Translations under genes and position numbers: made by a program
Shown: piece by piece, positions 1 to 38,678 of the stretch
Position numbering within the stretch: position 1 is the stretch's first letter
Layout: every line of letters begins with the position of its first letter
Notes under the pieces: model-generated
Seen by the model: only the letters and a program-made list of their open reading frames with translations
The model's database searches: none
Told to the model about the DNA's origin: nothing
Source: Bacteroidales bacterium
GTDB taxonomy: Bacteria > Bacteroidota > Bacteroidia > Bacteroidales > UBA932
Reading direction: 5' to 3'
DNA: 38,678 nt
Assembly: GCA_022774085.1 (NCBI GenBank)
Contig: JALFNZ010000103.1
Coordinates: forward strand, 1 to 38,678

Positions 1-495
1 GATTGAAGCAGTCTGCGGGACGCTCATAAGGTTGACCACGAAGGCGAATATGCTGAAGTGAAGCACCTTGCATGCCGCAGGAATCCTCTGCGGAGGGATG
101 GTCATCTTATTGTGGATGAACCAAAGGCCTATGGGCTCTGAAAGAATGACTATTATCAGGGAAAGCGCCAGCTGGATCATAACGGCCGTGGAATAGACCT
201 TGTTGAGCTGTGCCTGGGCACCTCTGCCCATTTCGAAGGTGATGAATCTTGAAACGGCGGAATTCAGGGAGCCTGATATGACTGTGAACATTGCAACGAC
301 TCCCCCGACGACGTTGTATATGCCGTAATCCTGCTCTCCGAGGGCTGAAAGGACGACCCTTGAGGTGAACAGACCCACAAGCAGCATGAAGAACATCCTG
401 AAATAGAGCATCAGGGTGTTTTTCGCTATAGTCCTGCCTTTTGAAGAGTAGTCGTCCGCCATATAATCCGTATTGCCGTTACTTTTGATTCCCAT
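1..495 (-). CDS. Polysaccharide/lipopolysaccharide flippase-like membrane protein (Wzx/MATE-like), N-terminal part; truncated by window start
   Basis: Minus-strand open frame from ATG at 495: MGIKSNGNTDYMADDYSSKGRTIAKNTLMLYFRMFFMLLVGLFTSRVVLSALGEQDYGIYNVVGGVVAMFTVISGSLNSAVSRFITFEMGR..., typical of O-antigen flippase N-termini. Confidence 0.8.
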   Translation of the reverse strand, partial: MGIKSNGNTDYMADDYSSKGRTIAKNTLMLYFRMFFMLLVGLFTSRVVLSALGEQDYGIYNVVGGVVAMFTVISGSLNSAVSRFITFEMGRGAQAQLNKVYSTAVMIQLALSLIIVILSEPIGLWFIHNKMTIPPQRIPAACKVLHFSIFAFVVNLMSVPQTASI

Positions 496-499
496 TGTA

Positions 500-507
500 C
501 AAAGATA
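500..507 (-). promoter_or_regulatory. Bacteroidetes -7 box TATCTTTG for the flippase-like gene
   Basis: Reverse complement reads TATCTTTGTACAATG, directly abutting the start codon. Confidence 0.55.
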
Positions 508-617
508 GGAATCTTCAAAAAATAAGGGACACTTTTATTTTGAGATTTAGAATAAAAACACTAAATTAGTCGGACAAATTGTGAAAAGTGTAATATAACA
601 CTAAAAAGATAATAATT

Positions 618-917
618 ATGGTACGTTACGCAGTAATGTGGAAATTCAAGCCATCAGATGGCAGGAGTCCAAAGGAGATCGGAGAAGACGTCAAGGAGAA
701 ATATGAGTCCCTCTTGGGGCTTGTTCCGGGTCTGAAAAACATTGAGGTAGGAATCAACAGAAATGAATCAGCTACGGCTTACGATGCTATCATGATTGCA
801 GATTTCGAAACCTGGGAAGCACTTGCAGACTACAAGGCTGACTCCATGAGGGACAATGTTATCAAATATGTAGAGACTCTTATCGACGTACGTGCCAGAG
901 TCGAATATGAAAGATAA
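618..917 (+). CDS. Dabb family (stress-responsive A/B barrel) protein
   Basis: 99 aa, MVRYAVMWKFKP...GLVPGLKNIEVGIN...YDAIMIADFETWEALADYKADSMRDNVIKYVE; matches Dabb fold pattern. Confidence 0.75.
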   Translation: MVRYAVMWKFKPSDGRSPKEIGEDVKEKYESLLGLVPGLKNIEVGINRNESATAYDAIMIADFETWEALADYKADSMRDNVIKYVETLIDVRARVEYER

Positions 918-951
918 CAGTTTTATCAATAAGGAATTTCCTGAACAGAAA

Positions 952-982
952 GAGGATGACCGTTTGGCCATCCTCATTTTTT
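952..982 (+). terminator. Rho-independent terminator downstream of the Dabb gene, between it and convergent fba
   Basis: GAGGATG-accgtttggc-CATCCTC stem followed by ATTTTTT. Confidence 0.7.
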
Positions 983-999
983 GTGTCTTCGCAGTCGGA

Positions 1000-2001
1000 T
1001 TACTCAGCTTTGCCGTCTGAACCGAGAACGTTGATGATTTTGTGCTTGTAGAGCTTCTTCATGTTGTCACGAGCAGGTCCGAGGTATTTGCGTGGGTCGA
1101 ACTCAGCTGGTTTCTCAGCGAATACCTTACGGATTGCAGCTGTCATAGCAAGACGTGAGTCAGAGTCGATGTTGATCTTGCAAACTGCAGATTTGGCTGC
1201 TTTGCGGAGCCAAGGCTCAGGAATACCGATAGCAGACTTGAGGGCGCCACCGAATTTGTTGATTGTGTCAACCTCCTCCTGAGGAACTGATGAAGAACCG
1301 TGGAGAACGATAGGGAATCCAGGAAGCTCTTTCTCTACACCCTCGAGAACGTCGAATGCAAGCATTGGAGGTACGAGGCGGCCAGTCTCTGGATCAACTG
1401 TGCACTGCTCAGGAGTGAATTTGTAAGCTCCGTGTGAAGTACCGATTGAGATGGCGAGAGAGTCGCATCCGGTCTTGGTAACAAAGTCAACGACTTCCTC
1501 AGGACGGGTGTAAGTGTGATGTTCTGAAGATACCTCATCCTCAACACCTGCGAGCACTCCGAGCTCACCCTCAACTGTTACGTCGAACTGATGTGCATAG
1601 TCATCAACCTGTTTTGTAAGAGCTACGTTCTCATCGTAAGGAAGGTGTGAACCGTCGATCATTACTGAAGAGAAACCGTTGTCGATACAAGCCTTGCAAG
1701 TCTCGAAAGTATCACCATGGTCAAGGTGAAGAACAATCTGAGGATTTGCCCAGCCAAGCTCCTTTGCGTACTCAACAGCACCCTGAGCCATGTAGCGGAG
1801 GAGTGTACCGTTTGCGTAGTTGCGTGCGCCCTTTGATACCTGGAGGATAACAGGAGATTTAGTCTCAGCTGCAGCCTGGATGATAGCCTGCATCTGCTCC
1901 ATGTTGTTGAAATTGAATGCTGGAATTGCGTAACCGCCGTCAATAGCCTTAGCGAACATCTCTCTGGTGTTCACAAGACCAAGTTCTTTGTAAGATACCA
2001 T
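1000..2001 (-). CDS. fba: Class II fructose-bisphosphate aldolase
   Basis: MVSYKELGLVNTREMFAKAIDGGYAIPAFNFNNMEQMQAI..., HLDHGDTFE, SVMIDGSHLPYDENVALTK, VLHGSSSVP; ATG at 2001 preferred to the upstream TTG of the ORF track. Confidence 0.93.
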   Translation of the reverse strand: MVSYKELGLVNTREMFAKAIDGGYAIPAFNFNNMEQMQAIIQAAAETKSPVILQVSKGARNYANGTLLRYMAQGAVEYAKELGWANPQIVLHLDHGDTFETCKACIDNGFSSVMIDGSHLPYDENVALTKQVDDYAHQFDVTVEGELGVLAGVEDEVSSEHHTYTRPEEVVDFVTKTGCDSLAISIGTSHGAYKFTPEQCTVDPETGRLVPPMLAFDVLEGVEKELPGFPIVLHGSSSVPQEEVDTINKFGGALKSAIGIPEPWLRKAAKSAVCKINIDSDSRLAMTAAIRKVFAEKPAEFDPRKYLGPARDNMKKLYKHKIINVLGSDGKAE

Positions 2002-2102
2002 AAAATCTATAATTTGATGAAAATTCGTTTCCATTTTTCTAAAACTCTGCAAAAATAACTAATTTTGCGGAATATTGAAAAATTTATTCCACAAGGTTAA
2101 AA

Positions 2103-2672
2103 ATGGCAGAAAAAGTTATAATTTTCTCAGCACCTTCAGGAGCAGGGAAAAGCACGATAGTGAATCATATTCTTAAACTATACCCTGAACTTGAATTCTC
2201 AATTTCAGCCACTTCACGAGCTCCCAGGGGCAGTGAGAAAGATGGCGTAGAGTACTATTTCTTCAGTGCTGACCAGTTCAGGAAGATGATAAGCGAAGAC
2301 AAGTTCGTCGAATACGAGGAAGTGTATTCCGGTTCGTTTTACGGTACGCTCAAGTCTGAAGTGGAAAGAATATGGGCCAAAGGCCACACTATCGTCTTCG
2401 ACATCGATGTCAAGGGCGGAGTGAATGTAAAAAGGATTTTCGGCGACAAGGCTTTGTCCGTTCTCATTAAGGCGCCATCGACGGAGGTTCTGCGCCAGAG
2501 ACTTATTGGCCGCGGGACAGATTCAATGGAGGCCATCGGGAAAAGGCTTGCAAAGGCTGAGTCAGAGATGGAATTTGCAAACGGAAAATTTGACTATGTA
2601 CTTGTAAATGATTCTCTTGAAGATGCTCTTGCCGAAGCGGGAAAAATAGTCGGAGAGTTTCTTGCCAAATAA
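2103..2672 (+). CDS. gmk: Guanylate kinase
   Basis: P-loop SAPSGAGKSTIV, SISATSRAPRGSEKDGVEYYF, Gmk length. Confidence 0.95.
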   Translation: MAEKVIIFSAPSGAGKSTIVNHILKLYPELEFSISATSRAPRGSEKDGVEYYFFSADQFRKMISEDKFVEYEEVYSGSFYGTLKSEVERIWAKGHTIVFDIDVKGGVNVKRIFGDKALSVLIKAPSTEVLRQRLIGRGTDSMEAIGKRLAKAESEMEFANGKFDYVLVNDSLEDALAEAGKIVGEFLAK

Positions 2673-2681
2673 TCATCTTTT

Positions 2682-3242
2682 ATGAAAATTGCCGTTTACG
2701 GAGGTTCGTTCAATCCCCTCCATATAGGGCATTATGCCATTATCAGGCATCTGGTCGAGGTTGAGGGCTTCGACCTGGTGTATCTTGTGGTATCTCCGAA
2801 GAACCCTTTGAAGGAGGGCATAAGTGCAGAGTCAGCTCCTCAGCGTTTCGAAGCGGCGCGCCAGGCAGTTGTGAGAAGAGGTTTGGAAGACAAGGTGACT
2901 GTAGATGACATCGAACTGAAAATGCCGGCCCCACATTTCACTATCAGGACTTTGGATGCTCTGAAAGAAAGAGAGCCGGAAAACGAGTTCACCCTCATCA
3001 TGGGATCGGACCAGATTGCAGACATCCACAGGTGGAAGGATTATGAAAGATTGCTCTGTGAATACGGAGTTCTGGTATATCCCCGCAATGGCTATGACCT
3101 GGAAGGCATCATCGATGAGCTCAAAAAAGAGCATCCATCATGCCGTTTGGGAATGATGGATGCTCCTATGGTTGATATTTCGTCCACAGCCATCCGCGAA
3201 GCCCTTGCCAATGGCCGGAGCGTTGATGACTACCTCATGTAG
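2682..3242 (+). CDS. nadD: Nicotinate-nucleotide adenylyltransferase
   Basis: GGSFNPLHIGHYAI, LIMGSDQIADIHRWKDYE, DISSTAIREAL. Confidence 0.94.
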   Translation: MKIAVYGGSFNPLHIGHYAIIRHLVEVEGFDLVYLVVSPKNPLKEGISAESAPQRFEAARQAVVRRGLEDKVTVDDIELKMPAPHFTIRTLDALKEREPENEFTLIMGSDQIADIHRWKDYERLLCEYGVLVYPRNGYDLEGIIDELKKEHPSCRLGMMDAPMVDISSTAIREALANGRSVDDYLM

Positions 3243-3281
3243 TATGCTCCGACAGGACCGCCTCCAGCTGAACGGTAGGTT

Positions 3282-4991
3282 TTATTTCGAAACAAGTTCA
3301 GTAGCCTTTGCAAGAGCCGGTACAATGTGAGGGAAGATATTTTCCGCACCGATTTCCTTATCGACTCCGAACTTGACAAGAGAGGCATGTACTTTCTCCG
3401 TGACTCCAGAAAGGATTACGGTCACTCCCCTCTTGCGTGTACGCTCGCAGAGGTTGCGCAAGTTGTTGATACCGGTCGAATCAATGAAAGGAACCTTGCG
3501 CATCCTGATGATACGCACCTTGGTGCCACTCTGCTTCATATTCTCAAGTTCTTCAAAACGGCTTGCAAGTCCGAAGAAGAAAGGACCGTTGATTTCATAG
3601 ACCTCAACTCCCTCGGGAATATCCAGATATTCAGTATCCTCCGGTGAAATGACCTCATCGTTTTCAGTAGCTGCAAGCTGATTGTTTTCAAGGACTTCAA
3701 TAGACGAAGTCTGCATGACGCGACGAACGAAGAGCACGATTGCGAGCAGCACTCCTACCTCGATGGCCACAGTAAGGTCAACTATGACAGTAAGGAAGAA
3801 AGTTATCAGAAGCACGGCTACGTCGGAACGGTCACCTTTGAGAAGATATTTGAAAGTTCTCCATTCACTCATATTGTAAGCGACCATGACAAGGATGGCG
3901 GCAAGGCATCCCAGCGGGATATAAACCGCATAAGGCATGAGGAAAAGGTAAATCAGAAGAAGGACGATGGCGTGGATGATGCCTGTGACCGGAGTCTTTC
4001 CGCCGTTGTTGATGCTGGCCATTGTCCTTGCCAGTGCACCAGTTGCCGGAATACCGCCGAACAAAGGAGTGACGATGTTGGCAATACCCTGTCCGATGAG
4101 TTCCGTATTTGAATTATGATGTTTTCCGGTAGCACCGTCAGCGACCATTGCAGCCATAAGTGATTCGATGGCGCAGAGGATGGCGATGGTGAAGGCCGGG
4201 GAAACAAGTCCCTTGATTGTCTGATAATCAAATTCAGGGGCTACAGGTTTTGGCATAGGAAGGCCCTGAGCGAGTTCCGGGAATTTTGAGCCGATGGTTG
4301 CAAACTCGATTCCGGCGAATTTGCTGAGAAGAACCGAGGCTACGGTACCCACGACAAGGGCAATCAGGGAACCTGGAATCTTCTTGGTAACCTTGCTCCA
4401 GAAAATGATGATCAGAAGGCAGCCAAGGCTCATGACAAGCTCAATCCAGTTAATTGAGCCTATGTTCTGGAAATAGCATATCCACTCGGGAATAAATCCG
4501 GCAGGCACTTGAAGATCAAGCGGATAACCGAAAAAATCTTTCATCTGTGTAGAAAAAATCGTAAGTGCGATACCGCTGGTGAATCCGACTACGATAGGAT
4601 ATGGGATGAATTTGAATATCGCACCCATCTTGCACAGGCCCATTACGACAAGGAAAACACCTGCCATGATGGTTGCTATGATGAGGCCCTGCATTCCATA
4701 CTGTGCAACGATACCTGCGACAATTACGATGAATGCGCCGGTAGGTCCTCCTATGAGGAAATTCGATCCGCCGAAGAAAGAAATGAGGAAACCTGCAACA
4801 ATTGCAGTAATGAGACCCTGCTGAGGGGTTACGCCGCTGGCGATACCGAATGCAATTGCAAGAGGAAGGGCAATGATTCCGACAATGATACCGGCAATAA
4901 GGTCTGACATGAATGTCTTCTTGTCATAACGGCCTTTCTTGAACAATCCGAAGAACTTCGGTTTGAATACGTTGGTTAAATTTAAGTTCAT
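3282..4991 (-). CDS. SulP family inorganic anion transporter with C-terminal STAS domain
   Basis: DLIAGIIVGIIALPLAIAFGIASGVTPQQGLITAIVAGF; C-terminal STAS-like FIDSTGINNLRNL. Confidence 0.92.
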   Translation of the reverse strand: MNLNLTNVFKPKFFGLFKKGRYDKKTFMSDLIAGIIVGIIALPLAIAFGIASGVTPQQGLITAIVAGFLISFFGGSNFLIGGPTGAFIVIVAGIVAQYGMQGLIIATIMAGVFLVVMGLCKMGAIFKFIPYPIVVGFTSGIALTIFSTQMKDFFGYPLDLQVPAGFIPEWICYFQNIGSINWIELVMSLGCLLIIIFWSKVTKKIPGSLIALVVGTVASVLLSKFAGIEFATIGSKFPELAQGLPMPKPVAPEFDYQTIKGLVSPAFTIAILCAIESLMAAMVADGATGKHHNSNTELIGQGIANIVTPLFGGIPATGALARTMASINNGGKTPVTGIIHAIVLLLIYLFLMPYAVYIPLGCLAAILVMVAYNMSEWRTFKYLLKGDRSDVAVLLITFFLTVIVDLTVAIEVGVLLAIVLFVRRVMQTSSIEVLENNQLAATENDEVISPEDTEYLDIPEGVEVYEINGPFFFGLASRFEELENMKQSGTKVRIIRMRKVPFIDSTGINNLRNLCERTRKRGVTVILSGVTEKVHASLVKFGVDKEIGAENIFPHIVPALAKATELVSK

Positions 4992-5010
4992 GATTTACAC
5001 TAATAATTGT

Positions 5011-5034
5011 TACACTGTGTACACTTTGTACACT
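5011..5034. repeat. Three 9-bp-spaced TACACT direct repeats upstream of the SulP gene
   Basis: TTACACTGT GTACACTTT GTACACTCA; TACACT at 5011, 5020 and 5029. Confidence 0.6.
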
Positions 5035-5047
5035 CACTACTATCACA

Positions 5048-5908
5048 CTATTCACCTGACATATAGGCTCCGAACCGCTTTGCGGTATTGAGTTCCGCCT
5101 CCTTTGTGGAAGCTCCGGTCAACTTTGTCGTAACCGATGATGCCGGAAGGCTTACAAGCCTTACCATATTCTCAGTTTTTGTCACACTTTCGAATTTCTT
5201 GGAGTTGAAGCTGATTCCGGCACCGACAGGTTTCGGATTCTCAGAAACATTTGCTGGATGCACACCCCAGACATAGGCATAAGATTCCCCTATTACAACT
5301 GTCTCGCCTTCATGATAATTTATACCTGTAAGGAACTGTACTTTCTTTCCCGAAAGCTCAGTTGCAGTCACACGGGCAGTTCTGTTCTTGACATAGACAT
5401 CCACCCTTATGCTGACATCAACTGTATCATCCTTGTAAGGAACGCCGTAAGCGATGAGCTCGGCATAAGATCCCTTGGAAGTGTCTCCGACACGGGCGGT
5501 ACGTCCCTTGGTAGCCTTCAGTTTGATTTCCTTTTCTCCGTCCCAAAGTGCAATGCCTCCAAAACCTACTGTCTTTCCAACCATATATTCGTCACATCCG
5601 GCACCTGATTCTTCCTGCTGGGCCTGGGTAGGATACCATTTATACTTCAACAGTTCCATTCCCCTGCCACTCTTTGAATACAGGTCGATGGCACCGCTGT
5701 CGTTGAAATATATTCTTAAAGCCATGTGGCTATTCTCTACAGCAGGACCATGATGGCCTACAAGTTTATACATATTCGCCTGTTCTGAAACGATTTCCTT
5801 AATCTGAAGGGAATCGCTACGCAGGAAAAGGCTGCTTGCAGTCTGTGCCGAAGACTGGAGGCTGAATGCCGAAACTGCAAGGAAAAGAATCAAATGTCTG
5901 GTTTTCAT
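5048..5908 (-). CDS. Secreted protein, DUF4861-like
   Basis: Signal peptide MKTRHLILFLAVSAFSLQSSAQ; GAGCDEYMVGKTVGFGGIALWDG... resembles DUF4861 proteins. Confidence 0.55.
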   Translation of the reverse strand: MKTRHLILFLAVSAFSLQSSAQTASSLFLRSDSLQIKEIVSEQANMYKLVGHHGPAVENSHMALRIYFNDSGAIDLYSKSGRGMELLKYKWYPTQAQQEESGAGCDEYMVGKTVGFGGIALWDGEKEIKLKATKGRTARVGDTSKGSYAELIAYGVPYKDDTVDVSIRVDVYVKNRTARVTATELSGKKVQFLTGINYHEGETVVIGESYAYVWGVHPANVSENPKPVGAGISFNSKKFESVTKTENMVRLVSLPASSVTTKLTGASTKEAELNTAKRFGAYMSGE

Positions 5909-5919
5909 ACTCGTCGGGG

Positions 5920-6465
5920 TTATTCGTTATCAGGCATTTCAAAAAATGAAAAATGTACATTCCCGTATTTTTTCTCTTTCAGGAAAAACGGATGGGAACT
6001 GAATTCATACTCTTGAGGATGTTCAAGGATGAAATAGCCTCCTGGATGTACGATGCCTTTTGACAATACACGGTCGGGCAAGGTGTCCAGACCTTCCAGG
6101 GCATAAGGAGGGTCGGCAAATACAATGTCGAATTTTTCCCTGCATATTTCCAGAAAGTCAAATACATTATGGCGTACTACCGTCATATTGTCAAGCGAAA
6201 ACTTGGAGGCCTGGGACTTGATGAAGGATGCATTGGCAGGCAGCATCTCAACACAATATACCATTCTCACGCCTCTGGAAGCAAACTCATAAGAAATCGA
6301 ACCTGTGCCGCCGAAAAGGTCCAGGACCTGAAGACCTTCTATCTCATACTCATTGTTGAGCATGTTGAAAAGGCCTTCCTTGGCAAAATCCGTTGTAGGG
6401 CGGGCCTTATATCCTGCCGGCGGACATATTGTCTTTCCTTTTAGCTTTCCTCCTATTATTCTCAT
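5920..6465 (-). CDS. rsmD: 16S rRNA (guanine(966)-N(2))-methyltransferase RsmD
   Basis: MRIIGGKLKGKTICPPAGYKARPTTDFAKEGLFNML, VLDLFGGTGSISYEFASRG, FDIVFADPPYA. Confidence 0.93.
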   Translation of the reverse strand: MRIIGGKLKGKTICPPAGYKARPTTDFAKEGLFNMLNNEYEIEGLQVLDLFGGTGSISYEFASRGVRMVYCVEMLPANASFIKSQASKFSLDNMTVVRHNVFDFLEICREKFDIVFADPPYALEGLDTLPDRVLSKGIVHPGGYFILEHPQEYEFSSHPFFLKEKKYGNVHFSFFEMPDNE

Positions 6466-6472
6466 ATTCGTC

Positions 6473-7174
6473 TTATATTGACTTAAGATTTACATCCACA
6501 TTCCTGAAATATCTGTACAGGGACATTTCCTGCTCAGGCTCCAACGGAGTCCTGAAAGTGATGGATGAAATCTCAGGGTTCAGCTGAAGTTTCTTCAATG
6601 TCATGAAAATGAAGTATTCTGCCGTAGTGAAGTCAGGTGCATGGAAACTGTTGCACAAAAGAAGAGTCCTCCCCTGCGCTATCACCAGATACAGATAGCC
6701 GTCCATATATGCAGCTACTATCTTGTTATATTCCGGGACTGACGGAAGGAACCTCAGCATATAATATATATAAGGAAGGCAACGTTCCTGATGTCCGTCT
6801 GTTTTGAGGACTGTCTGGGAAAGCACTTTCGAAAGAGTCTCCCCTATTGAATTGGAAAATACAAGGACAGAACCGGTCTGGGGAACCTGTACATATTCCA
6901 CCTGGTCATCATCCTGAAGAGTCACCATGTCTGCAAGTACTTCCCTTGAACGGGCCGGTGTGTGGAAATGCTCCGGTACCAGGGTAAACTTGGGTGTGAA
7001 CAGGCCTATCTCAACGGCATCATAACGTTTCTGGAGGTCAATAGCCGTGAAAATTCTTTCCGCGCCCATCCAGCCGGAATACTCACTGACTCCGTCAGTC
7101 TCCTTTATAAAAGAATATCCACTCAAGCCGACTTGAATGGATATTCTGCTATGATTATTATCCGTTGTTATCAT
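6473..7174 (-). CDS. DUF3822 family protein
   Basis: 233 aa, adjacent to rsmD as in other Bacteroidetes; ISIQVGLSGYSFIKETDG...LLLCNSFHAPDFTTAEYFIFMTLKKLQLNPE. Confidence 0.7.
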   Translation of the reverse strand: MITTDNNHSRISIQVGLSGYSFIKETDGVSEYSGWMGAERIFTAIDLQKRYDAVEIGLFTPKFTLVPEHFHTPARSREVLADMVTLQDDDQVEYVQVPQTGSVLVFSNSIGETLSKVLSQTVLKTDGHQERCLPYIYYMLRFLPSVPEYNKIVAAYMDGYLYLVIAQGRTLLLCNSFHAPDFTTAEYFIFMTLKKLQLNPEISSITFRTPLEPEQEMSLYRYFRNVDVNLKSI

Positions 7175-7197
7175 CTGATACAGACTGTCGGAATCGA

Positions 7198-7887
7198 TTA
7201 CTCCCAGTTACCTGCGTTGTTGTTAGGAGCTGTGATGCTACCAACCTGGAGTCCAGGATAACGTCCCTGGTCTTCCCTTTCTGCATCGAGGTTGATTCTG
7301 AGCTGGTTGTCAACACCTTTGAGAAGAGATTTGAAAGGCATTGAAGCCTCGAAGAGAGGAACCTTGACGCCAGAAACCATCTTCACTGTCGCATCCATGA
7401 TGACAGGCTCTCCGCAGAAAGGAATGTACTTGAGTGAATCCACGCGGAAATCTGTACGGCTGCGGAACAATGTATCCCTTACAGGAATTTCGTTCTCAAT
7501 CTGGAAAACAAGCTTTTCACCATTATTGTACAGAGCCAACATTTCTTCAGGTTTAATCCTTGGATTGCGTTTCTTGATTCTGTTGGTATTCTCTACTGCA
7601 ACAGAGTCATCCTTTGATCCGACCTGCATGACAATTTTCATCTTACCTTCCTTGTAGAAGTCAATGAGGGAGTCAATCTGGGAAGTGTACTTTCCGTTGA
7701 CATTCTTGTAGGCAACCTGAAGGTCTCGGATATCCTTGAGCCTCTGGACGCCGATGCTCACACGGTAATCCTTCATTTTGTTAAACTCCACTGGCTGCAT
7801 TACGCTTTTTACAATAGCATAGGTCAGTCCCACGATAATTACGGGGAAGACGAGGTAGGTTAAAACCTTTTTTAGTATTGAATTCAT
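7198..7887 (-). CDS. Membrane-anchored conserved hypothetical protein
   Basis: MNSILKKVLTYLVFPVIIVGLTYAIVKSVMQPVEFNKMKDYRVSIGVQRLKDIRDLQVAYK...; N-terminal TM; ATG at 7887 chosen over the longer ORF. Confidence 0.65.
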   Translation of the reverse strand: MNSILKKVLTYLVFPVIIVGLTYAIVKSVMQPVEFNKMKDYRVSIGVQRLKDIRDLQVAYKNVNGKYTSQIDSLIDFYKEGKMKIVMQVGSKDDSVAVENTNRIKKRNPRIKPEEMLALYNNGEKLVFQIENEIPVRDTLFRSRTDFRVDSLKYIPFCGEPVIMDATVKMVSGVKVPLFEASMPFKSLLKGVDNQLRINLDAEREDQGRYPGLQVGSITAPNNNAGNWE

Positions 7888-7990
7888 TATAATGGTATAT
7901 TTATTTTCCAAATTCCGGACAAAGTTAGAAATTTCATTTATGATATGCAATATAATTTTGTATTTTTGCGCCACAAAACTACACAGAATA

Positions 7991-9040
7991 ATGAACGATA
8001 TTTCTGGACATACTATTCAGACAATGATGTCCATGATCGAAAATGCCAGACATATTTCGATTGTGACACATATGAAACCTGATGGAGATGCGATGGGCAG
8101 TTCGCTTGGTTTATACAGATTCCTACTAAGGAATGTGAAGGCCAGGATTAAAATCGTCCTGCCGAGCGAATGTCCCCGTAACCTTGCTTTCATGGTGCAG
8201 GAGGGAGAAAATTCAGACATACTGGTACATTCTTCCAATGACGACCCCGCCTTTGTGGCTCTTATGGAAAGCGATCTGATTTTCTGTCTGGACTTCAATT
8301 CATTCCACAGGACAGAAGGCTTGCAGCAAGCACTTCAGGAAAGTCAGGCTGCAAAGATTCTGATTGACCACCATCTGAATCCTGACAGATCAATGTTCGA
8401 CCTTGTTTTCTCCGAGACTGAAATTTCCTCGACATCCGAACTGCTCTATTACATCCTGGTCAGGACTCCATATATTGACGGCGAGGCCTCACGACTCGGG
8501 CTGGCCTGCGCCTCGGCAATATACACCGGCATGACGACTGACACGAACAATTTCAACAACTCCACCTACCCTTCCACTCTTGCAATGGCATCTGAATTGA
8601 TTGCATGCGGCGTGGACAGGGACGTAATAATAGAAAAGGTGATGCATAGCTATAGGGAGAACCGGATGAGGCTGCTGGGGACCTTGCTCAAGGACAATAT
8701 GGTGGTAATTCCGGAAGGCGGTGCATGTATTGTGCTGGACAAGAAAACAATACAAGAATATGACATCGTGGAGGGAGATACTGAAGGGTTCGTAAATATC
8801 CCGCTTGACATAGCAAATGTAAGGATGAGCATCTTTGTAAAGGAAGAAGATGGAAAGGCAAGGGTGTCGATAAGGTCAAAAAAAGGGACTTCAGCCAACA
8901 GATGCGCCACAACCTATTTCCATGGAGGAGGGCATGAGAATGCCTCGGGCGGAAAGATTATTTTCCCTGACGACATCACGGACATTTCCATGGCAAAAGA
9001 TTACATCCTCGGGATTATGGAGTCATTCCTCAATGAATAA
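7991..9040 (+). CDS. DHH/DHHA1 family phosphoesterase, NrnA-like oligoribonuclease/pAp phosphatase
   Basis: ISIVTHMKPDGDAMGSSLGLY, ILIDHHLNPD, C-terminal HGGGHENASGG; TATTTTTG promoter box upstream. Confidence 0.88.
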   Translation: MNDISGHTIQTMMSMIENARHISIVTHMKPDGDAMGSSLGLYRFLLRNVKARIKIVLPSECPRNLAFMVQEGENSDILVHSSNDDPAFVALMESDLIFCLDFNSFHRTEGLQQALQESQAAKILIDHHLNPDRSMFDLVFSETEISSTSELLYYILVRTPYIDGEASRLGLACASAIYTGMTTDTNNFNNSTYPSTLAMASELIACGVDRDVIIEKVMHSYRENRMRLLGTLLKDNMVVIPEGGACIVLDKKTIQEYDIVEGDTEGFVNIPLDIANVRMSIFVKEEDGKARVSIRSKKGTSANRCATTYFHGGGHENASGGKIIFPDDITDISMAKDYILGIMESFLNE

Positions 9041-9050
9041 ACATACTGAA

Positions 9051-9602
9051 ATGAAACACAGACATATCATAACTTTTGCAATGGTTGTTTTCTCAATGCT
9101 GTCTTTGAGTTCATGCGTCAGGCAGAAGCTCGAACAGACATATTCCAAGCAGGAGGAGACAATAGACAAATATATCAAAAATGCATTAACTTCATCCCAG
9201 GAAGCGACTGTCACATATAGCAACGGCTCGAGCAGGCTCACCAGGAAACAAGGTGAAGGCGAGGAACTTAAGCCAAACGGGACTGTCTCTTTCTACTATG
9301 CCGGATATGTTTTCTCCGGCAACCTTTCAAAGGACAATCTTTTCTGCACAAACCATCAGGAGACAGCCTCGGATGCTAAATGGGAACTTACCGACGAGGA
9401 GTACGATATTCTGACCGTGCACCTGAATGAAAGCGGATTCATCGAAGGATTGAGGAACGGTCTTGTAGGTGTAAAAGCCGGTGAGGAATGTGAAATCCTG
9501 TTTTCTGGCAAATATGGATTCGGGAACAAACCTTTTGGCACAATTCCTGCAAATTCCGCCTTGCTCTACAAAATCTGGGTTGAAAGCATCTCCAATGACT
9601 GA
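9051..9602 (+). CDS. FKBP-type peptidyl-prolyl isomerase lipoprotein
   Basis: Lipobox LSSC; GVKAGEECEILFSGKYGFGNKPFGTIPANSALLYKIWVESI; an upstream ATG at 9033 overlapping the previous gene is also possible. Confidence 0.8.
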   Translation: MKHRHIITFAMVVFSMLSLSSCVRQKLEQTYSKQEETIDKYIKNALTSSQEATVTYSNGSSRLTRKQGEGEELKPNGTVSFYYAGYVFSGNLSKDNLFCTNHQETASDAKWELTDEEYDILTVHLNESGFIEGLRNGLVGVKAGEECEILFSGKYGFGNKPFGTIPANSALLYKIWVESISND

Positions 9603-9606
9603 GTTT

Positions 9607-9614
9607 TTTGTATC
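9607..9614 (+). promoter_or_regulatory. -7 box TATCTTTG upstream of second FKBP gene (approximate position)
   Basis: tttttTGTATCTTTGCAAC about 40 nt before ATG 9650. Confidence 0.45.
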
Positions 9615-9649
9615 TTTGCAACTTTGTTGAACCGATATCATTTAATATA

Positions 9650-10678
9650 ATGAAGCATTTTATCCATCACATCGCCCTGATTGCTGTAGCAGCAGCGGTC
9701 TGCGGATGTGCAAAAACAGCCCCCAAAGGGCCAAATGAGGCAAATATAAGATATTTCAAAGCTTGGGCAGAAGTCAATTATCCGAATGCTCAGACCACAC
9801 CTTTCGGCAGCATAATAATAGAGAAGGAAGACGGAAACGGCAAAAAGATTGAAGGTGACGGATATCTCTATGCCGATTACATTGTAACCGACCTTGTGGG
9901 CAATGTCACTTCATCAACAGATGAAGAAACCGCAAGAAGGCTTGGTACTTACCAGAATACAAACTATTACGGTCCTCAGATCATCAACATGTATGCAGGC
10001 GTAGTTTACAAGGGAGTTGCGGAAGCTCTCGAAGGAATGCATGTCGGAGGCCATCTGAAGGTTGCCATTCCGGGATGGCTGATGACAATGGAAGACTACG
10101 AAACGGCTGAACAGTATGAGAGCAGGCAGGCTGACAGCGATGAGTGCATCTATGAGTTCAGAATCAAGGATTTTGTTGACGATGTAATCAAGTGGCAGGT
10201 TGACAGCATAGGGGCATATTTCAATTCCCATAAGGATGTTTTTGGAGGTATGACCGCAGCTGACACCGTAAAGAATTTCACCGGAATGTACTACAAGCAG
10301 CTGAAAGCTCCGGTTGACACCACTTCATTCAAGGCTGACACCACCGTTTACATCAATTATATCGGAAGACTTCTGAACGGAAAGGTGTTCGACACCAATA
10401 TCGAAAGGGTCGCAAAAGACAATGATTTGTATTCATCATCAAGGGATTATACCCCTGCTAAAATAACCTGGAGCGATTCATATTCGGACATTCAAATGAA
10501 TGGTTCTTCAATCATCACGGGATTTGCCCTCACGCTTTGGAATATGAGACCTATGGAAAAGGGTATCGGAATATTCACATCCCCTTATGGATACAATACC
10601 TCCGGAAGTGGTAGCACCATACCGGGATATTCACCACTGTTGTTTGAAATAGAATTAGTTGAAGAACCTGAAGATTAA
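9650..10678 (+). CDS. FKBP-type peptidyl-prolyl isomerase lipoprotein
   Basis: MKHFIHHIALIAVAAAVCGCAK lipobox; VYINYIGRLLNGKVFDTN ... GIFTSPYGYNTSGSGSTIPGYSPLLFEIELV. Confidence 0.82.
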   Translation: MKHFIHHIALIAVAAAVCGCAKTAPKGPNEANIRYFKAWAEVNYPNAQTTPFGSIIIEKEDGNGKKIEGDGYLYADYIVTDLVGNVTSSTDEETARRLGTYQNTNYYGPQIINMYAGVVYKGVAEALEGMHVGGHLKVAIPGWLMTMEDYETAEQYESRQADSDECIYEFRIKDFVDDVIKWQVDSIGAYFNSHKDVFGGMTAADTVKNFTGMYYKQLKAPVDTTSFKADTTVYINYIGRLLNGKVFDTNIERVAKDNDLYSSSRDYTPAKITWSDSYSDIQMNGSSIITGFALTLWNMRPMEKGIGIFTSPYGYNTSGSGSTIPGYSPLLFEIELVEEPED

Positions 10679-10680
10679 AC

Positions 10681-12069
10681 ATGACAAAAGTCAATTCTGC
10701 ACCTGTTGAACTTGGCACCGAACGTATTGGAAAACTTCTGAAGCAATATGCTCTGCCTGCGATTATCGCACAGACGGCATCCTCCCTATACAATATGGTT
10801 GACAGCATTTTCATTGGCCACGGAGTAGGTCCGCTGGCCATTTCTGGACTTGCTGTCACTTTTCCTCTGATGAACCTTTCCACTGCATTCGGAACATTGG
10901 TCGGACTTGGAGGTGCTACCATGATGTCCGTTCTTCTTGGACAAAACAATTACAAGGCAGCGGACAAGGTACTGGGCAACGTTCTGACGCTGAATACAGC
11001 CATAAGCCTAGTTTTCATGGCTGCGGCACTTATTTTCATTGACCCCATACTTTATTTCTTCGGGGCGAGCGAGAATACCCTCCCCTTCGCGAAGGAGTAT
11101 ATGACCATCATTCTGATTGGAAATACCATCACGCACTTGTATTTTGGTCTTAACAATCTGATGAGGTCTTCAGGAAATCCGAAAAAGGCAATGGGTCTGA
11201 CAATATTCACTGTGCTTTTCAACACTGCACTCGACCCAATTTTCATTTTCGTTCTGGACATGGGCATCAAGGGTGCTGCCTGGGCTACAGTCATCTCCCA
11301 GACCCTTGCATTGATGGTGGTCATGCACCATTTCAGCAACAAGTCCAGGATTCCGCATTTCGAAAGAGGCTTCTTCAGATTTGATTTCCGCATTGCAAAA
11401 GATTCATTGTCAATCGGTTTCGGTCCTTTTCTGATGAATGCAGCAGCTTGTCTCGTTACACTTTTCATCAACCAGCAGCTTCGCAAATACAGCGGTGACC
11501 TGGGCATCGGATCTTACGGAATATGCAACAGGCTCACTTTCATGTTCGTGATGATATGCATCGGATTCAATCAGGGAATGCAGCCTATTGCCGGTTACAA
11601 CTACGGAGCGAGGAAATATTCAAGGGTTAAAGAGGTGTTCAGGATTACTGCCGTCATGGCCACAATCGTCACCACGGCCTGCTCAGCCTTGAGTGTATTC
11701 GTGCCAAGGCTTGCCGTCAGCATATTCACCAGTGACACTGAACTGCTTGACATGGCATCGTGGAGCCTCCGGATAATGAACATGTCCTTCTTTCTGGTCG
11801 GTTTCCAGATGATATCGACAAACCTCTTCCAATGTCTTGGAATGGTGAACAAGTCTATCATCCTTTCACTGTCGAGACAGATTCTGATTCTGCTTCCCCT
11901 CCTTTATCTGCTTCCGATGAATTTTGGAAGCAAAGGTGTATGGATGAGTTTCCCTATTGCGGATTTTCTTGCATTCATCCTTACCGTAATTCTGCTCATA
12001 AGGCTTTTCAGGAAGCTCGGCTCGCTGAAAGATGGGGATGATCCGGCAATCCTCGGAAGTAAACTTTAG
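10681..12069 (+). CDS. MATE family efflux transporter
   Basis: PAIIAQTASSLYNMVDSIFIGHGVGPLAISGLAV; GFNQGMQPIAGYNYGA. Confidence 0.92.
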   Translation: MTKVNSAPVELGTERIGKLLKQYALPAIIAQTASSLYNMVDSIFIGHGVGPLAISGLAVTFPLMNLSTAFGTLVGLGGATMMSVLLGQNNYKAADKVLGNVLTLNTAISLVFMAAALIFIDPILYFFGASENTLPFAKEYMTIILIGNTITHLYFGLNNLMRSSGNPKKAMGLTIFTVLFNTALDPIFIFVLDMGIKGAAWATVISQTLALMVVMHHFSNKSRIPHFERGFFRFDFRIAKDSLSIGFGPFLMNAAACLVTLFINQQLRKYSGDLGIGSYGICNRLTFMFVMICIGFNQGMQPIAGYNYGARKYSRVKEVFRITAVMATIVTTACSALSVFVPRLAVSIFTSDTELLDMASWSLRIMNMSFFLVGFQMISTNLFQCLGMVNKSIILSLSRQILILLPLLYLLPMNFGSKGVWMSFPIADFLAFILTVILLIRLFRKLGSLKDGDDPAILGSKL

Positions 12070-12104
12070 ACACAGACAAGAAAGAAAACTATGAACATAA
12101 TTAT

Positions 12105-12704
12105 ATGAAACACATAGTAATTAATATAGGAAGGCAGTTTGGCTGCGGCGGTCTTGAAGTAGCCAGAGTATTGGGACAGAAGCTCGGAATACCGGTATAT
12201 GACAACGAACTCATTACAAAGGCAGCACAGGAGAGCGGTTTCAGCGCTGCCCTTTTCAAGGAATCTGATGAGACCAGGACGTCGTTCTCTTTCAGGAACT
12301 GGTTCGGTGTCAATTCATCCAATGACTACACAAGCCAGGGAGGACTTTTCAAGATACAGAGTGATACCATCAAGTCGATAGCGGAACAGGGTTCTGCGAT
12401 TATCGTGGGAAGATGCGCCGACTACATTCTCCGGGGGAACAAGAACACCCTGAATGTATTCCTGACCGCATCCGAAGAGTCTAGGATTGAAAGAATCAGC
12501 CGCAGAGAGGGCATCAGCAAAGAAAAAGCGGAAGAGATGCTCAAGAAGAAAGACAAGGAAAGGGCTGACTACTACAACTATTACACATTCGGAAACTGGG
12601 GAGTTGCCTCCACTTATGACCTGTGCCTTGATTCTTCAAAGATAGGAATCGAGGGAACGGCAGATTTGATAATAGATTTTGCACGCAGAGCAAATCTGCT
12701 TTAA
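12105..12704 (+). CDS. Cytidylate kinase-like family protein
   Basis: INIGRQFGCGGLEVARVLGQKLGIPVYDNELITKAAQESG; AIIVGRCADYILR. Confidence 0.85.
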   Translation: MKHIVINIGRQFGCGGLEVARVLGQKLGIPVYDNELITKAAQESGFSAALFKESDETRTSFSFRNWFGVNSSNDYTSQGGLFKIQSDTIKSIAEQGSAIIVGRCADYILRGNKNTLNVFLTASEESRIERISRREGISKEKAEEMLKKKDKERADYYNYYTFGNWGVASTYDLCLDSSKIGIEGTADLIIDFARRANLL

Positions 12705-12719
12705 GACCTGAATCAGGAT

Positions 12720-14024
12720 ATGGGAAAGAAAAAGAAAACTGGCAAATCAATATTACTGTTCACTGTCATCGCATTAACTGCGGTGACAGTTTTTGTGGTA
12801 TCATGGACCAGGAATCATGACATAGGGAATATTCCAGAAAACGAACCGGTGAAGCTGGTCAGGCTGAATGATACCATCACCAATGAAATGTCAGACCTTC
12901 CTGAACTTGCCCCCATCGACAAAAAGGTGGAGTCATATATGAGAAAATGGGCAATCAAGGGAGTTTCCCTCGCAATCATGCGCAACGACTCACTGGTCTT
13001 TGCCAAAGGTTACGGATGGGCGGATGAGGAAAAAGGTCTGAAGATGCACCCCGGCAACATCCTCAGAATGGCCTCCGTATCCAAGCTCATCACCGCGACG
13101 GGAATCATGAGGCTGCAGGACATGGGAAAACTCTCGATCAATGACACCGTTTTCGGTCCTGCCGGCATCCTCAGCGACAGCCTCTATATCAAGGCCATTA
13201 AAAATAAGAAGGATTATTACAAGATTACCGTGGAACACCTGCTCAGGCACCAGGGCGGTTTCATGAGAGATCCGCTGTTTTCGTCAAGGGATGTTAAGAA
13301 CCAGTTGGGTCTGGACCATGCTCCCACATACGAGGACTTCTGCAAGCTTGTCCTCAGGCAGCAGCTCAGGTTCCAGAGCGGCACATGGCAGAAATATTCG
13401 AATTTCGGTTATCTCCTGCTTTCGGAAATCATCGCGAAGGTTTCCGGCATGCCTTACGAGCAGTTCATAAAAGAAGAAGTACTCGAAAAGGCAGGATGCT
13501 ACGACATGCATATTGCCGGAATCTATTATGAAGACAAATTAGACAATGAGGTCCGGTACTACACCCACGAAGGTGATGGAAAATTCGTAGAAGAATATAA
13601 TGGAAGCGGAAAGATAGTGGAAAGATGTTACGGTGGAAACGACATTCCAATGCTGCTTGGAGCCGGTGCCTGGTGCGGTTCGCCTATTGAAATTGCAAGA
13701 CTGGTGGCATCCATCGACTCAAGGGATGAAGTTCCGGACATCCTTTCCCGTGAGGCCGTTGCCCAGATGACAGAATATTTAGACCCGGATACATATTCTT
13801 TGGGTTGGAACGATACCGACCCGAAAAAAGGATGGAGTAGGACAGGCACTCTTTCAGGAACCAGTGCTCTGGTGAAATATTTCCCGGACGGGGAATGTTG
13901 GATCATGATTAGCAATTCCAGCACATGGAAAGGCCCGGCGCAGGCAAAACTGACCGATGAATTGTTCAAGGAGTGCAGAACTGTTTGCAGCCCGGCACTC
14001 CCTCATAGAAATCTGTTTGAATAA
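12720..14024 (+). CDS. Serine hydrolase, class C beta-lactamase-related
   Basis: SxxK motif MASVSKLITATGIMRLQ; YSNFGYLLLSEIIAKVSG (YxN); N-terminal TM. Confidence 0.88.
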   Translation: MGKKKKTGKSILLFTVIALTAVTVFVVSWTRNHDIGNIPENEPVKLVRLNDTITNEMSDLPELAPIDKKVESYMRKWAIKGVSLAIMRNDSLVFAKGYGWADEEKGLKMHPGNILRMASVSKLITATGIMRLQDMGKLSINDTVFGPAGILSDSLYIKAIKNKKDYYKITVEHLLRHQGGFMRDPLFSSRDVKNQLGLDHAPTYEDFCKLVLRQQLRFQSGTWQKYSNFGYLLLSEIIAKVSGMPYEQFIKEEVLEKAGCYDMHIAGIYYEDKLDNEVRYYTHEGDGKFVEEYNGSGKIVERCYGGNDIPMLLGAGAWCGSPIEIARLVASIDSRDEVPDILSREAVAQMTEYLDPDTYSLGWNDTDPKKGWSRTGTLSGTSALVKYFPDGECWIMISNSSTWKGPAQAKLTDELFKECRTVCSPALPHRNLFE

Positions 14025-14030
14025 TGCAGA

Positions 14031-15155
14031 TTAATCCAGCAGTCTGTCAGGATCATACTGATGAATCTGGAACTTGCCGCTGAGGATGCCGTAACCATTC
14101 TCGGCGAGAGATGCAAGTTCGTCTTCTCCCGGATATACTACCACAGGAGCTATGAAACGTACTCTTCTTGTAATTTCGGCAGTAATCTCCTTATTGTGTG
14201 CGATACCTCCTGTGAGGATGATAGCATCCACCTGACCACATACGTCAGTTGAGAAATAACCTATGTACTTGGACACGCTGGCACAGTATGATTTAAGGAA
14301 AAGGGCTGCCTCCTGGTCGCCCTCCCGGGCACGGTCGGACAGTTCCAGAAAACTCTTTGTTCCAAAATAAGCCATTGCGCCTCCTTCCCCGACAAGCATT
14401 TTCTTGATACGGTCTTTGGAGTATTTGCCGCTGAAGCACATTTCCACAATCGGGAAAGCCGGAACGGTTCCTGCCCTTTCCGGAGTAATCGGGCCATCCC
14501 CGCCCAATGAATCAGTGGTGTCAATGACAAGTCCATGATGGTGGACCGAAACTGACGAACCTCCACCCAGATGGGCAACGATGACCGTCACATCCTTGTT
14601 GGTCAGGCCTCTGGATGCAGCATATCTTCTGACTACGGCTCTGGAATTGAGAGCATGGAAAAGGGTTCTGCGAGGAAATTCAGGACGTCCCCCGAATTTC
14701 AGTTCAGGAAGCATTTCATCAGCCATCGGAGGATCGGCGATATAAGCCTTGCAGATTTTTTGTCCCTGGCCTGCTGCTGAACGCGCCTCGTTCACCTCTT
14801 CCGCTATGTCATAGGCAATTATTGCGCTGAGATTGCAGGCATGCACTCCGTCACGACCTGTCTTGAGTGTATCGCACATGGCTTTGTTGACTTCATAGAC
14901 ACCGGTTACGACTGGAGTTACAAGCCCTCCCCTCGCCATGACGATGTCAATTGTTGAAAGTTCAATGCCTTTGGAAAACAAAAAATCTGTGATGGCATCC
15001 CGACACTCAAGGTCGAGATCCGTCACAGATGAATATTTTGCCATTACATTGGGAGCCAAAGTGATATTTTGTTCGAATACCTTCCGGCCATCTTCGTACC
15101 AGGCAATCTTGGTCGATGTGGAACCTGTATTTATTACCAATATTCTGCCTTCCAT
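14031..15155 (-). CDS. buk: Butyrate kinase
   Basis: MEGRILVINTGSTSTKIAWYEDGRKVFEQNI; VIVAHLGGGSSVSVHHHGLVIDTTDSLGGDGPITPERAGTVP; ATG at 15155. Confidence 0.92.
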   Translation of the reverse strand: MEGRILVINTGSTSTKIAWYEDGRKVFEQNITLAPNVMAKYSSVTDLDLECRDAITDFLFSKGIELSTIDIVMARGGLVTPVVTGVYEVNKAMCDTLKTGRDGVHACNLSAIIAYDIAEEVNEARSAAGQGQKICKAYIADPPMADEMLPELKFGGRPEFPRRTLFHALNSRAVVRRYAASRGLTNKDVTVIVAHLGGGSSVSVHHHGLVIDTTDSLGGDGPITPERAGTVPAFPIVEMCFSGKYSKDRIKKMLVGEGGAMAYFGTKSFLELSDRAREGDQEAALFLKSYCASVSKYIGYFSTDVCGQVDAIILTGGIAHNKEITAEITRRVRFIAPVVVYPGEDELASLAENGYGILSGKFQIHQYDPDRLLD

Positions 15156-15157
15156 AT

Positions 15158-16066
15158 CTATTTCGCTGACATCGCTGCTACGGCGATTGAATTCAACTTG
15201 GTTTCTATACTGTCGGCACGGCTGGACAGCACGCAAGGCACTTTTGCTCCTACCATCATGCCTGACTGTTTCACTCCCCGTACGAGTTTTGAGTTAACCT
15301 TGTAGAAAACATTGGCTGACTCGATATTAGGGAAAAGAAGACAGTCGGCATCTCCTCCGACCGGGCTTACAAGACCTTTGATTTCACACGATTCCTTGTC
15401 AATGGCAACATCCAGGGCAAGCGGACCGTCTGCGATGCATCCCTTGATCTGCCCCCTGTCAACCATCTTGGCAAGCTGGGCTGCTTCCATGCAGGCAGGC
15501 ATGCTGGTGAGCATCTGCTCCGAAGCTGCGATGATTGCAACTTTCGGAAGCTCGATTCCGGCAGAATGGGCCGTTGCTACAAGATGGCCCATTATTATCT
15601 GTTTCTGTTTGAAATCCGGAGCCGGTATCACAGCCATGTCACCGAGGAAAAGAAGTTTGTGGTAATTCGGGTTCTCGATAACCCCTACATGTGTGAGGGT
15701 GCCTTTAGGCGGAAGCAGGCCTGTATCCTTGTTCAGGATGGCGCGCAGGAATTTGTCTGTCGAGCACAGGCCCTTCATCAGTATATCTCCCTTGCCCTGA
15801 CGGATCAAGTCAACTGCTTCAGCGACAGCACTTTGCTCAACAGGATTGTCAACTAAAGTGAATTTGGACACGTCAATTCCCTCCTCCGTACACACACGGG
15901 CCACCATCGGACTGTCCCCTACAATGGTCACTTCGACAATGCCAAGGTCAACAGCCTTGGAAGCTGCAACTATGGTATGTGAATCAACACCCCATGCCGC
16001 TATCATACGTTTTTTTGCACCCCTTGAGGCAAGGGATGCAAAAATATCTGAGAAGCTGGTGAACAT
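15158..16066 (-). CDS. ptb: Phosphate butyryltransferase (phosphate acyltransferase family)
   Basis: DILMKGLCSTDKFLRAILNK...GLLPPKGTLTHVGVIENP; DGPLALDVAIDKESCEIKGLVSPVGGDADCLLFPNIESANVFYK. Confidence 0.88.
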   Translation of the reverse strand: MFTSFSDIFASLASRGAKKRMIAAWGVDSHTIVAASKAVDLGIVEVTIVGDSPMVARVCTEEGIDVSKFTLVDNPVEQSAVAEAVDLIRQGKGDILMKGLCSTDKFLRAILNKDTGLLPPKGTLTHVGVIENPNYHKLLFLGDMAVIPAPDFKQKQIIMGHLVATAHSAGIELPKVAIIAASEQMLTSMPACMEAAQLAKMVDRGQIKGCIADGPLALDVAIDKESCEIKGLVSPVGGDADCLLFPNIESANVFYKVNSKLVRGVKQSGMMVGAKVPCVLSSRADSIETKLNSIAVAAMSAK

Positions 16067-16077
16067 GTCAGTGTAAT

Positions 16078-17292
16078 TTATTCCTCTTCGTTAAGAACTA
16101 TGTGCATAGTATCCTGAGCGATGACGAGTTCCTCGTTTGTTGTGATGACCGCAACCTTTACCTTGGAATCCGGAAGTGAAATCATAACATCCTTTCCTGT
16201 GGCTACGTTTGCCTCATAGTCAAACTTGAGTCCGAGATATGTGAGGTTCTCGCAGACGCGGCGGCGAAGGCGACTGTTGTTTTCACCGATACCACCTGTG
16301 AAGACGATAAGATCGACTCCATTCATCGCTGCAGTGTAGGCACCGATGTATTTGGTGATGTCGTATGTGAGTTTCTTCAGAGTAAGCTTTGCCTTTGCAT
16401 CACCGGCATTTGCCGCATCATTCAGGTCACGGGCATCTGAAGAAACGCAGGAAAGTCCTGCGAAACCGCTCTTCTTGTTGAGTACTTTGCTGATTTCCGA
16501 TGCTGAAAGACCTTCCTTCTCCTGAAGGTAAGTGACAACATCCGGATCTACGTTACCGCAGCGGGTTCCCATGATGATACCCTCAAGCGGAGTAAAGCCC
16601 ATTGAAGTGTCTATTGATTTGCCGTTTGCCACAGCTGCGATGGAGCTTCCGTTTCCGAGATGGCAGGTGATGATCTTCGAATAACCAAGGTCGAGTCCTG
16701 CGAATTTTGCACCTTTTGCAGATACATATTTGTGGCTGGTGCCATGGAATCCGTATCTGCGGATACGATATTTCTCATAATATTCATACGGAAGGGCATA
16801 CATATAGGCATAGGCAGGCATGCTCTGGTGGAATGCCGTATCGAATACTCCTACCTGTGGTACTGTCGGAAGAACCTCGGATACTGCTTTGATACCAAGA
16901 AGGTTGGCAGGGTTGTGAAGCGGTGCGATGTCAGAGCATTTTTCAATCTGGGCAATTACCTCTGCATTTATCAGCTGGCTGCAGAAGAATTCTTCGCCAC
17001 CGTGTACGACGCGGTGTCCCACTGCCTCGATGTCTTCAAGGGTTGAAAGGACTCCGTGCTCTTTGTCAGTAAGAGCCTCGAGTACGGCTTTGATTCCGAC
17101 GGTGTGGTCTGCAATAGGCATTTCCTTGACAACCTTATCTTTTCCGGCTGCCTGATGTTTGATACATCCGACTTCCATACCGATTCTCTCCACAAGACCT
17201 TTGGCAAGGAGATCGTAAACTTCATCTCCCTTCATATCAAGAAGCTGATATTTCAAGGAAGAACTTCCGCAATTTAATACAAGAATTATCAT
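16078..17292 (-). CDS. ackA: Acetate kinase
   Basis: MIILVLNCGSSSLKYQLLDM; HRVVHGGE; RRYGFHGTSHKYV; ITCHLGNGSSIAAV; FTGGIGENN. Confidence 0.95.
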   Translation of the reverse strand: MIILVLNCGSSSLKYQLLDMKGDEVYDLLAKGLVERIGMEVGCIKHQAAGKDKVVKEMPIADHTVGIKAVLEALTDKEHGVLSTLEDIEAVGHRVVHGGEEFFCSQLINAEVIAQIEKCSDIAPLHNPANLLGIKAVSEVLPTVPQVGVFDTAFHQSMPAYAYMYALPYEYYEKYRIRRYGFHGTSHKYVSAKGAKFAGLDLGYSKIITCHLGNGSSIAAVANGKSIDTSMGFTPLEGIIMGTRCGNVDPDVVTYLQEKEGLSASEISKVLNKKSGFAGLSCVSSDARDLNDAANAGDAKAKLTLKKLTYDITKYIGAYTAAMNGVDLIVFTGGIGENNSRLRRRVCENLTYLGLKFDYEANVATGKDVMISLPDSKVKVAVITTNEELVIAQDTMHIVLNEEE

Positions 17293-17400
17293 TACTTTTA
17301 GGTTTAAAACTGTTCCCGTGTTATTTTTGTGTCATGCAGTCACGCACTGCCTTGCAAAGTTAGTCAAATCTTGCTATTTTTCGCAAAAATTTGACACGAA

Positions 17401-18522
17401 ATGATCGAGGAGAGAGATTTTGCCGGGTTCGCCATCCCATTCACATCCGCAGTGGCAGCCGCCACATTTTCATTTGCTTCCATCCCTTCTGCATCTTTTG
17501 CGGGAGCAGGGCTGAGTTTCGTTGCCACCGGAGTGTCAGTCCTGCCTCTTGCATGGTTGGCTGCATGCAAGCGAATTCCGGTCAGCCACGCCCTTGGATC
17601 GGTGATCCTTGCCGGATTCCTTTGCGGTCTTGTCTGCGGATTCTCCGCCAGAGAACTGTCTGTTTCCTCTACAGCCGGTCCCCTTTCAATATCAGCGGAA
17701 AACTTCGGAGAAAGGATGAAAGGAGCAATAGACAGGATGGAGTTTTCTTCTTCTGGGACCAATGCACTTGTCAAGGCATTGCTGACCGGAGATAAAACCG
17801 GACTTTCAAAAGATGTAACTTCAATATTCAGGGAAAGCGGAGCTTCCCATATCCTGGCACTGTCCGGGCTTCATCTGGGTATCATCTATGCCACATTGAC
17901 AAAGATTCTGTCTTTCGCCGGCAACAGCCATATTATGGTGATAATCAGATATATGATAACTCTGTCTATATGCGGTTTCTATACCCTGGCCACTGGGGCG
18001 GGACCTTCGATGACAAGAGCGTTCCTTTTCATAACCATAGCACAGACAGCCACCATGCTTCACAGGAAACAGAGCCTTCGCGGGATTTTCTGGCCTGCAC
18101 TTGTCATTCATCTGACATTGTTTCCTTCGGATATAGGCAAGGTTGGCTTCCAGTTGTCCTATGCCGCCATGGCCGGCATAGCATGGATATATCCCCATCT
18201 GAAAGGGATATGGAATCTCCAGGAAGATGAATCTGACAACGGCGTGGATCTCCTCCACAGAATCTGGGACGGTGCGGCACTTGCCATTTCCTGCCAGATT
18301 TCAGCCGGCATTCCCGCATGGTTCTATTTCGGCACATTCCCGAAATATTTCCTGCTTACGAATCTTATAGCAGCTCCTTTGACCGGGCTGCTCATCCCCT
18401 GCGCGCTTGTATGCCTGGGTATTGAATCGATTTTCGGGAATTGTCCTGCTATTTTGCTTAATATCACGGAGTACCTCTGTAATACAATGACCTTCATCCT
18501 TCAGGTCATTTCCGGAATGTAG
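17401..18522 (+). CDS. ComEC/Rec2-family membrane protein, short form
   Basis: ALLTGDKTGLSKDVTSIFRESGASHILALSGLHLGIIYA; GAGPSMTRAFLF; FQLSYAAMAGIAWIYP. Confidence 0.87.
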   Translation: MIEERDFAGFAIPFTSAVAAATFSFASIPSASFAGAGLSFVATGVSVLPLAWLAACKRIPVSHALGSVILAGFLCGLVCGFSARELSVSSTAGPLSISAENFGERMKGAIDRMEFSSSGTNALVKALLTGDKTGLSKDVTSIFRESGASHILALSGLHLGIIYATLTKILSFAGNSHIMVIIRYMITLSICGFYTLATGAGPSMTRAFLFITIAQTATMLHRKQSLRGIFWPALVIHLTLFPSDIGKVGFQLSYAAMAGIAWIYPHLKGIWNLQEDESDNGVDLLHRIWDGAALAISCQISAGIPAWFYFGTFPKYFLLTNLIAAPLTGLLIPCALVCLGIESIFGNCPAILLNITEYLCNTMTFILQVISGM

Positions 18523-18523
18523 G

Positions 18524-19579
18524 CTATTCCGAAGGATTTTCGAGCTGGAAGCCCGGTGAACACCATGATATGGTGGAATCACCTTCGGCACTTATGAGGC
18601 AGGCTTCAATGCCGGTGCCAGAAAGCACAAAATCACGGGAGGCTTCCGGGCCGATGACCATGCAGTAAGTAGCCAGTGCATCCGCGGTAAAAGAGTCTGA
18701 CGCCACGATTGTCGCGCTGAGAAGCTGGTGAGAAACAGGGTAACCTGTTTTCGGATCCACAGTGTGTGCATATTTCTTGCCGTCGCGGATATAGAATTTG
18801 CGATAATTGCCGGAAGTCACTATGCCACAGGGGGTTGACGGAGCATGGAATATTCCCTGAAGGTCGGCACCTGGGGTATTGTTGCCATCTGTCGGGCGGT
18901 CGATTCCAAGAGTCCAGTTATTTCCCGAAGGATTTTGGCCCTGGCAGAATATTTCCCCTATATCCACCATCATATCCCTGATTCCCAATGTTTTAAGATA
19001 GTTTGCAACCATATCGGAACTATATCCTTGGGCAACTGCGTTGAAATTTAGTTTAGGCATGGTTGTACCTTTGTCCGGAAGGAGCAGGTCAGATGCCTCC
19101 AGAGTACCGTCCGGGGCTAGTACGGCTTTCATGTCCGGCACCAGTCTTCCCATTCCTGAGCAAGCAAGTGTCCGGGAGACAGTCTCGTCCGATGGAAATT
19201 CTCCGCTTTTGAATCCAAATCCCCATATATCATAAAGAGGTGCCGATGCCACATCTACATAACCATCTGTTTTACAAAATATTATATATGATTTTTGATA
19301 CAGGTCGATGAGGATGCTGTCCGGACGGATGCGTTCTCCATTGTTCAGACGGCACAGAAACGAACCTTTATTATAGCCGGAAACTGATTTGTCAATTCTT
19401 GTCAGGATGGCATCAATGGAATCCTTAAGTTCTTTCGGGTTAATGCCTGTGCCTGTCAGGTCTGCCTTCACTGTGTAGGTTCCACCCTGGGCGAAACCGG
19501 TTATCGTGCACCAGTTTGTGTGTGGTGCACATGAAAAGATGGCAAATGATGCCAACAGTATCGATAAATATTTTTTCAT
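18524..19579 (-). CDS. apbE: FAD:protein FMN transferase, lipoprotein
   Basis: Lipobox IFSCAP; FNAVAQGYSSDMVANYLKTLGIRDMMVDIGEIFCQG; YAHTVDPKTGYPVSHQLLSATIVASDSFTADALAT. Confidence 0.92.
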   Translation of the reverse strand: MKKYLSILLASFAIFSCAPHTNWCTITGFAQGGTYTVKADLTGTGINPKELKDSIDAILTRIDKSVSGYNKGSFLCRLNNGERIRPDSILIDLYQKSYIIFCKTDGYVDVASAPLYDIWGFGFKSGEFPSDETVSRTLACSGMGRLVPDMKAVLAPDGTLEASDLLLPDKGTTMPKLNFNAVAQGYSSDMVANYLKTLGIRDMMVDIGEIFCQGQNPSGNNWTLGIDRPTDGNNTPGADLQGIFHAPSTPCGIVTSGNYRKFYIRDGKKYAHTVDPKTGYPVSHQLLSATIVASDSFTADALATYCMVIGPEASRDFVLSGTGIEACLISAEGDSTISWCSPGFQLENPSE

Positions 19580-19761
19580 CTTTCAAGTTCGATGTCCGCG
19601 CAAAGATAAATAATACAATTGGAATAATCATCAACTTTGATTTTGGCAAAGTATTTGTACAATTTTGGCGGTTTTTCAGAGAAAAATGCTCATCTTTGCA
19701 AGAATTACGCATCTTTCAGATGCACAGATATAAACATAGTATATACTATAATATCATAAAA

Positions 19762-20829
19762 ATGAAATTCAACATACTGAAATCCATAATACTGCCGGCT
19801 GCATTTGCCACAGCCTTGATTTCCTGCAAGAAGGATGAAGAAACAACGGTTCTGCCATCATTGAGTGGAACTCTCAGTTTCAGTACCCCGGAATTCGTCG
19901 AAGCAGGCACAAGCCTCAAGATGACTCCTAAAGGTATATCACACCCTGATAATGAAGAACTTGGATATTATTGGAAGGTAACTCCCGTAGAAACAACCTA
20001 TGATACCACAAGGTTCCAGAATACAGGAAAAGATGCATATGGCAAAGATAGCGACGGTTCCAGGACGTTCACCTTCCCAGACTCCCTCGGAACATATACG
20101 GTCAACTGCTATGCCTATGCTCCGAATTATTCATCAAGCTCTGCTTATGGATATGTTACAACAATCAAAAGGGGAATCGATGGTTCGATAAGCGGAAGGC
20201 AGATTCTTCCTTCTGATGAACATGAGAGAATAAACGGCACTGACTACTATTATGTTACAGTGAACGGTCTGAAATGGATGAGGCATAATCTTGACATCAA
20301 CGGCGGTGTGCCTTTCAGGAAAGCCAAGATCATGGACAAGGTTTTCGGAAGATATTACAGCTATGAAGAAGCCTTGAATGCATGTCCGCAGGGCTGGAGG
20401 CTTCCTACCGATGCTGAATGGATTTCACTTTGCAAGGAATTGAGCAGTTCATCCGAATTGAAGGAACATGAAGACATTCCGGGCGTTGCATCCAAACTTA
20501 TGGTAAGTGCAAGTTTCAACTCCATCAACATGTGGACATATTGGAAAGAAGTAGGAGACCCGGTCAACAGTATCAAGATGGAAATGATACCGGTGGGTTT
20601 CGCCAACCTCGGTGAAAAGTCTGACAAAGCTGATACTGAATGGCTTGAAATGACTTATCCGAAAGCTTCATTCGATGGTTTGTACAGCTATGCTGCTTTC
20701 TGGACTGCCGATGCTGCGGACAAAGACAATGCATATTACAGATATCTTCATGTTCAATCTCCTGATTTCAAGACAGGAAAGGCTGACAAGAAATATTTCG
20801 GTGCATCAATCAGATGTGTAAAAGAATAA
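19762..20829 (+). CDS. FISUMP-domain lipoprotein
   Basis: Lipobox ALISCKK; GLKWMRHNLDINGG...GRYYSYEEALNACPQGWRLPTDAEWISLCKEL; FGASIRCVKE. Confidence 0.82.
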   Translation: MKFNILKSIILPAAFATALISCKKDEETTVLPSLSGTLSFSTPEFVEAGTSLKMTPKGISHPDNEELGYYWKVTPVETTYDTTRFQNTGKDAYGKDSDGSRTFTFPDSLGTYTVNCYAYAPNYSSSSAYGYVTTIKRGIDGSISGRQILPSDEHERINGTDYYYVTVNGLKWMRHNLDINGGVPFRKAKIMDKVFGRYYSYEEALNACPQGWRLPTDAEWISLCKELSSSSELKEHEDIPGVASKLMVSASFNSINMWTYWKEVGDPVNSIKMEMIPVGFANLGEKSDKADTEWLEMTYPKASFDGLYSYAAFWTADAADKDNAYYRYLHVQSPDFKTGKADKKYFGASIRCVKE

Positions 20830-20846
20830 ATTTAAAACAAAACGTT

Positions 20847-21440
20847 ATGAAAAAGAATGGAATGATTACTCTGGCTGTCATCGTGGCAGTTGTGCTTGTA
20901 CTTTTCTTCTGGTGCAAGAACGTATATAATGGTATGGTTGCAGCAGAAGAGGGCGTCGGAGCAGCATGGGCACAGGTAGAGAATGTTTATCAGAGAAGGG
21001 CTGACCTCATCCCTAATCTCGTTGCAACCGTAAAGGGCTATGCAGCTCACGAGTCATCCACACTAGAGGGTGTTATTGAAGCAAGGTCGAAGGCTACACA
21101 GGTGACTGTTAACCCAGAAAACCTTACTCCAGAAGCTCTGGAGAAATTCAATCAGGCACAGGGAGAGCTTTCAAATGCACTCGGACGCCTGCTCATGATT
21201 ACTGAGAATTATCCTGATTTGAAGGCAAACGAGAATTTCCGTGACCTTCAGGCACAGCTCGAAGGAACAGAGAACAGAATTACAACAGAGAGGATGAAAT
21301 TCAATGACACTGCAAGGGCCTACAATACAATGATAAGGAAATTCCCTAACAACATCCTCGCTTCGATGTTCAATTTCGAGACCAAGGGTTATTTCCAGGC
21401 TCAGGAAGGTGCTGCAACAGCTCCGAAGGTAGAATTCTAA
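20847..21440 (+). CDS. LemA family protein
   Basis: YNGMVAAEEGVGAAWAQVENVYQRRADLIPNLVATVKGYAAHE; MIRKFPNNILASMFNF. Confidence 0.93.
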   Translation: MKKNGMITLAVIVAVVLVLFFWCKNVYNGMVAAEEGVGAAWAQVENVYQRRADLIPNLVATVKGYAAHESSTLEGVIEARSKATQVTVNPENLTPEALEKFNQAQGELSNALGRLLMITENYPDLKANENFRDLQAQLEGTENRITTERMKFNDTARAYNTMIRKFPNNILASMFNFETKGYFQAQEGAATAPKVEF

Positions 21441-21453
21441 AAGAAGTTTTAAA

Positions 21454-22248
21454 ATGAAGACTTCCAAGATCCTTAAAGCAGCCCTGATGACAATCGGGGC
21501 TGCTTTACTATGTCTCAATCTGTCTGCCATTCCCGGCAGGCCGAATCCTCCGAGGCTCGTGAATGACTTTGCAGGGCTTTTCAGCCCGGCTCAGACTGCT
21601 GAATTGGAAAGGATGCTGGTTGATTTCAGCGACACTACATCCAACCAGATTACAGTTGTGACTGTCAATGACCTCGAAGGCTATGATTCAAGTGAATATG
21701 CAACCCGCATCGGACTTGACTGGCAAGTGGGTACATCCCAGTTCAACAACGGCGTGGTAGTGCTGGTAAAGCCAAAGACTCCCGACTCCTATGGCGATGC
21801 ATTCATTGCCGTGGGATATGGACTTGAGGGTGCGATTCCTGATGCCTATGCCACACGCATTGTCAGGGAGCAGATGATCCCTCATTTCAAGAATAATGAC
21901 TATTATTCGGGTGTGAAGGATGCCTGCGTAAAACTGATGAAACTCGCCAGCGGAGAAATCTCAGTCAACGATGAAGATGATGAGGATGAAGCATTCTTCA
22001 TATTCCTGAGCATTCTGATAGTATTGGGAATTCTTGTCCTGCTGATAATTGCCATCAAGAGCAAAGATGGCGGAAACAACAATGGGAGTAGGGGCGGTGG
22101 CGGCCCTACTATCATCTTCGGCCCTGGCAGCGGAAGAGGAGGCAGCAGTTTCGGAGGCGGATTCGGTGGAGGAAGCTTCGGCGGAGGCGGATTCGGTGGC
22201 TTCGGAGGCGGAAGCTTCGGCGGAGGCGGTGGCGGCGGCAAATGGTAG
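21454..22248 (+). CDS. TPM domain-containing protein with Gly-rich C-terminus
   Basis: VNDFAGLFSPAQTAELERMLVDFSDTTSNQITVVTV; FGGGFGGGSFGGGGFGGFGGGSFGGGGGGGKW; paired with lemA. Confidence 0.92.
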   Translation: MKTSKILKAALMTIGAALLCLNLSAIPGRPNPPRLVNDFAGLFSPAQTAELERMLVDFSDTTSNQITVVTVNDLEGYDSSEYATRIGLDWQVGTSQFNNGVVVLVKPKTPDSYGDAFIAVGYGLEGAIPDAYATRIVREQMIPHFKNNDYYSGVKDACVKLMKLASGEISVNDEDDEDEAFFIFLSILIVLGILVLLIIAIKSKDGGNNNGSRGGGGPTIIFGPGSGRGGSSFGGGFGGGSFGGGGFGGFGGGSFGGGGGGGKW

Positions 22249-22280
22249 GCCGCCACGGTTGCCGGACTTTCTTTCAGAAA

Positions 22281-22901
22281 CTATCGAAGGTCAGTGACCA
22301 CCCAGGAAGACGTTCTTTCCTCTGGTTTGAAAAAAGATTCCTGCCTGAGCTGAGCTGAAAATGTCATTGATTTGATGGAAATGTTGAAAACAACGGCATC
22401 CGAAGTCGTGAAAGAAGCATTTTCAAGCTTTGGGCTGGCAGATGAACCGGAAATGGTGAGCCTGCACTCACGTATTCCGATGGAATTTACTGGCAGGATA
22501 AGGTATTCGTTTGAGCCTTCTCCTGTCTTTTTTATGTCTTTTATCTTGAAAGCGGTAGCAAGATTGACCAGCATGGTTGCTGGATCAGCAGGCAGGGACG
22601 AGTCACCGGCAGTCTCGATTACCATCTCTTTTGAAAGATTATCTGAAATCCAGACTGACTCTCCGTCGCATATTACCTCAAGACCGGAGGATTCATGACG
22701 ATAGCTTGTACCCTGAAGTTGAAGCTGCCCCTCACCATATACAGGGACTCCGGACAGTGTCGATGAATAGGTATATGCTATTTCAACATAACTTGCCCCG
22801 ATCTTTCCTGCAATGGCATCAAAAAGGTTGTCCCCGCCGGTGGCAACTGCATCTGGCAAGCACACCGTCAGGGACACGATCATAGTTAAAATCAATCTCA
22901 T
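22281..22901 (-). CDS. LolA-like outer-membrane lipoprotein carrier family protein
   Basis: Signal peptide; YEGQLQLQGTSYRHESSGLEVICDGESVWISDNLSKEMVIE-type LolA pattern; downstream of ftsK. Confidence 0.68.
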   Translation of the reverse strand: MRLILTMIVSLTVCLPDAVATGGDNLFDAIAGKIGASYVEIAYTYSSTLSGVPVYGEGQLQLQGTSYRHESSGLEVICDGESVWISDNLSKEMVIETAGDSSLPADPATMLVNLATAFKIKDIKKTGEGSNEYLILPVNSIGIRECRLTISGSSASPKLENASFTTSDAVVFNISIKSMTFSAQLRQESFFKPEERTSSWVVTDLR

Positions 22902-25426
22902 TCCTTTACAAATTCACGAAGTATCTCATCGAGTTCCTCGAAGCTGACGAGGACTTTTCTTGGCTTTGAGCCTTCCTGTGGTCCGACTATACCGGCAGCC
23001 TCAAGCTGGTCCATAACCCTTCCGGCTCTTGCATAGCCCATGCCTAAACGTCTCTGAAGATCTGAAGTTGAGCCTTTTTGTGTGGAAACCACCATTCTTG
23101 CAGCATCTTCAAACATCGAATCGATATTTGACATATCCAGATTTCCTCCGCCAGGTTCTCCGTCCTGAGCTTCAGGTACAGGCAGATAATATGGTGTGTT
23201 GTAGCACTGTTTGAATCCTCTCTGGGATGAAATGAAGTCCGTAATACGGTTGATTTCCTTCATGCTCACCAAGGCGCACTGTACTCGGTCAATATCTACT
23301 CCGGCATAGTAGAGCATATCACCCTTTCCTATGAGGTTTTCAGCTCCGCTTGTGTCGAGGATGGTGTTGGAGTCGATTCTGGAAGTCACCCTGAAGGCGA
23401 TTCGTGTAGGGAAGTTGGCCTTGATAAGACCTGTGATGACGTTCACCGAAGGTCTCTGGGTGGCTATGATGACATGGATGCCCGCTGCCCTTCCCTTCTG
23501 GGCAAGACGTACGATGGATGCTTCTATCTGTTTTGCAGCCTTGCGCGCATCACTTCCGGCTCCACCTGACATTGTAAGGTCGGCGTACTCATCTATGACA
23601 ACTACCAGATATGGCAGGTATTTATGTCCTTCTGTCGGCAGAAGCTTTCTGTCCTTGTACTTTTCATTGTACAGTTTGAGGTCATTGACCCCTGCAAGTT
23701 TGAGCAGGTTGTAGCGCTGGTCCATCTCGATGCAGAGTGAGTTCAGCACCTGGTCCGCCTGCTTCGGTGAATTGATGATGGCTGACTCTGCTTCCTCCTT
23801 TTCGTCTGCCGCAAGAGGAAGGACTGCAAGATAGTGCTTGAGCAAGGACTTATAGGCCGTGAACTCAACCACTTTCGGGTCTATGAAGACGAATTTAAGT
23901 TCTGATGGATGTTTCGAATACAGGAGTGATGATATTATCACATTCAATCCCACAGATTTACCCTGTTTTGTAGCACCCGCGATGAGAAGGTGAGGCGCAT
24001 CAGTGAGGTCAAAGGTCTTGACCTCCTGGGTGATTGTATATCCGAGCGCTACAGGAAGTTCTGCCTTGCTGTTGCGGAAGGCTTCAGAGTTGAGTGTTGC
24101 CTTCAGCGGAACTATGGACGGAGTGCTGTTTGGCACTTCGATGCCGACGCAGTCCGACAATGTCACCACCCTGACACCCTTTGCTCCAAGTGCCATTGCA
24201 ATTTCTCTGTGCAGATTTTCGATTGAAGAGACCTTCACTCCCGGAGCCGGCACCACTTTATAGAGTGTGACTGTCGGTCCCACGACAGCTGTGACTCTCA
24301 CAACCTCGACACGATAGTTCATCAGAGTAGCCCTGATGCGGTTGTTGTTTGTCTCAAGTTCCTGCTGGCTGACCATGTGCTTGCCATTGGAATAGTCGTC
24401 AAGAAGGTCGAGAGATGGGAACTGGTAGCGTTCAAGTTCCTGTCTGTTGTCAATCCTGGGCAAGTCTTCAATCACCTCGGTACTGATATTATCCTTCATT
24501 ATGACTTCCATTGGAACATCGTCCCGGTCTTTGTCATCTATATTTTCAGCCACCGTACCCTTTTCTTTGTCATCAATATTTTCAACCACCGTGCCCTTTG
24601 CTTTGTCATCCTCATTGAGGTTTTCGTCAGTTATAGAGCTATCCTCCGGTTGAACAATTCCAAATGATTCTTCATCATCCAAGTCTATATCCTGAAGGTC
24701 ATCGGCTTGTACAAATGGCTCATCCGCAGGCACATCATCATTCTCTGAAGATGCAGCGACCTCTGCATTTTCCGCCTCCGGTTTGCTTTCGCCAAGGCGT
24801 CCGAACCATTCCGCAAACCTGCGGCTTGCGAATATCAGCCATGCTACTGCCACAACAAGAAGGAAGAGACCTGTTCCCAGCGGTCCTATAAGGTTCTTCA
24901 TCCATGCAATTACTGCACTGGCCGCATCTCCACCAAGTCCTCCTCCGAAAAATGTATCTGCACATACAAGGGATGAAAGGAATGAAAGAATGAGCGAGAG
25001 AATAAATGCGCCACTCAGAGAAAGGATGGACAGCCTGGCAAGAGCGATGTTTTTTTCAGGATAGAAAAGTTTGTATGATATGGCACCGAAAAGAAATATG
25101 ACAGCGAAGCTGCCCAGACCGAAGCACTGCTCGACCAGGAAACGGCTCCATCTGTATCCAAGCTTGCTTCCCGCATTGGCCACATCCACATTCTTATCCA
25201 TCATATCAGGATTGGACAGCAGGCTCTGGTCAGCCGACCAGGTGAAAAGATAAGAGACCACAAATACAAAAGTACATATGGTAAACACGCCCGATGCAAG
25301 AGCGAGGAACTTTAACAGACGGACTTTCTTTTCGGGTGTCATACTATACAAGAAAGAGAAACGTTTGCGCTTCTCTTTCCCGGAATCTTCTGTTTTCTTG
25401 ATTTGCTTTGTCTTTTTTGCAGCCAT
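22898..25426 (-). CDS. ftsK: DNA translocase FtsK/SpoIIIE
   Basis: N-terminal TM segments; PHLLIAGATKQGKSVGLNVII; VVVIDEYADL; C-terminal gamma-like winged helix. Confidence 0.95.
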   Translation of the reverse strand: MAAKKTKQIKKTEDSGKEKRKRFSFLYSMTPEKKVRLLKFLALASGVFTICTFVFVVSYLFTWSADQSLLSNPDMMDKNVDVANAGSKLGYRWSRFLVEQCFGLGSFAVIFLFGAISYKLFYPEKNIALARLSILSLSGAFILSLILSFLSSLVCADTFFGGGLGGDAASAVIAWMKNLIGPLGTGLFLLVVAVAWLIFASRRFAEWFGRLGESKPEAENAEVAASSENDDVPADEPFVQADDLQDIDLDDEESFGIVQPEDSSITDENLNEDDKAKGTVVENIDDKEKGTVAENIDDKDRDDVPMEVIMKDNISTEVIEDLPRIDNRQELERYQFPSLDLLDDYSNGKHMVSQQELETNNNRIRATLMNYRVEVVRVTAVVGPTVTLYKVVPAPGVKVSSIENLHREIAMALGAKGVRVVTLSDCVGIEVPNSTPSIVPLKATLNSEAFRNSKAELPVALGYTITQEVKTFDLTDAPHLLIAGATKQGKSVGLNVIISSLLYSKHPSELKFVFIDPKVVEFTAYKSLLKHYLAVLPLAADEKEEAESAIINSPKQADQVLNSLCIEMDQRYNLLKLAGVNDLKLYNEKYKDRKLLPTEGHKYLPYLVVVIDEYADLTMSGGAGSDARKAAKQIEASIVRLAQKGRAAGIHVIIATQRPSVNVITGLIKANFPTRIAFRVTSRIDSNTILDTSGAENLIGKGDMLYYAGVDIDRVQCALVSMKEINRITDFISSQRGFKQCYNTPYYLPVPEAQDGEPGGGNLDMSNIDSMFEDAARMVVSTQKGSTSDLQRRLGMGYARAGRVMDQLEAAGIVGPQEGSKPRKVLVSFEELDEILREFVKE
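24530..24601. repeat. Two tandem 36-bp units within the ftsK linker
   Basis: tttgtcatctatattttcagccaccgtacccttttc / tttgtcatcaatattttcaaccaccgtgccctttgc, encoding repeated GTV(V/A)ENIDDKEK. Confidence 0.8.
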
Positions 25427-25427
25427 A

Positions 25428-26102
25428 TCAACCTTTACGCTGTTTCTTCATTCTCATATTGTTTTTCTGCCTCTGGCCCATACCTTTGTTCTTCTGACCC
25501 GGGTTCAGTCCTGGCCTCTGGAAGGAAACCTCCGAGGAAATCTTGCTGAGCTGCAGCCCCTCAGGTACCTTGATACGGTAGTCGGAAAGTTTCTCGATAT
25601 CCTGGAATATGGTCTGGTCTGCCACACTGTCCTTGTTCCATATAAGATATTGCTGTCTCATATAAATCGCAAGCGAACGAATCATGGCCGTCTTGACTTC
25701 CCCGTCCTTATGGTCGGCAATCAGGTCTATGATGCTTTCGATATTCCTTCCATAATGAGTCGCCTTGATTGGTTTATTTTTGATGGGAACCACTTCAGGG
25801 CGTTCATAAAAATGCTCTTCGGTCGGTTTCGGATATGGTGAGTCGATGTCCAGAGTAAAATGCGAAATTATGTGGAGATGGTCCCAAAGTTTCTGTTCGT
25901 AGTTTTCCTGAAGATAGACCTGAGGATTGAGTATCTCCATTACCTTGACAATCGCCCTTGCCTGCTCATTCCTTTTCTGCCTGTCCTCAATGGTATTGAG
26001 ATAATCAACCATTTTCTGCACGTTTCTTCCGTACTCCGGCATCCACAATTTATCTCTTTCTGTATTGTACAGAAGTTTGCAAGTATCAATATTGTTTTCC
26101 AT
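25428..26102 (-). CDS. DUF4290 domain-containing protein
   Basis: LLYNTERDKLWMPEYGRNVQKMVDYLNTIEDRQKRNEQARAIVKVMEILNPQ; adjacent to ftsK. Confidence 0.85.
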   Translation of the reverse strand: MENNIDTCKLLYNTERDKLWMPEYGRNVQKMVDYLNTIEDRQKRNEQARAIVKVMEILNPQVYLQENYEQKLWDHLHIISHFTLDIDSPYPKPTEEHFYERPEVVPIKNKPIKATHYGRNIESIIDLIADHKDGEVKTAMIRSLAIYMRQQYLIWNKDSVADQTIFQDIEKLSDYRIKVPEGLQLSKISSEVSFQRPGLNPGQKNKGMGQRQKNNMRMKKQRKG

Positions 26103-26179
26103 ATAAATCTGATGTCCGCCAGAACAATCCGGCGCGTTTGGTGCAAAGATAACAAAATGGTATCAATCATCGAAAAATA

Positions 26180-29100
26180 TCAGAGGATTTTTTCAACGGT
26201 GATGCGTTCCCCGCCTGCGAGATACCACAGCACGGCCTCCACCTCCCCATATCCCATTCTGTGCCAAAGGCCTGCATACCTTCCAAGCTGCTCCACATAT
26301 TTCTTTTCATGGGCACCGGTCTTGTAATCAATTATCGTTATCTTGTTTCCGTCCCGTATAACCCTGTCAGGCCTGTATATCTGACCGTCAACATCCACAA
26401 GGGAGGTTTCGTTCAACACCTTTCTGCCATCCTTCGGGAACCATCCATATTCCTGAGCTTCCGATATCCTTTGCGACAGCAAATCAAGCACCTCGGCGGC
26501 TTCAGCGGAAGTAATGTCACCATCTGCGACAGCCTGACGGACGGATGGTTCCAAATCTTCAGGAACGACAACTCTGGACAGGATGTCATGCAGGACAATG
26601 CCCCGGACACGGCCCGATGCTGATATCCCCGCACCATCATCACCTGCAAAGAAATCTACCGAATCCGCGGAAAATTTCAGTCTTCCCCTCTCCCGGACAT
26701 CTACCTCGGCACCGTCCCCGGCATTCATGTCTGAAGGATCCGGATTTAGCGGGAATGATGGGATTTCACCATAAGATGAGATTGGGAAGGCCGCCAAGCT
26801 GTCTTTTGATTTACGGAATGTCCTGAAATCCACCATATTGCCATAGTCATACCTTTCAGATCCCTCATCATTTACGTTCTTGATGACAGGCAGCACGGAC
26901 GAAGAGGATGCAAACCACCATAGCATCTGGGAGAAATCCTTGAACTGCGTCAAATCATTGACCTGCACTGCCTTGACACATTTTGCCGGCGGAGTCTTGG
27001 CAATGATGTGCATGCCGAGGACGGCCCTTGTCATCGCAACATACAGAATGTTTATATTGTCCACCATCTGCAGGAAAGATTCCCTTCTGTAGGATTCATT
27101 AAACAAAGTCGATTCGCTGCCCTGAGAAAGACTGACATAATATACACCTTCGGCAATTCCCTCAAACGGAGTGCCGGAGAGATTTGGAGAGCACCAGTAA
27201 TTACTTGATTTATAGAATGATATATTTTCAGTAAAAGGCAGGATAACATAGTTGAAATCCAAACCTTTGGACTTGTGTACGGTCATCACCCTGACTGAAT
27301 TGCCGGATGAAGGTGAAGAAATCGAAGGGTCTTCACCAGCAAATTGCTTGAGGAAACCCCTGAGATTGTTGCCTTCTGAAGCCACATAGTCCTGGATGAA
27401 GTCAAAAAATGACTGAATGTGCAGGGCTTCCCCCCTCCAGGCCTGCTCCGGGTCACTCTTCTGCAGGCTTCTGAGCAGACTTTCTGCAAGGTCTTCCAAA
27501 GTGGTCCAGGTCGAAGGCAGGGCCACATTCAATGAAGTTGCAAGGTAGCCGTTCACGGTGTCGGCAGGATTGTCCACAAGCGACATCAGCGACGAGAGCC
27601 TCCTGACGGTCAGGGAACTCTTCACCCTCAGGGAGTCATCGGTCAGAACAGGGATTCCATTCTCTATCAAATAATTGGAAACTCTCTCACCCGAAGAATT
27701 GCTGCGCACCAGCACTGCAATGTCGGAGTATTCTGCGCCATGCTCCAATGCCTGCCTTACGCTCTGCAGCACAGCATCAAGTTCCTTGTCCTTGTCGCAG
27801 AAGGTCAGGCTCACCAAGCCTTCATCACTGCTTTTTCGAATTTGCTGCGACACATCCGCATAGATTCCATCAATACTTGCTCCATTGTAAGCATATTGAC
27901 TGCCAAGCAATTGTGCAGCTTCAGCAAAGAAGGAATTGTTGAATCTCACGATATTCCCCAGGCTTCGCCAATTGGAATCCAAAGGATTGAGGCTATGAAG
28001 AGGAAACTCCTCGGGCACGATTTTGTCGAGCAGGTTCCAGTCAGACCCCCTCCATCGGTAAATGCTCTGTTTCACGTCACCCACTATCAGATTCTCCCCT
28101 CCCCTGGAATCACTCTCGGAAAGCAGCGGCTTGAAATTCTGCCATTGTACCATAGAGGTATCCTGAAACTCGTCAAGCAGGAAATGGTCGTAACGGACTC
28201 CGGTCTTTTCGTATATGAAAGGGGCATCCGAGCCGTCAATGATATCACGCAGAAGGGTGTTCGAGTCGTCGATGCTCAAGACATTTTTCTCTTTCAGAAT
28301 CTGATTGAAGGCTTCGCTCAGCTCTCCGGCAAGACCCAGTCCATAGATTTGTCCGTCAAGGATAAGTGCAGTATTGTAGATTTTGAACCTTGTACCGAAA
28401 AGCCCGAGAAATTCTTCCATCGGGGCATCAAGTCCTCCTGCAAGTTTGTCAAGCAGGCCGCGTCTTGCCTTTGCAAACCATGATTCAGGATTGGAGGCAT
28501 TTTTCACAAAGGAGTCCGTGAGCATCGGAACCGTCTGATTGTCTTCAAGTTGTGCATAGATATGGAAGGCATTCATGAAATGTCTGTTACTGTCTGCTGG
28601 ATCCACTCCGGAACTTGCAAGAAAGTCCAGGGCCCTTTGTGCCGCCTGCCTTACATCCCGAACATAAGTCGCGATGATTTCCCGGCAACATTTGCGTATC
28701 TTCATCAGGTTCTCCGTCTTGCAGAACCGGTTCTCGTCCACGCCTGAAATCTGAAGAGCTTCCTGTCGCTGGGTGGATTTGAGCCGGAGTGCCATAGAAA
28801 GCAGGTTGGCATCAAGGCTGTATCTCTCTCCCCTTTCTATCTGTTCCAGTACATTGGCGGTAAGCCAGTCAAGGAGGTTAGAATCATCCTCCGTCAGCGA
28901 GTCGAGTACTCTGTCCACGCTCTCGGACACAAGCGAGTCCTTGTCAAGTTCGACCTGATAGGAGGCGAACTGGCCTATTTCCTTGGAAAATGCCCTGAGG
29001 GTCTGCTGGAAGAATTTGTCTATGGTGCTGACAGAGAATGCACTGTAATCGTGCAGAATGTCATGGAGCACTGTCCTTGCCTTAAGGCTCATGCTCTCAT

Positions 29101-29344
29101 CGTCCGGGAAAACGGACGGAATGAACTCCAGTCTGTACGGGGAATCCTCAGGAGATGTGGCAAGATGGTGCAGTTCCATCAAGATTCTGGCTTTCATCTC
29201 GTCAGTGGCCTTATTCGTGAAGGTCACAGCCAGAATGCGTCTGTAAGTGTAGCGGTCCCGGTTGCAAAGGAGCAGTCTTATGTATTTGAGTACCAGGCTG
29301 TAAGTCTTGCCCGATCCTGCCGAAGCAGTCATTATTTCCAGCAT
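26180..29344 (-). CDS. UvrD/REP-type helicase-nuclease, AddA/RecB-like
   Basis: Walker A ITASAGSGKTYSLVLKYIRLLL; LLDEFQDTS; VMTVHKSKGLDFNYVILPF; C-terminal nuclease motif PDRVIRDGNKITIIDYKTG. Confidence 0.92.
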   Translation of the reverse strand: MLEIMTASAGSGKTYSLVLKYIRLLLCNRDRYTYRRILAVTFTNKATDEMKARILMELHHLATSPEDSPYRLEFIPSVFPDDESMSLKARTVLHDILHDYSAFSVSTIDKFFQQTLRAFSKEIGQFASYQVELDKDSLVSESVDRVLDSLTEDDSNLLDWLTANVLEQIERGERYSLDANLLSMALRLKSTQRQEALQISGVDENRFCKTENLMKIRKCCREIIATYVRDVRQAAQRALDFLASSGVDPADSNRHFMNAFHIYAQLEDNQTVPMLTDSFVKNASNPESWFAKARRGLLDKLAGGLDAPMEEFLGLFGTRFKIYNTALILDGQIYGLGLAGELSEAFNQILKEKNVLSIDDSNTLLRDIIDGSDAPFIYEKTGVRYDHFLLDEFQDTSMVQWQNFKPLLSESDSRGGENLIVGDVKQSIYRWRGSDWNLLDKIVPEEFPLHSLNPLDSNWRSLGNIVRFNNSFFAEAAQLLGSQYAYNGASIDGIYADVSQQIRKSSDEGLVSLTFCDKDKELDAVLQSVRQALEHGAEYSDIAVLVRSNSSGERVSNYLIENGIPVLTDDSLRVKSSLTVRRLSSLMSLVDNPADTVNGYLATSLNVALPSTWTTLEDLAESLLRSLQKSDPEQAWRGEALHIQSFFDFIQDYVASEGNNLRGFLKQFAGEDPSISSPSSGNSVRVMTVHKSKGLDFNYVILPFTENISFYKSSNYWCSPNLSGTPFEGIAEGVYYVSLSQGSESTLFNESYRRESFLQMVDNINILYVAMTRAVLGMHIIAKTPPAKCVKAVQVNDLTQFKDFSQMLWWFASSSSVLPVIKNVNDEGSERYDYGNMVDFRTFRKSKDSLAAFPISSYGEIPSFPLNPDPSDMNAGDGAEVDVRERGRLKFSADSVDFFAGDDGAGISASGRVRGIVLHDILSRVVVPEDLEPSVRQAVADGDITSAEAAEVLDLLSQRISEAQEYGWFPKDGRKVLNETSLVDVDGQIYRPDRVIRDGNKITIIDYKTGAHEKKYVEQLGRYAGLWHRMGYGEVEAVLWYLAGGERITVEKIL

Positions 29345-29374
29345 AGCTTTTCAGAATTGGAAAGGTTATGGGCC

Positions 29375-32287
29375 TCAGCGGCCGCAGATATTCTTGAAAT
29401 TACAGTAAGAGCATATTTCCTCGTTGGAAGTCCTTGTGAACGGTATGGCTATGTCCTTCATCCGGTCCAGCATCGATGCCATGTGCCCGGTCATACTGTC
29501 GTTAAAGACCTTATTGCATGACACGCTGACAGGAGCTTCCCTGAACAGTTTTGCAGTGGAATATATGCAGTTAAGCAGAGTTTTGCCCTTTACTTGAGGA
29601 AGATTGCTGCAAAGCATGTCGTAAATGTAGAATTGGAGGGCAATCTTCGGTCTGTCCTTGATATCAGGGGTGAAAATCTCTTCTGCAATGGCCTGTGCAT
29701 TGTCGTCAGTTATATTATAGTCATGGTCGAGGACCTTGCCGGTCTTATAGTCCACAATCCTGACGGTACCCTCACGGAAGCTGTCCAGCCTGTCAATGAA
29801 GCCATTGAATCTCTGACCGTGCAATTCTCCGTCCACTTCAACTTCTCTTCCGAGGATATCAAAAGCCTCTGCTCCTTCATTCAGAAGTATTTCAAGGTCC
29901 CTTTTCAGAGTCTGACGAACATACCTGACTATCACATCCGCCACAACGATATTTCTTCCGGATATGTCCATGGCATTGATCTGCCTCATTATCAAAGCCT
30001 TGACTTTGCTCCTGATATCATCTTCACGCCCGAGCCATTCCTTTATATACTGCCGGCTCACGGACGGCATGTAAGGAAGGTCCCGGTTTTCACCTTTGTC
30101 GTCAAACTCGAATTCGGGTGACATTGCTTCCGGGAACGAATAGATTGAGCGCATGACCTCATGATAGACCGTACCGAACATTCCCATGTCAAGGGATTCT
30201 GCCACTTCATCTTCCATCTTCAGATGCCTGACCGACGAATAGTAGAACTTTGCCGGACAACTGAGGTAGTTCTGGACGGCTGTAGCCGAGAGCTTGAGAC
30301 GGCTGATTTGCTTGATGTCTTCCTCCGTCTTTGCTATGTCCTTCACCTGCATCACTGACATAGAGTCGAATTTAACCACATATCTTTCGACAGGAAGGTT
30401 GAAATGGTACTCCAGCTGTTTTATATATCGGCTCTCTTCACCTGATTTGAGGCCTTCCGTCCTGGAGTCAACCAGCATCCAAACGTTTTCAGCCCTGGAA
30501 ATCATTCTGTAGAAATAATAGGCCCAGACGGCATCCTGGTATTCATAAGTCGGCAGTCCGAATCCTTTTCTGAGCTCCGGCGGGATGAATGATGAGCTTA
30601 CACTCCTGCGCGGGAAGATGCCTTCGCCACAGGACATGATGATGATGTTGGGAAAGTCCAGTGCTCTTGTTTCCAATGGTCCCATAATCTGCATTCCCTT
30701 CAGCGGCTCACCACGGAAATGCACTGACACTGAACTGAACAGCTGATTCAGTAGTCTGACATAGGTCATCGGCATGACTGCGAGGGAGATGTCCTGCAAG
30801 ATGTTCACGCATTTATAATAATGGCTTGCAAATTCCAGTTCGAGGGCAGAATCCGGATTTGAGGCCATTTTCCTTCCGAACATGCTTATGACATTTTTCT
30901 GATATTCGGCAAATGCGTGAATCTGGTCCCGGGAGGTTGATTTCTGGTCCTGGATGACAGGCGTGAAAATCGTACTCAGAAGCTGCGAAGATGCAAAATC
31001 TTCCTGTGCAATGTAATATTTGGCCCCTTTCTTTATTTCGGTTACAAGGTTTTTGATTTCTTCGTCCTTGTCCGTGGCCATCTTGAAAATGGATGTGGAA
31101 AAGAGATCCCATACCTGCTTGTGGTAGAAATACCATTTCCCTGCCTTCTTTGTCGCATGGAGCTGGATGGAGTTGATGCAGGACATGAGGCAGAAAAATT
31201 CCCCTGAAGTTGCGGGGAGTCCCATTGTGACATTGATGTCCCTGATTTGAGGCGGGATGGAGTTGAGTACCGGAGTGAGCATGTTCTCATCCGGAAGGAT
31301 GATGGCCGTTTCTTCGGGGTCGATGTCTTTGAGAATATCTGGCAGTCTTTTGGCCTGTCCGAATGATGAAGGGACGCTGACCACCCTTACCTTCGGCGTG
31401 GAAAGTCCATTTTTGTCCCAATTTCCCGCCTGTGGAAATTCCCGGACATTGTCGGACATGAAAAAGGAGGAACGGTTCTGTGAATTCCGGATCATTTCTC
31501 CCGACCAGTCCCAGCAGAACTCAGCCATGGACGCATCCCTGAGTTTTCTCAACAGCACTTTTTCACATTCATTCAAAGCATTCAGACCGATGAAAACGAA
31601 AACTGTCCCTTCGGGAAACATTCCTTCGAATACATCTGCGGCAGATTGCCTGCCGAGTTTGTCCGCAAGACTCCTATAGACCATTCCCTCATAGGCCATC
31701 CCCTTGTCTTTAAGGGATTTATTATAATTCTTATATAATGGATACAGGATGTTCCATATCTGAAGGAACCGGGCCTTGACATCCGGATTGTCGCTTCCTA
31801 TGTCAACGGTCAGTTTGCCCGAGGCATCGTTGAAATGGCTCAGAAAACTTTCCAGAGCCTTCCTCTGCGTCGGGGTCAGGTAGGAATATGTATCCTGAAT
31901 CTTTTTGAAGTCGGCAACATTGGCGAAGAGCTGTGCAGGGTCCGCAAGGTATTTGTCAACATCGTTGAAATCTCCAAGGATGACGTCACCCCAGAAAATG
32001 AATTCGTCGAGTGGTTCAGCCTTGGGATTGAGTGCGCTGTAACATGAGTACAGTTCTGTAAGAAGCCGCACTCTGTCTGATGCAGGACAGGCTGCGGCCT
32101 TTGCGAAGAAATCGTTGATCGTAAACATGCCGGGCATCACGTAAGGTGCACTGGATGGCACCTCGCAGAGGTATTTCCTGAAAAACACCATCGACCTCCT
32201 ATTCGGGAATATAAAGCATTTCCTTTCAATGTCCCCCTGCGCGCAATAATGCTCCGCTACCTGCCTGAGAAACGGTACGTTATTCAT
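29375..32287 (-). CDS. PD-(D/E)XK nuclease family protein, AddB-like
   Basis: CFIFPNRRSMVFFRKYL; LSATAVQNYLSCPAKFYY; FNGFIDRLDSFREGTVRIVDYKTGK; C-terminal EEICSYCNFKNICGR cysteines. Confidence 0.87.
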   Translation of the reverse strand: MNNVPFLRQVAEHYCAQGDIERKCFIFPNRRSMVFFRKYLCEVPSSAPYVMPGMFTINDFFAKAAACPASDRVRLLTELYSCYSALNPKAEPLDEFIFWGDVILGDFNDVDKYLADPAQLFANVADFKKIQDTYSYLTPTQRKALESFLSHFNDASGKLTVDIGSDNPDVKARFLQIWNILYPLYKNYNKSLKDKGMAYEGMVYRSLADKLGRQSAADVFEGMFPEGTVFVFIGLNALNECEKVLLRKLRDASMAEFCWDWSGEMIRNSQNRSSFFMSDNVREFPQAGNWDKNGLSTPKVRVVSVPSSFGQAKRLPDILKDIDPEETAIILPDENMLTPVLNSIPPQIRDINVTMGLPATSGEFFCLMSCINSIQLHATKKAGKWYFYHKQVWDLFSTSIFKMATDKDEEIKNLVTEIKKGAKYYIAQEDFASSQLLSTIFTPVIQDQKSTSRDQIHAFAEYQKNVISMFGRKMASNPDSALELEFASHYYKCVNILQDISLAVMPMTYVRLLNQLFSSVSVHFRGEPLKGMQIMGPLETRALDFPNIIIMSCGEGIFPRRSVSSSFIPPELRKGFGLPTYEYQDAVWAYYFYRMISRAENVWMLVDSRTEGLKSGEESRYIKQLEYHFNLPVERYVVKFDSMSVMQVKDIAKTEEDIKQISRLKLSATAVQNYLSCPAKFYYSSVRHLKMEDEVAESLDMGMFGTVYHEVMRSIYSFPEAMSPEFEFDDKGENRDLPYMPSVSRQYIKEWLGREDDIRSKVKALIMRQINAMDISGRNIVVADVIVRYVRQTLKRDLEILLNEGAEAFDILGREVEVDGELHGQRFNGFIDRLDSFREGTVRIVDYKTGKVLDHDYNITDDNAQAIAEEIFTPDIKDRPKIALQFYIYDMLCSNLPQVKGKTLLNCIYSTAKLFREAPVSVSCNKVFNDSMTGHMASMLDRMKDIAIPFTRTSNEEICSYCNFKNICGR

Positions 32288-32412
32288 AAACCATTCAATT
32301 TTCCACCTCAAATATATGCGATTAAATGGTGAAAAACAAAAGGTCAGATGATGCCGATGGACATTTCCTTGAGCTTCGCCCTTACGTTGTCGGGAATTTT
32401 GTCATCGCATAT

Positions 32413-32886
32413 CTAAATATTGATGCTGTAATTATGTTTTATTTCCTCCATGACAAAAGTGCTTTCGATGGAAGCAATATTGTCATGGCTTCCGATGACA
32501 TTCAGAAGGAATTGCTGGTAATATTTCATGTCGGGGGCCTGGATGCGGAGGAGGTAGTCAAACGCCCCGGAAATATTGTAACATTCCGTCACCTGTGGTA
32601 TGGTCTTTATCATTTCGGTAAAGGCCAGGGCCATTTCCCTGTTCAATCTCCTCAATTTGATGCTGCAGAATACGGCAAAGCCCTGATTCAGTTTGTTTGC
32701 ATTCAAGATTGCCGTGTACTGACGGATTATGCCGGTGCGTTCTAGCCTTTTTACTCGCTCATAAGTCGGAGTGGTTGACAGGTGTACCTTGGCAGCGAGC
32801 TCCTTATTGCTCAGACGTGCCTCCTGCTGCAATGCCCGAAGGATTTCAATGTCTTTGGCATCGAGTTTTATTGATTCTGTTTCCAT
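32413..32886 (-). CDS. Lrp/AsnC family transcriptional regulator
   Basis: IKLDAKDIEILRALQQEARLSNKELAAKVHLSTTPTYERVKRLERTGIIRQYTAILN; AsnC ligand domain. Confidence 0.93.
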   Translation of the reverse strand: METESIKLDAKDIEILRALQQEARLSNKELAAKVHLSTTPTYERVKRLERTGIIRQYTAILNANKLNQGFAVFCSIKLRRLNREMALAFTEMIKTIPQVTECYNISGAFDYLLRIQAPDMKYYQQFLLNVIGSHDNIASIESTFVMEEIKHNYSINI

Positions 32887-33025
32887 ATCGGAAAATATTA
32901 AAAATTAGAATACCATTCCTTGATTTTTGACAAATATAGATAATTCTTCCAAAATATCAATTTTTCATAGAAATAATTAACAGGGAACATAATTTTGCAT
33001 CAGAAAACAATAAAAACGAACAAAT

Positions 33026-34312
33026 ATGTCACAGGAAAATCTTCATCTCGAAACCCTCGCCCTCCATGTAGGACAGGAACAGGCAGATCCGGCAACCGAT
33101 TCACGCGCAGTGCCTATTTACCAGACAACATCATACGTATTCCATAATTCACAGCATGCTGCTGACCGTTTCGGTTTGCGCGATTCCGGAAACATTTACG
33201 GACGTCTGACTAATTCGACTCAGGATGTCTTTGAAAGACGAATAGCAGCCCTCGAAGGCGGTTCAGGAGCGCTTGCCGTGGCAAGTGGTGCCGCTGCAGT
33301 GACCTATGCCCTGCAGAATGTCTGCCAAGCCGGAGACCACATCGTAGCTGCTGACAATCTCTACGGAGGTTCATTCAATCTGATTACACATACGCTTGCT
33401 ACTCAAGGTATTACAAACACCATTGTAAATGTCAATGATCTTGAGGCACTTGAAGCTGCCATTCAGCCGAACACTAAGGTGGTATATGCCGAGACCTTCG
33501 GAAACCCGAACAGCGACGTCACCGACATCGAAGGAATCGCTGAAGTTGCACACAGGCACGGCGTTCTTTTCATAATCGACAACACATTTGCGACACCGTT
33601 CGTCTGCAGGCCGATCGAACATGGAGCTGACGTTGTGGTTCATTCGGCAACAAAATTCATCGGTGGCCACGGATCATCATTGGGTGGAGTCATCGTTGAC
33701 GGCGGTAAATTCGATTTCAAGGCAAACGCGGACCGTTATCCGTCAATTGCAAAGCCTGACCCTTCATATCACGGAGCAGTCTTTGCCGACGTGGCAGGTG
33801 CAGCGGCTTTCGTCACCCGTATCCGTGCCGTGATTTTGCGTGACACCGGAGCGACCATCTCTCCTTTCAACGCATGGATTCTTCTGCAAGGTGTCGAGAG
33901 TCTGCCTCTGAGGATTGAGCGCCACGTGCAGAATGCACTCAAGGTCGTGGATTTCCTGAGCAAGCATCCTAAAGTCAGGAGTGTGAGCCATCCGAGCCTT
34001 CCTTCTCACAGGGACCATGAACTTTATAAGAAATATTATCCTGACGGAGCGGCAAGCATTTTCACGTTCGAAATCGATGGCACTCAGGAAGATGCATGGA
34101 AGTTCATTGATTCGCTGAAGGTTTTCTCGCTTTTGGCAAATGTTGCCGATGTGAAGAGTCTGGTAATCCATCCTTATACCACGACCCACAGTCAGATGAG
34201 TTCTGAAGAGCTTGCACAACAGCATATTACCCCTTCAACGGTGCGTCTGTCAATAGGTGTGGAGCACATCGATGACATCATTGCTGACATTGCACAGGCA
34301 CTAGACAGATAG
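33026..34312 (+). CDS. O-acetylhomoserine aminocarboxypropyltransferase/cysteine synthase (MetY-like, PLP-dependent)
   Basis: LHLETLALHVGQEQADPATDSRAVPIYQTTSYVF; VVHSATKFIGGHGSSLGGVIVDGG. Confidence 0.92.
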   Translation: MSQENLHLETLALHVGQEQADPATDSRAVPIYQTTSYVFHNSQHAADRFGLRDSGNIYGRLTNSTQDVFERRIAALEGGSGALAVASGAAAVTYALQNVCQAGDHIVAADNLYGGSFNLITHTLATQGITNTIVNVNDLEALEAAIQPNTKVVYAETFGNPNSDVTDIEGIAEVAHRHGVLFIIDNTFATPFVCRPIEHGADVVVHSATKFIGGHGSSLGGVIVDGGKFDFKANADRYPSIAKPDPSYHGAVFADVAGAAAFVTRIRAVILRDTGATISPFNAWILLQGVESLPLRIERHVQNALKVVDFLSKHPKVRSVSHPSLPSHRDHELYKKYYPDGAASIFTFEIDGTQEDAWKFIDSLKVFSLLANVADVKSLVIHPYTTTHSQMSSEELAQQHITPSTVRLSIGVEHIDDIIADIAQALDR

Positions 34313-34355
34313 TTTGTGATTAGTGTGCCTGGATGGTGTTCAAATTTGCAGAAAA

Positions 34356-34363
34356 GTTATACC
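34356..34363 (+). promoter_or_regulatory. -7 box TACCTTTG upstream of the two-component genes (approximate position)
   Basis: gaaaagttaTACCTTTGtcttg about 40 nt before ATG 34401. Confidence 0.5.
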
Positions 34364-34400
34364 TTTGTCTTGATTCATGATAGGCAGATGGTAAATTACA

Positions 34401-34868
34401 ATGGCTTTGAACAACAAGAAAGGCAGAATATTAGTGGTAGATGACAATCAGGGCATTCGCAATGCCCTGAAAATTTTATTACCTGCATATTTTGCTCAGG
34501 TGGAACTCATTGCATCTCCCAAGACCCTCGTCAGCACGATGGAGTCTTTTCATCCGAATGTGCAGATTGTCCTTTTCACTGCCTATGCAGACATTGCTCT
34601 TGCCGTAGAGGGTATGAAACATCGTATCAATACAATGCATATATGCCTTCCGGCTCTTCGTGAACGACCGGAAGACATTTTGCCGCTTGCAGAACGCTTC
34701 CTTTCTAGATTCGCAGAGAAATATCGACGGACTGCAGCCAGCATTGACCCGCATGCCGCCAATCTTCTCAAGTCCCACCTCTGGAACGGCAACCTTACTC
34801 TCGTGGCAAAGGAGCTCGGCATCAGCCGTCCGACTCTGTACAGCAAACTCAAGAAATACGACATTTGA
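34401..34868 (+). CDS. Internally shortened NtrC-type response regulator (partial REC plus C-terminal Fis-type HTH)
   Basis: GRILVVDDNQGIRNALKILL (REC start) ... VLFTAYADIALAVEGMK | HRINTMHICLPALRERPEDILPLAERFL (sigma54-AAA+ end) ... NGN | LTLVAKELGISRPTLYSKLKKYDI (Fis HTH); open frame retained. Confidence 0.8.
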   Translation: MALNNKKGRILVVDDNQGIRNALKILLPAYFAQVELIASPKTLVSTMESFHPNVQIVLFTAYADIALAVEGMKHRINTMHICLPALRERPEDILPLAERFLSRFAEKYRRTAASIDPHAANLLKSHLWNGNLTLVAKELGISRPTLYSKLKKYDI

Positions 34869-35746
34869 TGGCAATCTGGACAATCATACTTATCTGCCTT
34901 GGTGTGATGTTGGTTACTTGTATGGTGACTGCCGTCTTTGTCAGGATAAAGGACCGGAAAAAGCTGGAATATATGCTCGATGCCTTCGAAGATGGAGAAT
35001 ATAACTTCCGGTTCACTGAGGACAGCAAGTTCAACAGAAGCCTCAACCGCATCAAATGGATTGTGGACCGTCGCCGCCAGCAGAATGAACAGGAATCCTG
35101 GACAAAACTGATACGTGTCCTCACTCACGAGATTATGAATACGGTCAGTCCGATTGCTTCGCTCAGCGATGCCTTGAGCCACTATATTGACGTGCCTGAA
35201 GATTGCCGTGAGGTTGATGTGAAGGCGGGGCTTGAAACAATCTCGTCATCTTCCAAGGATTTGATCAAATTCGTTGAGTCTTACCGGGAGCTTGCAGGAG
35301 TGGCAAGACCTGTCAAAAAAGGTCTCATGGTTGACGAACTGTCACATAAAGTCATAGACCTGACTCATGAGCAGTGTTCTGATGCCGGGGCAGTTTGCAG
35401 CTACAAGGCTGAATCCGAGGATATTCTGATCTATGCAGATGAATCGCAAATCAGCCGCATCCTCATCAACCTGATTAAGAATGCCTTGCAGGCAGGAGCG
35501 AAGAATATCAGCATAACTGCCGGCATAGACGGTTCCGAGCAGACAGTAATCAAAGTATCGAATGACGGTGCTGCCATCACGCCTGAATCACAGGAACAGA
35601 TTTTCATACCATTCTTCACCACCAAGACTGATGGTTCAGGCATTGGCCTCAGCCTGTCACGTCAAATAATGCGTGCCCATAACGGCACCCTCGACCTGAC
35701 AAGGAGTGACAGTCAATGTACCGAATTCACACTGATTTTCAAATAA
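34868..35746 (+). CDS. Sensor histidine kinase, short form without recognizable sensory/PAS module
   Basis: One N-terminal TM, LIRVLTHEIMNTVSPIASLSD (H box), LINLIKNALQAGA (N box), GSGIGLSLSRQIMRAHNG (G box); start overlaps the regulator stop (TGATG). Confidence 0.87.
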   Translation: MAIWTIILICLGVMLVTCMVTAVFVRIKDRKKLEYMLDAFEDGEYNFRFTEDSKFNRSLNRIKWIVDRRRQQNEQESWTKLIRVLTHEIMNTVSPIASLSDALSHYIDVPEDCREVDVKAGLETISSSSKDLIKFVESYRELAGVARPVKKGLMVDELSHKVIDLTHEQCSDAGAVCSYKAESEDILIYADESQISRILINLIKNALQAGAKNISITAGIDGSEQTVIKVSNDGAAITPESQEQIFIPFFTTKTDGSGIGLSLSRQIMRAHNGTLDLTRSDSQCTEFTLIFK

Positions 35747-35892
35747 CTGCACAACTGAAGTTTCGCAAGTTCATAATTATCTGTTATTGCGAGATTTGGG
35801 CTTCTAGCAAAAGTTTACAATTTTTCACAAAATTCCTGCACTCGCAACACAACAAAAGAAGAAAAAGGTTATATTTGGAACAAAACGGCAAC

Positions 35893-35971
35893 ATTAAAAA
35901 AAAGCGAGCCGAAGCCCGCTTCAAATGTTTCCACAACGGAATAATCCTTATTGTGATTTGCTCATTTATTG
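35893..35971 (-). ncRNA. Candidate small RNA, about 80 nt
   Basis: TACCTTTG box just upstream (35977-35984, minus strand), internal nested stem (CACAA/UUGUG, GGA/UCC), intrinsic terminator at the end. Confidence 0.5.
35895..35921 (-). terminator. Rho-independent terminator with UUCG tetraloop
   Basis: Reverse complement AAGCGGGC-TTCG-GCTCGCTT followed by a T run; 8-bp stem with one G.U pair. Confidence 0.8.
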
Positions 35972-36011
35972 TAGCGCAAAGGTAGGTTGTCTGGCATAAA
36001 TATCTAAAGTG

Positions 36012-36066
36012 TATTCCATAATATAATATGTTATATGTTACTATAACAAGGTATATTCCATAATAT
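36012..36066. repeat. 13-bp direct repeats TATTCCATAATAT flanking an inverted repeat
   Basis: TATTCCATAATAT at 36012-36024 and 36054-36066; between them TGTTATA-tgttac-TATAACA at 36029-36048. Confidence 0.7.
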
Positions 36067-36368
36067 TATATGGCAAATATAGTTTATTATATCTGAAACT
36101 ACAAGCTAATCCGGACAACTCCCAATTGACAGCGGTATTATCAAACCAATACCCAAGAAGATTCTGACATCTTTCCATAATGGAAAAGTTGTTGGGGTTT
36201 GGTAGAAATTCGTTATATATGCAGAGTTCGGCCTTCGCTTTTCCTAGCTTCAAGTTTTGAAATCATGTCTGAAATGGAAAGCCTCTCTCCCCTTGCTGTG
36301 ACGAAGGAAAAGCACTTATAGACCGGCTATATTGGCTGGACGAAAGAATTCGGAACCAGATAATTGAA

Positions 36369-36869
36369 TTACAATATATATAAAAGGGCACGGCATCCGC
36401 GAAGAATGTCGGAATAAGCCTGCTCGAAATTGCCTGTATACCAAGGGTCTGCCACATCCGGGACATCAACAGGATTCTTGACAGGGTTCTGACTTGTGGC
36501 TGCGCCTTGCGCCATAACTGCATATTCCAGCAATTTGTGCACTTTGTTGCAGTCCCCGGTTATCCTTCCAATCAGACGCATGTTTGAAGAATCCATAACG
36601 ACAACAAGGTCGGCTTCTTCATACTCCTGCTTGGTTATCCTGTGAGCACGATGCCTCCCGAAAGGGATTTCATGCCTTCTGAGGGTATCAGACGCATATG
36701 GGTAAATTCCATTGCCTTCCTCCTCGTATGAAACCGCCGCAGAACTGATCTCAAACTCATCCCCACGTCCCACTTCCTCAGCCAAATGCCTAAATATGAA
36801 CTCCGCCATCGGTGACCTGCAAATATTGCCGTGGCACACGAATATTATTCTTGTCATCTTCTCTTCCAT
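36369..36869 (-). CDS. Low-molecular-weight protein-tyrosine phosphatase
   Basis: FVCHGNICRSPMAEFIFRHL (CX5R P-loop); catalytic DPWYTGNFEQAY. Confidence 0.93.
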   Translation of the reverse strand: MEEKMTRIIFVCHGNICRSPMAEFIFRHLAEEVGRGDEFEISSAAVSYEEEGNGIYPYASDTLRRHEIPFGRHRAHRITKQEYEEADLVVVMDSSNMRLIGRITGDCNKVHKLLEYAVMAQGAATSQNPVKNPVDVPDVADPWYTGNFEQAYSDILRGCRALLYIL

Positions 36870-36922
36870 TCTAATGCTTCATATCAGCGGAAGATCCGCA
36901 GTCTTCTGCGCTGATTCCATCA

Positions 36923-37678
36923 TTATCTTAAAGAGTCAATTATAATAACTTCTATTCCTCTGATTCTTTCAGGAAGTCCCGACAGGTCGGTATCACCATA
37001 ATGGTAAGGGATAAGAGTCTTTGGACGTATAAGTTCAGCCGCATCCACGCATTGGCTGAAAGTCATAGTATATGGCTGGTTCACAGGCAGGAAAGCGAGG
37101 TCAATAACTCCCAGATCTGACATCTCGGCAACAGGTTCGGTATCCCCTGCCACATAAACTCTGAAACCTTCAAAATCCAAGACATATCCGTTTCCGTTTC
37201 CCTTCGGGTGGAACATTTCCCTGCCCTCGGTGGTGTTGTATGCGGGCACTGCCATGTACCTGATTCCGTCAGACAGCTCCCCGGAATCCCCATTCGCCAG
37301 TTCAGTACCCCTTCCAAGGGCAGTGACGGACTCAGTGTTTCCATAAAGGACCGTATTCTCGCTGGACAGTGAATCAATCGCTTGCGTACAGAGATGGTCA
37401 TGGTGGGCGTGGGTGATGAATATTGCATCAGCTTTTCCGAATGCGGAATAGTCTATCTTCATCTCACCCATTTGAGTGACCGGGTCAATATGGATGACCT
37501 TTCCACCATATTCAAAGGCAAGAGAGCCGTGGAATATGCAGGCCACGCGCAAGATTTTTCCCGACGGAGTTGTAAAACTGATGCTGTCTTCAGGGAAAGG
37601 TGGCTTGACATCCCCATTTCCGCACGAGCCACATATCATCCCGACAAGGGCTGTCATAATTAGAATTATTCTTTTCAT
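36923..37678 (-). CDS. MBL-fold metallo-hydrolase, lipoprotein
   Basis: Lipobox ICGSCGN; AIFITHAHHDHLCTQAI; YVAGDTEPVAEM; IPYHYGDTD; ATG at 37678. Confidence 0.86.
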   Translation of the reverse strand: MKRIILIMTALVGMICGSCGNGDVKPPFPEDSISFTTPSGKILRVACIFHGSLAFEYGGKVIHIDPVTQMGEMKIDYSAFGKADAIFITHAHHDHLCTQAIDSLSSENTVLYGNTESVTALGRGTELANGDSGELSDGIRYMAVPAYNTTEGREMFHPKGNGNGYVLDFEGFRVYVAGDTEPVAEMSDLGVIDLAFLPVNQPYTMTFSQCVDAAELIRPKTLIPYHYGDTDLSGLPERIRGIEVIIIDSLR

Positions 37679-37828
37679 ATTCAATACTTTATCTATCATT
37701 CCATCAATGTGCATAGTCCAACCTCATGATTCGTACCGGCAGTATCTCATACAAATTTATTTATTTCAATCAGTAGTTGACCTACTAAAAATTTTATATA
37801 AAATGTTTGCTCACAATACCAAGAGACT

Positions 37829-38035
37829 TTGAATTGCTACTGCCAAAGATACAGCAATAATTCGAAACCTCGATTCACCGACGAGGAAATCTTGACGATT
37901 TTCCTCTTCGTTGGGAGTGAGCAGCGTTAAACTCAGATCAAGGAAATCCACTCCTTCGCCAAAGAGTACCTGCTTGATTGGTTCCCTGGACTGATTTCAT
38001 ACCAAACGTTTGTCTACAGGCAGATGGTTACAGGA
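37829..38035 (+). pseudogene. Degenerate transposase N-terminal fragment
   Basis: Frame reads LNCYCQRYSNNSKPRFTDEEILTIFLFVGSEQR*TQIKEIHSFAKEYLLDWFPGLISYQTFVYRQMVTG*, interrupted by TAA and TGA; resembles the N-terminus of Bacteroidetes DDE transposases. Confidence 0.6.
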
Positions 38036-38055
38036 TGATCCTGAAAAATGGGCGT

Positions 38056-38114
38056 CTGTAATACAGATTCCTGTCGAGTAGGAATAAAAATTTTCCCGGG
38101 AAACATTATCTTTG
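38056..38114 (+). promoter_or_regulatory. Palindrome-rich promoter region with -7 box TATCTTTG (38107-38114)
   Basis: CTGTAATACAG (38056-38066), ATTCCT-N7-AGGAAT (38067-38085), TTTCCCGGGAAA (38092-38103), then TATCTTTG. Confidence 0.55.
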
Positions 38115-38118
38115 CGCC

Positions 38119-38678
38119 ATGGAAAAGAATCAGGAATATTACAACGCTTTTGAGAAAAGCCTTGAGCAGGAACTGCTGAAGGTGTGCACTTCTTTGGGAG
38201 TGCTTGAGGGAACATTGCTCGCCAGTGATGACATTGATGCTAAATGGAAGGAAATGGCTCCGGAATATATGGTGGATGCCGTCCGCGAAATCATGTCATA
38301 CCCTGAAGTTGCAGTGTCATGGGCATCTTATATGGGCTGCGCTGTAGCACAATGGTGGGACTCCGACTGGGGCCGCAACCACAACAAAACCTATAGGGAT
38401 CTGTATGGCGACCGGGGATTCGACAACATGGATGACCATATCGTCAGGGACATACTCGGATATGAACTCAGTTCCAATGATGCGAAGATGCTCGTTGACA
38501 TCTTCCGGGCCTGCGCCCACACGACCCTCACGAAAATACGCCGTGAACAGATTGAGTGGCAGACGACTGAATCCTACATGGTACTTGCCATGGCTGCAAA
38601 GACGATGTTCCGTATCGGAGCCGCCATTCACCTTCACAAACTGGGTTACAAATTTCAGAAAGTCCAGTTCAACCGGCG
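38119..38678 (+). CDS. Conserved hypothetical protein, truncated by window end
   Basis: Open frame MEKNQEYYNAFEKSLEQELLKVCTSLGVLEGTLLASDDIDAKWKEMAPEYMVDAVREIMSYPEVAVSWASYMGCAVAQWWDSDW... to the window end. Confidence 0.75.
   Translation, partial: MEKNQEYYNAFEKSLEQELLKVCTSLGVLEGTLLASDDIDAKWKEMAPEYMVDAVREIMSYPEVAVSWASYMGCAVAQWWDSDWGRNHNKTYRDLYGDRGFDNMDDHIVRDILGYELSSNDAKMLVDIFRACAHTTLTKIRREQIEWQTTESYMVLAMAAKTMFRIGAAIHLHKLGYKFQKVQFNR

Follow-up and report, generated by a model that had tools for sequence, protein, structure and literature searches.

A 155-residue open reading frame in a Bacteroidales genome, probably the in-frame remnant of an NtrC-type response regulator

The open reading frame (ORF) of 155 amino acids at positions 34401–34868 (forward strand) of the window, the whole stretch of 38,678 nucleotides analysed here, is probably what is left of an NtrC-type (sigma54-activating) response regulator of ~448 residues that three frame-preserving deletions have recently inactivated in this lineage, and the 155-residue product is most likely non-functional. 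The window belongs to an uncultured Bacteroidales genome (G000), a metagenome-assembled genome (MAG) of 195 contigs that is 83% complete and the only genome representing its species. The nearest relative found, G239, has ~91.6% DNA identity to G000 over the sampled contigs and harbours an intact full-length orthologue (448 aa, contig C91) in the same place before the kinase gene, so that the reduction from 448 to 155 residues amounts to two thirds of the regulator. The original prediction had put the ORF at these positions and had described a sigma54-type response regulator with three in-frame internal deletions, free of stops and frameshifts, all of which was confirmed.

The three deletions and the domains they remove

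The alignment to full-length relatives proposed along with the original prediction showed that the ORF aligns end to end with the regulator of G239, with 92% amino-acid identity over the aligned residues and exactly three gaps of 93, 603 and 177 nt, each a multiple of three and flanked by DNA of 87–94% identity. At the first junction (34551–34562, forward strand) 31 codons are missing, comprising the beta3 strand with the phospho-acceptor Asp and the following helix, and the join carries an imperfect direct repeat of ~10 bp (copies ATCCgGATGTG and ATCCtGATGTG). The second junction (34619–34622, forward strand) lacks 201 codons, which include the end of the receiver domain (REC), the linker and nearly the whole AAA+ ATPase with Walker A, GAFTDA and Walker B, and the two sides together form a hybrid codon (C|AT, His74); when meaningful microhomology was sought here none was found. 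At the third junction (34782–34794, forward strand) 59 codons are missing, so that the AAA lid has lost its second half and the Fis-type DNA-binding domain its first helix, and there is a CGGCAA repeat with flanking similarity. What had been predicted to be lost at the first two junctions, the strand with the phospho-acceptor Asp and the rest of REC together with Walker A, Walker B and the GAFTGA motif (GAFTDA in G239), is thus lost, while the proposed short-homology recombination is plausible at the first and third junctions but not at the second.

The same joins bear on whether the MAG contig simply dropped segments of a full-length gene during assembly. The assembly is indeed fragmented and incomplete, but the repeats are at most ~10 bp at two joins and absent at the third, too short to mislead a k-mer assembler, the relative is matched closely on both sides of every join and an artefact would not respect the reading frame, which makes an assembly error very improbable.

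When the ORF was compared with Pfam, the Response_reg match was sub-threshold (21.2 bits against a cut-off of 30.2) and covered profile positions 1–45 of 111, the AAA lid was matched by half (positions 1–45 of 87) and Sigma54_activat, which scores 232 bits in the G239 orthologue, gave no match. The alignment to the G239 orthologue places the phospho-acceptor strand (PDVVLLDMNF) among the residues absent from the ORF, and alignment and Pfam together do the same for Walker A, Walker B and GAFTDA. The HTH_8 match covers only positions 18–42 of 42, compared with 1–42 in the relatives, and since it starts at position 18 the DNA-binding domain has lost its first helix; of the normal Fis-type helix-turn-helix (HTH) initially described at the C-terminus the second part is present but the domain is not complete.

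The ORF therefore shares with regulators of the NtrC/AtoC/ZraR type (REC, Sigma54_activat, AAA lid and HTH_8) an orthologous origin and the position before the same kinase, its cognate kinase gene being next door, but most of REC is gone, including the phospho-acceptor Asp, and neither an AAA+ core (Walker A, Walker B, GAFT(G/D)A) nor a complete DNA-binding domain of the Fis type is present. Over its last ~25 residues it matches the C-terminal end of free-standing HTH_8 proteins such as Fis; unlike Fis it has no dimerising N-terminal helices before the HTH, these residues being deleted at the third junction, and the REC and lid fragments fused before the HTH are unrelated to Fis. That NtrC-type regulators can naturally lose the loop contacting sigma54 is reportedly a known theme, an example being Caulobacter NtrC, which is without GAFTGA. 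Such regulators retain REC and the AAA+ fold along with an entire DNA-binding domain, whereas in the remnant nearly everything is deleted. A further likeness is to ordinary bacterial gene remnants arising by deletions between short repeats, which also are recent, confined to a single lineage and show large internal losses next to intact relatives, as is the case here with an intact orthologue in the close relative and the domains lost in one lineage; unlike in those, all three deletions happen to be in frame. No directly matching case was found in the literature searched.

Distribution of the short form and history of the locus

Full-length regulators are found before the kinase also in G030, G344 and G012, and in the same genus they consist of 442–450 aa and are located directly 5' of a 292-aa kinase. 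The short form was absent from every other genome searched (the 233 genus members of at least 85% completeness, a draw of 400 across the genus, and wider relatives), which suggests that it most probably dates from after the divergence from G239. Two apparently disrupted copies, in G005 and G021, proved to reflect a gap in the assembly filled with N and the end of a contig.

Downstream, the start of the full-length histidine kinase gene (292 aa, 34868–35746, forward strand) overlaps the stop of the regulator (TGATG). A shortening of the kinase as well was considered and rejected, as the relatives have the same 292-aa kinase. Upstream of the ORF the sequence TACCTTTG (34360–34367, forward strand), also present in G239, was identified as a candidate Bacteroidetes-type -7 box, together with a weak -33 element. 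Further upstream lies an intact gene for a PLP enzyme of Cys/Met metabolism (O-acetylhomoserine sulfhydrylase-like, 33026–34312, forward strand), of which only the last ~40 bp are left at the corresponding place in G239. G239 lacks ~1.77 kb just upstream of the regulator, a loss that takes in most of two genes, one lrp-type and one for the sulfhydrylase, and the locus thus seems to be generally prone to rearrangement. At ~5151–5159 of the G239 locus (contig C91), compared with 32501–34270 of the window, the lrp-type fragment runs directly into what is left of the sulfhydrylase gene, its last ~40 bp.

In G030 and G344 the regulator-kinase pair comes after an FtsX/MacB-like ABC-transporter operon, while in both G000 and G239 this operon is situated elsewhere, adjoining an esterase gene. 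Since it is apart from the pair in both, the separation probably took place before the two lineages split, judging from gene order, and with the pair no longer beside the transporter operon loss of the regulator may be tolerable. The separated operons are located on contig C186 of G000 and contig C13 of G239.

To obtain a background for length changes ~112 kb of alignment between G000 and G239, a sample of contigs, was analysed. In this alignment no comparable internal deletions were found in other genes; clear in-gene changes of at least 24 nt elsewhere were limited to two, of 24 and 45 nt and both in frame, and the remaining ones of that size were situated at the edges of genes, at the ends of contigs or within a linker rich in repeats. 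A genome-wide tendency towards in-frame shrinkage was thus rejected, the other length changes being small or at gene edges, and the clustering of three deletions is specific to the regulator gene within the sample compared.

Selection on the retained codons and the possible fate of the product

For the comparison of the window with G239, dN/dS was 0.04 for the kinase and 0.14 for the retained regulator codons, and between G030 and G344 the values were 0.08 and 0.11. When changes were polarised with outgroups, the kinase, which is strongly conserved and under strong constraint, showed 23 synonymous and 2 nonsynonymous changes on the window branch, and the remnant, where relaxation is not clear, showed 14 and 7. 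The seven nonsynonymous changes compare with ~50 expected if the remnant had been neutral along the whole branch, and a rough model gives a 95% bound of ~8–32%, depending on assumptions, for the neutral share of the branch. Among ~95 columns that are retained here and do not vary in other relatives, one clear private change was seen, and the recognition half of the HTH (segment s4) has no nonsynonymous change. Relaxed constraint already present in the G239 protein was not supported by its own private changes at invariant columns. With so few nonsynonymous changes, either the deletions would be recent, occupying at most ~8–32% of the branch, or the remnant would still be under selection.

The likeliest reading is that the regulator was disabled recently while its kinase stayed intact. 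Such a product would accept no phosphate and hydrolyse no ATP and, with the helix for completion and dimerisation of the DNA-binding domain gone, would presumably not activate transcription. The suggestion of a recent degenerate locus, made as one of two options in the original prediction, is the best fit, with the qualification that no stop or frameshift was found and that the retained codons are still conserved. These points, and the fact that three out of three deletions are in frame, speak against a disabled gene; without selection, three independent deletions would all stay in frame with a probability of ~1/27, and it is unusual for one gene to have undergone three of them while gathering so few neutral substitutions; the background rate of large in-gene deletions is very low in the ~112 kb. 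The frame may have been kept by this chance, or because a deletion out of frame would break a translational coupling with the kinase at TGATG. The kinase may still serve another partner or may have had too little time to decay.

A related possibility, which we regard as improbable, is that selection acts on the frame and not on the product, the ORF being a translated leader for coupled translation of a kinase that works with another regulator. The stop-start overlap, the constraint on the kinase along the window branch and the preservation of coupling by in-frame deletions are all consistent with this, but the coupling itself is putative and a leader needs no amino-acid conservation, which would again require recent deletions.

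The other option of the original prediction, a mini-regulator competing with a full-length paralogue, found no support. In a wider form, in which the protein binds the old operator with its HTH or still makes contact with the kinase, and so would repress constitutively, counteract activation or serve as a decoy, a functional mini-regulator is unlikely. In its favour are the three in-frame junctions, a recognition half without amino-acid change, a number of nonsynonymous changes far below neutral expectation, expression signals that look intact and a lid helix before W.GN that could replace the lost one. Against these stand a codon conservation that may predate the deletions, the HTH_8 match from position 18 only, a structural model of low confidence, the restriction of the short form to this one among the species searched and the lack of a full-length competitor in G000, where the only other regulator matches are two sigma54 activators of greater distance, at 35% and 31% identity, in a genome whose 83% completeness leaves a paralogue possible.

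The AlphaFold check proposed with the original prediction gave no confident fold. With an alignment of eight rows the AlphaFold2 model of the remnant had low confidence throughout (pLDDT 51.7, pTM 0.31). In the full-length G239 protein, used as a control with the same eight rows, the pLDDT was ~87–90 for the HTH compared with ~45–57 in the remnant, and ~72–82 for the REC start compared with ~56–63. The models thus hint weakly that the remnant is not a well-formed protein, the alignment being shallow and the AAA+ core of the control also poorly modelled.

If the ORF is only a remnant, it is an ordinary but well-resolved case of recent regulator loss with the kinase left behind. If the product works, it would illustrate how an ATP-driven activator controlled by phosphorylation can turn into a simple binding protein by a short evolutionary path. 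That the regulator was cut in one or a few steps to a 155-aa DNA- or kinase-binding protein, independent of phosphorylation and ATP and selected beside its original kinase, appears quite unlikely.

Other sigma54 components in the genome

A loss of sigma54 as the cause of the deletions was considered, as no rpoN domain was found in G000 (83% complete). In G239 the start of rpoN is located at a contig end and the matching contig of G000 (C15) ends before that stretch; with other sigma54 activators present in G000, rpoN is most likely merely unsequenced and the explanation was rejected. One sigma54 activator of G000 (contig C107, positions 1157–2395 of the locus) consists of 412 aa without a receiver domain, and matches of similar length are found in many genus members. 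Contig C15 also carries a 5-kb block (positions 1–5047) that is 98.65% identical to positions 1684–6730 of contig C79 in G239, against a background of ~91.6%, which would reflect either recent gene exchange or a wrongly binned contig.
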